A DNA stretch of 64,000 nucleotides from Desulfocapsa sp. (lineage in GTDB: Bacteria > Desulfobacterota > Desulfobulbia > Desulfobulbales > Desulfocapsaceae): assembly GCA_016765495.1 (NCBI GenBank), contig JAESPV010000001.1:1-64000 (forward strand), written 5' to 3'. How positions within the stretch are numbered: the stretch's first letter is position 1; each line of letters opens with the position of its first letter. A program made the position numbers and the translations under genes. The notes under the pieces were generated by a model. The model was not told the DNA's origin. It ran no database searches and saw only the letters and a list, made by a program, of their open reading frames with translations. Positions 1-64,000 of the stretch are shown piece by piece.

Positions 1-1617
1 ATGGTGCCGCTCTCGGGCGTTGGGCCTGATTACCCACTCTCTCAAGAAAAACTTTCGCCTATTTTGGCCTTTTATGTAGTAGATAACCACCGACAAGGCA
101 TTGAACGTTGTGTGCAGATGGTAGAATTCGGTGGCATGGGACACTCGGCGGCGATTCACTCAGAAGACAAGCAAATCATCAAAGAATTTTCAGGCAATGT
201 GTGCGTGGGCCGGGTAATTGTCAATTCGCCATGCACCCAAGGGGCCATCGGCGATATATACAATACAAATGTGGCATCCTTAACATTGGGGTGTGGTTCT
301 TATGGCCGCAACTCGACCACATCTAATGTGAGCGTGAACAGCTTAATCAACATCAAGCGAGTGGCTGGCCGCAAAGAAAAAATGCAGTGGTTCAAAGTAC
401 CTGGTAAAATTTATTTCATGCCAGGATCGATACAGTATCTTACAAAAATGCTCGATGTAGAAAAGGTGTTTATTGTAACGGATAAGGTTATGGTTGATTT
501 AGGCTATGTGGATAAAGTGATTTATCACCTGCGCAAGCGTCGAAATCAAGTGGTTATTGAAGTGTTTGATCAAGTAGAGCCGGACCCGACACTGGAAATG
601 GTCAACAACGGTTTAAAGATGATGCATCAGTTCAAACCGGATACTCTTATTGCTTTAGGTGGTGGCTCACCAATTGATGCGGCCAAAGGGATGTGGTTGT
701 TTTACGAACACCCGGATGTAGAGTTTGAATTTTTAAAACTGAAATTTTTAGATATTCGCAAACGTACTTACAAATATCCCAAATTGGGCCGCAAAGTTAA
801 AATGGTAGCTATCCCTACCACCAGTGGTACCGGGTCAGAAGTGACTGCTTTTACGATTATCACCGATCAGGGTAATGAGGTTAAGTACCCGCTGGCAGAT
901 TATGAATTAACTCCTGATGTGGCTATTATAGATCCCGATTTTGTGATGTCGATTCCTCCGCATGTGACGGCAGACACTGGGATGGATGTGCTGACTCATG
1001 CCATTGAAGCGTACGTATCGGTCATGGCTTCAGACTACACAGATGCACTGGCCATGAAAGCAATTGAGCTGGTGTTTAAGTACTTACCACAATCTTACAG
1101 CAACGCTGATAAAGATTCCCGCGAGCGAATGCACAATGCTTCAACCATTGCCGGGATGGCCTTTACCAACGCTTTTTTAGGTATTAATCACAGCCTGGCA
1201 CATAAACTTGGCGGGGAATTTCATATTGCCCACGGACGTGCCAATGCGGTGATATTGCCACATGTGATTGCCTATAATGCCTCAATTCCCAGTAAATTCG
1301 CGGCATTCCCCAATTACGAGTATTATGTCGCCCATATTAAATACCAGGAAATTGCCCAACACCTTGGGTTGCCGGCTGCTACTCCTGCTGAAGGAGTGCG
1401 CAGTTTAATTAAAGCGATATACGGCTTGATGCGCAAGGTTGCGATGCCTTTAACCATTGCTGAATGCGGAGTTGATTTGCAGGAATTTGAAGTGGTGATA
1501 GATACATTAGCGGAAAGAGCTTTTGAAGACCAGTGCACAACTGCCAACCCGCGCATGCCTTTAATAAAAGAATTGGCTGTATTATATCGCCAGGCTTACG
1601 ATCAGGTTATTGAATAA
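1..1617 (+). CDS. adhE: Bifunctional aldehyde-alcohol dehydrogenase AdhE, C-terminal part (cut by window edge)
   Basis: AdhE reduces acetyl-CoA to acetaldehyde and then ethanol with NADH in the cytoplasm. Only about 538 of the usual ~870-890 residues are present. Residues 1-120 match the end of the aldehyde dehydrogenase half (QEKLSPILAFY, LTLGCGSYGRNS), and the rest is a complete iron-dependent alcohol dehydrogenase domain with the GGGSPIDAAK nucleotide-binding loop, TTSGTGSEVT, and the metal-ligand region DVLTHAIEAYVS ... NHSLAHKLGGEFHIAHG. The ATG at base 1 is internal to the gene, not a real start, because homology begins at once. The stop overlaps the end of the convergent iron-sulfur gene by 11 bp. 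It lacks the C-terminal tail of enterobacterial AdhE. Confident identification; only the left boundary is unknown. Confidence 0.95.
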   Translation: MVPLSGVGPDYPLSQEKLSPILAFYVVDNHRQGIERCVQMVEFGGMGHSAAIHSEDKQIIKEFSGNVCVGRVIVNSPCTQGAIGDIYNTNVASLTLGCGSYGRNSTTSNVSVNSLINIKRVAGRKEKMQWFKVPGKIYFMPGSIQYLTKMLDVEKVFIVTDKVMVDLGYVDKVIYHLRKRRNQVVIEVFDQVEPDPTLEMVNNGLKMMHQFKPDTLIALGGGSPIDAAKGMWLFYEHPDVEFEFLKLKFLDIRKRTYKYPKLGRKVKMVAIPTTSGTGSEVTAFTIITDQGNEVKYPLADYELTPDVAIIDPDFVMSIPPHVTADTGMDVLTHAIEAYVSVMASDYTDALAMKAIELVFKYLPQSYSNADKDSRERMHNASTIAGMAFTNAFLGINHSLAHKLGGEFHIAHGRANAVILPHVIAYNASIPSKFAAFPNYEYYVAHIKYQEIAQHLGLPAATPAEGVRSLIKAIYGLMRKVAMPLTIAECGVDLQEFEVVIDTLAERAFEDQCTTANPRMPLIKELAVLYRQAYDQVIE

Positions 1618-2854
1618 CTGAAAACTGGTATAAGAAAAATTCCACTCCATTTTTCTCTTTCAATAGCTGTGCAAGATGCAGGACCTTAATCTCGCTGCCC
1701 GCTGCCACAAGTCCCTGCTGCCACTGCATAAGACATCCGGAACAGGTGGATGTAACCACATCCGGTTTAAGAGCCAATACATCCTGTACAAGTTGGTCAC
1801 GAATAGCTGCTGAGATATCAGGGTGTGCCACATAAAAAAGCCCACCCTGCCCACAGCAACGGGGTCCATCAGGAAGTTCAATCACTTCCATTTCCCCTGT
1901 CTTTTCTAATTGCTCTCTTGCTTTATCCACGGATGGTGTCTCATGGCGAAGATGACAGGGATCGTGATAAAATACTCGAAGCTTCTGCTCCTCTTCAGTA
2001 CCTGACGCACTGTGCCTGACACTTTGATTTTCAAGAAATTCACTCAGCTCCATCACACGTAAAGCCATCTCTTCAGCACGCGTCTGCCAATGTGCGTCAT
2101 GTATAAAGAGTTCTGGATACTTCTTTAAATGAGCATAGCAGGAAGCACAAGTCACCAGAATCGGCCCCTCTGTTGCCCCCATCACTTCAATATTCCTGCG
2201 AGCCTTTTTTTGAGCACTCGCGCAATCGCCTGCTGCACAATCTGCAAGACCGCAACAGGCAAGCCCATCAGGATATTGCAATACAAATGAAGATTGGGAA
2301 AAAAGCGATTTACAGGAATCAAGAATATCCGGAAAAAGATATCGTGCAGAACAGCCAGGGAACCAGACAAGACTGGCTCTGGTATTTATATTTACCGCCC
2401 CCCCCTCCTCGTGTTGACCATCATCAGGCACTGGGAGAGCATCACCTTCAAACGGGGCCAGGCGTAACCGGAGACCTGAATCACGAGGAAGCTTATCACC
2501 CAATACCTTCCCGCAGGTCTTAGCCAAAATACGAAGGCCCGTTAAACTTCCTGGATAATCCAGGAGTTTACGGGCCAGATATTTTTCGTAGGCATGGGGG
2601 CCGGCAAGTGAGGAAAAACTGTTTCTGGCAGCCAGCAATTCCTTATTGATATCAATCTTTCTGGAGCAAACAGCAGCACATGCGCCACAGAGCAGACAGG
2701 CAGAAAAAATATCTATAAAAACAGAACTGCTTTTTTCAAGCCCGAGAGTATCGAGCAAATGCAGTTTTCCTCTTGCTGTATGCGACTCCTTTCCGCTTGT
2801 TCGAAATACCGGGCAAACGGTGGAACAGGCTCCGCATTTGGCACAGGTTGACAA
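1607..2854 (-). CDS. (Fe-S)-binding oxidoreductase subunit, GlcF/LutA-like with two CCG domains
   Basis: A 415-residue protein resembling the iron-sulfur subunit of glycolate/lactate oxidases, which passes electrons from a flavoprotein partner to the membrane or a carrier. Two [4Fe-4S] motifs sit at the N-terminus (CAKCGACSTVCP from residue 4 and CLLCGACAAVCS near residue 54). Two cysteine-rich CCG domains follow (FPGC...CCG near 170-205 and HDPC...CCGQGG near 295-340). The start is TTG at 2854, preceded by CAGGAG and 15 bp after the prfB stop, so it probably belongs to the prfB operon. No FAD-binding partner (GlcD type) is next to it, so the substrate cannot be named. GlcF, LutA or a heterodisulfide-reductase-like role are all possible. 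Confidence 0.8.
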   Translation of the reverse strand: MSTCAKCGACSTVCPVFRTSGKESHTARGKLHLLDTLGLEKSSSVFIDIFSACLLCGACAAVCSRKIDINKELLAARNSFSSLAGPHAYEKYLARKLLDYPGSLTGLRILAKTCGKVLGDKLPRDSGLRLRLAPFEGDALPVPDDGQHEEGGAVNINTRASLVWFPGCSARYLFPDILDSCKSLFSQSSFVLQYPDGLACCGLADCAAGDCASAQKKARRNIEVMGATEGPILVTCASCYAHLKKYPELFIHDAHWQTRAEEMALRVMELSEFLENQSVRHSASGTEEEQKLRVFYHDPCHLRHETPSVDKAREQLEKTGEMEVIELPDGPRCCGQGGLFYVAHPDISAAIRDQLVQDVLALKPDVVTSTCSGCLMQWQQGLVAAGSEIKVLHLAQLLKEKNGVEFFLYQFSVIQ

Positions 2855-2869
2855 AAGACTTACTCCTGG

Positions 2870-3980
2870 CTACTTAGCCCACAACAGATATGCTTTAATA
2901 AATGAATCCAGCCCACCATCAAGCACAGCATCCACGTTCCCCATCTCAACCTCAGTCCGATGATCTTTAATCAGTCGATACGGTTGAAGAACATAGGAAC
3001 GAATCTGGCTGCCCCAGGAAATCTCTTTCTTATCTCCATGCAGACCTTTCTGCTGTGCTGCCTGTTTTTCCTTCTCAAGTTCATAGAGACGGGAAGCAAG
3101 CATTTTCATGGCTGTATCCTTATTTCGGTGCTGGGAGCGTTCGTTCTGACACTGCACCACAACACCTGAAGGGATATGGGTAATGCGAATGGCAGAATCT
3201 GTTTTATTAACATGCTGACCACCTGAGCCACTGGCACGATACGTATCGATACGCAGATCCTTGTCATCAATTTCAATATCTATATCATCGTCAAGCTCGG
3301 GCAGAACCATAACAGATGCAAAGGAGGTGTGACGCCTGCCGCTTGTATCAAAAGGAGAGATCCGGACAAGACGATGGATACCAAGTTCTGAACGCATATA
3401 CCCATATGCATATCGTCCCTTTATTATAATAGTCACACTCTTGGTTCCAGCCTCATCACCTGCCAGAATATCCAGGATAGCAGTCTTAAACCCTTTTGCT
3501 TCTGCCCAGCGCAGATACATGCGGAGTAGAATGCCAACCCAGTCCTGAGCCTCAGTGCCACCAGCACCGGCATGGATGGAAATCATCACATTTGACGCAT
3601 CATGTTCACCAGAGAACATACATTCGAGTTCAGCAACTTCGATGGCTGTTTCCATATCGGGTAACAGGGAAGCCACTTCATTCTCTGTATCACCATCCTT
3701 TTCCTCGCTTGCCATTTCGAGTAACAGTTCTGCTTCGTCAAGTTCACGCCAGCCGTCTTCCCAGCCCTTAATAATATCCTGCAGGCGACCAAGCTCTTTC
3801 TGAACTCTTTTTGCTGTATCCGCATCATCCCAGAACCCGGGCATCAAGGTCTGTTGTTCCAGGTTTTCCAGATCATCTTTTCGTTGATCTAAGTCAAAGA
3901 TGCTCCTTCAAGGCCAGCATTCGACCTTTAAGATCCTGCAATTTCTGTTTCGAGACTGCAGCTCCAGTTTCTATGGACAT
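2870..3980 (-). CDS. prfB: Peptide chain release factor 2, with programmed +1 frameshift
   Basis: RF2 ends translation at UGA and UAA. The start codon is ATG at 3980 after GGAG. Codons 1-28 end in CTT followed by an in-frame TGA (3896-3894). Reading resumes in the +1 frame at GAC (3895) and runs to TAG at 2870, giving about 369 residues, the normal family length; the uninterrupted reading frame alone covers only the last 325. The catalytic GGQ (SGGQHVNKTDSAIR) and the RF2 stop-recognition tripeptide SPF (RISPFDTSGRR) are both visible. Neighbours are lnt upstream (a common linkage) and the Fe-S gene downstream. The leader just before the ribosome binding site contains a repeat-like element. 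Identification is certain. Confidence 0.97.
3893..3908 (-). promoter_or_regulatory. Programmed +1 frameshift signal of prfB
   Basis: Read on the minus strand this is AAGGAG, three bases (CAT), CTT, TGA, C. It has the same layout as the E. coli RF2 autoregulatory site: an internal Shine-Dalgarno three bases before the slippery CTT and a poor-context UGA-C stop. Low RF2 activity favours slipping into the +1 frame and so restores RF2. Confidence 0.95.
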
Positions 3981-4000
3981 TTTTTTCTCCAAATATTTAT

Positions 4001-4116
4001 GGCGTCGTAAAAACTCTCCATCTGCTTCGTTGCTGCAAGTTGCATATCATTACGACGTCCTCTAAATACGACAAAATCATATACAATTTACGCGCCTCGC
4101 ATATGGAGTTTTTTTT
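4001..4116. repeat. MITE-like or REP-like element in the prfB leader
   Basis: The 180-bp gap between lnt and prfB holds nested inverted repeats. GGCGTCGTAA (4001-4010) pairs with TTACGACGTCC (4050-4060). An outer imperfect pair, AAAAACTCTCCATCTGC (4009-4025), matches the reverse complement of GCATATGGAGTTTTT (4099-4113). There is no coding content. The layout resembles a short interspersed element, but only one copy is seen here, so family membership is inference. It ends about 20 bp from the prfB start codon and may shape the leader RNA. Confidence 0.45.
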
Positions 4117-4159
4117 CTTAGCCAATCTAAAAGTTAGTTTTATACGAACTTGTCAAATA

Positions 4160-5719
4160 TTATTTTATAATTCGTCTTTGCTTTCTAAAAGCAATTATTC
4201 CGTACAGGAATGTAAGCATGAAACAAAGAGGTGCAAACAGATACCCACCACGCACAAACAATGTTCGACCTTCCATTAGCTGTACCTGCCGGGTTGCTTC
4301 CCAGGAAACAAACAGAGGTGATACCTGATACACACGCCCCATGGGATCAATAAAACCTGAAAAACCGGTATTGGCTGAGCGTACAATGGAACGTCTTGTT
4401 TCCACAGCTCGCAATCTGGTCATTCCCAAGGTCTGATGAGGAGCACTGGACTTCCCGTACCAGGCGTCATTGGTCATATTAACCAATAGATTTGCTCCGG
4501 TATCCACCCATTTTCTGGATATATTACCAAAGATGGATTCGAAACAGATTAATACTCCAATTCGTGCATTCTTACAAGAAGGGGGATCTGCGATTTCACC
4601 CCGGCTGAAATTTCCCACGGCCTCAACCAGTGGCGCAACAAAAGGAATAAACCGTTCAAAGGGGATATATTCTCCAAAAGGCACCAAATGACTTTTAGAT
4701 GTGCGGGCAACGATGTTTCCCTTACTATTAAAAAGAAGACTTGAATTGTAAAACAGTATTTCCTTAGAGTCCGGTGTTTCTCTTTCATACCAGGGTGCAC
4801 CTGTCAGTAACATGACCTGTTCTTCATCCAGTAATCGATGAATTGGCAAGAGAAGTGGATGATTGACAGGATAAAATGGCAGGGAAGTCTCGGGCCAGAC
4901 CAGAAGTTCCGGTCGAAGAGGTTTGTGCATTATTTTTCTGCTTTGATCAACATAGGATTTTACCGTACTTCCCCTCCGCTCCGGATTCCATTTTTGCCCC
5001 TGATCTATATTACCTTGAACGATAGCAATAGTAATCACCTCTGCATCCTGGAGACTTTGCTCAACTTTCTGCCACCTCCACCCTGAATAACCAGCAGTCG
5101 TAAGAAACACAACACTCAGGGGAACAGCCAGGCGGATAATTTCTTTCTTTCCATTGCTATTTACAATCAGGAGGGTGAAAAAAGTGTTGATCAGCAGGAT
5201 CAAAAAGGTCAAACCAAAATGTCCCCAAATATCTGCAGATTGAAACAAAAGAGGAACCAGGGCAACCCCGTAACCAAGGTCCATCCACGGAAAGCCACTC
5301 TCCGGAACAGAACGTAACCAGTCAAGCCCCACCCATAATCCGGGAAGAATCCATAAACAAACAGATGGGGAAAAAGACTGAATACAACGGTTGGCCAGCA
5401 GTCCAAAAGCCACCATATAACAAGCCATATATACACTGAGCAGGACTAGAGCCGGAACAGACACGAACAGAGGTAAGTCGCCATACTGACCAAGAACAAA
5501 CACAATCCAGTAGAGTTGCACAAGGAAATGTCCCGTACCCACAAACATACCACACAAAACAATCTGCTTTCTGCTCCCTTTACAGACAATGATCAAAAAT
5601 GGAACACAGGCCACAGCAAGCAGAGGCCAGAACGTACCTCCTCCGGGCATGGACAGCCAGAGCAAAGGGATTGTAAGACTGCTTACCAGTACCGCAGTAC
5701 GGGTAGTAATATCGTTCAT
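4160..5719 (-). CDS. lnt: Apolipoprotein N-acyltransferase
   Basis: A 519-residue inner-membrane enzyme that adds the third acyl chain to the N-terminal cysteine of lipoproteins. The first ~200 residues form a run of hydrophobic helices, and a carbon-nitrogen hydrolase domain follows. The catalytic triad is visible in its usual contexts: Glu in LLVWPETSLPFYP, Lys in SKSHLVPFGEYIP and Cys in IGVLICFESIFG. A final hydrophobic helix ends the protein. The start ATG overlaps the corC stop by four bases (ATGA), so the two genes are translationally coupled; corC-lnt linkage is common in Gram-negative bacteria. Confident. Confidence 0.96.
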   Translation of the reverse strand: MNDITTRTAVLVSSLTIPLLWLSMPGGGTFWPLLAVACVPFLIIVCKGSRKQIVLCGMFVGTGHFLVQLYWIVFVLGQYGDLPLFVSVPALVLLSVYMACYMVAFGLLANRCIQSFSPSVCLWILPGLWVGLDWLRSVPESGFPWMDLGYGVALVPLLFQSADIWGHFGLTFLILLINTFFTLLIVNSNGKKEIIRLAVPLSVVFLTTAGYSGWRWQKVEQSLQDAEVITIAIVQGNIDQGQKWNPERRGSTVKSYVDQSRKIMHKPLRPELLVWPETSLPFYPVNHPLLLPIHRLLDEEQVMLLTGAPWYERETPDSKEILFYNSSLLFNSKGNIVARTSKSHLVPFGEYIPFERFIPFVAPLVEAVGNFSRGEIADPPSCKNARIGVLICFESIFGNISRKWVDTGANLLVNMTNDAWYGKSSAPHQTLGMTRLRAVETRRSIVRSANTGFSGFIDPMGRVYQVSPLFVSWEATRQVQLMEGRTLFVRGGYLFAPLCFMLTFLYGIIAFRKQRRIIK

Positions 5720-6603
5720 CCCACATCCTTTGACTCAGGCACGGGTAAGCGGGTAACCCGTAACAGATTGATCTGACGTTTAGTGGCACTGAGCACTGTA
5801 AACCGTAAGCCTTCAGCATCAACGGTATCACCAACCCGAGCCAGACGACCAAGCAGGAAAATTACAAAACCACCGATGGACTCATACCCGCCCTCTACCA
5901 TCTCCACTCCAAATCGATCTTCAATCACTTCGATATCAGCCTGAGCTTTCACCTGCACAGTATTTTCATCAATCTCCTGCAACAAATTCCTGTCCACATC
6001 ATACTCATCATCAATTTCACCAACAATCTCTTCCAGTATATCTTCAAGGGTGACCAGCCCGCGCACTGTTCCAAATTCATCGGCAACAACAGCCATATGA
6101 ATTTTCTGCTTCTGGAAATCCCTTAAAAGATCAACAATGGGTTTATCTTCTGCAATTATCCAGGGAGGATTCAAATAATCAGCAAGCCCTTTGCTACCAC
6201 GTTTTCCTGCACACATTTGCAGCAAATCTTTGGTATGAACAATCCCCACAATATTATCAGCATTTTCGGCATAAATTGGAATTCTGGTGAAACCTTTTTC
6301 AATCACTATATCCACGAGTTCAGACATTTCTGAGGTGACTTCAGCGCTCACTATTTCAGTGGATGGAGTCATTACTTCCCCCACCAGAGTATCACGGAAG
6401 TCAAAAATGGAGTTGATCATCCGCTCTTCCAGTGAAGATATCAACCCCTGTTCTTCACCTTCTTCAAGCAGCTCCTGAATTTCCTGTTCAAGGTCTTCTG
6501 TGGTCTCTGGGGATCGCCCCAGATGAAGCAGGGATGCCAACCGGGACAGTAACGTCTTCTTTTCAACTGGAACTGCTAAGCCAACCGGATTTTCTTTTGT
6601 CAT
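5716..6603 (-). CDS. corC: CorC/HlyC-family CBS-domain protein
   Basis: A 295-residue cytoplasmic protein with two CBS domains (about residues 75-200, including the EVMTPSTEIVSAE and IVGIVHTKDLL segments) and a C-terminal CorC_HlyC domain (about 215-290, GGYESIGGFVIFLLGRLARVGD). There are no membrane helices, unlike the longer DUF21-containing relatives. CorC-type proteins were linked to Mg/Co efflux; the family role is still loosely defined, and coupling to lnt suggests a function in envelope lipoprotein or lipid homeostasis. It is the first gene of the minus-strand group. The 216-bp space before the divergent carboxylase gene holds a short hairpin (6711-6735). Confidence 0.9.
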   Translation of the reverse strand: MTKENPVGLAVPVEKKTLLSRLASLLHLGRSPETTEDLEQEIQELLEEGEEQGLISSLEERMINSIFDFRDTLVGEVMTPSTEIVSAEVTSEMSELVDIVIEKGFTRIPIYAENADNIVGIVHTKDLLQMCAGKRGSKGLADYLNPPWIIAEDKPIVDLLRDFQKQKIHMAVVADEFGTVRGLVTLEDILEEIVGEIDDEYDVDRNLLQEIDENTVQVKAQADIEVIEDRFGVEMVEGGYESIGGFVIFLLGRLARVGDTVDAEGLRFTVLSATKRQINLLRVTRLPVPESKDVG

Positions 6604-6819
6604 TTTTCGTTATTAATAGATTGATAGATTGAGTTTTGTTACCTTTTTTCTTTTCTAATTGATACCGTATGATTATAGTAGGCAATATTTTGTAGCGTTG
6701 CCAGAAAAAAGGTCGTCTCATCGATTGATGAGACCTTATAAAACATCTCAACAATAGCATGAAGATACAGGTAATAGAAGTTTCTTTTTTCTGACCTGTA
6801 TCACAATAAGAGGAATACA

Positions 6820-8223
6820 TTGGAAGGAAAGGTTCTTATTGCAAACAGGGGCGAAATTGCCATCCGGATCATGGAGGCCTGTAAAGATTTAGATCTTGAC
6901 TACGTGGTTGTTTACACTGAAGCAGATAACGATTCAGAACATGTTCAACGTAACAACACCAGTGGCCCGGACCAAAACGCCTGGAAAATCAACAGCTACA
7001 CTGAGCCCAACGATCTCTTTGCTGTAGCCACCCACACACGCTGCACAGCAATTCATCCCGGATATGGCTTTTTCTCCGAGGATTTTCGCTTCGCCAGACG
7101 TGCTGCAACCCGCGACCACTCACTCATCTTTATTGGCCCCAACTGGGAAGTCATTAAACATCTTGGTGATAAAATTAACACCAAAAAAGTTGCCAATGAG
7201 TTAAACATTCCCACCATCCCCGGAACCGACAGCCCCATTTATAATGAAATGGAGGCAGAAGAAATTGCTCTGCACTTGCTCGAAGTCCAGAAAGCACAAG
7301 AGGTAGAGCGCCCTTCCATTCTCATTAAAGCTGCTGCCGGTGGTGGTGGCATGGGAATTGAAGAAGTCACCGAGATTGAAGAATTCCGGCGTATTTACCG
7401 CCAGGTACAGAGCTATGCAAAACGCCAGTTTGGAGACGGAGGAGTGCTTATTGAACAATGCCTCACCGACTACAACCACCTGGAGGTTCAGCTTCTCTGT
7501 TCAAGGCATGGTGAACGAATCCACTTTGGTTCACGTAACTGTACCATTCAGTCCACCGGCCGCCAGAAACGGATAGAGGCCGCACCCGGCTTTCATTCTT
7601 CCTGTTTTGACTATGACTTTGACGAACAAAAAGTTCTCGATCAAATCGTCGAATATTCCCTCAAGCTTGCCGCCCATGTCAACTACGACAATGTGGGCAC
7701 CTGGGAATGGATTGTTTCCCGTTCGGGTCAACCTTATCTACTGGAAGTCAACACCCGAATCCAGGTGGAAAATGATGTCTCTGCCCGAATAAGCTATCAG
7801 GACAATAAACACCCCAATCTGATCCGTGAACAGATCAGGCTGGCACTCGGTGAGCATATTGGGTACGAGCAAAGCAGTATTGAATTCCACGGAGCATCCA
7901 TTGAACTGCGCATTGTAGCAGAGGACACCAGACGCGGATTTGCCCCCTGGATCGGTACCATCACCGAATATACATTCCCCACACATGACTGGTCAGTTGT
8001 ATATACCCACGTACCCTTTGATCGCCCATATACAATTCCCAGTGACTACGACCCGAATCTCGCTCTCGCTCTCGTTTGGGGTGAAAATATGGATGAGGCA
8101 AAACAACGTGCTGCACGCTTTATTGATGAAGTAACCATCAAAGGAAAAGATTCACGGGGTGGCGCAATTATCACAAATCTTGACTATTTAAAAAACAACC
8201 TGGACCGGCTGCTGACTTTCTAG
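6820..8223 (+). CDS. accC: Biotin carboxylase-like ATP-grasp protein (acetyl-CoA carboxylase)
   Basis: A 467-residue protein with the biotin carboxylase fold: N-terminal VLIANRGEIAIRI, ATP-grasp glycine loop AAAGGGGMGIEEV (near residue 170) and the LLEVNTRIQVEN core. The start is TTG at 6820 after AAGAGGA. It carboxylates biotin on a carrier protein at the expense of ATP and bicarbonate. Compared with E. coli AccC, the Lys of the HQK motif is kept (GRQKRIEAAP) but the preceding His is Arg, and the usual Glu-His after NTRIQV is Glu-Asn. It has no carrier (BCCP) domain, and no accB gene lies nearby. The carboxyltransferase follows after 61 bp. Function in malonyl-CoA synthesis is likely. Confidence 0.85.
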   Translation: MEGKVLIANRGEIAIRIMEACKDLDLDYVVVYTEADNDSEHVQRNNTSGPDQNAWKINSYTEPNDLFAVATHTRCTAIHPGYGFFSEDFRFARRAATRDHSLIFIGPNWEVIKHLGDKINTKKVANELNIPTIPGTDSPIYNEMEAEEIALHLLEVQKAQEVERPSILIKAAAGGGGMGIEEVTEIEEFRRIYRQVQSYAKRQFGDGGVLIEQCLTDYNHLEVQLLCSRHGERIHFGSRNCTIQSTGRQKRIEAAPGFHSSCFDYDFDEQKVLDQIVEYSLKLAAHVNYDNVGTWEWIVSRSGQPYLLEVNTRIQVENDVSARISYQDNKHPNLIREQIRLALGEHIGYEQSSIEFHGASIELRIVAEDTRRGFAPWIGTITEYTFPTHDWSVVYTHVPFDRPYTIPSDYDPNLALALVWGENMDEAKQRAARFIDEVTIKGKDSRGGAIITNLDYLKNNLDRLLTF

Positions 8224-8284
8224 GAGCTGTCCGGAAATTTTACGGCTGTGCACTTTCCAACAAAACATACCGGAACACTCTTAT

Positions 8285-10555
8285 ATGAACGAACTACTAA
8301 AAGCTCTCCAAAAAATAGAAGAGCGCATCAACTATCTTATACAGATTAAAGATTTCACCAACTGGGGCAATCTCTTTGGTTTTCAGGAGACCTGTTCTGA
8401 ACTTAAGCAAAACCCCTATGAGTATCACGAGGAACAGTTCCAGGCTGAAATTCGCAAGCTGGATGAATCCATCAGCTTTCTCGAAGAACGTGCCGAAGAG
8501 CAGTTAACACCCATGGAACGGGTTCGTATTGTCCGTACTGTTGAACGTTTCAGTCTCAAAGATATTTTGGAAAATGTGTACGAAGATTATACCGAGCTTG
8601 GTGGCCAGGATGAGGCCAACATTGACCCTGCCATGGTTTGCGCTAAGGCAACCATTGTCAGGCGGATCAAAAATAAACCCTACACAGCAACGGTTATGGT
8701 CATTGGCCAGGAAACCGGGCACGGAGAAGAATTCCGTAACGGCGGATCCTGTAGACCCGAAGGAAACGAGAAAGCCCTTCGCTATATGAGAGTTGCCGAA
8801 ACAGAAGGCATCCCCATCCATTTTTATATTTTTACCCCGGGCTCTTTTCCCATTGAAGAGTACCCGGGAGCCGCTCAGCAGATTGCCAGAAACATCTATG
8901 CAATGACCAAACTACGTGTTCCCATGGTCTCACTCATCTCAGAGGGTGGTTCGGGTGGAGCAGAAGCTATCGGACTGTCCGACTTTCGCCTCATGTGCTC
9001 CCATGGATACTACTCAGTAATCTCACCGGAAGGTGCTGCTGCCATTGAAGGAAAATTCCGTGAAGGTGAAAAGGTACCCAAAGAGCTGATTGAAGTATGT
9101 GCCGAGCGCCTTAAGCTCACCGCCGTAGATAATCGAACATTGGGAACCATTGATGCTATTGTTAAAGAGCCGCAACTGGGCGCACGACACGACGACTTTG
9201 CTTTTTTTGCCCAGATTCGTGCAGAAATAACTCGAGCCACTGACAAGGTTGTGCTCAGTGCTAAAAGCTTTAAAGCCTTCCGTGACTGGGAAAACAAAAG
9301 AAGAAAGAAAAAGACAGAACGAAAAGATCTGGCTGTGGATATTCCCTGGGACTTAACCCTGGACGAACAACGGAGACTTTTAAATCTCCGCTCCAAAAAG
9401 TATCGTGAAATGGCCATGCTTGGCTTTGGAGGACATCCCGATCCCACCGAGACTTTTTTCAAACAGTTTCAGGAAAAGAGTGAAAAATTCTATTACAATC
9501 TGCGCTATGATGTACTGAAAAATTCCCGGAAACAGCTGCAAAAAACGTTTAGAGACATGTCGGGAGAAGGCTCGGTGATAATGAAGCGTCTCACCAGCCC
9601 CCTGAACACAGTGAAAGATTTTTTTGCAAAAGATGGTACAAGGAAAACGCCGCCACTGCGTATTGCTCACAATGCAACAACTCCGACACCACAACCCATT
9701 CAAGACCCACTGGAACTGATCGATAACTACACAAGTCCATTGGCAAATGAGGACCGGACAATCACTTGTCCAAACAGTCAGAAAAGTGGCTGTAAAGATC
9801 TCTGGATCCCCGATCTCTATGGTGAGTTTGGAGGTGTTTGCGAAAACTGCGGACACCACTTCCCGCTGGAATACAAATGGTATCTACACAACGTCTTTGA
9901 CCCGAATTCCATCGCTTTCTTTGCAACGGACATCACTTCTGAAAACCCCTTAGGCTACACAGGACTTGACTCACGACTCAAAAGTGCCAAGAAAAAGACA
10001 GGCCGTGGGTCCGGGAACCTCACCTTCTCTGCCAAGGTGATGGATATCAAGATTGTTGTTTCCATGCTCTACCAGGACTTCCGCAGCGGTACAGTGGGAT
10101 CAGCAGAAGGCGAAAAATTCGTACAGGCCTGTGAGCTTGCCTCGCGTAAGAAACGTCCTCTGCTCTCTTATGTCCATACCACAGGAGGCATTCGAATTCA
10201 GGAAGGAACACTTGGAGTCACCCAAATGCCCAAATGCACCATGGCAGTAAGAGAATATATTGATGCTGGCGGACTCTATATTGTTGTCTACGACAACAAC
10301 TCATACGCAGGACCGGTTGCCAGTTTCCTGGGTTGCTCACCCTACCAGTTTGCCATCCGCTCCAGCCGGGTTGGATTTGCAGGACCTCGCGTAATCAGGG
10401 AAACTACGGGAACAGATATCCCGCCGGATTATCATTCTGCCCGAAATGCCTTGAAACGTGGCCATATTCAAGGGATCTGGGATCGTAGGGATTTTCGCCG
10501 TAACCTCCATAAATCCTTGATGACCATGGGAAGCCACAACCTTTATTACAGATAA
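8285..10555 (+). CDS. accAD: Fused acetyl-CoA carboxylase carboxyltransferase, AccA then AccD
   Basis: A 756-residue protein joining both carboxyltransferase subunits in the order alpha-beta. Residues ~1-340 match AccA, with the oxyanion loop SEGGSGGAEAIG near 220 and YYSVISPEGAAAI. A basic linker of about 150 residues follows. Residues ~490-756 match AccD, with a zinc finger (CPNSQKSGC ... CENCGHHF), RSGTVGSAEGEKF and the NNSYAGPVASFLG loop. The first finger pair is spaced C-x7-C instead of C-x2-C. The enzyme moves CO2 from carboxybiotin to acetyl-CoA, giving malonyl-CoA. It is probably co-transcribed with the preceding biotin carboxylase. A perfect 15-bp hairpin follows the stop. Confidence 0.88.
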   Translation: MNELLKALQKIEERINYLIQIKDFTNWGNLFGFQETCSELKQNPYEYHEEQFQAEIRKLDESISFLEERAEEQLTPMERVRIVRTVERFSLKDILENVYEDYTELGGQDEANIDPAMVCAKATIVRRIKNKPYTATVMVIGQETGHGEEFRNGGSCRPEGNEKALRYMRVAETEGIPIHFYIFTPGSFPIEEYPGAAQQIARNIYAMTKLRVPMVSLISEGGSGGAEAIGLSDFRLMCSHGYYSVISPEGAAAIEGKFREGEKVPKELIEVCAERLKLTAVDNRTLGTIDAIVKEPQLGARHDDFAFFAQIRAEITRATDKVVLSAKSFKAFRDWENKRRKKKTERKDLAVDIPWDLTLDEQRRLLNLRSKKYREMAMLGFGGHPDPTETFFKQFQEKSEKFYYNLRYDVLKNSRKQLQKTFRDMSGEGSVIMKRLTSPLNTVKDFFAKDGTRKTPPLRIAHNATTPTPQPIQDPLELIDNYTSPLANEDRTITCPNSQKSGCKDLWIPDLYGEFGGVCENCGHHFPLEYKWYLHNVFDPNSIAFFATDITSENPLGYTGLDSRLKSAKKKTGRGSGNLTFSAKVMDIKIVVSMLYQDFRSGTVGSAEGEKFVQACELASRKKRPLLSYVHTTGGIRIQEGTLGVTQMPKCTMAVREYIDAGGLYIVVYDNNSYAGPVASFLGCSPYQFAIRSSRVGFAGPRVIRETTGTDIPPDYHSARNALKRGHIQGIWDRRDFRRNLHKSLMTMGSHNLYYR

Positions 10556-10570
10556 TTTCAATTAAAAGCC

Positions 10571-10611
10571 ACAGGCATCGAACAGACAAAGCAAACCTGT
10601 TCGATGCCTGT
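10571..10611 (+). terminator. Hairpin after the carboxyltransferase gene
   Basis: ACAGGCATCGAACAG (10571-10585) and CTGTTCGATGCCTGT (10597-10611) form a perfect 15-bp stem with an 11-base loop. It sits 15 bp after the stop. No T tract follows, so it may be a transcript-stabilising hairpin rather than a full intrinsic terminator. Confidence 0.6.
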
Positions 10612-10709
10612 GAAATCTATTGCACCTCGTGTTCTTTAACCAGCTCATCCTTTCTTTTATTGTAACGCATTACAGAGCTCCGGATATTTGCGGAGGATTT
10701 GTACCATCC

Positions 10710-10738
10710 TTGACGAATGACATGCCTTGTGCTATTAG
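10710..10738 (+). promoter_or_regulatory. Sigma-70 promoter of tRNA-Lys
   Basis: TTGACG (10710-10715), a 17-base spacer and TATTAG (10733-10738) precede the tRNA gene by 35 bp, which fits a short 5' leader. Confidence 0.65.
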
Positions 10739-10773
10739 TAACGCTGCCCTGTTTTCAAAACTTTAAAACGAAT

Positions 10774-10849
10774 GGGCCGTTAGCTCAATTGGTAGAGCAT
10801 CTGACTCTTAATCAGCAGGTCCGGGGTTCGACTCCCCGACGGCCCACCA
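10774..10849 (+). tRNA. tRNA-Lys (anticodon CTT)
   Basis: A 76-base cloverleaf. The acceptor stem GGGCCGT pairs with ACGGCCC, followed by discriminator A and an encoded CCA. The anticodon loop is CTCTTAA with anticodon CTT. The T arm reads GGGGTTCGACTCCCC. Confidence 0.97.
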
Positions 10850-10855
10850 GGCATT

Positions 10856-11719
10856 TCAGGAAAAGAGAATTCGTGCCAGCTCACGGGTATCATTCATTTT
10901 TTCAATCAACTGTACGTACACTTCATCTCTCTGAGCACGTTTGATATTCAATTGTTCAAGACGTAAAGAGTCCTCTGGTGGACAATCCAGCCCTTTAAGC
11001 CGTGCTGACACCATATTTGCAGCAACTCCTACCACTGTACTATCCCACCAATTGACACCTGTATAATTTGAATTCCCCTGATGTTCCATAATTGTCACGA
11101 AAATATCGGGCAACGACCATGCCCGTCCAAGACAACCGCCAACCTCACAATAATCCATCCCGACAATGTCCTGAAGGCATTGTGCAACATGCTTTTCATC
11201 GTCAGCGGCAACAAGTCTGAATGCCCGGGCTGTCTCCTTAGGCTTGTTATCAGCCAACCATAAAAGACCGAGGTTGTGCAGCAACCCTGCTGTGTGGAGT
11301 GCTCGTGCATCAAAGGTCTTATTACTCTCTGTGCTGGAAGCCAACAATACGGCCCCGTCGGCTGCCAGCAGAGCTGTACACCAAAAATGTTCTGAATCAA
11401 ATCCTGGACAGCGTGTTGGGTCAAATGGTGAAGAAACAGAAAGTGCGATGCTCACACTGCGCACCAGGTTTTGTCCCAAAAGGGAACAAGCCCACTTCAG
11501 ACTCGTGACTGGAACCTGTGGCGAAACCCACGACGAATTGGCCAGGGAAAGCAGACGGGCAACTATACTTGGAAATCGACCAAGAATTATCTCAAGTTCC
11601 TGGAAATCAATATTTTCATCTGCCAAAGCCTTGAGTAGATAAGGTACCCCAGGTGGTAAAACCGGCAACAAGTCATGTTGAGCAATCATCCTCTCACGAC
11701 AATCAAGACTGGATTTCAT
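10856..11719 (-). CDS. HDOD-domain protein
   Basis: A 287-residue cytoplasmic protein with one HDOD domain over roughly residues 20-215 (LPPGVPYLLKALADENIDFQEL, then VARLLSLANSSW and LHTAGLLHNLGLLWLA). HDOD is a relative of HD phosphohydrolases that usually lacks catalytic metal ligands and acts in signalling. Its stop lies seven bases from the end of the convergent tRNA-Lys, and it is 72 bp downstream of the large GGDEF/EAL gene in the same direction. Co-transcription with that gene is likely, suggesting a shared c-di-GMP or stress regulatory role. The exact function is unknown. Confidence 0.8.
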   Translation of the reverse strand: MKSSLDCRERMIAQHDLLPVLPPGVPYLLKALADENIDFQELEIILGRFPSIVARLLSLANSSWVSPQVPVTSLKWACSLLGQNLVRSVSIALSVSSPFDPTRCPGFDSEHFWCTALLAADGAVLLASSTESNKTFDARALHTAGLLHNLGLLWLADNKPKETARAFRLVAADDEKHVAQCLQDIVGMDYCEVGGCLGRAWSLPDIFVTIMEHQGNSNYTGVNWWDSTVVGVAANMVSARLKGLDCPPEDSLRLEQLNIKRAQRDEVYVQLIEKMNDTRELARILFS

Positions 11720-11791
11720 TTTTTCCTCTGTACTCTGTAATATATGATTTCATTCTCTAACGGAATCAGACGGCTCAGTCTTCGTGTTTTC

Positions 11792-14224
11792 CTATAAAAA
11801 ATTAACTTTCATCAATTCCTGGATACCATCAGCCGGGACAGGGCCGCTGAAATACAATCCCTGCGCTGAATGACATCCGATTCCAAATAAATATTTAACC
11901 TGTTCAATTGTTTCTACGCCATCTGCAATTACAGACAAGTTAAGCAATTGTCCCATGGCAATAACAGTAGCGACAATAGCAGAATCACTACGTTCAGTAA
12001 GTACATCTTCAATAAATATCCTGTTAATCTTCAGGCAATCTATCGGGAGGTGCTTCAATGAACCCAGACTGGAATAGCCAGAACCAAACTCATCAAGAGT
12101 AATGGTCACCCCCAACTCCTTCAGTTGGCTAAAAGTCTCTTTGCTCCGCCCGATCTCCTGCACAACTGACTCACTTACCTCAAGCTCTAAGGCAGAAGGT
12201 TCAAGCTCAGTTCTCTCCAAGAGTGACTTTACCGTACTCCCGATATCTTTCTGCCGAAAATGTGTATTTGAAATATTCACAGCCATACGAACAGGTGGCA
12301 CACCTGCTTGGCGCCATGCACCGGCTTGCCTCAAAGCAGTATGTAGCACCCATTCTCCAAGCTCTGACTGCATGCCTATTCTTTCTGCAACTTTAATAAA
12401 CTCATCAGGCGGCACTAGTCCTCTATCCGGGTGTTGCCAGCACAAAAATGCCTCAACAGCAATTATTTTCCCGCTAGTCAGGCAAATCTGTGGTTGATAA
12501 TGAAGCACAAATTCTTCCTGTTCGATGGCATGCCGTAAATCATGCTCCAGGGCCAGACGTTGTTCCGCCAAATACGTGAGCTCAGGTGAATAAAAAGCAT
12601 ATTGATGCTTACCTGCATGTTTTGCAGCGTACATGGCTCTGTCAACTGATCGCAACAACGACTCCTGATCCTGTCCATCATCGGGAAAAAGGGTAATACC
12701 GATGCTGACATGGGGTCGGATCGTCTGTTTCCCCAACTGCAACGGTTCGGAAATTGCTTTCAAACAACGGGTAGCAACATCGGCTGCGGCGAATTCATCA
12801 GCAGTTCCCTCAATGATAAGGCAAAACTCATCGCCACCCAGTCGTGCTGCAAAGTCGACTTCACGTAACACGATACGAAGCCGTTTCCCAACGATTTTCA
12901 GAAGTTCGTCACCAGCTCCATGGCCAAAGCGATCATTAATATTTTTAAATCCATCTAAATCAAGAAACAGCAAAGCAAAGCGTTCTTTGCGTCGTTCAGC
13001 TCTGCGCATGGTACTATCCAGGCGAATCTGGAATTGTGTTCTGTTGGCCAGGCCGGTGAGAACATCATTGTAGGCCAGTTGGCTGATCTTCTCCTCCGTC
13101 TTTTTTTGTTTGGTAACATCAAGAATAGTACCAAGGATGATTCCCGGTGAAGGTGAGGCGAGTTGCTGATCAACAAACATCTCCGCATCCTGCAGACCGT
13201 TGAATCTAAAGCTCATGGATCGCATAGTTATATGAGTACGCATCTGCAGAATTTCCTGCCGTATGTGTTCCAGGTCATCAACATGTATCCGCTGTAACAG
13301 TGCTTCAATACCGCTACCAAATTCTTCTGGTGTTGTCCCGCATAGTTCGGCCAGTTCACAGGAAACACTTATCTGATCAGTGGTGGCATTCCAGCGCCAG
13401 AAGCCGAGACCAACCATGCGCTGGGCAACGGTTAAATATTCGTGGTTTTCCCGCAACAATCTCTGGTTACCAGAGGCACGCAATTGAAAGAGAATCCGAT
13501 GAATGAGTAATGCATAGTTGAGAGGTTTGACAATAAATCCGGCCGCACCGGCAGCAAAGGCGCGTGTCACCGATTCCAGATCATCCAGGCCGGTAACCAA
13601 TAGAATGGGAATATCCCAGCCCTGCCAGCGTTGATTCAGTTGCCGACAGACTTCAAAGCCATCCAAGCCCTCCATAATCGCACCCAGCAATACAAGATCA
13701 GGCCTGGAATGATGAGACATGGAGAGTACCTGATCGCCATTTTCAGTGATGGTGACCTGAAAACCGGAGGATCTCAACGCTGTGGCAGTAGCTTCCTGGA
13801 AGCTGGCATCATCATCCACCAGCCAGATATGTTGTCCGGCGCCCACCACATCAAGCGGAACCTCGCCCTCCCTGGGCATATCGTCGTGATTTTCCTTAAG
13901 GGTAATATTCGCACTATCCTGCGCGTTCTTCCCACCAGCTTGTTCCAAAGCTGTACACCTGGTGGAATTTCCAAGTGCACCGAGAGTGGCACTGGCAGAC
14001 TTCAGGATCTGGGCAACATTTGCCAGAGATTCAGCATTCCCTGTGGTCAACGCTTCACGCAGAATCTTCAACTGCTGCGGAACCTGTTCAATATAGCCTT
14101 CGATGGCTCTTTCCAACACAGAGCCTGTTCCCGAATCAGGCGTACACAGCGTTAAATGTGTGCTACCTTTTACCAAGACATTACTTTTATCCCGACTAGC
14201 GGACTCAGTTGATTCTTTGGACAC
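11792..14224 (-). CDS. Hpt-like/receiver/PAS-like/GGDEF/EAL protein with several disabled domains
   Basis: An 810-residue soluble signalling protein. Domains in order: Hpt-like (~35-100), receiver (~132-245), PAS-like (~255-365), GGDEF (~375-540) and EAL (~550-800). The GGDEF is intact (RLGGDEF) with an inhibitory RxxD site (REVD), so diguanylate cyclase activity is plausible. The other domains look degenerate. The Hpt histidine is Gln72 (VAQILKSAS). The receiver phospho-acceptor is Gly181 (LVLLGAIMEGLDG), although the Asp pair DDD, Thr211 and Lys233 remain. In the EAL domain the signature reads EAF, the DDFG metal pair is DEFG, EGVET is DGVET and LKID is LKIN. It likely makes c-di-GMP or binds it, with weak or no phosphodiesterase activity. 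Confidence 0.88.
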   Translation of the reverse strand: MSKESTESASRDKSNVLVKGSTHLTLCTPDSGTGSVLERAIEGYIEQVPQQLKILREALTTGNAESLANVAQILKSASATLGALGNSTRCTALEQAGGKNAQDSANITLKENHDDMPREGEVPLDVVGAGQHIWLVDDDASFQEATATALRSSGFQVTITENGDQVLSMSHHSRPDLVLLGAIMEGLDGFEVCRQLNQRWQGWDIPILLVTGLDDLESVTRAFAAGAAGFIVKPLNYALLIHRILFQLRASGNQRLLRENHEYLTVAQRMVGLGFWRWNATTDQISVSCELAELCGTTPEEFGSGIEALLQRIHVDDLEHIRQEILQMRTHITMRSMSFRFNGLQDAEMFVDQQLASPSPGIILGTILDVTKQKKTEEKISQLAYNDVLTGLANRTQFQIRLDSTMRRAERRKERFALLFLDLDGFKNINDRFGHGAGDELLKIVGKRLRIVLREVDFAARLGGDEFCLIIEGTADEFAAADVATRCLKAISEPLQLGKQTIRPHVSIGITLFPDDGQDQESLLRSVDRAMYAAKHAGKHQYAFYSPELTYLAEQRLALEHDLRHAIEQEEFVLHYQPQICLTSGKIIAVEAFLCWQHPDRGLVPPDEFIKVAERIGMQSELGEWVLHTALRQAGAWRQAGVPPVRMAVNISNTHFRQKDIGSTVKSLLERTELEPSALELEVSESVVQEIGRSKETFSQLKELGVTITLDEFGSGYSSLGSLKHLPIDCLKINRIFIEDVLTERSDSAIVATVIAMGQLLNLSVIADGVETIEQVKYLFGIGCHSAQGLYFSGPVPADGIQELMKVNFL

Positions 14225-15154
14225 TGTGTTTTCCTGCAGTTGAATTCCGCGATAGATTTAGAGATTGTTTTACTTTTTAGTGTCTTATAAAGTCTTTTGT
14301 CGTCTACTCTTATCTCGTATTTTTTGCGATAAACGTAAACTTCGAAAAACATTTAGTGAAGGGACGTATCTCCCTCAAAGAGGCGTTGAACATTGCCTTG
14401 CCTTCCCCTTCGGAGATTTTCTATTTAAGATAGGGAATTGAGAGAAAGTAGAATCACCATTACTCAGAACGTTACTCACACATCTGCACTGACATTATTA
14501 AACATACAACCCACATGAATAGCACCTCAAGTTACTTTATCACACCAGTCTACCGATTAACAAGTCGATTCTGACAAATCACGACTTAATGTTGTTCCAG
14601 CTGCTATTCACAAATGCAGTACTATGATGTTGACTACAAGAGCAGATGGAAGCCTTCAAGATGCTTACATGAGGTGACATTGAAAAAGTGGCAAGCCCTG
14701 GGGTACCCTACAGCCTTTTCATAATAGCTTCAGAATGTGCAATGGGAAGAGTAGCAACTGTGCTTCTCAAAATCGAACCTACAGACGAAAATCTCCAATG
14801 TTCCATTGTTGTGTTACCCTTTAATACAGGACTGCCCCACTGTGTCAGGATAGTTGTCGCCTCTTCTTGGAGACAACACCTTTAACGATCAGCAGTCCCG
14901 TCTCTTCTTCAATTCCGATAGAGAGACAAACTAGCCTTACCGTTGATGGTTTTTTTCTTTTCTTTTTTTGGATATCATGATGCCAATATATAGAGAGGCA
15001 ACAGAGTCGCTCCTGTTAACAACCTCATGAGAGAGCGTATCCTAGAAAACTTGAAACAGCGAGGAGCCTATATCATAGTTTTGATGAAACTGAGAAGCAG
15101 GCAAGCCGGAATTATGAGGCTGCAGGAAAAAAGTCACATACAGATTCACACACA
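14225..15154. other. Gene-poor stretch between the GGDEF/EAL gene and tRNA-Phe
   Basis: About 930 bp without a convincing gene. Short reading frames are present but have no ribosome binding sites, recognisable motifs or coding-like composition. The first ~130 bp must contain the promoter of the GGDEF/EAL gene. Homopyrimidine runs occur near 14950-14975. It may be decayed DNA; nothing definite can be named. Confidence 0.4.
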
Positions 15155-15196
15155 ACAAAAAAGGCACTGAACTCAAATTTGAATTCAGTGCCTTAA
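15155..15196 (-). terminator. Intrinsic terminator of tRNA-Phe
   Basis: AAGGCACTGAA (15161-15171) and TTCAGTGCCTT (15184-15194) form a long stem that is followed, on the minus strand, by a run of T residues. It lies directly after the tRNA-Phe gene. Confidence 0.85.
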
Positions 15197-15201
15197 ATTG
15201 T

Positions 15202-15277
<76 letters not shown>

Positions 15278-15293
15278 ACCTTATGTGAAGTGC

Positions 15294-15322
15294 TATTTAC
15301 TGAACATTCTTGTATGTGTCAA
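15294..15322 (-). promoter_or_regulatory. Sigma-70 promoter of tRNA-Phe
   Basis: On the minus strand TTGACA (15322-15317), a 17-base spacer and TAAATA (15299-15294) lie 17 bp before the tRNA 5' end. Confidence 0.6.
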
Positions 15323-15411
15323 CAGATTTTCTCTTTCTTAAACAAGATAAAACAAGAGAGATCTCTGGAATGCTAAAAACTTCGTGTCGAAATGTTTCTC
15401 ATATCTTTCTA

Positions 15412-16257
15412 TCAATCGAGCGAAAGAGAGATATCATCGAGACTTTCCGATGTTTTTTCTTTTGCAGAAGCAGGAGCAGTTTCCAAAACATCGGAATCAA
15501 GATCAAGACCAAGATCCAGATTTATATCATCCAGCTCACTGCTCTCTGCTGTGATATCTCCTACTGACAAATCAATAGCATCAAGAGACAAGGATGAATC
15601 AGCACCTGAAAGGTCTTTTGTGTCACTCAATCCAAGATCAAGATCGAGGTCGAAACCATCAAGGTCAAAATCCTCATCCAAATTCATTTCATCATCAATG
15701 GAAGGATTTACTCCAACACCACTTACGGCTTCTCGGTTCAACTCTTCAGGAGGTGCAAGATCCGAGATATCAGCTAACTCATCAGGGAGAATCAAGGCAG
15801 GTGTTTCAAATGATTCCTCATCGGAAAAAAGCAAATCATCATCCAGATCAAATTCAAAGCCCCCTTCCCCATCACTTTCATCCTCTTCTTCAAGCATGAA
15901 ATCTTCGCTGCCGGTACCACCAAAAGTGATTGTCCCTTCATCTTCTTCACTTCCACCAACAAGCACATCCAGATCAGAATCAGAATCAGAATCAGAATCA
16001 GAATCAGAATCAGAATCAGAGAAATCATAACCCTCTTCGTTAAAGTCGTCTGCCCCCTCAAAGGAAATCCCGACATTTTTTTCAACAAAACCAGTTTCAG
16101 ACTCGACACTATCCTTCTTTGGCACTCGAAGAAATGAAGGCACTGCAGCATGATAGGTTGTACCTTCCACGTCTGTACTTCCTGAAATATCTTTCTTACA
16201 CTTCAAACACGTTTCAATATGATCAAACGAGATATATCCACATTTAGGACAACGCAT
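15412..16257 (-). CDS. Zinc-ribbon, highly acidic low-complexity protein
   Basis: A 281-residue protein of unknown function. It opens with a zinc ribbon (Cys3, Cys6, Cys17, Cys20 in MRCPKCGYISFDHIETCLKC). The rest is very rich in Asp, Glu, Ser and Leu, with a pure Asp-Ser repeat at residues ~80-95 and short repeats such as LDLDLGLS in the C-terminal half. There is no signal peptide or membrane segment. It is the last gene after nadC and valS on the minus strand, 149 bp beyond nadC. Similar ribbon-plus-acidic proteins occur as conserved hypotheticals in related bacteria. It is probably disordered and interacts with nucleic acid or a basic protein, which is inference only. Confidence 0.75.
   Translation of the reverse strand: MRCPKCGYISFDHIETCLKCKKDISGSTDVEGTTYHAAVPSFLRVPKKDSVESETGFVEKNVGISFEGADDFNEEGYDFSDSDSDSDSDSDSDSDLDVLVGGSEEDEGTITFGGTGSEDFMLEEEDESDGEGGFEFDLDDDLLFSDEESFETPALILPDELADISDLAPPEELNREAVSGVGVNPSIDDEMNLDEDFDLDGFDLDLDLGLSDTKDLSGADSSLSLDAIDLSVGDITAESSELDDINLDLGLDLDSDVLETAPASAKEKTSESLDDISLSLD
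15974..16019. repeat. Hexanucleotide tandem repeat TCAGAA, about 7-8 copies
   Basis: An uninterrupted in-frame hexamer array encodes the Asp-Ser repeat of the acidic protein. Copy-number change by slippage would lengthen or shorten the protein by two residues without a frameshift. Confidence 0.9.
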
Positions 16258-16406
16258 ATTCTAACACCTTCGCTGGATTAAAGGAGCAACTCCCTCCAAT
16301 AGAGACAAACAAATCCCACATGTGAATATTATTGCACGTTTCCCCACAAAGAATCAAGAATTTTTCTTTTATAAATGGCTGGCGCTGACAGCAGCCATTT
16401 ATTCCA

Positions 16407-17243
16407 TTAAATCGTCCAATCCATCCCGATGTCGCAGGATGGTGCAGAATGAGTAAGTGCTCCGATTGAGATAATATCCACACCGGTTGCAGCTATTCCT
16501 GCCACTGTGTCAAGATTTACTCCACCTGAGGCCTCAACCAGGGCCTTGCCATCAATCATGGACACAGCCTGCTTCATGGTCTTAAGATCCATATTGTCAA
16601 GCATGATGATATCTGCAGCACTGTCCAAAGATTCGCGAACCTGCTCTAAAGTATCGGTCTCCACTTCAATTTTTATGGTGTGAGGAACGTTTTTGCGTAC
16701 TCTTTCAACGGCCCTTGCCAGAGAACCACAGGCAGCAATATGGTTATCTTTAATGAGCACGCCATCACTTAAATTAAAGCGATGATTATGGCCGCCTCCT
16801 GCCCGCACCGCATATTTTTCAAGCATCCGCAACCCAGGTGTAGTCTTGCGGGTATCTGTAATACGCACCGGGTAAGGCCTAATCTTTTCGACAAAACGTG
16901 CTGTAATACTTGCTATCCCAGATAGGCGCTGTAAAAGGTTCAGGGCCACCCGTTCAGCCTTGAGCAGATCGACCACCGGCCCGCTCACGGTGAGAAGACA
17001 ATCTCCTTTTGACACCGTACAACCATCGGCCACTGCATCTGTGCATTCAATAGCAGGGTTTTGCAGATAAAATACTTGCGCTGCCACGGCCATCGCACCA
17101 GCAACCACAAACGATTCTCTTGCTACAAGACTTGCTCTCCCCTCTTCAGAATTACTAAAAAGAGCTTCACTGCTCAGATCTCCACTTCCGATATCTTCCC
17201 GCAGAAAAGAACGGAGTTGACTGAGAAGAGTTGCCCTATCCAA
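16407..17243 (-). CDS. nadC: Nicotinate-nucleotide pyrophosphorylase (carboxylating)
   Basis: A 278-residue enzyme that converts quinolinate and PRPP to nicotinate mononucleotide and CO2 in NAD synthesis. Family motifs: LREDIGSGDLSS near the start, LNLLQRLSGIA, the Arg-Lys-Thr substrate site DTRKTTPGLRMLEKYAV, GGGHNHRFNLSDGVLIKDNHI, and EVETDTLEQ. The chosen start is TTG at 17243, which has AGAGG upstream and overlaps the valS stop by eight bases. The reading frame stays open further upstream inside valS, but that part is not NadC-like. Coupling to valS suggests an operon. Confidence 0.93.
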   Translation of the reverse strand: MDRATLLSQLRSFLREDIGSGDLSSEALFSNSEEGRASLVARESFVVAGAMAVAAQVFYLQNPAIECTDAVADGCTVSKGDCLLTVSGPVVDLLKAERVALNLLQRLSGIASITARFVEKIRPYPVRITDTRKTTPGLRMLEKYAVRAGGGHNHRFNLSDGVLIKDNHIAACGSLARAVERVRKNVPHTIKIEVETDTLEQVRESLDSAADIIMLDNMDLKTMKQAVSMIDGKALVEASGGVNLDTVAGIAATGVDIISIGALTHSAPSCDIGMDWTI

Positions 17244-19908
17244 TTTCTGCGAGCCTCTTTTCAGCTTCAGCAACTTTGACAAGCTTTGCTTCAAGCTCTG
17301 CCTGTTTACCCTTTTCCTTTGCAACAATTTCAGCTGGTGCATTGGCCAGGAATTTTGTATTGCCAAGCTTGCCGTTAATCTGTTTGAGAGATTTTTCAAT
17401 CTTGTTTCTCTCGCGCGTTAGTTTTTCCCGCTCCTTCTCCACATCAATCAAGCCTTTTAACGGTACATATATCTCAACATCCTGATAGATATAGGTGGCA
17501 GCATCATCGGGTTTAGTTAATTCTGCTTCAACGGTGAGAGATTCCAGCCGGGTCATTGACGATATGGCGACAGAGAAGGTCTCAATCAATTCCGTTTTAT
17601 CAGTATCAGCACAAAGCACAAAGGCATCAATCTTTGCAGAAGGATGTACATCAGCCTCGGATCTGATATTACGAATACCGGTTATCACCCCCATAAGCAG
17701 CTCTACCTCACTCTCAACAGCCTCATTTCGAAGGTCACCGGCAACAGGAAAATCGCTGGTCACCAGCATGTCACGCACGCCGGGAAGCACACTCCATATT
17801 TCTTCAGAAACAAAAGGAGTAATGGGATGAATAAGCTTGAGGATGGTTTCCAGTACGTGGAGCAGCACCCCTCGTGCCAGGTCCCGTAACGTTTCATCTT
17901 TACTGAATAGATCTGCTTTGATCCATTCAAGATACCAGTCACAGAATTCGTGCCATACAAATTGATAGATTACGGATGCAGCATCATTGAAACGATACTC
18001 ATCGAGTGCGCAGCGTACATCTGCTGTTGTTTTGTCAGTTCTGCTTAAAATCCACCGATGGATGAGAGGCAACTCTTCTGGCTTATGCACCACATCTGTT
18101 ATAGATGGATCACATTCTTCAACATGCATCAAGGTAAAACGAGCCGCATTCCAGAGCTTGTTAATAAAAAAGCGATATCCCTCAATCCTGTCTTCATCAA
18201 GCTTGATTTCACGACCCTGAGCGGCAAAGGCAGTGAGTGTGAACCGCATTGCGTCTGTTCCGTATTGCTCCATGATAACGAGAGGATCAATAACATTTCC
18301 GGTCGATTTCGACATCTTCTTGCCATGCTTATCACGAACCAGCGCGTGAAGATATACATCCTTAAACGGCACGACATCTTCCATTAAATGGAGACCAAAC
18401 ATCATCATACGTGCCACCCAGAAAAAAAGGATATCAAAAGAGGTGATAAGCACTGATGTGGGGTAAAAGGTTTGCAGCTCTTTTGTATTCTCCGGCCAGC
18501 CCATGGTTGAAAAGGGCCACAGGGCCGAGGAAAACCAGGTATCGAGTACATCCGTTTCCTGCTCGATATCTGTAGACCCACACTTGGAACATTTATCAGG
18601 ATCAATGGATTCCACCATCAATTCGCCGCAATCCTTACAGGTCCAGGCTGGAATTCGATGTCCCCACCAAATCTGACGGGAAATACACCAGTCACGGATA
18701 TTATCCATCCAGGAATAGTACGTATTATACCAGGTTTTGGGGTAAATATTGATTCGGCCATCACGCACTGCAGCAACAGCCTTGTCAGCAAGAGGCTTAA
18801 CCGAGACAAACCACTGCAGTGATGTGGTAGGTTCCACAACCGTTGCACAGCGGTAACACTGTCCAACGGCATGATCGTAGTCTTCAATTTCTTCCAGGAA
18901 GCCTGCTGTTTTCAAATCTTCCACAATTTTATCGCGACATTCAAAACGATCAAGCCCCTGATAAGAACCCGCCTTATCATTCATCACACCATAATCATCC
19001 ATTACCTTCATAATCGGCAGGGAATGACGGAGACCGATCTCATAATCGTCACGATCATGGGCAGGAGTTACTTTTAAGGCACCAGTCCCAAAATCTTTCT
19101 GGACATGATGGTCAAAAACCACTGGAATGGTTCGATCAGTAAGGGGAAGATTTATTCCAACATCAGCAAGATGAGAATAACGTTCATCATCAGGGTGCAC
19201 TGCTACTCCGGTATCACCAAGCATGGTTTCAGGCCGGGTAGTAGCCACCACAACATGCCCTGAACCATCGGCAAAAGGATAGCGAATGTGATAGAGTTTC
19301 CCTTTTTTATCCTCGTGTTCCACCTCATCATCTGCCAGGGCCGTATGACAACGCGGGCACCAGTTTACAATGTAGTCTCCCTTATAAATAAGACCGTCAC
19401 GATGGAGCGTAACAAAGGCTTCGCGCACAGCAGTGGAAAGCCCCTCATCCATGGTAAAGCGTTCCCGCTCCCAGTCACAGGAGGCACCCATACGTTTGAG
19501 CTGGTTAATAATGGTTCCGCCCTTTTCCCGGCGCCAGTCCCATACTCTTTCAATAAAGGCATCACGGCCAAGATCGTGCCGTCCTTTTCCTTCGGTGGCA
19601 AGCTGACGTTCGACAACATTCTGAGTGGCGATGCCTGCATGATCAGTACCCGGAATCCAAAGAGTATTGTCTCCGCACATGCGATGATAACGCACAAGCA
19701 CATCCTGCATGGTACTGTTTAGAGCGTGACCAACGTGAAGAACACCGGTAACATTAGGAGGTGGAATAACCACGGAGAATGATGCTTTCCCTTCTTCCAT
19801 TGTTGCAGCAAAAGAGCCTGCAGCATCCCAGCGTTCAAGCCATTTTTCTTCTACATTGTCAAACTCATAGCTCTTTGCCAGAGTTTTTCCTTTATCTTGA
19901 TTTTCCAT
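17236..19908 (-). CDS. valS: Valyl-tRNA synthetase
   Basis: An 890-residue class I aminoacyl-tRNA synthetase. The HIGH-type motif appears as PPPNVTGVLHVGHALN near residue 50, and KMSKSTGNVIDP near 540. The editing domain (ATTRPETMLGDTGVAVHPDDERY) is present, as is a zinc-binding pair (CKDCGELMVESIDPDKCSKCG). The C-terminal ~70 residues form the usual arm of basic/acidic coiled coil. Length is normal. It heads the valS-nadC group. Identification is certain. Confidence 0.98.
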   Translation of the reverse strand: MENQDKGKTLAKSYEFDNVEEKWLERWDAAGSFAATMEEGKASFSVVIPPPNVTGVLHVGHALNSTMQDVLVRYHRMCGDNTLWIPGTDHAGIATQNVVERQLATEGKGRHDLGRDAFIERVWDWRREKGGTIINQLKRMGASCDWERERFTMDEGLSTAVREAFVTLHRDGLIYKGDYIVNWCPRCHTALADDEVEHEDKKGKLYHIRYPFADGSGHVVVATTRPETMLGDTGVAVHPDDERYSHLADVGINLPLTDRTIPVVFDHHVQKDFGTGALKVTPAHDRDDYEIGLRHSLPIMKVMDDYGVMNDKAGSYQGLDRFECRDKIVEDLKTAGFLEEIEDYDHAVGQCYRCATVVEPTTSLQWFVSVKPLADKAVAAVRDGRINIYPKTWYNTYYSWMDNIRDWCISRQIWWGHRIPAWTCKDCGELMVESIDPDKCSKCGSTDIEQETDVLDTWFSSALWPFSTMGWPENTKELQTFYPTSVLITSFDILFFWVARMMMFGLHLMEDVVPFKDVYLHALVRDKHGKKMSKSTGNVIDPLVIMEQYGTDAMRFTLTAFAAQGREIKLDEDRIEGYRFFINKLWNAARFTLMHVEECDPSITDVVHKPEELPLIHRWILSRTDKTTADVRCALDEYRFNDAASVIYQFVWHEFCDWYLEWIKADLFSKDETLRDLARGVLLHVLETILKLIHPITPFVSEEIWSVLPGVRDMLVTSDFPVAGDLRNEAVESEVELLMGVITGIRNIRSEADVHPSAKIDAFVLCADTDKTELIETFSVAISSMTRLESLTVEAELTKPDDAATYIYQDVEIYVPLKGLIDVEKEREKLTRERNKIEKSLKQINGKLGNTKFLANAPAEIVAKEKGKQAELEAKLVKVAEAEKRLAEIG

Positions 19909-20030
19909 AAAACGTCTATTCGATTTTTTTTATATATTCTGTGTTGAATAGTAACTATTTGCTATGCAACTCTCGTAATTTTTCGGACTAGCCCGGAAAC
20001 AGTCCAAATCACTGCCTTGTCTTTCGTTAT

Positions 20031-20050
20031 ATTGTATTGTATTGTATTGT
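20031..20050. repeat. Pentanucleotide tandem repeat ATTGT, four copies
   Basis: Four perfect ATTGT units lie immediately after the dGTPase stop codon, whose last base is shared with the final unit. Confidence 0.85.
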
Positions 20051-21144
20051 TATCTTAGTGCATTCCATGCTTTTGGCAAAAAAATCTGATCATAGATACG
20101 CATGGCATAGCGATCTGTCATTCCGGCAATAAAGTCACACACATGTCGATGGGCCTGTTTTTCATCACTCCATGTTTCCGATCCTTCAGGTTCCCATTGA
20201 TTTCCATCAAAACGTCCCGGACCATTTTCCATAAAGTAGCTGTAAAGATCACGTATAATGCGCTGTGCTTTCTCAAACTCATTATGTACCCGGTAATATC
20301 GGTACACATTTTCATACAAAAACATCCGAAGATCCGTGATAGCCCGCAGCATTTTCTCACTGACATGAATTCTGCCATCTCCTGCCTGCAAGGTTTCGAC
20401 GATCAGATCCCGCACCATGGCTCCGATTCGTTTAGAATGGCGCTCACCAATGACCATCCGAATATCTGCAGGCAAATCATTCTCTTTGAGGATGCCGGCA
20501 CGAAGAGCATCATCCATATCATGATTTACATAGGCAATAATATCTGCCACCCGCACAACCTGGCCCTCCAAGGTTACCGCAAGCTCAGAAGTATTTTCAG
20601 GAAAAATATCATTTCGTCCTTTAGAGTGTTTAACAATCCCGTTTCGCACCTCAAAGGTGAGATTCAGCCCCTTCCCTTTATGTTCCAGGATATCAACGAC
20701 CCGAAGACTATGCACATAATGACGAAATCCGCTCGGATGCAGTTCATTCAAAGTTGCTTCTCCTGCATGGCCAAAGGGAGTATGGCCAAGATCATGACCA
20801 AGAGCGATGGCTTCAGTCAAGGGCCCATTCAGGCACAGTGCTGAGGCAATGGTTCGTGCAATCTGCGAGACCTCAAGAACATGGGTAAGGCGTGTTCGGT
20901 AATGATCACCGGCAGGTGCCAGAAATACCTGCGTTTTATGTTTCAAACGACGAAATGTTTTAGAATGGGTAATTCGATCCCTATCCCGCTCAAATGGCAT
21001 ACGGATATCAGACTCATCGTCTGTCTCGACACGCATCCGACCAGCACTGTTTTTGTTCAAACAGGCATAAGGGGAAAGAATTTCCTCCTCTCTTGCTTCG
21101 AGTTGCCGCCGGATAGATTTCCCTATAACTGGTATATATGCCAT
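20050..21144 (-). CDS. dgt: Deoxyguanosinetriphosphate triphosphohydrolase-like HD protein
   Basis: A 364-residue HD-superfamily enzyme of the dGTPase-like family, which cleaves dNTPs to the nucleoside and triphosphate in the cytoplasm. Metal-binding residues are visible: His in [14 protein letters not shown], the HD pair in [18 protein letters not shown], and a later Asp in [15 protein letters not shown]. The start ATG at 21144 has AGGGGAG just upstream. The length fits the shorter 'dGTPase-like' class rather than E. coli Dgt (~505 residues). It is a single gene with no clear operon partner. Confidence 0.92.
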
Positions 21145-21237
21145 GACTCCCCTTGAATAAAACGCCAGACCTTCTAATCCTTTTATGAATTCCTGTTTTT
21201 ACTCGCACTATGCATACTCTGCAAGGTTTAACAGATG

Positions 21238-21903
21238 TTATTTCTCTGTTTTTCCCCACTCTTCATAAAAAACCAATTCATCCAGATTGAGACGAGGAAG
21301 CCACCCGGCTTTTTCCAGTTCAGGCATTTCAGGAAAATGACTCACATGGCCAATACATAGATAGGCAATCACCACCACAGACTCGGGTAGTTTAAATATT
21401 TTCCGTAGTACTACTTCATGAATAATAGAAACCCAGCCCACACCAATACCTTCAGCCCTTGCAGCAAGCCACAGGTTTTGGACAGCGCAAACCGTTGAAT
21501 ACAAATCCATTTCAGGTTGCACAGTGCGGCCTATAACAACGGGACCTGTTCTGGTTCTATTGCAGGTGATCAGCAGGTTAACAGGAGATTCACGAATACC
21601 TTCAAGCTTAAACCCTTCATACTGTTTCTTCTTTTTATCATCAAACATTTCTGCCGATTCGTTATGAGCTTGTAAAAAACCCTTATGAACCTGTTCTTTT
21701 GTATCTGGATCTTTTATCACCAGAAAGTTCCATGGCTGCATAAAGCCAACGGATGGAGCGTGATGCGCAGCGCGAAGGAGTTTATCAAGTATTTCCTCAG
21801 AAACAGGTTTATCAACAAATTGCGACCGGATATCACGACGCTGCATGATAGCCTGATATACTCCTTCTTTCTGTTCAGTGGGAAAAGCATGGTTTTCATT
21901 CAT
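21238..21903 (-). CDS. bluB: BluB-type nitroreductase fold protein (5,6-dimethylbenzimidazole synthase)
   Basis: A 221-residue flavin-dependent protein of the nitroreductase superfamily, closest by eye to BluB, which fragments FMN to make the lower ligand of vitamin B12. Features: N-terminal IMQRRDIRSQFVDKPVSEEIL, the FMN-contact stretch RAAHHAPSVGFMQPWNF, and the late segment LWLAARAEGIGVGWVSII. The ATG at 21903 is chosen because GGAG lies seven bases before it; an upstream in-frame extension of 12 codons lacks such a site. There is no other cobalamin gene in the window, and no B12 riboswitch could be recognised upstream. A general nitroreductase is the alternative. Confidence 0.78.
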   Translation of the reverse strand: MNENHAFPTEQKEGVYQAIMQRRDIRSQFVDKPVSEEILDKLLRAAHHAPSVGFMQPWNFLVIKDPDTKEQVHKGFLQAHNESAEMFDDKKKKQYEGFKLEGIRESPVNLLITCNRTRTGPVVIGRTVQPEMDLYSTVCAVQNLWLAARAEGIGVGWVSIIHEVVLRKIFKLPESVVVIAYLCIGHVSHFPEMPELEKAGWLPRLNLDELVFYEEWGKTEK

Positions 21904-22249
21904 TCTGGAACTCCATTTTAGCTTGTATGGTTGATACAATTTTCGGGGTGAAGACTATCAAGACGTTACGCGTACTAACCAGATCAATGGCGCAGTAGGG
22001 GACTAGAAGGTGGCGGTCGCAGGGTGGTATAAAATCATCTTTGACAACATTGCGCTGTCATTCACGTGGAATTGGCCGGTAAACCGTAAGGGAGCATAGT
22101 CCTCCCATCCCTTTTTTCACTTTTCAACAAGGAACGGGAATGAAACAAGAGAAATTCAGGAGCGGATGAGTAAGCCGTTGACAGCTTCCTGGAAACACCA
22201 GACCCGCCTAAAGGGTGCGACTGGTGTTTCCGATCTGCCAAAACAGGGT
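21904..22249. other. Intergenic region with two strong hairpins
   Basis: No gene is seen in this 346-bp gap. GGGAG (22091-22095) and CTCCC (22101-22105) form a hairpin followed on the plus strand by ATCCCTTTTTT, resembling a terminator with no obvious plus-strand gene before it. GGAAACACCAG (22191-22201) and CTGGTGTTTCC (22221-22231) form a perfect stem, extended inside by ACCC/GGGT, just past the stop of the minus-strand Tim44-like gene and probably ending its transcript. Confidence 0.5.
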
Positions 22250-23131
22250 TCAGACTTCCTTAATTCCTTCCAGTTTCCAGGCTTCTGTGCCCAGGGGACG
22301 GGCCCATGTCCATTCTTCGGCAAATTTCACAGGTTCGCTCATGTTGCCCGAAATTAAATCACCACTTTTATCATCAACAGTATAATCCAGAAGATTTGCC
22401 GTAAAAAGAACGGTTACAAAATCTTCGCCGCCTTCAGAACCCGCAGCAACAATTTCAACCTTACGAATGGAGATATTCTCAAGCTTATTGAGTTCACCCT
22501 TTGATTTCATCTCGGCAAACTGCGTTTCGTACTCAGCGGCAAGCTCTTCTCCCAGAAGGTCTCTGTAGGAACTTATATCACGCCTCATCCAACCAGCCTG
22601 AACCTTAAAAAACACATCCGATGCCACCTGAACAAAATATTCTGTATCAAATCCGGGGTCGCCTATGCGGATATGATCCAGTCCTTCTTCCAGCGCGGAC
22701 TTCTCAGGTAAGACAGGTGGAGCCGTAAAGCCTCCTGCAGCAGGAGCTTGATATCCGGGGGATGTACCACCGGAAGAACGGGCGGCTGAGAACCTTCTAT
22801 ACATAAAGTATCCCACGACACCAAGCAGGAGGAATGGAAGTATTCCCATGCCGGATCCTCCCATTCCAAACATGCTGCCAAGCAGCATTCCGCCAATGGC
22901 TCCACCAAGAAGGCCGCCCATCAGTCCACGACTCATCCCTGATTGTTTCTGCTGGCTTCCGGGCTTCTGGTTCTGAGCTATGGGAGCCTTTTTGGCTGGC
23001 GTTGATCGAAAAGAGCGTCCGCCGCCCCGGGAACGGGCATCTGAATATTCTGCCATAATACCTGCCTCGACAAAACAGAGGGTAAAGAAAACGAGTAAAA
23101 AAGGAGTTAATCTCCTCATGGAATTCAGCAT
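22250..23131 (-). CDS. Tim44-like domain membrane protein
   Basis: A 293-residue protein. It has an N-terminal hydrophobic signal or anchor (RRLTPFLLVFFTLCFVEAG), an Arg/Gly/Ser/Gln-rich disordered stretch, a glycine-rich hydrophobic region (about 65-115, with repeated GGLLGGAIGGMLLGSMFGMGG-like spacing) ending in FMYRRF, and a C-terminal Tim44-like domain (~150-290, ITLV-type NTF2 fold, ending EEWTWARPLGTEAWKLEGIKE). The start has GGAGG six bases before the ATG. Bacterial members are common in Proteobacteria but their job is unclear; an envelope or protein-translocation scaffold role is suggested by family resemblance only. Confidence 0.85.
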   Translation of the reverse strand: MLNSMRRLTPFLLVFFTLCFVEAGIMAEYSDARSRGGGRSFRSTPAKKAPIAQNQKPGSQQKQSGMSRGLMGGLLGGAIGGMLLGSMFGMGGSGMGILPFLLLGVVGYFMYRRFSAARSSGGTSPGYQAPAAGGFTAPPVLPEKSALEEGLDHIRIGDPGFDTEYFVQVASDVFFKVQAGWMRRDISSYRDLLGEELAAEYETQFAEMKSKGELNKLENISIRKVEIVAAGSEGGEDFVTVLFTANLLDYTVDDKSGDLISGNMSEPVKFAEEWTWARPLGTEAWKLEGIKEV

Positions 23132-23780
23132 TGTATGCCTCCAAAAGAATTGATCTTATCAAACACTCATATTTTCTGCATTTTACCGGCATGATCAATT
23201 TTTGTCATCTCTTCTCTGCTCTCTTGAAGTACGTATTCCAGCACAGCCAGACAAGTCATTCGCTCGTAATTTTGAACAGTTGCACGACAACATTCGATTC
23301 AATCGAACCAATGTATTTGAATTATCCAATTGATTCGTTTGTCTTTGTGCTAATTTGACGAGCTGTACGAATAGGATTCCGATTTGGCACAGAAACGAGA
23401 AAACCTTCTCTCTTCTGCCCGCACAGTTCGAAAAATGCTGATCCACCTGTAGCCACCGAGCAGTAAAAGTGGATCCTTGTTACAAAAAATCTTGATTTCC
23501 TATTTTGTTATGTGTATAAGTCGCTTCTAACAATAAGCAAAGACTTGGGGGATATCTTGAATATATCTGTCTGGTATCGCGGCGCACAGGGAAAACTTGC
23601 CCGTGGCGTAGCTTTCTTGGCTTATACTTTATATGGCAGCATGTTTGGCCGAGCTTTTTTTTTAAAAAAAAGGACGTGTCAGAATAAAAAGGCCGAAGAA
23701 TTACTGAATACTCAGTAATCTTCGGCCTTTTTATTTGCCAAAAATACGGACCCTCCCGTTTTAAAGTGGTGGAGAACAGC
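23132..23780. other. 649-bp region without a recognised gene; possible structured RNA
   Basis: No reading frame here is convincing. The right-hand part (about 23570-23660) has GC-rich complementary pieces (for example CACAGGG against GCCCGTG at 23588-23608) followed by a T run. It contains GCACAGGGAAAAC, which is reminiscent of, but does not match, the GEMM c-di-GMP riboswitch core. A strong hairpin at 23686-23732 ends the region. The first ~100 bp must hold the promoter of the Tim44-like gene. Confidence 0.35.
23686..23732 (+). terminator. Strong bidirectional intrinsic terminator
   Basis: AAAAAGGCCGAAGAATTACTGA pairs with TCAGTAATCTTCGGCCTTTTT around a four-base loop, with A and T tracts on both sides. 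It ends 48 bp before the start of the next plus-strand gene. No plus-strand gene precedes it, so it may end an untranslated RNA or act as an attenuator. Confidence 0.85.
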
Positions 23781-25502
23781 ATGAGCAGCAAACGATTTGT
23801 CCGTGATGAAAAACAGTGCATTATCTACACGGACGATACCATATGTAACTCAAAAAGAGCTGTACTGCATAGCGATCTGTTTGAGAACATGGTGGAGCTG
23901 TTTGTCCGGGAGTTGTCACACAGGAATCCGTCCCTGCTTTCCGAAATTGGTCTGGATCTGGCAGCGAAGAGTGGTATTCGGCAACTGCTGAACATTTTGA
24001 GGGCACTCGATGAGCACTCGATGGAACAGCTTATTTCCATCCTGCCTGCAACAGATATTTTTATTGAGCAGGTTCAGCGGACTGCCCTGCACGAATTTGT
24101 TGAACAGCTCTATGATTACTGGCGTTCCCGTGACCGCTATATGGTGTTTCTTGCAAAACCAGGGCCGGGTAACTGTCGTGGTCAGCAGCCTCACCGAGCC
24201 TTTGATGACACTCTAATAAGCTTGGGACACCATATCCGTTCTCTCTACCGGAATGTCTGTGAGAATATCACCGGTGGTCATCCACGGATTTACCGGCACG
24301 TGGGTGCTGGCTGTAATGTCGGCCTCATTGCAGTATCCTGTCAATTTGAGCTGCCTCCTTTTTATGATACGCTGCTGGGGGAAATTCCTTTTGTCCGCCA
24401 GGTCTGGATCACTCCGCCCATGATCCTCAGTTCATCTGCAAATGCGTGCAGCGGTCAGTTTCAGAGAGCGGACAAAAACCCCTTGCACGGCCTTGTGCTG
24501 CAGCGGGGAGAGTGGCTTTGCTACCCGGCTCAAGTAGGAGCTACTGTCATTTTCATCTATTTTCATCAACAAGCTATCGGGCTTGGATCGTCCCTTGCCA
24601 ACCTGTTTGAACTGGCCTCTGACACGCAGATTACAGCTGGTCCCGATGCTGTATACCTGTTCGGTCTTCCGCCGCAGCATATGCAACAGTTCGGCGACTC
24701 TTCCGCTCTATTTTTTGATGACCTGAAGAATGATCTGCTGGTAGCTGCAATTCCGCTTGAGGATCGTTTTGACTCTTTTGCATGTCTCCAAAAAATGGCT
24801 TTCGCCCTGCACAACATCATCATGATTGGGCGTGGCCATATGCCTTTTCAAGGCAGCCTGGTCACCACCCGGTGCGAAAATGAGAAGAATAGCCAGACTG
24901 TTCTTCTCATTGGAAGCAGAGGAAGAAAAATCCTTGAGGCAATGCGTAGTCACGGTTTCGGCCGTGCTGTTACTAAGATGAACATCATTTCAGGCGACAC
25001 GGGTTCATTGAAGATACATGATGATGGCTCTGTTGCCGGGTATGGTACAGCGATTGGTGCTTTTCTTCCTCTTGACACATTGCAGGGAGGGGGAGGTGAT
25101 GCTTTAAAGCAGATGGATAGAGCAATCATCATGAATCTTCACACTCCAAACGGACAAGTGCTGCTTCCAATAAACACTATTGAAGAAGTGCTCAAAGAAC
25201 ACGGTATTGACTTGCTGCTATTTGTCAGTGAATTTGAAGAGGGAGATGCAAGCCATCCCCCCGTTGAGACGCTTAATGACAGCGGACAGGCACTCAGGGT
25301 TTTTTCTGCAGTCCATACCTGTTTCCCTGCTTTTGCAGGTATGCAACAGTATGAAAGAATCAATGAAGAGTTGGCCGGTAACATTTTCCAGGCAGCATTG
25401 CTGTCAGGCTGCAAAATTGTTCAACTTCGTACCGGGATGAGCATCCTTGAGGATGAATCTTTAGCCAGAGCTGTAATCGAACTGATTGAGTCTGACACAT
25501 AA
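23781..25502 (+). CDS. Unrecognised 573-residue protein
   Basis: I do not recognise this protein with confidence. The ATG at 23781 follows GGAG by seven bases. It seems soluble: no signal peptide, and the hydrophobic segments are short. The N-terminal ~120 residues are helical and charged. The middle holds HHIRSLYRNVCENITGGHPRIYRHVGAGCNVGLI and a run of cysteines and histidines. The second half has a glycine-rich stretch LLIGSRGRKILEAMRSHGFG, then DTLQGGGGDALKQMDRAIIMN and AIIMNLHTPNGQVLLPINTIEEVLK. The late part loosely recalls the PEP carboxykinase/HPr kinase fold, but no proper P-loop is visible. Codon use resembles its neighbours. It stands alone between the terminator and purE. Confidence 0.75.
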   Translation: MSSKRFVRDEKQCIIYTDDTICNSKRAVLHSDLFENMVELFVRELSHRNPSLLSEIGLDLAAKSGIRQLLNILRALDEHSMEQLISILPATDIFIEQVQRTALHEFVEQLYDYWRSRDRYMVFLAKPGPGNCRGQQPHRAFDDTLISLGHHIRSLYRNVCENITGGHPRIYRHVGAGCNVGLIAVSCQFELPPFYDTLLGEIPFVRQVWITPPMILSSSANACSGQFQRADKNPLHGLVLQRGEWLCYPAQVGATVIFIYFHQQAIGLGSSLANLFELASDTQITAGPDAVYLFGLPPQHMQQFGDSSALFFDDLKNDLLVAAIPLEDRFDSFACLQKMAFALHNIIMIGRGHMPFQGSLVTTRCENEKNSQTVLLIGSRGRKILEAMRSHGFGRAVTKMNIISGDTGSLKIHDDGSVAGYGTAIGAFLPLDTLQGGGGDALKQMDRAIIMNLHTPNGQVLLPINTIEEVLKEHGIDLLLFVSEFEEGDASHPPVETLNDSGQALRVFSAVHTCFPAFAGMQQYERINEELAGNIFQAALLSGCKIVQLRTGMSILEDESLARAVIELIESDT

Positions 25503-25651
25503 CAAATTTTGCAACGACAGAGCTGAGATCTTCCTCACTTCTCTGTTGCTTTTGTACGTGATTCCCAGTGGGAAGTTCCGACCTGTTTCCGAATTTTTTA
25601 TACTGATCCAATATAGTTACAAACCATAACACACACATGAGGTAAAAAAAA

Positions 25652-26152
25652 ATGACACAAAAACCACTTGTTGGAATTCTCATGGGCAGCGACTCTGACT
25701 TGCCCGTCATGAAAAAAGCTGTTACAGTGCTCACCGAGATGGGTGTTGCCTGCGAAATGGACATCAGCTCAGCCCACAGGCTGCCGGACAAGACAGCTGA
25801 ATATGCCCGAAGTGCACGAGAGCGCGGCCTTGAAGTAATCATTGCAGGTGCCGGCATGGCCGCCCATCTGGCTGGAGTTATTGCCGCCCATACTACTCTG
25901 CCGGTGATCGGGGTGCCTCTGGCATCTGGTGCCATGCAGGGAGTGGACGCCCTCCACGCTACAGTACAGATGCCTCCCGGAATTCCGGTGGCCACTGTGG
26001 CCATTGACGGAGCAAAAAACGCAGCCTACCTGGCATGTGAGATCCTGTCTATCAAGTATCCGGAAATGACAGAAGCCCTTGAAAAATACAGGGAAGAAAC
26101 CCGGCAGACTCTGAAGGAAAAATCCGAGCAGCTGCGCTTGGGACAAATATAG
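25652..26152 (+). CDS. purE: N5-carboxyaminoimidazole ribonucleotide mutase
   Basis: A 166-residue class I PurE that moves the carboxyl group of N5-CAIR to give CAIR in purine synthesis. The signature [14 protein letters not shown] is at residues ~11-24, [21 protein letters not shown] follows, and [25 protein letters not shown] contains the active-site loop. The ATG has GAGG upstream. The partner purK is not in the window. It lies 57 bp before the pyruvate oxidoreductase gene; shared transcription is possible but not required. Confidence 0.96.
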
Positions 26153-26209
26153 CAAAGTGTTTAAAAAAGACTTTGTAAAAGGTTAAAACAACCACAAGGA
26201 GAAACAATT

Positions 26210-29200
26210 ATGTCACGAAAAATGGTCACCATTGATGGTAATCAGGCCTGCACCCATGTAGCCTACAACACCAGCGAAATCATAACCATCTATCCTATTA
26301 CCCCATCTACCTCCATTGCCGCCGAGTCTGACGCCAAGTTCAGTGCCGGCCAGAAAAACATCTGGGGCTCAGTCCCCGTGGTCAGTCAGATGCAGTCAGA
26401 GGCAGGAGTTGCAGGAGCTTTGCACGGCTCCCTGACCACCGGTGCCCTCTGTACAACATTTTCAGCCTCCCAGGGGTTGATGCTACTGCTGCCCAATATG
26501 AACAAAATTGCCGGTGAGCTCACCCCCACCGTCTTTCATATCACCGCCCGTGCCCTTGCCTATCAGGGCCTGTCCATCTTTGGTGATCACAGTGACATCA
26601 TGGCAGCCCGCCAGACTGGCTGGGCCATGTTGGGTTCACAGAATGTACAGGAAGCTCAGGATATGGCATTGATCGCCACCCAGGCCACCCTCAAATCCCG
26701 TATCCCCTTCATGCATTTCTTCGATGGCTTTCGTACTTCAAGTGAAATCCAGAAGATTGAGCAGCTCAGTGAAGAGGACATGCGGACTATGATTGACGAT
26801 GATCTAATCATCGAACACCGCCTGCGCGGTCTCTCCCCGGATCGCCCAATGATGCGTGGAACAGCCCAAAACCCTGATGTCTATTTCACCGGACGGGAGA
26901 CCATCAATAAGTATTATGAGGCCGTACCTGGCATTGTTCAAGAAACCATGGACAAGTTTGCAAAACTCACCGGTCGCAGCTATCACCTCTTTGATTATGT
27001 TGGTGCAGCCGATGCCGAAGATGTTATTGTTATCATGGCTTCCGGTGCCGAGACAGTGGCTGCCACGGTGGAGCATCTGATTGGACAGGGAAAAAAGGTA
27101 GGTATGGTGATTATCCGTCTCTATCGCCCCTTTGATTCTGCTGCCATGATTGCAACGCTCCCTGACACTGTAAAAAGAATTACAGTTCTTGATCGCAGCA
27201 AGGATCCAGGAGCAAACGGTGAGCCACTGTATCAGGACGTGCGTACTGCCGTTGGTGAAGCGCAGGATAGTGGCGTTTTTGCCACTGCTCCCATTATACT
27301 GGGCGGCCGCTACGGACTTGGTTCCGCCGAATTCACCCCTGCCATGGTGAAGGCTGTTTTTGATAATATGGAAGCAGCTACAAAGAAAAATCGTTTCTGT
27401 GTAGGTCCCAACGATGATGTTGCGCTTACCAGTCTTGATTTCGATCCTGCCTTTGATATCGAAGGTGAAGGCGTGTTCCGTGCCATGTTCTTCGGACTCG
27501 GTGCCGACGGAACAGTTGGTGCAAACAAAAACACCATTAAAATCATCGGTACGGAAACCGACAATGCAGCTCAGGGTTATTTTGTCTACGATTCCAAAAA
27601 GTCCGGCTCCATTACCACCAGTCATCTCCGTTTTGGTAAAGAAAAGATTCTTGCCCCTTATCTTATCAACAAGGCCAATTTTGTCGCCTGCCATAAGTTC
27701 ACTTTTCTCGATCAGTACGACATGCTGGCAAACATTGAGGAAGGCGGTACCTTCCTGCTCACCACCAGCTTCAGTAAAGACGAGGTGTGGGAGCATATGC
27801 CAGCCAGAGTTCAGCAGGATATTATCTCCAAAAAAATCAAATTCTACGTGATTGATGCTCTAAGTCTGGCCACCGCTATTGGCCTTGGCGCCCGAATTAA
27901 CATGATCATGCAGACCGCCTTCTTCCTGATATCCGATATCATCACCAAAGATGAGGCCATTCAATCCATTAAGACAGCCATTAAAAAGACCTACGGTAAG
28001 AAGGGTGACAAGGTTGTCAACATGAACTATGAAGCAGTGGATGCCGCTGTGAATAATATTGTTGAGGTGACAGTAACAGGCACTGTTTCAGGCCACAAAA
28101 TCCCTGCCACAGTTCCTGACCATGCCCCTGACTTTGTAAAAGAGGTTACGGCCAAAATGATCGAGGGCAAGGGACATACCATTAAGGTTTCCCAGATGCC
28201 AGCCGACGGAACCTGGCCCACGGGCACCACCCAGTACGAAAAACGCAACATTGCTGTACAGGTTCCACTGTGGGACGCCGAAACCTGTATTCAGTGCGGC
28301 CGATGCTCTCTCGTCTGTCCCCATTCCTGCATCCGTATGAAGATTGTCAACGAGGATAGTCTGGCAGGTGCTCCAGCCACTTTTCAGAGTGCCGATGCCA
28401 CTGGCAAACAGTTCAAGGGACGGAAATTTGTCATCTCAGTCTCCACTGAGGATTGTAACGGCTGCAGTCACTGCTTTTCAGTCTGTCCTGCACGCAAAAA
28501 AGATGCAGATGGCAAGAAGACCGAGGATCGCGCCCTTGCCATGCACGACAATGTTGAAGAAATTCGCGTTCGTGAATCTGCGAATTTTTCCTTCTTTCTC
28601 ACCTTGCCTGAAGTTGAATACAACGAGATTGCGCCAGCTACCATCAAAGGCAGCCAGTTACTTCGCCCTCTTTTTGAGTTCCCCGGAGCCTGCGTTGGTT
28701 GCGGTGAAACACCATACATCAAACTTGCCACCCAGCTCTTTGGTGACAGAATGATGATTGCCAATGCTACAGGATGCTCTTCCATATACGGTGGCAATCT
28801 TCCCACCACACCTTATTGCAAACGGGATGATGGCCGTGGCCCCATCTGGTCAAACTCTCTGTTTGAGGATACTGCCGAATTTGGGCTTGGTATGCGTCAA
28901 ACCGTGAACAAGATGGCGATTCAGGCTGCCGAGCTCCTTGAGGATGCGGTAACTGCCGGGATTGTGGAACAATCCGAGATGGATGAGTTGCTTAATGCTC
29001 CTCAAACCACTCAGATGGAGATCGAGACCCAACGGGATCGAGTGACAGCTCTCAAGGAAAAAATTACTGACTGTGGTTTTTCTAAAGCTCAGCAGCTTGT
29101 CCATGTGGCTGACAACCTGGTGAAACGTTCGGTATGGATCTTCGGTGGAGATGGCTGGGCCTATGATATCGGCTACGGCGGCCTTGATCATGTCCTTGCT

Positions 29201-29782
29201 TCAGGCGAGAATGTGAATGTCCTGCTCATGGATACGGAGGTGTACTCCAACACCGGCGGCCAGATGTCCAAGTCCACCCCGCGTGCAGCCACAGCTCAGT
29301 TTGCCGCAGGCGGTAAACGTATGCCCAAGAAGGATATCGGCATGATTTTTGCCACCTACGGTAATGTATACGTTGCCAAAGTGGCCATGGGTGCCAATCC
29401 GGCTCAAGTGGTCAAGGCATTTAACGAAGCCGAGGCCTATGACGGTCCATCTCTTATTATTGCATACTCTCACTGCATTAACCACGGGATCAATATGGCT
29501 CAGGGTCTGGAGCAGCAGAAAAAAGCGACTGACTGCGGTCACTGGCCGCTCTATCGCTACAACCCTCTGCTTGAAGCTGAGGGGAAAAACCCTCTGGTTA
29601 TGGATTCCAAGGCTCCGGCATCAAAATTTGCCGATTACGCCATGAACGAGAACCGCTATCGGGCGTTGAAAATCACCAACCCAGGCATGTTTGATGAGTT
29701 GATGGCCATGGCTCAGAAAGATGTGGAAAAAAGCTGGAAGTTTCTGGATGGGCGCCGCAAGGCATTAGAGCCTGAAGCATAG
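26210..29782 (+). CDS. nifJ: Pyruvate:ferredoxin (flavodoxin) oxidoreductase, single-chain
   Basis: An 1190-residue homodimer-type enzyme that oxidises pyruvate and CoA to acetyl-CoA and CO2 with reduction of ferredoxin. Domain order is standard: pyruvate-binding domain I (TIDGNQACTHVAYNTSEIITIYPITPST at the N-terminus), domain II, the gamma-like domain, a two-cluster ferredoxin domain (CIQCGRCSLVCPHSC and CNGCSHCFSVCPA), an extra cluster region (CVGCGETPY), and the TPP domain with GDGWAYDIGYGG and MDTEVYSNTGGQMSKSTP. The ribosome site AAGGAG lies before the ATG. A perfect terminator hairpin follows. This is the central carbon-to-ferredoxin entry point of an anaerobe. Confidence 0.97.
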   Translation: MSRKMVTIDGNQACTHVAYNTSEIITIYPITPSTSIAAESDAKFSAGQKNIWGSVPVVSQMQSEAGVAGALHGSLTTGALCTTFSASQGLMLLLPNMNKIAGELTPTVFHITARALAYQGLSIFGDHSDIMAARQTGWAMLGSQNVQEAQDMALIATQATLKSRIPFMHFFDGFRTSSEIQKIEQLSEEDMRTMIDDDLIIEHRLRGLSPDRPMMRGTAQNPDVYFTGRETINKYYEAVPGIVQETMDKFAKLTGRSYHLFDYVGAADAEDVIVIMASGAETVAATVEHLIGQGKKVGMVIIRLYRPFDSAAMIATLPDTVKRITVLDRSKDPGANGEPLYQDVRTAVGEAQDSGVFATAPIILGGRYGLGSAEFTPAMVKAVFDNMEAATKKNRFCVGPNDDVALTSLDFDPAFDIEGEGVFRAMFFGLGADGTVGANKNTIKIIGTETDNAAQGYFVYDSKKSGSITTSHLRFGKEKILAPYLINKANFVACHKFTFLDQYDMLANIEEGGTFLLTTSFSKDEVWEHMPARVQQDIISKKIKFYVIDALSLATAIGLGARINMIMQTAFFLISDIITKDEAIQSIKTAIKKTYGKKGDKVVNMNYEAVDAAVNNIVEVTVTGTVSGHKIPATVPDHAPDFVKEVTAKMIEGKGHTIKVSQMPADGTWPTGTTQYEKRNIAVQVPLWDAETCIQCGRCSLVCPHSCIRMKIVNEDSLAGAPATFQSADATGKQFKGRKFVISVSTEDCNGCSHCFSVCPARKKDADGKKTEDRALAMHDNVEEIRVRESANFSFFLTLPEVEYNEIAPATIKGSQLLRPLFEFPGACVGCGETPYIKLATQLFGDRMMIANATGCSSIYGGNLPTTPYCKRDDGRGPIWSNSLFEDTAEFGLGMRQTVNKMAIQAAELLEDAVTAGIVEQSEMDELLNAPQTTQMEIETQRDRVTALKEKITDCGFSKAQQLVHVADNLVKRSVWIFGGDGWAYDIGYGGLDHVLASGENVNVLLMDTEVYSNTGGQMSKSTPRAATAQFAAGGKRMPKKDIGMIFATYGNVYVAKVAMGANPAQVVKAFNEAEAYDGPSLIIAYSHCINHGINMAQGLEQQKKATDCGHWPLYRYNPLLEAEGKNPLVMDSKAPASKFADYAMNENRYRALKITNPGMFDELMAMAQKDVEKSWKFLDGRRKALEPEA

Positions 29783-29801
29783 AAAGCAGGGCATAACAAG
29801 G

Positions 29802-29841
29802 ACAGGGCTGAAGGTATCTATTTCTTCAGCCCTGTTTTATT
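29802..29841 (+). terminator. Intrinsic terminator after the pyruvate oxidoreductase gene
   Basis: ACAGGGCTGAAG (29802-29813) pairs perfectly with CTTCAGCCCTGT (29824-29835), followed by TTTTATT. Confidence 0.88.
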
Positions 29842-29874
29842 ATTTGTCTTAACAAAAAAGAAGTTGTTGGAGAT

Positions 29875-31740
29875 ATGATGCATAAATTATTAACTGGTGA
29901 TCCTGGAAAAAAGATGCTGCTCCTCGGCAACGAGGCAATTGCCAGGGGAGCTGTTGAAGCAGGCGTTGCTGTGGCTGCAGCCTATCCGGGAACTCCATCT
30001 TCTGAGATTTCCCTTCACTTTTTCCAGATGGCTCAAGAGAGTGATCTCTACTTTGAATACAGTGTGAACGAGAAGGTGTCTCTTGAAGTGGCAGCGGCCG
30101 CCGCCAATACTGGAGTACGCGCCATGTGTGTTATGAAGCATGTGGGAATGAATGTTGCCGCTGATGCTCTGATGACCCTTGCTTATGTGGGGGTAAGAGG
30201 CGGTCTTGTTATCCTGGTGGCCGATGACCCATCCATGTTTTCCAGCCAGAACGAACAGGACAGTCGCTACTACGCAAAGCTTTCCGGCCTTGCGATGCTC
30301 GAGCCTTCCACCATTGAAGAAGCTCATGATATGACCAGGCTCGCCTTTGAGCTGTCAGAGCAGCTGCAGGAACCGGTTCTTCTGCGAACCACCACCCGCA
30401 TCAATCACTCCACTGCTGTTGTGACACTTGCTGAAATCACTCCCCCGAAAACAGAGGGTGATTTTACCAGGAACCCCATGCGCTACGTCACTGTACCTGT
30501 GGTCTCACGTCAGCTCCATGTCCGCCTTCTGGACAACCTTGCCAAGGCTGAGGCCATCGCCAACCAGTCACCGTTTAACTACTCAGAAGGCAAAGGCAGC
30601 TGGGGAATCATCTGTAATGGCGTAAGCTATACCTACGTATCCGATGCGGTGCGTGATCTGGGTCTTGAGGAAAAAACGACCATTCTCCGTCTCGGTTTTT
30701 CACATCCCCTGCCCAAAGAAATTGTGAACACTTTTCTCAGCAACTGTGACCGTGTACTCATTGTTGAAGAAGGTGAACCGGTGTTGGAAGAAGCTGTCAA
30801 GGCACTGGCACAGGAGCAGGAAAAGATGCTCCCAATAGGTGGAAAAGGAGAAGAACTCTTTTCCCGTCTCGGCGAGTTTAATCCAGCTCTGGTGAGAGAA
30901 AAAATTGCTCACTGGTTTGGAGTGGACGATCTTCTCAAGTCTGCAACTGCCCCATCCGCACAGGCTGATCTGCCACCGCGACCACCAACTCTTTGTGCCG
31001 GATGCTCCCATCGCGCCACCTTCCATGCTGTTAAAAAAGCAGTTCAGGAAAGGGATGTGATCTACCCCACCGATATCGGCTGTTACACACTTGGTATGCT
31101 GCCGCCTCTTGGAATGGCGGACTTCCTGATCTGTATGGGCTCATCCACGGGTACTGCTGCCGGATTTTCCAAGACCCTCAATAAAAAGGTGATTACCTTC
31201 TGTGGGGACTCCACCTTCTTTCACTCTGCTATGGCAGGGCTTGTCAATGCTGTATTTAACAAACATAATTTCACCCTGATTATTCTTGATAACGGTACCA
31301 CGGCCATGACAGGGCATCAGCCCCATCCGGGCGTGGATATGGAAAAACACGGGCTTTCCGGTTTTGGCCGCATTGATATTGAAGAGGTAGTCAAGGCATT
31401 AGGCGTGGGGCATCTTTCCGTTATCCATCCTTTTAAGCTGAAAAAAAGCATCGAGGCATTACAGGAAGCCTTTGCTTTTGAGGGTGTTTCTGTGGTTATA
31501 GCCAGGGAAATATGTACTCTCTATGGCAAGAGCCTGAAGCAGCCAAAGATGAGACCCTTTTACGTCAGTGACAAATGTAAAAATCATAAGGATTGTATTG
31601 ATCAGTTGGGCTGTCCCGCATTTTTTATCAATAACGGAAGGGTAAATATTGATCCGGATCGCTGTACCGGATGTGCTTTATGTGCTCAGGTCTGTCCGGA
31701 AAATGCCATTCGTCCCGTAAAAGAACAAACTCAATATTAG
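29875..31740 (+). CDS. iorA: Indolepyruvate:ferredoxin oxidoreductase alpha subunit
   Basis: A 621-residue subunit that oxidatively decarboxylates aryl (and other) 2-oxoacids to acyl-CoA with ferredoxin as acceptor, used in aromatic amino acid degradation or in reverse. The N-terminal domain reads LGNEAIARGAVEAGVAVAAAYPGTPSSE. The TPP domain has LCAGCSHRATF, DIGCYTLG, and GDSTFFHSAMAGLVNA ... NGTTAMTGHQPHPG. The C-terminus carries two [4Fe-4S] motifs (CKNHKDCIDQLGC with a later Cys, and CTGCALCAQVCP). Two tandem ATGs are present, with GGAG upstream. The beta subunit follows after 23 bp. Confidence 0.96.
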   Translation: MMHKLLTGDPGKKMLLLGNEAIARGAVEAGVAVAAAYPGTPSSEISLHFFQMAQESDLYFEYSVNEKVSLEVAAAAANTGVRAMCVMKHVGMNVAADALMTLAYVGVRGGLVILVADDPSMFSSQNEQDSRYYAKLSGLAMLEPSTIEEAHDMTRLAFELSEQLQEPVLLRTTTRINHSTAVVTLAEITPPKTEGDFTRNPMRYVTVPVVSRQLHVRLLDNLAKAEAIANQSPFNYSEGKGSWGIICNGVSYTYVSDAVRDLGLEEKTTILRLGFSHPLPKEIVNTFLSNCDRVLIVEEGEPVLEEAVKALAQEQEKMLPIGGKGEELFSRLGEFNPALVREKIAHWFGVDDLLKSATAPSAQADLPPRPPTLCAGCSHRATFHAVKKAVQERDVIYPTDIGCYTLGMLPPLGMADFLICMGSSTGTAAGFSKTLNKKVITFCGDSTFFHSAMAGLVNAVFNKHNFTLIILDNGTTAMTGHQPHPGVDMEKHGLSGFGRIDIEEVVKALGVGHLSVIHPFKLKKSIEALQEAFAFEGVSVVIAREICTLYGKSLKQPKMRPFYVSDKCKNHKDCIDQLGCPAFFINNGRVNIDPDRCTGCALCAQVCPENAIRPVKEQTQY

Positions 31741-31763
31741 ACAACTCCCGTGAGAGACAAGAT

Positions 31764-32345
31764 ATGAATGTAATCAGACTAATGATCGTAGCCGTTGGCG
31801 GCCAGGGAAATCTCCTCGCCGCCAAGGTGCTTGGAGAAGCTGCACTTCTTGCGGATATTCCCTTCAGAATGAGTGAAATCCATGGCATGGCACAGCGCGG
31901 CGGCGTAGTTGAGTCAGCCATGATTTTCGGGGATGCCGCAAGTTCACTTATTTCAGATGGTGAAGCGGATATTCTGGCCGGTTTTGAGCCTCTTGAAACC
32001 CTGCGTGCCTTAGGGAAGTGCAACAAGAAAACAGTTGTTATTACCAACTCCACCCCCCTACCTCCCTTTGCTGCTGCTGTCGGACAGGCGACCTATCCCG
32101 GTTCCAGCGAACTGCAGGAACTGATACTTGACAGGGCAGGAAGCCTGAACAGTTTTGATGCAACGGCCCTTGCCACAGAGGCCGGCAATGTCATGGCAGT
32201 TAATATGGTTATCCTTGGTGCCTTGGCCGCCACCCGCCTACTCCCCATTTCTGCAGAAAATATCAAGAAAACCATCCGTGATAAGACCCGAAAGAACTTT
32301 GTAGAAGTGAATACTAAGGCCTTCGAACTGGGCTTTAAGCAGTAG
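31764..32345 (+). CDS. iorB: Indolepyruvate:ferredoxin oxidoreductase beta subunit
   Basis: A 193-residue partner of the preceding alpha subunit, of the POR gamma-type fold. It opens with LMIVAVGGQGNLLAAKVLGEAAL, the nucleotide/CoA-binding glycine loop, and contains SEIHGMAQRGGVVESAMIFG, a family signature. The chosen start is ATG at 31764, after GAGAGAC; the frame extends upstream into iorA but that part is not IorB-like. A hairpin 7 bp after the stop (32353-32386) probably ends the iorAB transcript. Confidence 0.94.
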   Translation: MNVIRLMIVAVGGQGNLLAAKVLGEAALLADIPFRMSEIHGMAQRGGVVESAMIFGDAASSLISDGEADILAGFEPLETLRALGKCNKKTVVITNSTPLPPFAAAVGQATYPGSSELQELILDRAGSLNSFDATALATEAGNVMAVNMVILGALAATRLLPISAENIKKTIRDKTRKNFVEVNTKAFELGFKQ

Positions 32346-32352
32346 CTTTAAT

Positions 32353-32386
32353 AGGGATACAAGGTAAATTAAAACCATGTATCCCT
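32353..32386 (+). terminator. Hairpin after iorAB
   Basis: AGGGATACA (32353-32361) pairs with TGTATCCCT (32378-32386) just past the iorB stop. No T tract follows, so termination strength is uncertain. Confidence 0.5.
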
Positions 32387-32446
32387 AAAGGAAGAATGTG
32401 CAAACTCCACGTTGACCACTCGGCTATGCCCGGAGTATCGGAAAGC

Positions 32447-33364
32447 CTACGCTTCTTTGTCATCCTGTGCAAAAAGATGATGCCGGGCTGCGGTCGATAT
32501 GGCCACAACAGCCGGATGCGTTAATATTCTCTCGATGGAAATAGCGTAAAATCGATACATCACCTCTTTCGTTTGTCCCACGACAGAAACCTGATACTGA
32601 CGACGGATCTCATCTGCAATAACTGTTGGTGCCATGAAGATGCCATCACCGCGCTGACCAAAGGCGTTCAACAATGCTGCATCATCGAATTCGCCAACAA
32701 TTACAGGAGTAATCTTCCGCGATTCCAGCCACAAATCCAGTTCACTCCTCAGAGTGGTTGACTGCAGCGGCATCAGCATGGGAACGCCACTCAACGAATC
32801 TGGAAAGCCTTGCTTCAGGGGCTCGGCCAACTCATCCACAGCAAAGAAAGTCATCCCGCACTCACCAAGTGTATGGTTATAAGCTTTCACACTCGACCCC
32901 GCCCCCATGGGGGAATCACTAAGTACGATATCAACTTCATGGAGTGCCAGTTCTGCCAGCAGAGCCTCCTTTTTATTTTCATGGCAGACAAGACGGATCT
33001 GCTCAGGCAATTTGAATATCGGATCTAAAAGGTTACGTACAATTATCTTGGGAAGAGGCCCCACCACCCCGACCCGTAATGGTATCCGCCCTACCTTAGG
33101 GTGGCCTCGAACCGTCTCCATCAACTCTTTGCCGAGGGAAAATATCTCATCTGCATACTGAAAAACAAGCTGGCCCATCTCGGTAGGTTCTATGTTACGG
33201 CCGACACGTTGGAAGAGTTTTACATTGAGCGCCTCCTCAAGAGCGCTGATCTGGGAGCTGACGGTGGAAGGAACCAGATTGAGCCGCTTCCCTGCCGCAG
33301 TAATGCCTCTCTCACGAATAACCGTCCAGAAATAATAGAGATGATGGTAGTTAAGCCACTCCAT
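32447..33364 (-). CDS. nhaR: NhaR-like LysR-family transcriptional regulator
   Basis: A 305-residue LysR-type protein. The N-terminal winged helix (MEWLNYHHLYYFWTVIRERGITAAGKRL ... VPSTVSSQISALEEAL) and following KLFQRVGRNIEPTEMGQLVFQYAD match NhaR closely in layout. The C-terminal two-lobed effector domain spans ~95-300. NhaR senses Na+ in enterobacteria and controls nhaA, but no antiporter is adjacent here, so the target is unknown. It is divergent from the plus-strand stress island, and could control the small lipoprotein gene 128 bp away. A perfect palindrome, CGAACGTTCG (33390-33399), lies just before its start and is a candidate operator. Confidence 0.85.
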   Translation of the reverse strand: MEWLNYHHLYYFWTVIRERGITAAGKRLNLVPSTVSSQISALEEALNVKLFQRVGRNIEPTEMGQLVFQYADEIFSLGKELMETVRGHPKVGRIPLRVGVVGPLPKIIVRNLLDPIFKLPEQIRLVCHENKKEALLAELALHEVDIVLSDSPMGAGSSVKAYNHTLGECGMTFFAVDELAEPLKQGFPDSLSGVPMLMPLQSTTLRSELDLWLESRKITPVIVGEFDDAALLNAFGQRGDGIFMAPTVIADEIRRQYQVSVVGQTKEVMYRFYAISIERILTHPAVVAISTAARHHLFAQDDKEA

Positions 33365-33389
33365 GCAACAGCCTCATTGTTTTGTTTTA

Positions 33390-33476
33390 CCGAACGTTCG
33401 TTTCTGATTTATCATCTTGTTAAAACGATATCCTGTAATTACTCTTTTTGACAGGGGTTGCAAACAATAATCATAA
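33390..33476 (+). promoter_or_regulatory. Divergent control region with palindrome and promoter-like elements
   Basis: It holds the palindrome CGAACGTTCG (33390-33399) and TTGACA (33448-33453), with TCATAA 17 bases further on (33471-33476) as a poor -10. The AAGGAG ribosome site of the lipoprotein gene follows at 33479-33484. Confidence 0.4.
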
Positions 33477-33492
33477 CAAAGGAGTCAGCGCA

Positions 33493-33723
33493 ATGAAATT
33501 AACCCTTAAAATCAGTCTGGTACTCTTAAGTATGTTATTTTTTACTGGACTTACAGCCTGCGATCAGTCGGATCAAGCAATTGATGATGCTGCAGAGACG
33601 GCAAAAGAAGCCATGAATACGACTAAAGAAAAAGCTGCCGAAATCCTGGGCACAGCAGAAGAAACAGATTCTGAAGTGGAATCAATGGACCAAGAAGGAT
33701 TTGAGGAGAAGCAGAAAGAGTAA
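33493..33723 (+). CDS. Small lipoprotein
   Basis: A 76-residue predicted lipoprotein. The signal peptide ends in a lipobox (LTAC, Cys26), and the mature part is short, acidic and Ala/Glu/Lys-rich (AIDDAAETAKEAMNTTKEKAAEILG), probably one amphipathic helix. The start is ATG at 33493 after AAGGAG; the open frame extends 15 codons further upstream without a ribosome site. It resembles small stress-induced or entericidin-type envelope lipoproteins in general form only. It is followed by a terminator hairpin, so it may be a separate transcript at the head of the stress island. Confidence 0.8.
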   Translation: MKLTLKISLVLLSMLFFTGLTACDQSDQAIDDAAETAKEAMNTTKEKAAEILGTAEETDSEVESMDQEGFEEKQKE

Positions 33724-33748
33724 TTCTCTCTAGACATTGCAGTGAATT

Positions 33749-33812
33749 TGAGCGTCAGCCACCGTTTGTCTCCCTCCTTTTTTTTATCGCTCACGGCTGA
33801 CGCTCATATTTT
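33749..33812 (+). terminator. Long-loop hairpin after the lipoprotein gene
   Basis: TGAGCGTCAGCC (33749-33760) pairs with GGCTGACGCTCA (33795-33806) across a 34-base loop that contains a T run. TATTTTACT follows. It may end the lipoprotein message or protect its 3' end. Confidence 0.55.
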
Positions 33813-33833
33813 ACTATCACAGGAAATAACCAT

Positions 33834-34220
33834 ATGAAAATTACCATAAAGGCCCATCGTTTGAAATTAGCTCAAAACACAACCACTGCCATGGAAAGGC
33901 GGCTTCGTTTCGCCCTTGGTAGATTTGGCGCTTCGGTCAGCGAAGTCAAGGTACGTTTGACAGATCTCAACGGGCCAAAGGGAGGCATTAATAAAGAGTG
34001 CCTTATCGTTGCTGGACTACGAAAAGGCGGTGAAGTTGTTGTTCGGGGCAGCGGGAAGGATTGTACTGCAACACTCAATTATTGTGCGGACAGGATAGGC
34101 CGTACAGTTGAACGTGAGCTGAACAGAAGCCGGAAGCCCCCAATTCGCAGGATTCGATGCACGCAGAGTACAGAACAGGAAGCCGTTCCTGTTGAAGAAT
34201 TAAAGAGCAACTCTCTGTAA
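33834..34220 (+). CDS. hpf: HPF/RaiA-family ribosome hibernation protein
   Basis: A 128-residue protein of the ribosome-associated inhibitor fold (S30AE), starting MKITIKAHRLKLAQNTTTAMERRLRFALGRF and including VKVRLTDLNGPKGGINKECLIVAGL, a stretch typical of the shorter members. It binds the 30S subunit at the tRNA/mRNA channel during stress. It lacks the long C-terminal dimerisation domain of long HPF, ending in an acidic tail. It sits 47 bp before the P-type ATPase gene and is the first of a group of stress genes (ATPase, PsiE-like, Usp). Confidence 0.85.
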   Translation: MKITIKAHRLKLAQNTTTAMERRLRFALGRFGASVSEVKVRLTDLNGPKGGINKECLIVAGLRKGGEVVVRGSGKDCTATLNYCADRIGRTVERELNRSRKPPIRRIRCTQSTEQEAVPVEELKSNSL

Positions 34221-34267
34221 AGAACAATTTCTTATCCGATAAACAGTTTCATAGGAATAGCCACACC

Positions 34268-36997
34268 ATGAAGAACATATCATTATCAGATACAGAGTGG
34301 CACCATTTACCGACAGAGGAAACAACCACCCTGCTTACCAGTGATCGAAAAAAGGGACTCACACCTGAGGAGGCAGAGCAGCGCTTCCATCGCTTCGGTG
34401 CCAATGTACTCACCACACAACAGAGTCAGAGTCCCTGGATGCGTTTTCTGCTGCAGTTCCATCAGCCCCTGATCTACATCCTGATTGCAGCCGTGGTCAT
34501 CACTGCGGCATTGCAGGAATGGGTTGACTCGGGGGTTATCCTCGGAGTAGTACTGGTTAATGCAATAATTGGTTATATTCAGGAATCCAAAGCGGAGAGC
34601 GCCCTTGCCGCACTCGCTGAAACCATGGTCGCCGAGGCCACGGTTCTGCGCAATGGCCTGAAAAAACGCATCCCCTCAACGGAGCTTGTTCCCGGCGACA
34701 TTGTCCTGCTTCAGGCCGGTGACAAGGTGCCTGCAGATTTACGACTCCTGAAGATACGCGATCTGCAAGTGGATGAATCCGCCTTAACCGGAGAATCCGT
34801 ACCGGTGGAGAAGGCTGTTGAACCGCTCGATCAGGATACAGCCCTTGCTGAGCGAATAAACATGGCTTATGCTTCCTCCATGGTCACCTACGGTCAAGGC
34901 AGTGGCATTGTAATTGCTACTGGTGATCAGACTGAAATGGGCCGTATCTCCGATCTTATCTCTTCGGCACAGGATCTGGCAACACCTCTCACTCGTAAGA
35001 TTACTCATTTCAGTCATATCCTGCTTTATACCATTCTGGTGCTTGCGACAGTCACCATCGGGGTTGGCGTGCTTCGAGGACAGCCCCTATTTGACATGTT
35101 TATGGCAGCTGTCGCTCTTGCTGTAGGTGCAATTCCTGAAGGATTACCGGCAGCCGTGACCATCACCCTTGCCATCGGTGTTTCCAGAATGGCAAAACGA
35201 AGAGCAATTATCCGCAAACTTCCGGCCGTGGAGACTCTTGGCAGCACAACGGTGATTTGTTCGGACAAGACAGGGACACTCACAGAAAACCAGATGACCG
35301 TGCAGGCAATCATGGCAGGAGGCGTGCATTACGAAGTCAGTGGAGCAGGGTATGCTCCACTTGGACGGATTGTCAGGCAGGATGGCGAAGACGATGCTGT
35401 AAAAGCCATCCCACTCAGTGAATGCCTGCGTGCAGGTCTCCTGTGTAATGATAGTTTGCTCCATGAAAAAGATGGTGGCTGGCATGTGCAGGGCGATCCC
35501 ACAGAGGGGGCATTGCTTGCCGCTGCAGCCAAAGGCGGCATAAACGAAAAGGAGACTGAAGCACAAAGTCCCCGTCTTGATTCAATTCCCTTTGAATCAC
35601 AGCACCAGTATATGGCCACCCTCCATGATACGGGCAACTCCAGACCGCGAATGATCTACATAAAAGGTGCAGTGGAGCAGATTCTTGCCAAATGTACGGC
35701 AGCAATGGATGGTGATGGAAATACGACACAACTCAATAGTAAGAAAATTAATCAGGATGTCTCCAGCATGGCATCAAGAGGCCTGCGTGTACTTGCCTTT
35801 GCCCGCAAAGAAGTCGTTGCAGACACCATAACAATACACCATGAAGACGTAGCAACAGGGCTCACTTTCCTGGGCTTGCAGGGAATGATTGATCCGCCAA
35901 GGAGCGAGGCCGTGACGGCTGTGAAGATCTGCAAAGAGGCAGGGATCAGTATTAAAATGATCACAGGAGATCATCCCGTAACCGCAGCTGCCATTGCCGG
36001 CCAGATAGGCATAGCACCGGCGGTTATCGATGAAACCGAAAAAACAGGAGTGTACACCGGGCAAATGCTTGAAAAACTCTCCGACGAAGAATTAATTACT
36101 GTCGTCGAAGAGACAAGTGTCTTTGCAAGAGCCACTCCCGAGCAGAAAATCCGATTGGTACGAGCACTTCAGGCCAATGGTCATGTGGTGGCCATGACCG
36201 GTGATGGGGTAAATGATGCCCCGGCCCTGAAACAGGCCAATATTGGTGTGGCCATGGGGATCACCGGTACAGATGTCTCAAAGGAGGCCGCTGATATGGT
36301 GCTCACCGATGACAACTTCAGCTCCATTGAGGCAGCAGTTGAGGAAGGTCGCGGCGTGTTTGACAACCTGACTAAGTTTATTGTCTGGACTCTGCCCACC
36401 AACCTCGGAGAAGGCCTGGTTATTCTGACAGCAATTTTTCTCGGCATAACCCTGCCCATACTGCCGGTGCAGATCCTCTGGATCAATATGACAACAGCCG
36501 GTTTTCTGGGCCTGATGCTGGCCTTTGAGCCTAAAGAACCTGGCATTATGCAACGGCGGCCACGTGATCCCGATACTCCTATTCTCACCAGAGAACTGAT
36601 CACCAGGATTTTTCTGGTGGGTACTCTTCTGCTTATCGGCGCTTTTGGTCTTTTCAAATGGGAGCTGACAACAGGTGCCTCCATTGAGCAGGCGCGTACT
36701 GTGGCCGTGAATACCTTTGTCATCATGGAACTTTTTTACCTCTTTAACTGCCGCTCTTTGACAAAATCAATCTTCCAACTGGGAATTTTCACCAATATGT
36801 GGGTCTTTGGCGGGGTTGCAGTTATGCTTTTCACACAATTGCTCTACACCTATCTGCCACTTATGAATCTCTTGTTTCAAAGCGAGGCAATCGGTGCAGA
36901 TTCCTGGCTACGGATTATACTGGCCGGGCTTATTACATATGTGATCGTTGAACTGGAAAAAAAGATACGTGCCAGTCGCTTAACAGAACAATCATGA
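34268..36997 (+). CDS. P2-type cation-transporting ATPase
   Basis: A 909-residue membrane pump with all P-type landmarks: cation ATPase N-terminal domain, actuator motif TGES (174-177), the phosphorylated Asp333 in CSDKTGTLTE, and hinge TGDGVNDAPALKQANIGVAMG. It has about ten membrane segments. The M4 motif PEGLP (290-294) and the M5 Asn and Glu (TNLGEG) match Ca2+-ATPases. The M6 Asp that completes the Ca2+ site in SERCA (NLVTDG) is replaced: here NMTTAG. The transported ion is therefore uncertain (Ca2+, Na+, H+ or another). It is followed by the psiE-like and usp genes at short spacing, forming an operon. Confidence 0.92.
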   Translation: MKNISLSDTEWHHLPTEETTTLLTSDRKKGLTPEEAEQRFHRFGANVLTTQQSQSPWMRFLLQFHQPLIYILIAAVVITAALQEWVDSGVILGVVLVNAIIGYIQESKAESALAALAETMVAEATVLRNGLKKRIPSTELVPGDIVLLQAGDKVPADLRLLKIRDLQVDESALTGESVPVEKAVEPLDQDTALAERINMAYASSMVTYGQGSGIVIATGDQTEMGRISDLISSAQDLATPLTRKITHFSHILLYTILVLATVTIGVGVLRGQPLFDMFMAAVALAVGAIPEGLPAAVTITLAIGVSRMAKRRAIIRKLPAVETLGSTTVICSDKTGTLTENQMTVQAIMAGGVHYEVSGAGYAPLGRIVRQDGEDDAVKAIPLSECLRAGLLCNDSLLHEKDGGWHVQGDPTEGALLAAAAKGGINEKETEAQSPRLDSIPFESQHQYMATLHDTGNSRPRMIYIKGAVEQILAKCTAAMDGDGNTTQLNSKKINQDVSSMASRGLRVLAFARKEVVADTITIHHEDVATGLTFLGLQGMIDPPRSEAVTAVKICKEAGISIKMITGDHPVTAAAIAGQIGIAPAVIDETEKTGVYTGQMLEKLSDEELITVVEETSVFARATPEQKIRLVRALQANGHVVAMTGDGVNDAPALKQANIGVAMGITGTDVSKEAADMVLTDDNFSSIEAAVEEGRGVFDNLTKFIVWTLPTNLGEGLVILTAIFLGITLPILPVQILWINMTTAGFLGLMLAFEPKEPGIMQRRPRDPDTPILTRELITRIFLVGTLLLIGAFGLFKWELTTGASIEQARTVAVNTFVIMELFYLFNCRSLTKSIFQLGIFTNMWVFGGVAVMLFTQLLYTYLPLMNLLFQSEAIGADSWLRIILAGLITYVIVELEKKIRASRLTEQS

Positions 36998-37027
36998 ACC
37001 GTTGTACAGAAAAACCAGGAGAAGGGC

Positions 37028-37498
37028 ATGGATGATTTATCAAACCCGAAAGAACCACTTGTCCAGATAATACGGAATACTGTCCATATGGCGGTTAGGG
37101 CACTGGCCATATTGATGACTATTGTCATCCTCTGGGGCGTTGCTGATGTCGTTATGGTACTGTATCAAAGACTGATGACACCACCTTTTATGATGTTAAC
37201 TATCTCCGATATGCTTAGTCTTTTCGGTGCCTTTATGGCGGTGTTAATTGCCATCGAAATCCTCATTAACATCATCATCTATCTGCGGGATGATGTTATC
37301 CATGTGAGGATCGTCATGGCAACAGCATTGATGGCCATTACCAGAAAGGTTATTATTATGGATTTCACCACGATTACAGCCGACTATATGCTGGCCGTGG
37401 CAGCAGTAGTTTTTGCCATGAGCATAGGCTACTGGCTGGTGGTGATAAAAGATACGTCAAATGGCAATCCAGAACAATCTGTGGAGTATAGATTATGA
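37028..37498 (+). CDS. psiE: PsiE-family membrane protein
   Basis: A 156-residue integral membrane protein with four predicted helices (about 22-48, 60-85, 95-110, 118-140). The pattern of a long amphipathic start, LLSLFGAFMAVLIAIEILINI and RKVIIMDF is typical of phosphate-starvation-inducible PsiE proteins, whose biochemical role is unknown. A ribosome site AGGAGAAGG precedes the ATG. Its stop overlaps the Usp start by four bases (ATGA), giving translational coupling. Lies 30 bp after the ATPase gene. Confidence 0.8.
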   Translation: MDDLSNPKEPLVQIIRNTVHMAVRALAILMTIVILWGVADVVMVLYQRLMTPPFMMLTISDMLSLFGAFMAVLIAIEILINIIIYLRDDVIHVRIVMATALMAITRKVIIMDFTTITADYMLAVAAVVFAMSIGYWLVVIKDTSNGNPEQSVEYRL

Positions 37499-38424
37499 AA
37501 GAGTTTAAAAATATCCTGTTGGTTCATGACAACACTGAGTCCGGACAATTCACCCTCAGTAACGCCATCGATCTGGCAAGTCGAAACCAGGCCCAGTTGA
37601 CTGTAATCCAGGTAATAGACCAGATTCCACACGATTATCGCATGTTGATTACATCAGTTACCAGTGAAGAAATAATGAATCTGGCAATCAAGGAGCAGAC
37701 CTTGCTCCTTGAAAAAGCTGTTGCACATTTTCCGAAGACTCCCAACATAAAATGTAAAGTAATTGTGGGCAGGGAGTTCATTGAAATTATAAAAGAAGTG
37801 CTGCAGAACAAACGTGACCTGGTGATCAAGACCGCCCGTGGCATGGGCGGGACCCTCGGCATGCTGTTTGGTTCCACAGCCATGCATCTGCTGCGGAAAT
37901 GTCCCTGTCCGGTGTGGTTGATAAAACCAGGCCAGGGGCAGCAGTTTCACCGGATCATGGCTGCAGTGGACGTGGTTCCGCTGGATAGCAGTGGAACAGC
38001 CCTGAATACTAAAATCATGGAACTGGCGACTGCTCTTGCCCGCGTGGACAATGGCAAACTTCACACCGTACATGCCTGGGACTGGACATCACCTGACACA
38101 CAACTCCATACACACGAGGGTCCTGTCAACATTCTTGACCGAATCAAAGAAATGCGCACTGGATGGATGGAGGATCTGCTTGGAAAGTGTGATTTACAAC
38201 ACCTTGCGCATCAGGAGTTTGTCGTGCAGGGCAATACCGCTGAGGTCATTCTTGAACATGCAGAGCAGCATCAGATCGACCTTGTTGTGATGGGTACGCT
38301 CTGCCGTACAGGAATTTCCGGTTTTTTTATCGGCAATACTGCTGAAAAGATACTGCACCGGATGAAGTGCTCCGTATTGGCGGTTAAACCCGATGGGTTT
38401 ATCAGCCCTGTACTGCCTGATTAA
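37495..38424 (+). CDS. Tandem universal stress protein
   Basis: A 309-residue cytoplasmic protein with two UspA domains (about 1-142 and 150-300), like UspE. The ATP-binding loop is seen in both: GMGGTLGMLFGSTAMHLLRKCPCPVW in the first and GTLCRTGISGFFIGNTAEKILHRMKCSVLAVKP in the second (G-x2-G-x9-G type, the second modified). It is the last gene of the ATPase-psiE-usp group. Tandem Usp proteins bind nucleotides and modulate stress physiology. The 191-bp gap after it holds stem-loops. Confidence 0.9.
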   Translation: MKEFKNILLVHDNTESGQFTLSNAIDLASRNQAQLTVIQVIDQIPHDYRMLITSVTSEEIMNLAIKEQTLLLEKAVAHFPKTPNIKCKVIVGREFIEIIKEVLQNKRDLVIKTARGMGGTLGMLFGSTAMHLLRKCPCPVWLIKPGQGQQFHRIMAAVDVVPLDSSGTALNTKIMELATALARVDNGKLHTVHAWDWTSPDTQLHTHEGPVNILDRIKEMRTGWMEDLLGKCDLQHLAHQEFVVQGNTAEVILEHAEQHQIDLVVMGTLCRTGISGFFIGNTAEKILHRMKCSVLAVKPDGFISPVLPD

Positions 38425-38538
38425 AAAAATCGCTTTGGGGAAGAATTAAACCGAGGCAATCACATGGATGGTACCTGGTACGGTCAGGAAATCCGTCTTT
38501 GTGGTTTTCAAGTAAACCATTTGGCAAAGCTCAAACAT

Positions 38539-38574
38539 CCTCGGCCCAACCTTTTGTTGAGCTTGGGCTTGAGG
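38539..38574 (+). terminator. Stem-loop between the Usp and ion channel genes
   Basis: CCTC and GCCCAA (38539-38549) pair with TTGGGC and GAGG (38563-38574), with an alternative inner stem CAAC/GTTG. No T tract follows. It may separate the two operons or be a processing signal. Confidence 0.4.
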
Positions 38575-38615
38575 GTGCCTGAAATTATAAAATAAACACT
38601 TTTACAACAACTATA

Positions 38616-39437
38616 ATGCAAACGGCAAGAATACAACAAAAGTTTAATAAACTGCGCAGTAACAAGATGTTTGAGTTTTTTGTTATTGGTATTATTATTT
38701 TCTCAGCACTGATTATTGGTGCAAAGACCTATAACATCCCCCCCGCTCTTCTCCAAGTTGTATATCTGCTCGACTGGTTCGTTACCTTCTTCTTTCTGAC
38801 AGAAATAACCATTCGTTTTCTGGGTGAAGAGAAGAAGAAGGATTTTTTTAAAAAGGGCTGGAATATTTTTGATACTTTGATTGTTACTATCAGTCTGGTT
38901 CCAGTGCAGGACAGTGAGCTGGCAGTCATTGGTCGTTTAATCCGGATTTTTCGTGTTCTGCGGATGGTTTCCATTATTCCCGAGATGCGACTGCTGCTAA
39001 ATTCACTGCTCATGGCACTGCCTCAGCTCGGCTACATTGTGGGTCTGATGTTTATTATTTTTTATATCTATGCTGCTGTCGGAAGTACCTTTTTTGCTGC
39101 TATTAACCCGGAACTGTGGGGGGATATCTCCATTTCGCTGCTAACTCTGTTCCGGGTTATGACCTTTGAAGACTGGACCGATGTCATGTATGAAACCATG
39201 AAGGTCTATCCTTTGTCCTGGACCTATTATCTGAGTTTCATCTTTTTCACAGCCTTCGCCTTTTTAAACATGGTCATAGGCGTTGTTGTGAACGTCCTCA
39301 ATGAGGAAAGTGACAAGATCAAAAAGGAGAAAGAACAGGATTTGCAACAGGTCAGCCTGGAAGACCTCGACAACAAGCTAGAGGAACTCAAGAGGCTGAT
39401 TTTACTGAGGGAATCCCCTACAAAAAGGGACACATAA
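38616..39437 (+). CDS. Voltage-gated cation channel, BacNav/CaV-like single-domain
   Basis: A 273-residue six-helix channel subunit that should assemble as a tetramer. S4 carries four arginines at every third position (R107, R110, R113, R116), the voltage-sensor pattern. The pore loop filter is TFEDWTD (183-189); NaChBac has LESWAS, and the acidic E-D-W-T-D form resembles CaV domain I and the engineered Ca-selective NavAb. S6 is followed by a heptad-like C-terminal helix (~228-265), as in BacNav channels. The stop codon shares one base with the start of the histidine kinase gene (TAATG), so the two are coupled. Ca2+ or mixed Na+/Ca2+ permeation is inferred from the filter. Confidence 0.9.
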   Translation: MQTARIQQKFNKLRSNKMFEFFVIGIIIFSALIIGAKTYNIPPALLQVVYLLDWFVTFFFLTEITIRFLGEEKKKDFFKKGWNIFDTLIVTISLVPVQDSELAVIGRLIRIFRVLRMVSIIPEMRLLLNSLLMALPQLGYIVGLMFIIFYIYAAVGSTFFAAINPELWGDISISLLTLFRVMTFEDWTDVMYETMKVYPLSWTYYLSFIFFTAFAFLNMVIGVVVNVLNEESDKIKKEKEQDLQQVSLEDLDNKLEELKRLILLRESPTKRDT

Positions 39438-40480
39438 TGCATACTATCCATATCACACTGAAACAGAAATGGGCACTGCTTGCTTTCCTGGTAGTAGGAA
39501 TCACGATGCTTCATTACAGTACGGAGCAGAGCAGCTATTATTTTCGGGTATTTTACAGCGAGCTCTACTTCCTGCCAATTGTGCTGGCCGCTTTCTGGTT
39601 TGGTTTACGTGGAGCTCTGTCTGCCTCTATTACGATCAGCGCATTTTACCTGCCCTTTATTTTCTGGCACTGGCAGGGTTTTTCCGCAGCAGATCTCGAT
39701 AGTATATTATCCCTTTTCCTTTACAACGGCCTGGCTCTACTCACCGGTGCCTTAAAAGACAGAGAAACAGCCTCCCGGAAAACGATGATAGAGGCCGGGA
39801 GTCTTGCGGTCATGGGCAGATCCCTTGCCGCAGCAGCACATGACATGAGATCACCCCTGATACTTATTGGCGGTTTTGCCAGGCGTATTTTAAAAAAAAT
39901 GGATGAGAGTGACCCTGCCTGCCAGAAACTGAATTGTATTATACAGGAAACCGAAAAGATGGAACGGATGACCGCAGATATGCTCGACTTCTCCAAGCCC
40001 CTGAATTTGAAGCTCACAAAGGGGAACATGGATACAATTATCCGGAGCTCTCTGGCTAAGGTAAGGGAACTGTCCAAAAGGAAAAATGTATCTGTCACAT
40101 ACCACCCCAGCCCCGAAGCACCAGATATCAAATTTGACACCATGCGTTTTGAACAGGTACTGGTTAACCTTATACAAAATGCTATTGAAGCCTCTCCCGA
40201 GGGAGGTTCGGTAACCGTTACAATTCCATTTTCATCACCCACAAACCTGATTCTTGATGTTGCTGATAATGGCAGCGGCATACCACTTGCTAAAAGACAA
40301 CAGGTCTTTGACCCATTCTTTACCACTAAAAAAGAGGGAACCGGTCTTGGTCTGCCAATTGTGAAAAAGATTGTCGACGCCCACGGTTGGTCACTGGAGA
40401 TTCTGGATAATGGGAGTGGCGGAACTCTATTCAGAATGAACCTGACAGAGGACAATACCAGTGATCACCTACATAACTGA
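39437..40480 (+). CDS. Membrane sensor histidine kinase
   Basis: A 347-residue sensor kinase. About four N-terminal membrane helices lie in residues 10-108 with almost no extracytoplasmic loop, so it likely senses something in or through the membrane. HisKA has phospho-acceptor His135 (AAAAHDMRSP), and the ATPase domain has LVNLIQNAIEASPEGG, DNGSGIPLAKRQQVFDPFFTT and GTGLGLPIVKK. The gene starts inside the stop codon of the channel gene, and its last 20 bp overlap the diguanylate cyclase gene. No receiver gene is directly adjacent; the partner could be elsewhere. Sensing of channel-driven ion flux or membrane potential is inference. Confidence 0.9.
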   Translation: MHTIHITLKQKWALLAFLVVGITMLHYSTEQSSYYFRVFYSELYFLPIVLAAFWFGLRGALSASITISAFYLPFIFWHWQGFSAADLDSILSLFLYNGLALLTGALKDRETASRKTMIEAGSLAVMGRSLAAAAHDMRSPLILIGGFARRILKKMDESDPACQKLNCIIQETEKMERMTADMLDFSKPLNLKLTKGNMDTIIRSSLAKVRELSKRKNVSVTYHPSPEAPDIKFDTMRFEQVLVNLIQNAIEASPEGGSVTVTIPFSSPTNLILDVADNGSGIPLAKRQQVFDPFFTTKKEGTGLGLPIVKKIVDAHGWSLEILDNGSGGTLFRMNLTEDNTSDHLHN

Positions 40481-41288
40481 GTTGATAACAGGAAACTACC
40501 AGCCACCTACAGAGACTCCGGCATCTGCAAAACATCCGAACCGCAACAAACGTATTGTACAATTTATCCTGTTTGGCATGGTCATTGATCTGCTGCTTAT
40601 CTTGGCTGAATTAGCCGCCGGGGTATCCCCTCTGGAAAATATAACTCGGCATCCCTGGCTTTATGGCTATATCTTTCTGATCACAGTGGGAGCATTTGCA
40701 TTCTTTGGGGCAATGGTCGGTTCCAAAGAGGATCAACTGGAAAAGCTTGCCCTGCGTGACCCTCTCACCGGTCTCTTTAATTCCCGTTATCTGTGGGCCC
40801 GTATGGGGGAGCAGTGGGCCACCGGGAAGCGGGAAAAGATAGACAGCTCACTGATCCTCTTTGACCTGGATTTTTTCAAACGGGTGAATGACAGGTATGG
40901 ACATCCTGTGGGTGACGAACTGCTCAAGCATATTGGAAAGATTCTGCAGCATGCTGCCCGAAGAAGTGATGTGGTGTCCCGGATAGGTGGAGAGGAGTTT
41001 GTCTTTTTTCTGCCAAACACTTCTGCGACTGCGGCTGCAGCCATTGCAGAGCGTATTCGTGATACGATCTGCAGGACACCGCTTATTACAGACAAAAAGC
41101 ACCGAATCAGTATTACAATTTCAGCAGGTGTTGCCAGCACAAACGACTATGCCAGCACCACTCCCAGGACGCTTTACGCGGAGGCTGACAAGGCACTCTA
41201 CCTTGCTAAAAAACATGGAAGAAATCGGGTAATTACCAGCAAGCCTCCTGAGAAGGACGTTCATGGAAACATAGAGACAAGAGCGTAG
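40461..41288 (+). CDS. Membrane diguanylate cyclase
   Basis: A 275-residue GGDEF protein with two membrane helices (about 32-53 and 66-86) and a short periplasmic loop. The cyclase domain is intact: DPLTGLFNSRY, FDLDFFKRVNDRYGHPVGDELL, the active site GGEEF (176-180), and an inhibitory site RRSD (167-170). It makes c-di-GMP. The start is GTG at 40461, inside the last codons of the kinase gene, with GAGG upstream. The tight overlap channel-kinase-cyclase implies a single co-regulated signalling unit. Confidence 0.9.
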   Translation: MITYITELITGNYQPPTETPASAKHPNRNKRIVQFILFGMVIDLLLILAELAAGVSPLENITRHPWLYGYIFLITVGAFAFFGAMVGSKEDQLEKLALRDPLTGLFNSRYLWARMGEQWATGKREKIDSSLILFDLDFFKRVNDRYGHPVGDELLKHIGKILQHAARRSDVVSRIGGEEFVFFLPNTSATAAAAIAERIRDTICRTPLITDKKHRISITISAGVASTNDYASTTPRTLYAEADKALYLAKKHGRNRVITSKPPEKDVHGNIETRA

Positions 41289-41328
41289 GTAAACCACAAT
41301 CGTTATTAATAACCTCACAGGAGAAAAT

Positions 41329-41874
41329 ATGGAACAGTACTGCAAATCAGCCACAATCCCTTTCACAGGGACAATACTCTTTCTATTCTTCATGTTCTCG
41401 AGTTTCCAGGCCCTTGCCTCAGATAATGACACCATCCGCCAGCGTATTCTGGATCAGGTGACAGAACAGGCAACTCTTGGCTCAAGTAGGGTTACAATTT
41501 ATGTTGAGGATGGATTTGTTCTACTCACCGGTAGCGTTCATCGTTACCTGCACAAAATGACTATTGAGAAAATTGCCTGGAAGACAACGGGTGTCACTGA
41601 GGTGGAAAATGAAATTTGGGTTAAAGCTCTGTTCCCCCTTAGCGACACGCTCATCAAGAAAAAAGTACGCATGATCCTGATGGATTGTGAGTGCTTTCAC
41701 GGTGGGAATCATCTTGTACAGGTGGCCGCAGGAGCTGTTTCGGTGACTGGGGTCTTTTTCCACCCCCGTGATGTGCAGCTTCTCAAACGGAAAATTGCGG
41801 AAATTGAGGGGGTTGTTGCCATAAAAATTCGTGCCACAGCCCTCCTCGCAAAAGAGACGGTATCATCTGAATAA
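41329..41874 (+). CDS. Periplasmic BON-domain protein
   Basis: A 181-residue exported protein. A signal peptide (cleavage after FQALA, about residue 27) precedes two BON domains: residues ~33-95 (VTIYVEDGFVLLTGSVHRYLHKMTIEKIAWKTTGVTEVENEI) and ~98-170, the second degenerate. BON domains bind phospholipid or the envelope and appear in osmotic-shock proteins such as OsmY. It lies 40 bp after the cyclase gene and precedes XpaC/TelA. A role in envelope stress is likely. Confidence 0.82.
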   Translation: MEQYCKSATIPFTGTILFLFFMFSSFQALASDNDTIRQRILDQVTEQATLGSSRVTIYVEDGFVLLTGSVHRYLHKMTIEKIAWKTTGVTEVENEIWVKALFPLSDTLIKKKVRMILMDCECFHGGNHLVQVAAGAVSVTGVFFHPRDVQLLKRKIAEIEGVVAIKIRATALLAKETVSSE

Positions 41875-42095
41875 CCGTTATGATGAAAGGCAATTCGGCA
41901 CTCGCTTCTTTGCTTGCACCCAAGATCCGTTCAAAAAAAAGTTCGTCGTTTCAGGAAAACAATATGTTGCAGATTCCAACAATTTTGGGATGACAAAACC
42001 GCCACCAAAGCAGTTGGCGATTTCATGAAAACTGATTAGGATATGTCTATGCAAATAGTCCCCGACAGGTCTAAAATTTTCAGAGGTAAATAAAC

Positions 42096-42185
42096 ATGCC
42101 AAAAGTGTTACGTAAATTGATCGGATTGACTCTGCTGTTTGCCACCATTGGTGTGGCAGCCTGGCAGGCTCTATTTGCGCTCTGA
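42096..42185 (+). CDS. Possible 29-residue single-helix membrane peptide
   Basis: A short frame (MPKVLRKLIG then a hydrophobic stretch LTLLFATIGVAAWQALFAL) with CAGAGG about 12 bases upstream. Its stop lies two bases before the XpaC-like start. The basic N-terminus plus hydrophobic core is the form of a small inner-membrane protein. Conservation is unknown. Confidence 0.45.
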   Translation: MPKVLRKLIGLTLLFATIGVAAWQALFAL

Positions 42186-42187
42186 TC

Positions 42188-43162
42188 ATGGGAAAGCCAA
42201 CCCAGCCCGACTGGCCACAGGTGCTCAAGTCACTGTTAAGCGAAGGGACGGAACTTGCTGCCCGCTGGCTGCCAAAAGGTGCAATAAAAATTGAGCAACA
42301 GATTCGACTAAGAGCAGAAGAACTTCAAGAGCTTCAACAGCGCAGAAAAAAGGCAGCGGCTCTCAGACCGCGTAAATCCCGTCTGCTCTGGCTGCTGCCC
42401 CTGCCCTTAATACCTGCAACAGCCATTGCCCTTGCCGTCGGGAATTTTGCAGCCTTTGCCGCTAATGCCAGTGCTTATGGATTATTCCTCGCAGGTGCCA
42501 TGCTGACCCGCAGAGGTTTCAAACAGGAAGTAAGCCATGGACAACAGAAATTCCTGACCACCGGCCGCAGGCCATACAAGACCATGGGCGGTCTGGCTGT
42601 TGCGCTGGCTACAGCCCTGACGGCCGGGACAGGTGCCGGACACTCAATACCCATAGCACTTGCTTTTGGAGGAGGAGCATTTGGCGCCTTTGTCCTGCTC
42701 TATGGTCTTGATCCGCGCCTGCAACAGGTGGTAGCGGAGAAAGGTAACACCAATATCCAGCGTGTCACCTTAGCATTACAGGAAGCAGAACAGAAGATCC
42801 TCACCATCGAAGAGGCTGCGTCCCGTATCAACCAACCTGAATTGAACAGACGCCTTATCCGCATCATTGCATTGGCACGGGGAATTCTTACTGAGATCGC
42901 CCGTGACCCTGATGATATGCGTCGCGCACGAAAATTTCTCACCACCTATCTTGATGGTACCCAAAGGGTGGTCATCGGGTATGCAGACACACCTGCCAGC
43001 AACCGGGTACAAACGCTTGAGGAAAATTTTAGCCGCGTGCTGGTGACCATTGAAGAGGTGTTCGGACAGCAGCACCAGAGACTGCTTGAGAACGACCTTC
43101 GTGATCTTGACGTGAATATGGAAGTACTTGAAAACCAGCTGAAACGTGAAGGTCTTAATTGA
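42188..43162 (+). CDS. xpaC: XpaC-like membrane protein (5-bromo-4-chloroindolyl phosphate hydrolysis family)
   Basis: A 324-residue protein. It has a basic N-terminal helix, two close hydrophobic regions (~66-105, LLWLLPLPLIPATAIALAVGNFAAFA; and ~130-172 with GGLAVALATALTAGTGAGH), then a soluble helical domain (175-324) rich in Gln and Glu with LARGILTEIARDPDDMRRARKFLTTYLDGT. XpaC domains usually sit next to TelA genes, as here (27 bp apart). The biochemical function is unknown; the phosphatase name is historical. A link with membrane-active stress or anion toxicity is inferred from the partner. Confidence 0.8.
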   Translation: MGKPTQPDWPQVLKSLLSEGTELAARWLPKGAIKIEQQIRLRAEELQELQQRRKKAAALRPRKSRLLWLLPLPLIPATAIALAVGNFAAFAANASAYGLFLAGAMLTRRGFKQEVSHGQQKFLTTGRRPYKTMGGLAVALATALTAGTGAGHSIPIALAFGGGAFGAFVLLYGLDPRLQQVVAEKGNTNIQRVTLALQEAEQKILTIEEAASRINQPELNRRLIRIIALARGILTEIARDPDDMRRARKFLTTYLDGTQRVVIGYADTPASNRVQTLEENFSRVLVTIEEVFGQQHQRLLENDLRDLDVNMEVLENQLKREGLN

Positions 43163-43189
43163 GGCGCACCTGTCAAAGGAAGATAAACC

Positions 43190-44314
43190 ATGATTGATGA
43201 TACAGAAATTAAAACCATTGAAGCCGACATACTGCAGGGCAAATCCCTGATGCGTTATCAACAGGCCGCACCGCCGGAACGTAACGCGATAGATGCACTG
43301 ATTCAGGAAATTGACCTGACTGACAGCCATTCTCTGCTCTATTTTGGCGCACCCGCACAGCAGCAGCTGGCATCCATTTCCGACGACATGCTGGATGGCG
43401 TACGTAATAAAGATACAGGGCCTGCAGGCGAAGCACTGAACCGTATGATGAGTACGGTGCGGAATTTCGACCTTGGAAGCATGGATCCCGCCAGTAAGCC
43501 CGGTTTTTTTGCCCGTCTTCTCGGAAAAACCAGATCAGTAACCAACTTTCTCCAACGGTATGAGGAGGTACGGGACCAGATAGATTCCATTGGTGATGAT
43601 CTTGAGCGTCATAAGACGCAACTGCTCACAGACATTGCCTCACTCGACCGTCTCTACACGGCTAATCTTGAGTATTTTCACCTCCTGGAACGCTATATCA
43701 TAGCGGGTGAGGAAAAATTACGGCAGCTTGATACGGAGACTATCCCTGCCATGGAGCTTGAGGCCGGAAAGAACGAAGCATTGCTGCCAGCTCAGCAGTT
43801 GCGTGACCTTCGCTCCAATCGGGATGCTCTTGACCGACGGATTCATGATCTTAAACTGACTCGTCAAGTGGCCATGCAGAGTCTACCGAGTATCCGTCTG
43901 GTTCAGGAAAACGATAAAGGACTGGTGAACAAGATTATCTCCACCACGGCAAATACCCTGCCCCTGTGGCGACAGCAACTGGCTCAGGCGGTGACCATCC
44001 ACCGCTCCCGCGAGGCGGCATCCACAATCCGCGCAGCCAGTGATCTCACCAACGAATTGTTAAAAGCCAATGCCGAAAACCTGAAACAGGGTAATGCCGA
44101 AGCACGCAGGGAAATCGAACGTAGCGTATTTGATATCGATGCAGTGAAGCAGGCCAATGCCTCACTGATTGAGACGATTGAAGAGAGCCTAAGCATCGCA
44201 GATGAAGGTCGTAAAAAGCGTAGCGAAGCAGCTCTTCAGCTTGAATCCCTTGAATCTGAACTGCGCAGAAGTCTGGTCAGCGCAAGCGCTCAGGTAACTG
44301 CCGGATCCAGTTAA
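43190..44314 (+). CDS. telA: TelA-family toxic anion resistance protein
   Basis: A 374-residue soluble, mostly coiled-coil protein of the TelA/KlaA family (tellurite and other toxic-anion resistance; also membrane-stress tolerance). Family-like segments: SVTNFLQRYEEVRDQIDSIGDDLERHKTQLLTDIASLDRLY, ERYIIAGEEKL, QSLPSIRLVQENDKGLVNKIISTTANTLPLWRQQLAQAV. The last ~130 residues are a charged coiled coil. It is the last gene of the plus-strand island; the next gene is convergent, 37 bp away. Confidence 0.9.
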   Translation: MIDDTEIKTIEADILQGKSLMRYQQAAPPERNAIDALIQEIDLTDSHSLLYFGAPAQQQLASISDDMLDGVRNKDTGPAGEALNRMMSTVRNFDLGSMDPASKPGFFARLLGKTRSVTNFLQRYEEVRDQIDSIGDDLERHKTQLLTDIASLDRLYTANLEYFHLLERYIIAGEEKLRQLDTETIPAMELEAGKNEALLPAQQLRDLRSNRDALDRRIHDLKLTRQVAMQSLPSIRLVQENDKGLVNKIISTTANTLPLWRQQLAQAVTIHRSREAASTIRAASDLTNELLKANAENLKQGNAEARREIERSVFDIDAVKQANASLIETIEESLSIADEGRKKRSEAALQLESLESELRRSLVSASAQVTAGSS

Positions 44315-44351
44315 AAACTGGCAAGTAAATCAGTTGAGCATAACACTCTTT

Positions 44352-46010
44352 TCACTCCCCAAGTTTACGAATTGGCAGGGTCAAGGTAAAAACAGCTCCT
44401 TTTTTCGCCCCGTTCCTAACATCAATAGTTCCTCCCAGTTTTCTCATAATGTCATAGCAGATTGACATTCCCAAGCCTGTTCCTTTTCCAGGATCTTTGG
44501 TTGTAAAAAAAGGATCAAAAATTTTGTCAAGTATCGCCGGATTTATTCCTGTTCCACTGTCTGCAAATTCCATATAGATGGTATCTGCATCCGCTCTGGT
44601 GCGTATTTCTATCTTCCCATCCGTTCCGATTGCATCAAGGCTGTTGTTCAATAAATTCAGGAATACCTGCTGCAATTGCGGTGCATCAGACATGGTGGGT
44701 GGCAGATTTTCAATAAATAGTTTCTCAATCTGTATGTTATTATTCTTCGCATCATTTTCGACAAACGAAAGTGTTTCTTCGATAATGTCATTCACGTTAA
44801 CACATTCCTTCTCCGCCTTCATCTTGCGAGAAAACCCAAGTAAACGGTGGGTTATCGTTCCCGCACGCTTAACGTGATATCGTATCTTGTCGATTGAATC
44901 TTTATACTCTTCCAGATTTTTCACCTGGCCTGGATTTTCCTCGACCAGCAACTCATCAATCCAGCCAGCCTGGTTAGTAATCATCTGCAATGGATTGTTA
45001 ATCTCATGGGCAATACCCGCAGCAAGCCTGCCCACTGTTGCCATTTTTTCCACCTGAACCATCTGTTGATTGACCTCTTGTCTTTTATAAGCCATCTTTT
45101 CAAGCAGACGCACCATGTAATAGCCGATATACGCTGCAAGAAGCAACACTACGACGGATGTTATTATAAGAATGGCAATGTTGAAATCTCTATTTTTATA
45201 ATAGAGACCAAGGGAATCTCTTACCCTGGACTTGATAACCAGAAGCCATTGATCGTCCTTTAGCCAACTGGTAGCGTAGAGGTAAGGGCCTATTTGGGTA
45301 AGCGTAGTTGCTTCGGGAGATTTAAGAAAATCTCTTTCCTCTGGAGTAAGAGTCTTTACCCCCTGGAGACTCGGTGTCTGAAATTCCCCCTGGCGATTGA
45401 CAATAAAGGCATCTCCGTCCGGCCCTATCTTGGCACTAAACAAGAGCGCATTGAAGATTTCTGAATTCACCGTGGCTCGCAGTACATAGGTTTTAAGGGG
45501 GTCGGTTACTGCAACTACAAAGTGAGGTACCCCCCGATAGCCTGTAAAAACATTACTGACATGTTTACCGTTAATTAAAACGTCCTCAAACCATGACTGT
45601 CCATGATAATTTTTATTTTCGATGCGACTTCTGTAAGGTCCGACATAGGCCACCTGTTTTCCGGCTGAATCAATAACATGCAGATCAACGATTTCATGTG
45701 TCTTGTTCACCACCGTAAAAAGTTTATCTAACAGTTCCTGCTTGCCAAGATAATCAAGAGAATACATGCCGGTCAGGGTGGTGAGAAGGTTTTCCTGTTT
45801 TTGGAGAAAAAGAGAAATGACATCCATTCTATGAGTTGCAATACCGGTCTCGATTATTTCAATTTTACGAAGTGCACATTTTTTAAAATTGTAAGACGTG
45901 ACCAGGAAAACAATCGATACCGGAATAAGGATGAGAATGGAGACAGTAGTTTGCAGACGTCTTCTTATAACTGAATAAGGTGTTTCTTCTTCCAGCATTT
46001 TGAAATCCAT
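44352..46010 (-). CDS. Cache-type sensor histidine kinase
   Basis: A 552-residue sensor kinase. Two membrane helices (~20-42 and ~277-300) flank an extracytoplasmic dCache domain (43-275, with [20 protein letters not shown] and [10 protein letters not shown]). No HAMP is seen. The HisKA site is His335 ([11 protein letters not shown]), followed by N, G1, F and G2 boxes ([44 protein letters not shown]). It senses a small ligand, as dCache domains do. It is the last gene of the minus-strand signalling block, 26 bp after the HTH/receiver-like gene. Its likely receivers are the stand-alone receivers upstream. Confidence 0.92.
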
Positions 46011-46036
46011 CCAGTCACCTGTTCAAAAAAGGTTTA

Positions 46037-46690
46037 TTATTTAAAAAGAGAATGAATCTTTTTAACCAGTTCGTTTATATTGATACATCGCCCCACAACC
46101 GCATCAGCTCCTGCAGCTTTGATCTGCGCTATGTTTTCCCCGGATATATTATTTTCTACTATTGACAGAACACGGCATCCACCTGTTTTTTTCGCAAAAC
46201 GAATAAGTTGCAGAGCATTGTCATGGGCACTACTGGTGTATGTGACAATCAAATCCGGGGCAAAGGTCAGTATTTTGTATTTGGCTTTGCGTTCGTAGCA
46301 AACGGTGTCAGAAATGAAATTATCCTCAGTCCTGAGTTTTTGAAATAAATTAACCAGAAATGTAACATAAATATATTTCAATATTCGTCTGGAAAAAATA
46401 AAGAGTATTTTTTTGGCCTCGGCAGGGAGTATTGAGGCGGGTATGGGCATATTGTGTCGCACCAGAAAGTCTATCAGATCCTGGCAGTAAACTTGCTCGG
46501 ATTCTTTTGCGAGTGGTTTCAAACCCCTTTTGCTGATCCACTTTTTAACCCTGTCTTCAGAAACACAGCACAACGAAGCGACTTGTGTAAAAGTGACTAT
46601 TTCAAGTTTACTGTTTTTAATATTTTCTGCTACCATGCGTGTTTGCTCAAAGCTGAAGGAACTAGTCGCAACTGATGCGTACCTTTTCAC
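46037..46690 (-). CDS. Helix-turn-helix plus receiver-like protein
   Basis: A 217-residue protein. An N-terminal MerR/excisionase-like helix-turn-helix (TFTQVASLCCVSEDRVKKWISKRGLKPL) is followed by a basic linker and a C-terminal flavodoxin-like or receiver-like fold (APDLIVTYTSSAHDNALQLIRFAKKTGGCRVLSIVENNISGENIAQIKAAGADAVVGRCININELVKKI). The usual phospho-acceptor Asp is in a PDLIV context and replaced by T, so it is a pseudo-receiver or a ligand-binding fold. The start is unclear: GTG at 46690 overlaps the receiver gene by 29 bp, and an ATG at 46636 is an alternative; neither has a good ribosome site. Probably a DNA-binding output for this block. Confidence 0.7.
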   Translation of the reverse strand: MKRYASVATSSFSFEQTRMVAENIKNSKLEIVTFTQVASLCCVSEDRVKKWISKRGLKPLAKESEQVYCQDLIDFLVRHNMPIPASILPAEAKKILFIFSRRILKYIYVTFLVNLFQKLRTEDNFISDTVCYERKAKYKILTFAPDLIVTYTSSAHDNALQLIRFAKKTGGCRVLSIVENNISGENIAQIKAAGADAVVGRCININELVKKIHSLFK

Positions 46691-47048
46691 AGGCCAATTC
46701 TATTTTTTCAAGGAGCTCATTGCTGTCGATCGGCTTGAGGCAATAATCAAAGGCCCCCCCTTTCATTCCCTCTATTCCTGAATTAACACAGGCATGGCCG
46801 GTGAGTATAATAACCTCGGACAGGGGCCATTGCTGTTTGATTTTCTTAAGACACTGGATGCCATCTACTCCAGGCATGCTCACATCCATAATGATTACAG
46901 CAAAAGGATCTGCTTCCATTTTGGCTAGTGCTTCCAGACAACTGTTCGCTGTATCTACAGCTATCCCACGCCTGGAAAATATTTTAGCCATGGTTTCGGT
47001 GAAATCAGTTTCGTCGTCAACAATTAAAATCTTCTGGTCTATATTCAT
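46662..47048 (-). CDS. Stand-alone response regulator receiver
   Basis: A 128-residue CheY-like protein with only a receiver domain. Phospho-acceptor Asp55 (VIIMDVSMPGVDG), Asp11-Asp12, Thr83 and Lys105 are intact. It is a clear paralogue of the receiver at 51.8-52.2 kb in the same block (both read TGHAxVxSGIxGMKxGAFDY). It starts 12 bp after the PEP-domain gene. It should accept phosphate from the Cache kinase downstream or another kinase in the block. Confidence 0.9.
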   Translation of the reverse strand: MNIDQKILIVDDETDFTETMAKIFSRRGIAVDTANSCLEALAKMEADPFAVIIMDVSMPGVDGIQCLKKIKQQWPLSEVIILTGHACVNSGIEGMKGGAFDYCLKPIDSNELLEKIELACEKVRISCD

Positions 47049-47060
47049 ATGAATGATTCC

Positions 47061-49637
47061 TTAAGTGGTCATTTTTTCTTGTGACAGCATGGTGGTAAGC
47101 TCTGTCATGAATTTTTTTCTGTACTGGTTCACTGATGCCTGGTTATTCATGACCATATCTATCTGTCTGGTGTGCTGAACCAGATAGCCGAGAACCTTCA
47201 ACCGTTGCTCAAGAAATTCAATAGGTCGTTTTTCAACCCTTGCCATCAAGGTATCCCCCTTCTTTTCAATACGAAAATCAAACTGTTGAAGGATTTCAGA
47301 AAGCAGTTCGATTCGGCCAATTCTGCGTTTGGTATCAGCTGCCCCTCCTTTAAACGTAAAAGAGACATAACTTTCGGTGAGTAAATCACTCAGGAACGCC
47401 TCGATCATGGCAAAATGGTATCCCAGTCGAACCGACAAGTTACAGTAATTACTTGAGATAAGAAAGTAATTTTTGACGGTCAGAGGCGTGCCCACGGCAG
47501 GATCAAGGCCGGGCTGCATTGTGGATCTGAAAAGAATGGAGCCAAGACCCTTTACGCACACCGCAGGGGGACCGGCCCAGGGAAAAGTGTAAATCCCTGT
47601 CAATATTGCATTCATAGGAGCAGAAACGATATTATCTATATGTATTGTCTTATCCTTGACATTTACTCCTTCCCGAAAACCATCGGACAAGTCGACAACC
47701 CACCAGTCCAAGGGCACATCGCTAATCAGTCTTTTGGCAGCATGTTTGTCAAAATGCTTATCTTTACCAAAGCTGAACATCTCAATCACTGCTTTTTCGT
47801 GGCAGAATCGTGTGATATCATGAAGTGTTTCGCAATAAGCTGACTTAAAAAAGGGTGAATTCGGATCGGTCAAATTGAGCGGGGTAATATGTTGCAGCAA
47901 GTCCCGAAGAAGTGACTGAACAGGACTGTTTGCCATGAGATCCGGTTTCTGTGAGGCTCGCACCAGGAGATTTTCGAGTTTACCGGAATGGATCAGCCGA
48001 TTATCACCATCCACGGTTATAATCTGATTATTTCCGAGTTTTTTTAATGCATTATCAACCCCAAAGATCGCGGGGATACCAAATTCCCTGGACACCGTGG
48101 CCAGATGGCCGGCGATGCTTCCGGTCTCACCGATCAAAGCTGTTGCCCGGGTTAATAGTGGAGCCCATTCAGGCAGAGGATGTTCCACCACCAATATGGC
48201 TCCCTTGGGAAACTGAAGCATGTCCTCCGAAGAACGAACCATAAAAACCGGCCCCCAGGCAACACCGGGACTGGCAGTTACTGAACCACGAAGCAGGACG
48301 GAACCTTCGGATTCCGGTTTAACACTCGATGCGTCAAGGTCTCGTGCTGCAACGGCTGCGACCATGGGCCTGCTCTGTAAAATGATTGTCCTGTCCTGTT
48401 TATCGATTGACCATTCAATATCCTGGGGATTTCCAAAATGGTTTTCAAGGATAAGAGCAATTCTGGTGATTTCTTTTGCCTGTTCTTTTGTCAGGATATC
48501 GGGCTGTTCAATTCCCTCTATCGAACCACTCTTTTTGTTGGCTATGTCATGCTGGAGAACCCGATGGGGAATCTGTCTGGAGACATGAAACAGGTCGGTT
48601 TTCCCCGTTCCCTCAACAACTTTGAGGGCTGTTCCCCGTACCACACTGAGAGTAACATAGCAACTTGCCGAGTCTGCCGGATCCCTGGTATAGATTACGC
48701 CGCTTACAGCGGCATCTACCATGGGCAGACAACCAACGCACATATCAATATCTCTGTTACGGTAGCCTCTTTGCAGACGATAGAGAAGAGCCCGACTGGT
48801 ATATTTGCTGGCTACGATTTCTTTATAGATTCGGCCAAGGGATTCCTTGTCCACATTCAATTCGGTATGATACTGGCCGGCAAATGAAGCCCCTGCGAGA
48901 TCTTCGCCTGTGGCACTGGAACGTAAGGCAACAGTAATACCGGGATGTGTCTTTTTTTCAAGTTCAGCGTAGGCGGCGTGAATTTTCTCTTCCAGGTCAG
49001 CAGGCAGGGTGCTGTCAGTTATCAAGTTCCGGATGGTGGCACTGGCCTCATTAACTTCTGCCAGGTTGTCACGATCAAGCATTTGCATAATCCTGCGAAT
49101 CTCAGGTTGCAGTTTATTTGCTGTGAGGAAATGACTGGACGCAGAAACAGTTATAACGAAACCAGGGGGAGTTTCAACACCGGCAAGGCCGGCTACTTCA
49201 CCCAGGTTAGCCATCTTTTCACCTACCTGACCGGCCATGGTTCGATTAATTTCGGCCAAAGGAACAATCCACTTGCCGCTATGAAGCCGTGGCATTTTAT
49301 TAATAACACCGTCGACCTGAGAACTGATTTTTTCGTACAGCGGTTTCAGCTGGTGGTGCCGTCCGTCTGACATCGCAATCATGTGCTGGATCATTTTATA
49401 CACATTGACCAGAACCTGGGTGCTGCGTGAACGCACAAATGCCATGCTGAAGGTTTGACCGGACTGCAGGGCCTGTTCCATCTCGGCCATTGCCTCAAGA
49501 GCGTTGTTGTTGGCCGTAAGTAACGCTCTGAAATGAACGTATCTGGTTTTGAAGGAAGCCTGCAACTCTTCAGGCGACAGCCTGGTATCTGTTCCCGCAA
49601 ACAGGGTTCTCTTTATCCAGTCAATTATATCAGCCAT
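47061..49637 (-). CDS. PEP/pyruvate-binding phosphotransferase-like protein
   Basis: An 858-residue protein related to PEP synthase and pyruvate phosphate dikinase. It has an N-terminal helical region (~1-110), a PPDK_N ATP-grasp domain (PPGFVITVSASS, VALRSSATGEDLAGASFAGQYHTEL, ILQSRPM, ~150-440), and a swivelling phosphohistidine domain (ASPGVAWGPVFMV, ETGSIAGHLATVSREFGIPAIFG, ~465-555) whose catalytic His is present. The normal C-terminal PEP-binding barrel is absent; instead a ~290-residue region of unknown type follows. The start is ambiguous: ATG at 49637 or a run of TTGs up to 49652. It is embedded among signalling genes, suggesting a regulatory phosphotransfer role rather than metabolism; this is inference. 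Confidence 0.82.
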   Translation of the reverse strand: MADIIDWIKRTLFAGTDTRLSPEELQASFKTRYVHFRALLTANNNALEAMAEMEQALQSGQTFSMAFVRSRSTQVLVNVYKMIQHMIAMSDGRHHQLKPLYEKISSQVDGVINKMPRLHSGKWIVPLAEINRTMAGQVGEKMANLGEVAGLAGVETPPGFVITVSASSHFLTANKLQPEIRRIMQMLDRDNLAEVNEASATIRNLITDSTLPADLEEKIHAAYAELEKKTHPGITVALRSSATGEDLAGASFAGQYHTELNVDKESLGRIYKEIVASKYTSRALLYRLQRGYRNRDIDMCVGCLPMVDAAVSGVIYTRDPADSASCYVTLSVVRGTALKVVEGTGKTDLFHVSRQIPHRVLQHDIANKKSGSIEGIEQPDILTKEQAKEITRIALILENHFGNPQDIEWSIDKQDRTIILQSRPMVAAVAARDLDASSVKPESEGSVLLRGSVTASPGVAWGPVFMVRSSEDMLQFPKGAILVVEHPLPEWAPLLTRATALIGETGSIAGHLATVSREFGIPAIFGVDNALKKLGNNQIITVDGDNRLIHSGKLENLLVRASQKPDLMANSPVQSLLRDLLQHITPLNLTDPNSPFFKSAYCETLHDITRFCHEKAVIEMFSFGKDKHFDKHAAKRLISDVPLDWWVVDLSDGFREGVNVKDKTIHIDNIVSAPMNAILTGIYTFPWAGPPAVCVKGLGSILFRSTMQPGLDPAVGTPLTVKNYFLISSNYCNLSVRLGYHFAMIEAFLSDLLTESYVSFTFKGGAADTKRRIGRIELLSEILQQFDFRIEKKGDTLMARVEKRPIEFLEQRLKVLGYLVQHTRQIDMVMNNQASVNQYRKKFMTELTTMLSQEKMTT

Positions 49638-49678
49638 AGAAGACAACAACAATATGAGGGGTGGGGGAGAGGGGGAAA

Positions 49679-49710
49679 GTCAACAAGGGCAGTTCCCCAC
49701 CCTTGTTGAC
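49679..49710 (-). terminator. Hairpin between the membrane-partner and PEP-domain genes
   Basis: GTCAACAAGGG (49679-49689) pairs perfectly with CCCTTGTTGAC (49700-49710). On the minus strand it is followed by TTTCCCCC. It may partly end the TauE transcript, or lower expression of the PEP-domain gene beyond it. A further palindrome ATCCTG/CAGGAT lies at 49740-49754. Confidence 0.6.
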
Positions 49711-49782
49711 GGTCAAAAAAATAACGCTTGTACGGAATATCCTGTAACAGGATGAACTATTGTACAGTTTCTGAAAACCGGA

Positions 49783-50469
49783 TCAATGTCCTATCTTGAG
49801 ACCCAACCCTTCAAAAAGGTACATGATACCATATCCGTACCAAAGGGTATAAAAAACATAGAATACAAGCGAAAAGCTTACGAGAAGCAGAGCATCCATA
49901 ATTGATTGCGGCTCTATTGTGTAGTAATTGTAGGACACTTGTACCGCCCTTTTTACTACTCTGGATACAATATCAGCCTCTACAAAGTTTTTCTGTTTGT
50001 TGAGATTTTTTTGAGTGAGTTTTAATATGTTATACCAGTTATAGAGAACTTGCCGTTCGTTATATCCATATTTTTCAACGATTTTTGTACCATCGTTGGC
50101 ATACATCAGGTCCGAATCAGCCAGAGCGTTCTGTAGAATAGCTCCGAGATCTCCCGTTACCTTCATGGTGCTACCGGTAACAACGACGGTCGCCCCCCCT
50201 TTTTCAAGCAGCTTGGCACTCTGTTGTGCCTGCTGCTCATCCTTCATAAGCAATTCCAAGTCAACCGCTGTACCGTTATGCTGTTTGGCCTTTTCCGTGA
50301 CTGCAGGGATAAAGTACGCTGATTGTTTGGAGATAGAGTTGTAGAGATTGTCCATAAAGTCCAGGCCATTAACGCCGTTGAAAATTGGCATAAAAATAAC
50401 ACCAAGGACGACAAAGAATGCCGCCAGCATCATTATACCACGTTTTTTTAGTTTCTTTTCCATGCTCAT
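49783..50469 (-). CDS. TauE-linked membrane protein of unknown function
   Basis: A 228-residue protein with a cytoplasmic basic start (MSMEKKLKKRG), one helix (~12-32), a ~145-residue extracytoplasmic domain, and a second helix (~185-215). The middle contains GATVVVTGSTMKVTGDLGAILQNALADSD and many Gln and Lys. It overlaps the TauE stop by four bases (ATGA), so it is translationally coupled to the exporter and probably forms a complex with it. I do not recognise a named family. Confidence 0.78.
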   Translation of the reverse strand: MSMEKKLKKRGIMMLAAFFVVLGVIFMPIFNGVNGLDFMDNLYNSISKQSAYFIPAVTEKAKQHNGTAVDLELLMKDEQQAQQSAKLLEKGGATVVVTGSTMKVTGDLGAILQNALADSDLMYANDGTKIVEKYGYNERQVLYNWYNILKLTQKNLNKQKNFVEADIVSRVVKRAVQVSYNYYTIEPQSIMDALLLVSFSLVFYVFYTLWYGYGIMYLFEGLGLKIGH

Positions 50470-51755
50470 GATGCAGGTACCTCCCCTTTAAGTACACTGA
50501 TATTTGTGAAAAATGCTTTAAAAACCCAGAAACAGAATATACCGATAACTATGAAAAAAGCATAGATACCGATCTGCTCAAGGACATAGGTTGTCGTTGG
50601 GCTCCAGTTGATCATCTCCATACTGCGCAACTTCTCAGGCAGGGCAAAGGCACGGTTTACAAAACCGGAGAGTACCGCCATTGCATAAAACCCCCTGATA
50701 GTGATACCCGGCACAACCTTAGTTACAAGAGAGCCTATCTGGATACCGAACAGAGAACCAAGAAGCATCCCCATGGCCAGAGTGTAAAATATAAAACCGT
50801 AGATGGCATACTGGGTCAGTGATGCATAACCGGCGGTAAAGATAATCTGAAAAATATCGGTACCAACTGTGGTCATGGAGGAGACACCAAGTCCGTAAAC
50901 AAAAATAGGGAAGGTGAGAAAACCACCACCCACACCCATGACACCAGCTGCCATGCCAACAAGAGCACCACTGAGTACGAGAAAAACCCATGAGACCTTA
51001 CGGCCGCCAGGAGTAATACCTTCGTCAAATTTGACCATTGGAGGGATGTTAATGGCCTGTATTTTTTTGCCCATGGGAGGAATAGCTTCCCCTTCAACCT
51101 CTACCGGACCCTGGGTTTCCTGGCTGTCCAGACCTCTTTTTGTTTTGATGTAATCAGCAAGGGCATAAAAACCAAGGAAACCTAACATGAAAACATAGAT
51201 GGTGGTAATGAAGGCATCACTGAGTACAGGATTAAGCTCATAAAGATAGCGGTTTAAAAGACCACCGGCCGTTGCTCCGCCAATGGCGCCGATCAAAAAT
51301 GTTATTGCCAGCGGCACACAGATATTGCCCAGCTTTTTGTGAAGTATGCTGCCCATGATAGCTTTGGCAAAGATGTGAAAAAGATCAGTTCCTACGGCCA
51401 GGATACCTTTCACTCCGACACTCATAAGAGCCGGTGCAATAATAAAGCCACCACCTGCCCCGATACAGCCGGTGATCAGGCCGGCAGCAATGCCGACCAG
51501 GATTGAAACTATAAAAATTGCAGGTGTGTAAAAAGCAGGACTGTACGCCTTTTTTCCGCCGAGAACATCTGGAAGGGATCCGGCGGGGTCTCCAGCAATT
51601 GCAATACCGCCAAGGATAATCGGTATCAGCAACAGACAGAGTATAATCTTTCTGGGGCGGCTTCTGAGAATGTTGTTTGACATCTGCAGTTCCCACTTGG
51701 CATGGGCCCTCGCCCCTAACATCATGAAATGATTCAAATCGCTAAAAAACCTCAT
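50466..51755 (-). CDS. TauE/SafE-family anion exporter
   Basis: A 429-residue membrane protein of the TauE/SafE family, which move sulfite, sulfoacetate or other organosulfur anions. Two related halves, each with about four helices, carry the family motif (TGCIGAGGGFIIAPALMSVG in the first half and GVMGVGGGFLTFPIFVYGLG in the second). A long cytoplasmic loop rich in Pro/Glu (~210-260) separates them. The start is ATG at 51755 with AAGGAG eight bases before; a longer frame upstream lacks such a site. It lies 62 bp after the receiver gene in one operon, and its position under a sigma-54 promoter suggests regulated export in sulfur metabolism. Confidence 0.9.
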   Translation of the reverse strand: MRFFSDLNHFMMLGARAHAKWELQMSNNILRSRPRKIILCLLLIPIILGGIAIAGDPAGSLPDVLGGKKAYSPAFYTPAIFIVSILVGIAAGLITGCIGAGGGFIIAPALMSVGVKGILAVGTDLFHIFAKAIMGSILHKKLGNICVPLAITFLIGAIGGATAGGLLNRYLYELNPVLSDAFITTIYVFMLGFLGFYALADYIKTKRGLDSQETQGPVEVEGEAIPPMGKKIQAINIPPMVKFDEGITPGGRKVSWVFLVLSGALVGMAAGVMGVGGGFLTFPIFVYGLGVSSMTTVGTDIFQIIFTAGYASLTQYAIYGFIFYTLAMGMLLGSLFGIQIGSLVTKVVPGITIRGFYAMAVLSGFVNRAFALPEKLRSMEMINWSPTTTYVLEQIGIYAFFIVIGIFCFWVFKAFFTNISVLKGEVPAS

Positions 51756-51817
51756 TACTACAGCTCCTTTTTCTATTGATAATAAAATGTAGCCTCTCAA
51801 CTACTGATCTGACAACA

Positions 51818-52246
51818 CTAACTCGGTATGCACATATTTTTTTTGAATTGAGCCCTCTCAATTTTATCTTGCTGAATACGCCTCTTTTCATAGGCATCTT
51901 TGAGTTTTTCCAGCAAAGGTTCAAGCTCCATGGGTTTCATCAGGTAATCAAATGCACCGAGTTTCATACCATCAATACCTGATTCGACTGAAGCATGTCC
52001 GGTGAGCATCACCACTTCTATCAATGGTCTTATCCGCTTGATTTCCCGCAAGGTCTCAACGCCATCCATACCAGGCATTTTTACGTCAAGGAGTATCACA
52101 TCAAAATCCCCTTTTTTGATACACTCCAGAGCCTGCTCGCCATTTTCTGCCCCCTCACATTGAAGGTTTCGTCTGTTTAAACGCTTGATTGTCATATCCC
52201 GGAACTCTTCCTCATCATCAACGATCAGAACATTAAAAAGCGCCAT
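51818..52246 (-). CDS. Stand-alone response regulator receiver, first gene of the exporter operon
   Basis: A 142-residue CheY-like protein. Asp10-Asp11, Asp54 (VILLDVKMPGMDG), Thr82 and Lys104 are intact. The start is ATG at 52246 with AAGGAGG just before. A charged C-terminal tail follows the receiver. It is the promoter-proximal gene of the exporter operon, about 45 bp from the predicted sigma-54 start site, and a paralogue of the receiver at 46.7-47.0 kb. Confidence 0.92.
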   Translation of the reverse strand: MALFNVLIVDDEEEFRDMTIKRLNRRNLQCEGAENGEQALECIKKGDFDVILLDVKMPGMDGVETLREIKRIRPLIEVVMLTGHASVESGIDGMKLGAFDYLMKPMELEPLLEKLKDAYEKRRIQQDKIERAQFKKNMCIPS

Positions 52247-52302
52247 TGTGCCTCCTTGGTTTAATTGTGGGTTCACCAAATTTCAAAATCTAGATTTCCT
52301 AT

Positions 52303-52318
52303 AGCAACTTTGAGGCCA
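52303..52318 (-). promoter_or_regulatory. Sigma-54 promoter of the receiver/TauE operon
   Basis: On the minus strand TGGCCTCAAAGTTGCT has GG at -24 and GC at -12 with the exact 10-base spacing of sigma-54 promoters (consensus TGGCAC-N5-TTGCA). It lies 57 bp before the start codon and close to a divergent NtrC-family activator gene. Confidence 0.72.
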
Positions 52319-52435
52319 AACGATCTTTCGCCACCAAAATATCACTTTTCACACGCAGTTACAGCCTGTTGCCAACACAAAAACACATTGTGGATAATTG
52401 TTTAAAGAGAACAGGTAAAGGAGAGGCTCTTCATT

Positions 52436-52562
52436 TGTGTAGAAAATGTGACAACAAGAATGGGTATTCCGTGACTTTCCCCTGAACAACGGGCAACCCC
52501 CTGTGTAATAAATGTGACAAGATTTAGTATTCCGGGGTATATGTGTGCAGAAAGCGTGACAA
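52436..52562. promoter_or_regulatory. Three direct repeats, candidate enhancer sites for the NtrC-type regulator
   Basis: TGTGTAGAAAATGTGACAA (52436-52454), TGTGTAATAAATGTGACAA (52502-52520) and TGTGTGCAGAAAGCGTGAC (52542-52560) share TGTGT and GTGACAA. GTATTCCG follows the first two. They lie 120-260 bp upstream of the sigma-54 promoter, a usual position for upstream activating sequences, and 100-230 bp before the divergent kinase gene. Confidence 0.65.
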
Positions 52563-52663
52563 AGTAGCTGGAAAAGGCATCTCTCAGAAGAGCCTTACCT
52601 ATATGAAATTTGGAAATATCAACATGGAACGCAAGCTTGGACAGGAGGAGGAAGAAGAGGTTG

Positions 52664-53902
52664 ATGGGCCATACGCAAAGTGACAGCAGGAAAAAAAATC
52701 AGTTAATCGAGATCCTTGAAAAACAGAAACAGGATCTTGTTGTGCGTTTTCTCAAAAAACAAGTGGAAGTAGAGGCTGGGAAAGATTTTACCGACAAAAT
52801 CCTTTCCAGCCTCTCCAGTCTGTTTTTCCTACTGAACGAAGAACTTATCGTCGTGCAGGCAAATCAGGAATTTTATTGCTGCCTTGAATATTCTGCCGAG
52901 GATGGCGAGCCCCTTAGCCTTAAACAGATCAGCGGACAAAAGAATTTTGAAATTGTGAAGAATGCCCTCAGCAAAGGGGAGTTCAACACCCTGGAAACCT
53001 CTCTCTGTACCCGGGCAGGCAAGGAAATTCCGGTCACTCTCAAGGGCTCGTCCTATACAACTGAATCAGGTCGTGTCCTCCATATGTTGATAGCCTCCGA
53101 CAGAAGTGATTATCAAACAATGATGACCCGGATGAGTGAAGCCCAGGAACAATTAATTCATTCCGACAGACTGGCAAGCCTTGGAGAGATGGCGGCAGGT
53201 ATAGGCCATGAGTTGACTCAGCCGCTGAATGCCATCCTCCTTTATTCCAGAAATTGCATTAAGGCTCTGGAAAACCCTTTGCAGAACCGCTCCATGCTTG
53301 AAGGAAATCTTAATATCATCATTGACCGGGTGAACAAGGCTACATCTATCATTCGCAGCCTGAAAAATTTTGGCAGTAAAGCACCCGAGGAACTTACAGG
53401 GGTGAACATGAATGAGATTCTCCTGAACATTCTCGAATTTCTGGATTCCCGACTGACATTGTCTGATATACACCTGCACCTGGAACTTGACGAGACTGTT
53501 CCTCTGGTCTTAGGCCAGGAGGTTAAGTTGGAACAGGTCTGTTTAAACCTTATTCAGAATGCTATTCAGGCCATGGGAAAGACCGAGCGGCCTGTATTGA
53601 CAATTAAAACCGGGCTTCAAATGGGAATTGACCCGGAGACCCTGGAAGAAAATCAATTTGTCCTGACAGCAATCATAGATAATGGTGAAGGAATAGACAG
53701 GGCAATCCAGGAAAAAATCTTTGACCCCTTTTTCACCACCCGCGAAGTGGGTACAGGTATGGGCCTCGGACTCTCTATTGTTGATCAAATTATTCGAGAA
53801 TTCTCAGGAGTTATCAAAGTGAAAAGCTCTCCCGGATCCGGCTCCTGCTTTTCTGTCCTGCTCCCACCCCACCATAAAGAAAACCAGAGGAAAGGAATAT
53901 GA
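52664..53902 (+). CDS. Soluble PAS histidine kinase
   Basis: A 412-residue sensor kinase without membrane helices. A coiled coil (~10-40) leads into a PAS domain (~48-148, with [17 protein letters not shown]). The HisKA site is His182 ([15 protein letters not shown]), and the ATPase domain carries [32 protein letters not shown] and [13 protein letters not shown]. The start is ATG at 52664 with AGGAGG and AGAGG just upstream; frames further upstream are not supported. It overlaps the NtrC-type gene by four bases (ATGA), so the two form a cytoplasmic NtrBC-like pair. Confidence 0.92.
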
Positions 53903-55302
53903 AACAGGCGGACGATGCACACCATGCAGCCCGTATTATGGTTGTTGACGATGACATTTTTCTGCTTAGAGCCATTGAACAAACCCTGGTTCTCAACAGC
54001 TATCAGGTGGATTCCTTCAGCACTGCCTCAAAAAGTCTGTCTGCCGTGAAAAAGACAGACTATGCCGCGGTAATCACAGACATTAAAATGCCTGGCATGG
54101 ATGGGATTGAACTTCTTGAGCAATTGCAAATCATTGATCCGGAGCTTCCGGTTATCATGATAACCGGCCATGGAGACGTGGCCATGGCAGTGAGCGCTAT
54201 TCAGAAAGGAGCCTATGATTTCCTGCAAAAACCTGTTGATGAGGGTGCGATGATAGCGTCACTCCACAGGGCCGTGGAAAAGAGGCAACTAGTGCTGGAG
54301 AATCGTAAACTGAGCAGGCGTCTACAGGAACAACGACGGCAGCGTTCACATTTCCATGGGATGGTGGGGAACCATCCCGTCATGCAACAGCTCTATGACA
54401 CCCTTCTGACGGTGGCTGCAGAAAATGATCCGGTAATGCTTTGCGGTGAAACAGGAACCGGCAAGGAGTTGGCGGCTCGAGCTATTCACGAAATTGCCGA
54501 TCGATCCGGAAAACCCTTTGTGGCTGTCAACATGGGAGCCATCCCTGCGGAAATGATAGAGTCAGACCTGTTTGGCCATGTTAAAGGTGCTTTCACCGGA
54601 GCTGTTCAACAAAAAAAGGGAAAGTTTTTCTATGCCGGAGATGGCACACTTTTCCTCGATGAGATTAACAGCCTGCCCATAGAACTTCAAGGTAGGCTCT
54701 TGAGGGTGCTTGAGGAGAAAACCATTACCCCCTTAGGAAGCAATGTCCCTGTTCCCGTACATGCCAGAATCATCTCCGCGACAAATAAGAATCTCATTGA
54801 AGAAATTGCCAAGGGACGTTTTCGTAAAGACCTTTACTTTCGCCTCAAGGTTCTGCCTGTGAACATTCCTGCTCTTGAAGAGTGGAGGGCTGATATTCCT
54901 TTACTGGTTGAACATTTTCGTCAGGAATACTGCCATGAACGGCAGCAGGATGTAGAACCTTTTGATCACAAAACACTGCTTTCTCTTCAGAAAAAGGAAT
55001 GGCCGGGAAATGTGAGGGAGTTGAAAAATTATGTGCGGAGAATGTGCATCTTTGGGTCGCAATCCGGCATGGATGAATTTTCACAGCAATTAGACAACCT
55101 GCGTCATCAAGGGATCAAGCAGAAGGTGGCCTTAAAAGATTTTCTCGCCCAGGTAGAAAAAGAATATCTTATGGAGATATTAGAAAAAAACAAGGGACAA
55201 ATAACCGAATCCTATCAGGATCTGGGGATTTCACGAAAAAGCATCTACGATAAAATAAACAAATACGACCTGGATTTAGCTCTTTTCAGGAAGCCCCTTT
55301 GA
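53899..55302 (+). CDS. NtrC-family sigma-54-dependent response regulator
   Basis: A 467-residue regulator with a receiver (Asp61 in ITDIKMPGMDG, Lys111), a AAA+ domain (Walker A GETGTGKE at 183-190, sigma-54 contact loop GAFTGA at 230-235, and the GTLFLDEI Walker B) and a C-terminal Fis-type helix-turn-helix (ITESYQDLGISRKSIYDKINKYDL). All residues needed for sigma-54 activation are present. It is coupled to the PAS kinase and is the obvious activator of the divergent sigma-54 promoter 1.6 kb away. Confidence 0.95.
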   Translation: MKQADDAHHAARIMVVDDDIFLLRAIEQTLVLNSYQVDSFSTASKSLSAVKKTDYAAVITDIKMPGMDGIELLEQLQIIDPELPVIMITGHGDVAMAVSAIQKGAYDFLQKPVDEGAMIASLHRAVEKRQLVLENRKLSRRLQEQRRQRSHFHGMVGNHPVMQQLYDTLLTVAAENDPVMLCGETGTGKELAARAIHEIADRSGKPFVAVNMGAIPAEMIESDLFGHVKGAFTGAVQQKKGKFFYAGDGTLFLDEINSLPIELQGRLLRVLEEKTITPLGSNVPVPVHARIISATNKNLIEEIAKGRFRKDLYFRLKVLPVNIPALEEWRADIPLLVEHFRQEYCHERQQDVEPFDHKTLLSLQKKEWPGNVRELKNYVRRMCIFGSQSGMDEFSQQLDNLRHQGIKQKVALKDFLAQVEKEYLMEILEKNKGQITESYQDLGISRKSIYDKINKYDLDLALFRKPL

Positions 55303-55465
55303 CAAGGTATTGCTGATTAACTATGCAGACCTTGCTCCAGGTGAGGGAAAAACTGTACAAAGGGGTTGCCCCTACTCGAATTTCAAAAGAGCAAGACAAT
55401 TGCAATCAAGAGAACTACTGTGATACAGTGATTTTCACTTATTATCTCCCCCATTGTGCTATTCC

Positions 55466-57784
55466 ATGAAAAAGATCATCTTCTTTCTTATATTTTTCCT
55501 ACTTGTTCTTGGAGGATATAGTGTGTCGCAGAACCTCAACACACTTAACAAAGCGATCACCACACGCTTTGAGGGAATGCGATGGGAATTACCTGCCAGA
55601 ATCTACGGCCGCCCATTGGAACTTTACGTTGGCAGAAAACTCCAACAGAAGCACCTTCAACAAGAATTAAACCTTCTTCGATACACAAAAACAGAGCATC
55701 TTGAAAAACCCGGCGAATACCAGGTGACGGGCAAACAACTCATTATCCATAGCCGAGAAGTTGCTTTCCCTGATGGACAACAGGGTGCAGAACGTATTAA
55801 ACTTAGTTTTACTAATGATCAAATTACTTCCTTAACCAGCCAGCAATCCGGGCAAGCACTCCCCCACTTTCGCTTAGAACCTTTGCACATCGCATCAATC
55901 TACCCGGGAGACAACGAAGATCGCCTGTTTGTAAAACTTAAAGAGACACCTCCCCTGCTCGTCCAGACATTACTCCTCACTGAAGACAAACACTTCTATA
56001 AACACATCGGCATACATCCCCCGGCCATATTTCGTGCTCTGCTGGCTAACTTAAAAGCTGGAAAAACAGTACAAGGCGGCAGCACCCTGACCCAACAGCT
56101 GGTAAAGAATTTTTTCCTTACCAGCGAGCAAAGCCTGAGCAGAAAATATAACGAAGCCCTCATGACTCTGCTGCTTGAATATCGATACGAAAAAGATGAC
56201 ATCCTTGAGAGCTATTTAAACGAAATATATCTGGGTCAGGACGGCAAAAGGGCCATTCATGGTTTTGCCATGGCAAGTAAGTTTTATTTTCAACGTAACA
56301 TTGCTGAACTCTCTCCCGACCAAATGGCACTGCTGATTGGTATGGCCAAAGGAGCATCGTACTACAACCCGAGGAAACACCCTAAAAGAGCAAAGGCACG
56401 ACGTGATCTGATCCTAAGGAATATGGGGCAAGCTGAATTAATAAGCGTACAATCATCTACACAATTGCAAAATCGTCACCTTGGAGTCACAAAACGCGTC
56501 CCTTCCGGCATAACCCCCTATCCTGCTTTTGTGCAGCTTGTCCGTCGCCAGCTCAAACAAGATTATCGAGATGAAGATCTACAAAGCGAAGGGCTCTCTA
56601 TTTTTACAACCTTTGATCCCATCATTCAGCAGCAAGCCGAAGAAAGCGTGCAACAAGTATTAACAGCTATAGAAAAACAACGAAAAATGGACAAAGAGAG
56701 CCTGCAAGGCGCTCTGGTACTCAGCTCTGTTGACCAGGGGGAAGTACTGGCAGTTGTCGGTGATCGCTTCCCCCGCCAGGATGGGTTCAATCGTGCACTC
56801 GATATGAATCGTCCGGTGGGGTCGGTTATAAAGCCGGCAGTTTATCTAAGTGCACTTAGCCAGCCTGACAGATATAACCTCCTGAGCATTCTCAATGATA
56901 CCCCGCTGACTGTCCCTCTTTCCGGGAAAGACTGGCGTCCACAGAACTATGATAAAAAGTATCGCGGTTCCGTGACCCTGCGACACGCCCTGATACATTC
57001 TCTAAATATTCCCACCATCAATCTGGGTTTGGATATTGGGCTTGATGAAGTAATTAAAAGTATTCACAAGCTTGGGGGACCAAAAGAGATACAAGCCTTT
57101 CCATCGCTGTTGCTCGGTGCGGTTGAGCTTCCGCCAATTACTGTCCTGCAAATGTATCAGACCATTGCCGCAGGTGGTTATAAAACTCCTCTACGAACAA
57201 TCCTGGCAGTCACAGACCATCAACAAAAAGTATTGCAACGTTATCCGTTAACTGTGGAACAGGCAGCAGACCCTGCTGCTGTATTCTGCCTCAGTACAAC
57301 CATGCAGGAAACATGTAACACAGGCACAGGGAAAAGACTGCGCAACCTCCTTCCTGACACATTAACGGTGGCAGGAAAAACCGGAACCACTGACCAGCTC
57401 AAAGATTCATGGTTTGCGGGATTTAGCGGTTCTCATGTCGCGGTTGCCTGGGTAGGCCATGACGATAACAGCCCAACGGGTCTCACTGGAGCCACAGGTG
57501 CATTACAGGTATGGGCTGAGACTATGAAAAACATCACAACCACGCCCCTGGATCTATCTCCCCCACCAAACATTGATTTTTATTATTCAGAGATTCAATC
57601 AGGAAGGTTATTCAGTGATCAGTGCAATAAAGGAGAATTGATCCCCTTTATCCGCGACGGTCTTCTCCCACCAGTCATCAGTTGTCAGGCAGATAACCCC
57701 GGCCATCAACTCAACCGGGACTTAAAAAAAATTGAAAAAGCTCTGCATGATGGCGTACAGCAAATAATAAGGATTTTTCAATGA
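55466..57784 (+). CDS. mrcB: Penicillin-binding protein 1b (bifunctional transglycosylase/transpeptidase)
   Basis: A 772-residue class A PBP, which polymerises and crosslinks peptidoglycan. An N-terminal membrane helix (IIFFLIFFLLVLGGYSV) is followed by a UB2H-like regulatory domain (~45-140), the GT51 transglycosylase (TEDKHFYKHIG, GGSTLTQQLVKN, ~150-320) and the transpeptidase with SxxK (SVIK), SxN (SLN) and KTGT (AGKTGTTDQLKDSW). UB2H is the domain that receives outer-membrane activators in E. coli PBP1b. The start ATG at 55466 has no strong ribosome site. Its stop overlaps the small lipoprotein gene (ATGA). Confidence 0.95.
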   Translation: MKKIIFFLIFFLLVLGGYSVSQNLNTLNKAITTRFEGMRWELPARIYGRPLELYVGRKLQQKHLQQELNLLRYTKTEHLEKPGEYQVTGKQLIIHSREVAFPDGQQGAERIKLSFTNDQITSLTSQQSGQALPHFRLEPLHIASIYPGDNEDRLFVKLKETPPLLVQTLLLTEDKHFYKHIGIHPPAIFRALLANLKAGKTVQGGSTLTQQLVKNFFLTSEQSLSRKYNEALMTLLLEYRYEKDDILESYLNEIYLGQDGKRAIHGFAMASKFYFQRNIAELSPDQMALLIGMAKGASYYNPRKHPKRAKARRDLILRNMGQAELISVQSSTQLQNRHLGVTKRVPSGITPYPAFVQLVRRQLKQDYRDEDLQSEGLSIFTTFDPIIQQQAEESVQQVLTAIEKQRKMDKESLQGALVLSSVDQGEVLAVVGDRFPRQDGFNRALDMNRPVGSVIKPAVYLSALSQPDRYNLLSILNDTPLTVPLSGKDWRPQNYDKKYRGSVTLRHALIHSLNIPTINLGLDIGLDEVIKSIHKLGGPKEIQAFPSLLLGAVELPPITVLQMYQTIAAGGYKTPLRTILAVTDHQQKVLQRYPLTVEQAADPAAVFCLSTTMQETCNTGTGKRLRNLLPDTLTVAGKTGTTDQLKDSWFAGFSGSHVAVAWVGHDDNSPTGLTGATGALQVWAETMKNITTTPLDLSPPPNIDFYYSEIQSGRLFSDQCNKGELIPFIRDGLLPPVISCQADNPGHQLNRDLKKIEKALHDGVQQIIRIFQ

Positions 57785-58212
57785 TACGATACATCCGTCC
57801 CCTTTCATATCTACTGCCACTCCTTATCATACAGGCGTGTGCCACTCAACCCCAAAGAGCAAAGCCCTATCACCCCCCGTCCACAACGCAGCAATCCGAG
57901 ACACGAAAAACAACTATCCCACCAGTTTCTCCCACCAGCACCCCAACCGTACAAAATATCCAGGCACAGGCAACCCAACTGAGCAACAGGGGACTATTTG
58001 CAGCTGCAGCCCAGACTCTGGAACGAGGCCTGCGCATAGCACCAAAAAATGCCTCTCTCTGGTCACAACTTGCTGCTGTTCGCCTGCAACAGCAGCAATA
58101 TGGCCAGGCACAATCAATGGCACAAAAATCCAACACTCTAGCAGGAGCAAATGCACCCCTGATTCAGAAAAATAACAGCATCATTATAGAAGCACAAAAA
58201 CAACAAAGATAA
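57781..58212 (+). CDS. TPR lipoprotein, LpoP-like PBP1b activator candidate
   Basis: A 143-residue lipoprotein. The signal ends with IIQAC (Cys20). A Pro/Thr/Gln-rich disordered linker (21-65) precedes one or two TPR-like helical hairpins (~66-128, SNRGLFAAAAQTLERGLRIAPKNASLWSQLAAVRLQQQQYGQAQ). It overlaps the PBP1b stop by four bases. A flexible linker plus a small TPR domain, coded beside PBP1b, is the layout of LpoP of Pseudomonas, which activates PBP1b across the periplasm. Function by that analogy is inferred, not shown. Confidence 0.8.
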   Translation: MIRYIRPLSYLLPLLIIQACATQPQRAKPYHPPSTTQQSETRKTTIPPVSPTSTPTVQNIQAQATQLSNRGLFAAAAQTLERGLRIAPKNASLWSQLAAVRLQQQQYGQAQSMAQKSNTLAGANAPLIQKNNSIIIEAQKQQR

Positions 58213-58737
58213 AACACCATTCACGCTATTGGCTCTGCTACAGTAAACTGAAGTCTGCCCTAACATTCTGGAAATATAGGCGATAAGAATGTAGGGCTAT
58301 GTGATGTATGAACCCCTATATATAAAGAGGGTCTGAGTTAAATAATTTAAGAATAAGTAAAAAAGCTTATGAAATAGTTACGAAAATTGAAAGTATTTTT
58401 AATACTTCTTTAAAAGAAACAAGTTTGAACCCGAAATTTAAATTTTGAGCTATTTTTGAAAAAGTTACGCAAGGTTTGGTACTGAATCCCTCCTGTGTCT
58501 CCTCCCTCCTCTATTTCCTCTATTTATTATAGGTATTAAGTTTTAGCGATTTTTGTCTGTGATATTATCTCACCAGGTGTGGTTTATTTCGGAATCGCTA
58601 TTTGGTTAAAGGTGTGCACGATGGTGTGCGTCTTTTTTTTGTGCACATCATCTGGCTTAATTGTGTGATATTAAAGTTTAATTATGCAGGTTTTGGTCGT
58701 AATTGACGAATTGAAATGGTGTGCATGAAAAATAGGG
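58213..58737. other. Host/prophage junction region with subterminal repeats
   Basis: There is no gene in this 525-bp gap. The AT-rich left part looks like host intergenic DNA. From about 58.55 kb several repeats appear: TGTGATATTA twice (58559-58568, 58664-58673), GGTGTGC at 58611, 58623 and 58719, an inverted copy GTGCACATCA (58641-58650), and TAGCGATT (58544-58551) with its inverse AATCGCTA (58593-58600). Clustered repeats like these are typical of the transposase-binding ends of Mu-like phages. The exact phage terminus is not fixed by the sequence alone. Confidence 0.5.
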
Positions 58738-60132
58738 TTAAATGGACTCGGGAAAAGCGTTTTTGCTCTCACCTTGAGTCGCGAAGTGAGCTTGCTGAGC
58801 CAGGATGGCTTGTGATTCTTTGAACTCTCTTGCCTCTGCTGTCATATAGAATTCAGCATTAGGTGAAACATTTATTGTTTCACTCTCAATTTCCTCAAGA
58901 TTTACCCTGAAAAACTCTTTTCTCATGTTGACCAAATTGATCCGTTTGCTGTTAAACACCTTGTGGAGCGCTTTTTCAAGCTGTGGAGCATTTTCGGAAT
59001 AAATCATAGCATGTGTATCGAAAGTAAAAGGGACACTGGCATCGCCAAGTTCTTTAACCCGGTCGAGAGGCTCCAGTCGCCTTGTCATCCCAATCTTATA
59101 AACATCTTCCCCAAAAGATCCTTGGTTGGAAATGATATAGACATGGCCAGCTTTTGTCAGCTGTGCCATTGATTTTGCTCGTTCGCTTTTTTCATGAGCC
59201 TCTTTTAGTTCTTTATCCAGCAAGGCAATTCTCTTGTGTAATTCTTCAAGCTTTGAGCCTGTAGCTTTTTCTGCTTCTGTTTTTGCCTTGTCCAATAGCC
59301 CTTGATACTTTCCTTCTTCTTTAATAGCTTTTGCCTGCTCTTTCTCCAACATTAACTCCTCTCTCATCATCCTTTTGATTTCAGCCTGTTCCACTTTTTC
59401 CTGATGTCTCTTTTCTTTGTATTCGTAAGTTAACCGAAGTTCTTGGACTTTTAATTGAAGATAATAATCTGATATAATGACGGCACTTGATGTATTTAAT
59501 TTGTTGATAGCTTTAAAGGCTTTTTGGATACGGTTCTCCATCCGCTCTATGTTGTTCCATCTTGTTCTCGATATGGCCGCGTCGCACTCATTATTAAAAG
59601 CTCTTGCTGTCAAGCGTACTGCCCTGTTAGCCATTGCTTCTCCCTTCTTTTTACTTCCTCCCACGCTCCATCGAGTTGTGCAGTGAATGGCACTTTTTTG
59701 TTTTAGTAATTGTTTTTGAGCGTCTTTTATCAGGCTAAGCTCCAACTTGTATTTTTCTGATGTGTCAAAGTCGTAATGTTGTTTGTAAAAACCTAATTCG
59801 GCTAATTCGATTTCTTCATCATATATTGCAGTTTCTTTCACAAGTTTATCAAATAGTGATTTTTTCGTTTTGTAATTGTTTTTAAGACTTTCAAATTTAT
59901 GTGCAAGAGCTGTTTCTTTGCCAGTAAGGACTTCAAGTTCCTTGTTGATATCAATAATATCTGAGTATTGCTCCTCGTACCCATTGTTTATAGTTCGAAG
60001 CTTGCTGTTTTGTTTTGCTGACGATTTTAATTCTGCTTCCAGTTGCTCATTAACGGATCTCTGTCTTATTGCATAGACAAGTAGGGCAATGGAAAGTAAT
60101 GCCAGTAATATAAAAGTTGCAGATAAGAGCAT
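58738..60132 (-). CDS. DUF4041/GIY-YIG (T5orf172-type) protein
   Basis: A 464-residue protein. An N-terminal membrane helix (LLSATFILLALLSIALLVYAI) precedes a long coiled coil (~20-340, DUF4041-like, with GSKKKGEAMANRAVRLTARAFNNECDAAISRTRWNNIERMENRIQKAFKAINKLN). The C-terminus is a GIY-YIG-type nuclease domain of the T5orf172/MUG113 class (GHVYIISNQGSFGEDVYKIGMTRRLEPLDRVKELGDASVPF). The chosen start is ATG at 60132 after AGGA; the open frame further upstream overlaps the repressor and is unlikely. It lies 55 bp behind the repressor gene in the same direction, so it should be expressed in the lysogen. Such proteins are common in prophages, and a defence or superinfection role is plausible but unproven. 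Confidence 0.82.
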   Translation of the reverse strand: MLLSATFILLALLSIALLVYAIRQRSVNEQLEAELKSSAKQNSKLRTINNGYEEQYSDIIDINKELEVLTGKETALAHKFESLKNNYKTKKSLFDKLVKETAIYDEEIELAELGFYKQHYDFDTSEKYKLELSLIKDAQKQLLKQKSAIHCTTRWSVGGSKKKGEAMANRAVRLTARAFNNECDAAISRTRWNNIERMENRIQKAFKAINKLNTSSAVIISDYYLQLKVQELRLTYEYKEKRHQEKVEQAEIKRMMREELMLEKEQAKAIKEEGKYQGLLDKAKTEAEKATGSKLEELHKRIALLDKELKEAHEKSERAKSMAQLTKAGHVYIISNQGSFGEDVYKIGMTRRLEPLDRVKELGDASVPFTFDTHAMIYSENAPQLEKALHKVFNSKRINLVNMRKEFFRVNLEEIESETINVSPNAEFYMTAEAREFKESQAILAQQAHFATQGESKNAFPESI

Positions 60133-60187
60133 TGATTTGTTCCTGATGGTAAAAGGGTAATAGGTAATCAGGTGAATTTGACAAAAA

Positions 60188-60670
60188 TCAAGCTGCCTTT
60201 TCGTTTTGTGATTGTTCCCCTGGGCAGTGTTTTCCGTCCTCACATTTTTGCTTTTTCAACTCTGTAAGTTCCTTCCTTATTGCCTCGTTTTCTTCCTGCT
60301 GTTTTTTCTCTTCTTCGATGGAGTGTTCAAGGTAATTGACATTCTGCTTCAGAGTATTTATGGCCTTGAGGTTACCGCTGGTTATTACACGCCTGACACT
60401 TTCTATTAGTTCTATGATCTCCGGATCAGGATCAGGCGCTGAACCACCAATCACCTTGCCAGTTATTAGAAAATTAAGATCAACGTTTTCGTTAGCGGCC
60501 CATTTGACGAGTAGTGGCAGCAACGTTCCCCTTTTTTTGCGGTTTCCGAAGTCACCCTTTGATATTCCTATAATTTCAGACAGTTCCTTGTCGGTCTTGA
60601 CCTCAGCAACTCGCTTCGCACGACCTACAATGCCTTTTATGCTAACTGTATCGTTGTTTATATTTGACAT
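60188..60670 (-). CDS. CI-type prophage repressor
   Basis: A 160-residue DNA-binding protein. The N-terminal helix-turn-helix (residues ~12-70; AEVKTDKELSEIIGISKGDFGNRKKRGTLLPLLVKWA) matches the phage CI repressor class. The C-terminus (~85-160) is a charged coiled coil and not a LexA/CI peptidase domain, so the usual RecA-driven self-cleavage is missing; induction must work another way. It is divergent from the early genes 74 bp away, with two direct repeats that look like operators. Confidence 0.85.
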   Translation of the reverse strand: MSNINNDTVSIKGIVGRAKRVAEVKTDKELSEIIGISKGDFGNRKKRGTLLPLLVKWAANENVDLNFLITGKVIGGSAPDPDPEIIELIESVRRVITSGNLKAINTLKQNVNYLEHSIEEEKKQQEENEAIRKELTELKKQKCEDGKHCPGEQSQNEKAA

Positions 60671-60686
60671 CGCTAACGGTATCGTT
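60641..60686. promoter_or_regulatory. Candidate repressor operators
   Basis: GCTAACTGTATCGTT (60641-60655) and GCTAACGGTATCGTT (60672-60686) differ at one base and are 31 bp apart, i.e. three helical turns. The first lies in the repressor's first codons, and the second just before its start, so both autoregulation and control of the divergent early promoter are possible. Confidence 0.6.
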
Positions 60687-60744
60687 TACCCTGTCTATAG
60701 ATTAAGTTTTACTAGACACACCAAAAACAAAAAAAAGAGGTCAC

Positions 60745-61149
60745 ATGAAAACTAAGCCAAGTGAAAGAACCGAAGCGCTTCAAGACGAGGGCTTTGACCT
60801 TGCTACTATGATTTGTTATGCGGCATCTGATTATAAATATGGCCGCACCAAAAGTACATTCGCCAAGGAGTATGGAGGAGTTGAAGCACTGCGCGATGAA
60901 CTCTTTTGGCTGGTGGAACAATGGAACGAGATTGCTATTCCTTACCGTTGTCGCCAATTTCCGCCAAAGGTCTCTTGCGTGCTACTTAGCCCCGGAGAAT
61001 CTATTTTTATCCCAGCAAGCTGTCCTGCCGGGATGGGAGGCCTGACTATTTTTACGCCTAATCGTCAAAGTCAGCAAGACATTCGTCGACCTTGCCGAGT
61101 GCCTTGTAAATTTCAACGATTAGAGTTTCCAGCACGAGCAAAGGATTAG
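60745..61149 (+). CDS. Early phage protein of unknown function
   Basis: A 134-residue protein, first of the rightward early set. The first ~65 residues (AASDYKYGRTKSTFAKEYGGVEALRDELFWLVEQWNEI) look like a real helical domain. The last ~30 residues lie over the antisense small gene and are less protein-like, so the end may be a shifted frame or a long tail. A ribosome site AGAGG precedes the ATG by four bases. Its position next to the repressor fits a Ner-like or anti-repressor role, but no motif proves this. Confidence 0.6.
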   Translation: MKTKPSERTEALQDEGFDLATMICYAASDYKYGRTKSTFAKEYGGVEALRDELFWLVEQWNEIAIPYRCRQFPPKVSCVLLSPGESIFIPASCPAGMGGLTIFTPNRQSQQDIRRPCRVPCKFQRLEFPARAKD

Positions 61150-61249
61150 AATCCTCGCGTATTGGTGCGTTTTGAATGCGAATATCTCCGTTTTTGATAA
61201 AGGCTGAAGCAAGGGTCACGGCGTGTTCAAGTTTTTTCTCTTCAGGCAT
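61058..61249 (-). CDS. Small antisense phage protein, uncertain
   Basis: A 63-residue acidic helical protein (KKLEHAVTLASAFIKNGDIRIQ, LETLIVEIYKALGKVDEC). AAGGA lies seven bases before the ATG. It overlaps the 3' end of the rightward early gene by 92 bp on the other strand. The amino-acid pattern looks coding, but no family is recognised. Confidence 0.45.
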   Translation of the reverse strand: MPEEKKLEHAVTLASAFIKNGDIRIQNAPIREDSNPLLVLETLIVEIYKALGKVDECLADFDD

Positions 61250-61291
61250 GATTGATCCTTATTAACAGGTGTTTAAATTTTTTAAAAAAAA

Positions 61292-61639
61292 ATGAATAAT
61301 TTACAAAAACTAATCAAATTACGCGGCTTGTCTGTCCGTTGCATAGCCAAAGACGTTGGTCACGGTTACCACCATGTACAGAAGGTTGTGAAGGGCACCA
61401 GGTACAGACATAGGGATGGTTCCTTTGGCACCTATAATAATAGGGCGGTACAGCAAGCTGTGGCTGTCCGGCTTGGCCTAAGCTATGAGCAGGCCTGGGG
61501 TGCCAAATCACACTCACGTCTGCTAGGGCTGATCCGAAAGGAAATCAAGGCTCAAGCCAGGAAGAAAGAGCGGGATTTACAGCAAGTTTTTCTACACAAT
61601 GGCAGATTACCGGAAAAACAGGCCGTCTGCAATGTCTAA
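61292..61639 (+). CDS. Small DNA-binding phage early protein
   Basis: A 115-residue basic protein. Its N-terminus (LQKLIKLRGLSVRCIAKDVGHGYHHVQKVVKG) is a helix-turn-helix like those in Ner/Cro-type regulators, followed by a basic tail rich in Arg and Lys. There is no strong ribosome site before the ATG. The next gene overlaps its stop by eight bases. It probably regulates the early operon or acts with the transposase. Confidence 0.65.
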   Translation: MNNLQKLIKLRGLSVRCIAKDVGHGYHHVQKVVKGTRYRHRDGSFGTYNNRAVQQAVAVRLGLSYEQAWGAKSHSRLLGLIRKEIKAQARKKERDLQQVFLHNGRLPEKQAVCNV

Positions 61640-62099
61640 GCGTAAAAAGAAAATAGATAAACGGCAGATGAGCTTGTTTGACGTGTTGAAGCGTGTTGCT
61701 GTCAGTGAGCAGGAGCCAGCAGAAGAGGGAGAGTTGAATATTGCGAATAAACTCCGGCTTGCCCTTATTACAGCTATCAGGCAGTGCCCCCTTAAGAGAT
61801 TTCAGATAGCCGGTGAAATGAGCCATCTTCTTGGCCATGAAGTTTCCAAAACAACCATAGATTCGTGGACTGCAGAGTCCAAAGAGCTGAACAGGATACC
61901 TGCTGAGTATTTACCTGCTTTCTGCCGCGTGACCGGAGATCGGGAGCCGATCAGGCTGGTTGCAGAACATGGAGATATGTTTGCCATGCCTGGACCTGAG
62001 GCATTACGAGCAGAGATACAGAAGTTTACTGAGCAGGAAAGCAAGGCCCGAGCTGAGAAGCGTAAACGAATGCGCTTTCTTGAGGAGATGGAGGGATAA
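61632..62099 (+). CDS. Phage early protein with helix-turn-helix-like segment
   Basis: A 155-residue basic protein. It starts SKRKKKIDKRQMSLFDVL and contains RFQIAGEMSHLLGHEVSKTTIDSWTAESKELNRIPAEYLPAFCRVTGD, resembling regulators of transposable phages that sit between the repressor and transposase genes. The start ATG at 61632 overlaps the previous stop; an earlier ATG at 61599 has no ribosome site. A charged helical tail ends the protein. Confidence 0.7.
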   Translation: MSKRKKKIDKRQMSLFDVLKRVAVSEQEPAEEGELNIANKLRLALITAIRQCPLKRFQIAGEMSHLLGHEVSKTTIDSWTAESKELNRIPAEYLPAFCRVTGDREPIRLVAEHGDMFAMPGPEALRAEIQKFTEQESKARAEKRKRMRFLEEMEG

Positions 62100-62111
62100 C
62101 AATCCAGAATC

Positions 62112-62420
62112 ATGAGCGAAGAACGTGTACCTGATGCTATCTGGCGGTTTTGGATTGCTGGAATAAATGGCAGGAAACTACTTAGAATTGAACTTTTCCT
62201 GGCCAGGCAGTGGAAAATAACAGCCAGGATCGGCAAGCGGAACAGGTACCCATGGTGCCCGATGAGAGGGATGGAATACTGGACTGAATATTACCGGTTA
62301 AGGATCAACGGCCGGTGGCGGCAGAAGGAAGGATACAGGTTTCGATTCTTTACCTTGGTGGAGAGTTTGGAGCTGGTGGAACAATTAAAAATTAAGGAAG
62401 AGCAAAGGAGCGAAGAATGA
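62112..62420 (+). CDS. Small phage protein of unknown function
   Basis: A 102-residue basic, Trp/Arg-rich protein (VPDAIWRFWIAGINGRKLLRIELFLARQWKITARIGKRNRYPWCPMRG). No family is recognised. It starts 12 bp after the previous gene and overlaps the next by four bases (ATGA), so it belongs to the early operon. Confidence 0.65.
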   Translation: MSEERVPDAIWRFWIAGINGRKLLRIELFLARQWKITARIGKRNRYPWCPMRGMEYWTEYYRLRINGRWRQKEGYRFRFFTLVESLELVEQLKIKEEQRSEE

Positions 62421-63100
62421 GCGGTGCAGTGAATATTAAGCCTTTGAGTGTGCGGGAAGAGAAGAAGCTGAAAGAGTTGGAGAGTGTTATTGATGCTCAT
62501 CGACGTGGTTTTTATGAAGTCGGTATGGCTCTTGCTAAAATCCAGGCAGAAAAACTGTACCGCCTGCAGGCTGATACCTTTGAAATCTATGGAAATGAAG
62601 TATGGGGTCTAATCGAACGACAACTTTACCGTCTTGTTAACGCGGCATTGGTTTTTGAAAACCTGACCAATTGGTCAGGAAATGACTCACCCGAAAACCT
62701 GCGCAATTGCGCAGGTTTTAAACAAGAAGATCTCCCCACCAACGAAGCCCAATGCCGCCCCCTAACCTCCATCACAACCAAAGAACAAACAATAATCTGG
62801 AACCAAACCATCCAGACTTCCAGATCAGAAAATACCAAAATAACAGCCGCCCTGGTCGCCCGCTGCGTGCGAGAATACAAAGGCGAAGAATTCCGCAAAA
62901 AGCTCGACGAAGCCAAAGAAAAGCTGACCCCAAAAGCCGTAAAAGAGCACGGCCAAAATATATCACCCAAGATGGATCAATCGTACCGGGGCATGCTTAA
63001 AACAATCGAACATGAAATGCAATCAAACTGGCGCCACACCAGCAAGGATATGGTGCGAGACTGTTTACAGAACCTGCTTGCCGCAATCGATGAACTTTAG
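62417..63100 (+). CDS. Phage early protein with two internal palindromes
   Basis: A 227-residue protein. The N-terminal ~75 residues are helical (REEKKLKELESVIDAHRRGFYEVGMALAKIQAEKLYR), resembling the DUF3102-type segments of phage and plasmid proteins. A central segment reads LPTNEAQCRPLTSITTKEQ, a pattern known from plasmid and phage proteins with ParB-like or DUF3102 parts. The C-terminus is helical and charged. Two perfect palindromes at 62662-62719 encode the similar peptides ENLTNWSG and ENLRNCAG, suggesting an insertion or duplication in the coding sequence. Confidence 0.7.
   Translation: MSGAVNIKPLSVREEKKLKELESVIDAHRRGFYEVGMALAKIQAEKLYRLQADTFEIYGNEVWGLIERQLYRLVNAALVFENLTNWSGNDSPENLRNCAGFKQEDLPTNEAQCRPLTSITTKEQTIIWNQTIQTSRSENTKITAALVARCVREYKGEEFRKKLDEAKEKLTPKAVKEHGQNISPKMDQSYRGMLKTIEHEMQSNWRHTSKDMVRDCLQNLLAAIDEL
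62662..62719. repeat. Pair of perfect palindromes built on CAATTG
   Basis: CCTGACCAATTGGTCAGG (18 bp, 62662-62679) and a 26-bp palindrome with arms AAAACCTGCGCAA (62694-62719) share CCTG-N2-CAATTG-N2-CAGG, with centres 36 bp apart, inside an open reading frame. Confidence 0.9.
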
Positions 63101-63110
63101 GATCTAAGCC

Positions 63111-64000
63111 ATGAAGCAAACTGTCACTCTGGCCAGGATCTCAACCGCAACAGGCATACACCGTACGTCTGTTCAGCGGAAACTGGATAAAAACGAGACT
63201 CCTTTTATCTGGCACAACGGGATAAGCGGCAAAGAAAAACGCTATTTTGCCTCCAATCTACCCAGGAATCTGCGTTTCGACCTGGCTAAAGATAAAGCCA
63301 CACCCGCAACTGAGGATCTTAATCTTCAAAATAAAGCCGCCCAGGTCGGCACAGCTGCTGCCCACAAAATGCTTGAAGATGCTGCAGAAGAAAAAGAACG
63401 CCTGCAAATGGCTAAAGAAGATGGTCTTGCAGTCTTTGATCATCAGCCAGAAATGCGCAAAGCTGAAGCCTGGGCACGGCACGACTTTCTTTCAGCCTGC
63501 AGCAACTTTGTTCTGGCTGCAAGATATAAAATCCGAAAGGGATCAACTCACAGCAAAAAAGGAAGCCTGGTCTTTATCGAAAATTACAACGGCGGGCACA
63601 TCAATTTAGGAGACGATATCCATCAGGTGGTGGGCGAAAAGATCAGTTATTCGACCTTAAACAGATGGCGTAAATCATACGATAAACTTGGTTTAATCGG
63701 CCTTGTAAACAACTATCACAACCCGAATAAAGGCAAGAGCAGCCTCAGTAAAGATCACAAAGAATATATTGTGGGCCTGGTTACCGATAACCCGATGATC
63801 AAAGTTACAAATATAGAAAAGGGGCTCCAGGGGCATTTCGGTTTTAGCATACCCAGTTACGCAGTGATAAACCGTTATTACGAGAAATGGATCCGTGACC
63901 ACAGGATGCAATACGAACACCTGACAAACCCTGATAAGTGGAAGAATCACAGCATGGTTGCCTACGGATCTGCAAGCGAGACTATCATCCGCCTCAATCA
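63111..64000 (+). CDS. MuA-like transposase, N-terminal part (cut by window edge)
   Basis: An open frame of at least 296 codons running off the right edge without a stop. Residues 1-60 form a MuA-type DNA-binding start (LARISTATGIHRTSVQRKLDKNE ... ISGKEKRYFASNLPRNLRFDL), as in Mu transposase N-terminal domains. The following part (GHINLGDDIHQVVGEKISYSTLNRWRKSYDKLGLIGLVNNY, then NPDKWKNHSMVAYGSASE) matches the end-binding and pre-catalytic regions of transposable-phage transposases. The DDE core is expected beyond the window. Identification is from layout and motif, so good but not certain. Confidence 0.78.
   Translation, partial: MKQTVTLARISTATGIHRTSVQRKLDKNETPFIWHNGISGKEKRYFASNLPRNLRFDLAKDKATPATEDLNLQNKAAQVGTAAAHKMLEDAAEEKERLQMAKEDGLAVFDHQPEMRKAEAWARHDFLSACSNFVLAARYKIRKGSTHSKKGSLVFIENYNGGHINLGDDIHQVVGEKISYSTLNRWRKSYDKLGLIGLVNNYHNPNKGKSSLSKDHKEYIVGLVTDNPMIKVTNIEKGLQGHFGFSIPSYAVINRYYEKWIRDHRMQYEHLTNPDKWKNHSMVAYGSASETIIRLN

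Follow-up and report, generated by a model that had tools for sequence, protein, structure and literature searches.

The window analysed here is a stretch of 64,000 nucleotides from Desulfocapsa sp. (contig JAESPV010000001.1). At positions 38616-41288 it carries genes for a voltage-gated channel, a histidine kinase and a diguanylate cyclase, all intact and complete, in agreement with the preliminary description of this DNA (Table 1). The tight junctions given there were also confirmed: the last base of the channel's stop codon (TAA, 39435-39437) is also the first base of the kinase ATG, at 39437, and the kinase and cyclase genes overlap by 20 bp. At the position of the GTG start of the cyclase, three genomes of the genus (G006, G008 and G009) have an ATG, which backs this start; in G006, a further in-frame ATG lies 12 bases earlier. 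The BON gene downstream is possibly on the same transcript as the cyclase; in G006 and G009 it likewise comes after the cyclase, and it was not found in the stretch of G008 examined. The 191-bp gap ahead of the channel occurs once in the genome. Interleaved inverted repeats were seen there by eye, and an Rfam search of the gap for a leader RNA returned only a sub-threshold microRNA match on the opposite strand (E 0.021; 25.8 bits against a cut-off of 88). Promoter and terminator scans gave 14 and 7 hits, respectively, versus 8.4 and 5.0 in shuffled sequences; these counts are uninformative, and no promoter of the channel's own emerged.

Table 1. Features of the channel-kinase-cyclase locus (positions in the window).
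Feature	Position	Strand	Basis or remark
P-type (P2-like) cation ATPase	34268..36997	+	Pfam; best NCBIfam model PMR1-type Ca ATPase, below cut-off
PsiE-family membrane protein	37028..37498	+	Pfam PF06146, E 6.4e-34
Tandem universal stress protein (Usp), UspE-like	37495..38424	+	Pfam; below NCBIfam cut-off
Single-domain voltage-gated cation channel, 273 aa, filter TFEDWTD (predicted)	38616..39437	+	Pfam Ion_trans, E 2e-41
S4 voltage sensor RLIRIFRVLRMVSIIPE	38934..38984	+	aa 107-123
Selectivity filter TFEDWTD	39162..39182	+	aa 183-189
Membrane histidine kinase, 347 aa, DUF4118-like N-terminus	39437..40480	+	Pfam HisKA + HATPase_c
Kinase/cyclase overlap, 20 bp	40461..40480	+	Kept in 4/4 genomes with a close pair
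Membrane diguanylate cyclase, 275 aa, two hydrophobic segments + GGDEF	40461..41288	+	GGDEF, E 1.2e-44
BON-domain protein	41329..41874	+	Pfam; 40-bp gap after cyclase

The channel combines an Ion_trans domain with the arginine-repeat S4 (RLIRIFRVLRMVS, beginning at residue 107) and the acidic P-loop filter noted earlier, the features of the BacNav family, and voltage gating is predicted from them. The filter is identical in 77 of 78 aligned channel relatives, the remaining one having TFESWTS. The closest solved BacNav is NavRh (PDB 4dxw), with 217 bits by sequence, slightly below the 225 bits summed over the repeats of human Cav3. NavRh was also the best single-domain fold match (44% identity, E 3.9e-10) of a channel model built from 20 sequences (mean pLDDT 69); the filter sequence of NavRh is a different one.

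The suggestion that a more acidic filter admits Ca2+ proved weak. The nearest measured native filter is that of another single-domain channel, NavPp (TLEDWTD), one residue apart from the window's; according to the available part of PMC7041947, NavPp is permeable to Na+ and blocked by Ca2+. In the same text, engineered TLEDW(S/A)D filters in NavAb and NaChBac are said to be Ca2+-selective, and the part of PMC10120453 at hand allows either outcome where a filter has the channel's Asp. NavPp and CavMr are called ‘ancestor-like’ BacNavs (PMC7041947, in part); the likeness of the window channel to this group is one of filter similarity only. From CavMr it differs in having Asp in place of the glycine at filter position 4 (whose role is treated in an excerpt of PMC7041947), and, having no cysteine at all, it lacks a disulphide of the type described for the CavMr L6 loop in PMC10120453 (same part). 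PMC7041947, in the text available, describes a cloned channel of Teredinibacter turnerae whose filter resembles that of NavPp and which gave no current; a Teredinibacter sp. channel among our relatives (L040) is 70% identical to that of the window. We found no report of a current in this branch.

The kinase has all of the H, N, G1, F and G2 boxes of a two-component histidine kinase; the H box of its G009 homologue reads AAAHDMKSSL. It was earlier described as a four-helix membrane kinase; the four helices are plausible but weakly supported. A hydropathy scan at a threshold of 1.5 gave one broad region only, and the match to DUF4118, the membrane domain of KdpD, fell below the cut-off (20.3 versus 28.4 bits). 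A structure model built from 2 sequences (mean pLDDT 51.5) has four helices in the membrane part with pLDDT under 50 there, and was set aside as evidence. The N-terminal membrane part of the kinase (residues 1-112) is better conserved than its catalytic part (residues 118-345) in all nine relatives compared, in one of them barely.

The cyclase retains the intact GGEEF motif reported before, as well as an RxxD inhibitory site; the GGEEF active site, the metal-binding Asp region and the RxxD site are present in all four cyclases compared. Pfam finds GGDEF only, and no receiver domain, so the cyclase lacks the domain through which a kinase would signal to it by the known phosphotransfer route. 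Among the Pfam-scanned flanking genes (18 genes in the window and 10 genes in the vicinity of homologues), no response regulator was found beside the kinase. No Ca2+-binding domain was detected by Pfam in either kinase or cyclase.

The intact channel-kinase-cyclase set is present in 3 of the 20 genus genomes searched (the window, D. sulfexigens and one MAG), where the junction of channel and kinase is a 1-bp overlap or a 4-bp gap. This order is kept at pairwise dS of about 0.65-2.9 versus the window, which places it beyond chance and is a better argument against mere chance adjacency than a rough estimate of about 1e-4 per gene (from first-look candidate counts of 63 and 18 and an assumed 3,500 genes). 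Purifying selection acts on the intact genes, with dN/dS of 0.03-0.08 for the channel, 0.18-0.23 for the kinase and 0.08-0.15 for the cyclase, the G008 channel value being rough because its dS of 2.9 is near saturation. Elsewhere, a same-strand kinase/cyclase homologue within 2.5 kb downstream was found at none of the 79 other channel loci (2.5 kb of downstream sequence was present at 68 of all 80). At two of these loci (L034 and L086) a convergent GGDEF gene adjoins the channel. Conservation of the order among relatives, on which the preliminary description had staked its proposal, is thus mixed.

Downstream neighbours of channel homologues elsewhere are varied, and genes are readily gained and lost at the locus itself: the Usp gene, whole in G006 and G009, is reduced to remnants in G008 and G010, the PsiE gene of G009 is apparently frameshifted (two tblastn pieces), and an IS110 gene precedes the kinase in G006. 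These observations would fit a stress/ion locus that gathers genes with no functional link between them, the channel having merely inserted upstream of an existing unit. We consider this doubtful, since the 1-bp overlap or 4-bp gap has been kept in three genomes at dS of at least 0.65 and under purifying selection.

The overlaps had been taken as the mark of one functional unit. This holds for kinase and cyclase, whose overlap is conserved and whose active-site motifs are intact, and not clearly for the channel. In G006 the channel is broken and the IS110 gene separates it from kinase and cyclase, which are kept; in G010 the channel is kept, and neither kinase nor cyclase was found. These genomes show that the channel is separable from kinase and cyclase in both directions, although the events are few (two) and the decay in G006 may be recent. 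On the other hand, all four close kinase/cyclase pairs lie at loci with the channel, intact or as a remnant, a pattern that would also fit dependence of the pair on the channel. Together with the tight order in three genomes, the conserved catalytic motifs and filter, and the engineered Ca2+-selective filters, this favours the chain proposed earlier, in which the channel opens on depolarisation, the kinase responds to the cations (Ca2+) that enter, and c-di-GMP is produced by the cyclase. Against it stand the two separations, the Ca2+ block of the NavPp filter, the lack of a Pfam Ca2+-binding domain in kinase and cyclase, and a pump that fails tests for Ca2+ pumps; we judge this chain quite unlikely.

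The pump scored 727.1 of the 798.3 bits required by the PMR1-type model, and lies below the cut-offs of the Ca2+ models TIGR01522, TIGR01116 and TIGR01517. Furthermore, the M6 Asp of SPCA, a residue with a role in Ca2+-transporting P2 ATPases, is Ala in the window ATPase. A Ca2+ module of channel and Ca2+ pump, considered as the leading idea, was rejected because of this Ala, the sub-cut-off scores and the Ca2+-blocked nearest native filter. The ATPase lies upstream of the channel in five of the six genus genomes with a channel; at 83-86% identity it occurs within the genus only in G006, G008, G009 and G010, in each case ahead of the channel or what remains of it. Six other genera of the family have relatives of the kinase, with neither this channel nor this cyclase adjoining; such homologues adjoin the same ATPase family (G106 and G097), other transporters or, in G081, a Na+/H+ exchanger. 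These neighbours speak for an ion-sensing reading. Against it, several kinase neighbours in other genomes have no ion role, and a kinase of this family is absent beside most of the ATPase homologues from outside the genus.

The kinase homologues directly after the ATPase in G106 and G097, where no channel is present, and the DUF4118 match, though sub-threshold, would be consistent with a Kdp-like control, in which the kinase mainly regulates the ATPase and the cyclase is a side output. The Usp protein may then replace the Usp domain that KdpD has according to an excerpt of PMC8214093; KdpD also acts on its pump post-translationally, as stated in the accessible part of PMC11018627. Such control is unlikely, however: G106 and G097 are close (ATPase 93% identical) and may count once, in other genomes either the ATPase has no adjoining kinase or the kinase occurs without the ATPase, and no KdpE-like regulator was seen beside the kinase.

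In the channel tree, built without NavPp and CavMr reference sequences, five Desulfocapsa rows form one clade (100/99), nested in a 13-row set (100/94) that includes eight gammaproteobacterial rows; judging by this placement, the channel looks to have been acquired from Gammaproteobacteria. We tentatively favour, as a reading with a good deal of room for error, an ion/envelope-stress locus (cation P-type ATPase, PsiE, universal stress protein, channel, kinase, cyclase and BON protein) in which kinase and cyclase are one co-translated unit and the channel is a separable neighbour. The channel would have joined the locus in the ancestor of part of the genus. The conserved membrane part of the kinase may sense a state of ions or of membrane energy that its carriers share; the targets of the kinase would be the membrane cyclase, by direct contact, an unlinked response regulator, or both. 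Upon depolarisation the channel would admit cations, Na+ more likely than Ca2+; it probably shares expression with the kinase/cyclase pair and would not be an obligate upstream step. Because the channel has parted from kinase and cyclase in two relatives, a direct coupling of voltage to signal is no more than possible.

Two relatives additionally have an RCK K+ channel and an MpsC gene at the locus (in G009 in a row, the K+ channel with TVGYGD). An excitability island of pump, depolarising channel, kinase, cyclase and, in G009, these two genes is very unlikely; if it existed, changes of membrane potential would be generated, reset and converted into c-di-GMP. The role of single-domain voltage-gated channels in bacteria is largely open, and the tight gene order in D. 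sulfexigens DSM 10523, a type strain that can be cultured, offers a testbed for the passage from voltage to a second messenger, with G006 (broken channel) and G010 (lacking kinase and cyclase) as natural comparison versions.

A full-text literature search found no described channel-kinase-cyclase operon, and the preliminary description knew of none either; the arrangement is new and its component parts are known. The locus resembles KdpD/KdpE with KdpFABC in that a DUF4118-like kinase is found close to a P-type pump and to a Usp protein. In contrast to KdpD, the window kinase has no KdpD or Usp domain (HisKA and HATPase are above the cut-off, DUF4118 below), a P2-like pump stands in place of KdpFABC, and no response regulator was seen adjoining. 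PleD and WspR, receiver-GGDEF cyclases of two-component pathways, are among the solved relatives of the window cyclase, which differs from them by its two hydrophobic segments and the lack of a receiver domain. PDB 8qj3, which we take to be an ammonium transporter tied to a cyclase domain (its chain holds a GGDEF-like stretch), provides a precedent for tying membrane transport to cyclases, and so lends some support to the voltage-to-c-di-GMP chain proposed earlier; it is one chain, whereas the window has a set of channel, kinase and cyclase genes.

The preliminary description had reported a voltage-gated cation channel, a membrane histidine kinase and a diguanylate cyclase as an overlapping set, and the window sequence together with Pfam confirmed the three genes and their positions. 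The channel has both its S4 arginine repeat and its acidic filter, its stop codon overlaps the start of the kinase by a single base, and the GGEEF motif of the cyclase is intact; two hydrophobic segments precede the enzyme domain. Pfam found neither a receiver domain nor a Ca2+-binding domain in the kinase or the cyclase. The channel is preceded by genes for a P-type ATPase, PsiE and a tandem Usp protein, and the cyclase is followed by one for a BON protein. The gap before the channel (38425-38615) contains interleaved inverted repeats, AAGCTCAA/TTGAGCTT and GCCC/GGGC (read by eye), which could form a pseudoknot. Just past the BON gene are Halogen_Hydrol (XpaC-like) and TelA toxic-anion-resistance genes (42188-44314, plus strand). 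A second histidine kinase, with dCache, lies nearby on the minus strand (44352-46010); the gene adjoining it (46037-46690) has no Pfam match, and no response regulator was seen beside that kinase.

Features of the three-gene set in the window and of the wider locus in relatives (L116, L117 and L118 are fetched loci)
Feature	Position	Strand	Genome	Remarks
Channel	38616-39437		window	S4 arginine repeat, filter TFEDWTD
Kinase	39437-40480		window	H, N, G1, F and G2 boxes all present
Cyclase	40461-41288		window	GGEEF, metal-binding Asp region, RxxD
RCK K+ channel	L117:1239-2255	-	G009	TVGYGD
RCK K+ channel	L118:8723-9751	+	G010	TVGYGD
MpsC-family gene	L116:11604-11981			PF10057 by Pfam
MpsC-family gene	L117:798-1175		G009	by similarity
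MpsC-family gene	L118:10036-10413		G010	by similarity

Among 20 Desulfocapsa genomes, the window's own (G000) included, six have a close channel (78-100% identical; G000, G006, G007, G008, G009 and G010), and four have a close kinase and a close cyclase (each at least 72%; G000, G006, G008 and G009). G008 is assigned to D. sulfexigens DSM 10523, the first 6,000 bases of its second contig being 100% identical to that strain's plasmid; this places the window in the genus of that species (family Desulfocapsaceae), as genomes were grouped here. The gene order was conserved in part, being intact in three of the 20 (window, G008, G009). The one-base junction of channel and kinase recurs in G008; in G009 4 bp separate the two genes. 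Kinase and cyclase overlap by 20 bp in all four genomes, counted from the homologous cyclase start; the window has GTG there, the other genomes ATG. Relative to the window, pairwise dN/dS was 0.084 (G009), 0.029 (G008, at a dS of 2.9, near saturation) and 0.074 (G010) for the channel; 0.234 (G009), 0.177 (G008) and 0.181 (G006) for the kinase; and 0.154 (G009), 0.084 (G008) and 0.137 (G006) for the cyclase. The broken G006 channel gave 0.125 over 192 codons.

G006 is the sister of G008, with ATPase, kinase and cyclase 88-89% identical between them. Its channel is broken by two in-frame stops, with matches spread over several frames, and an IS110 transposase gene separates it from the intact kinase/cyclase pair. 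G010, the sister of G009 (89-91% identical in ATPase and channel), retains an intact channel, placed after the ATPase; searches at the thresholds used turned up neither kinase nor cyclase in this genome, and no BON gene in the 17-kb stretch. Since G006 kept the pair beside a broken channel and G010 kept the channel without the pair, the channel is separable in both directions. In G007 (85% complete) the channel lies on a 3.1-kb contig that runs 539 bp past the ORF; neither of the two other genes was found on that contig or, at the thresholds used, in the genome. The suggestion that the three genes act as one unit therefore holds for kinase and cyclase, whose close copies were never seen apart, but not clearly for the channel. 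Against separability, however, all four pairs sit at loci with the channel or its remnant. At the level of sequence, these comparisons show overlapping kinase and cyclase genes with intact active-site motifs, selection and a separable channel.

The five Desulfocapsa rows of an 89-row channel tree form one clade (100/99) nested in a 13-row set (100/94), the remaining eight rows of which are labelled gammaproteobacterial. This nesting supports, but does not prove, acquisition of the channel by transfer, the rows having mostly been picked by similarity to the window. Across the order, channel matches (E 1e-20) occurred in 16 of 257 genomes, six of them genus members; the ten others are 30-36% identical and have the filters TLESWSG (8), TLESWSH (1) and TLESWAG (1). 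Eighty channel loci were fetched, two without an ORF match; 77 of the 78 aligned relatives have TFEDWTD and the remaining one TFESWTS. Apart from L015, a Desulfobulbaceae MAG locus that matches the G009 contig, none of the 80 had a same-strand kinase or cyclase homologue (E 1e-3) within 2.5 kb downstream, a length of sequence present in 68. A convergent GGDEF gene adjoins the channel at L034 and L086, and at L050 a kinase lies 1.4 kb away on the opposite strand. Tight same-strand downstream ORFs were seen at 16 of the 76 loci in which the channel ORF is followed by 400 bp or more of sequence. One is the L015 kinase; Pfam scans of ten of the other 15 gave no kinase and no GGDEF protein, and L026 gave no match.

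Ca2+ entry through the channel had been one of the proposed signals. NavPp, with the filter TLEDWTD, is reported to be Na+-permeable and Ca2+-blocked, and no current was obtained from the channels of Halomonas elongata and Teredinibacter turnerae, whose filters resemble that of NavPp (PMC7041947). Engineered TLEDWSD and TLEDWAD filters in NavAb and NaChBac are Ca2+-selective, as told in the same paper, and a review links Asp after the key Glu to Ca2+ selectivity or to Na+ conductance blocked by mM Ca2+ (PMC10120453). Because NavPp has the nearest native filter, the comparison points to Na+; with the engineered and review cases, Ca2+ stays a candidate, though a less likely one. The neighbouring ATPase has Ala at the position of the SPCA M6 Asp and scores under the cut-offs of all three Ca2+ ATPase models matched, so a Ca2+ pump beside the channel is not supported. 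An ATPase 86% identical to the window's occurs in another genus (L173, in G061), on a 7.8-kb contig that lacks channel and Usp homologues; this pump gene may pass from one genus to another.

Within the family, kinase matches (E <=1e-50; 36-75% identical outside the window) were found in 14 of 93 genomes and seven of 18 genera, and cyclase matches (1e-60) in four of the 93. Both G106 and G097 have an ATPase homologue (71-72%) and, directly behind it, a kinase homologue (51-52%); neither the channel nor a homologue of the window cyclase stands alongside. In G081 the neighbour of the kinase homologue is a Na+/H+ exchanger, in G029 an EamA transporter and in G020 cytochrome bd; in G082 it is a ClC-like protein, sub-threshold, with a CitMHS transporter and an MscS channel next in line. 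Other neighbours are unconnected with ions (GNAT, sulfatase-modifying factor, pseudouridine synthase, trehalose phosphatase, sugar kinase). Conservation is higher over the N-terminal 112 residues than over the kinase part in all nine relatives compared, if only slightly in G029 (54 vs 52%), the reverse of what would be expected of a fast-changing sensor. This pattern points to a signal common to carriers with and without the channel.

We suggest that kinase and cyclase are co-translated and that, a receiver domain and hence the standard route being absent, the kinase would control the cyclase by contact. The kinase may sense an ion or the membrane-energy state, and the channel would be a co-expressed cation entry route upon depolarisation. 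A broader but improbable reading would join pump, channel, kinase, cyclase, K+ channel and MpsC gene in an excitability island with a c-di-GMP read-out. BON in G009 is followed by an RCK K+ channel and an MpsC-family gene; in G010 the K+ channel, 94% identical to that of G009, comes directly behind the voltage-gated channel, with the MpsC-family gene after it. The MpsC gene, which lies downstream in three of the fetched loci (L116, L117 and L118), occurs in four of the 20 genus genomes, precisely the ones whose ATPase is followed by an intact channel (few, related genomes), and is absent from G006 with its broken channel. However, same-family K+ channels occur in nine of the 20, six of these without the voltage-gated channel, and the window genome's own K+ channel (64%) and MpsC gene (87%) are each on other contigs, away from the channel locus.

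Full-text searches of open-licence PMC papers, judged by title and abstract start, returned nothing relevant on a bacterial voltage-gated channel with a diguanylate cyclase or c-di-GMP. Every part described here is a member of a known family; the channel-kinase-cyclase arrangement is, to our knowledge, new.
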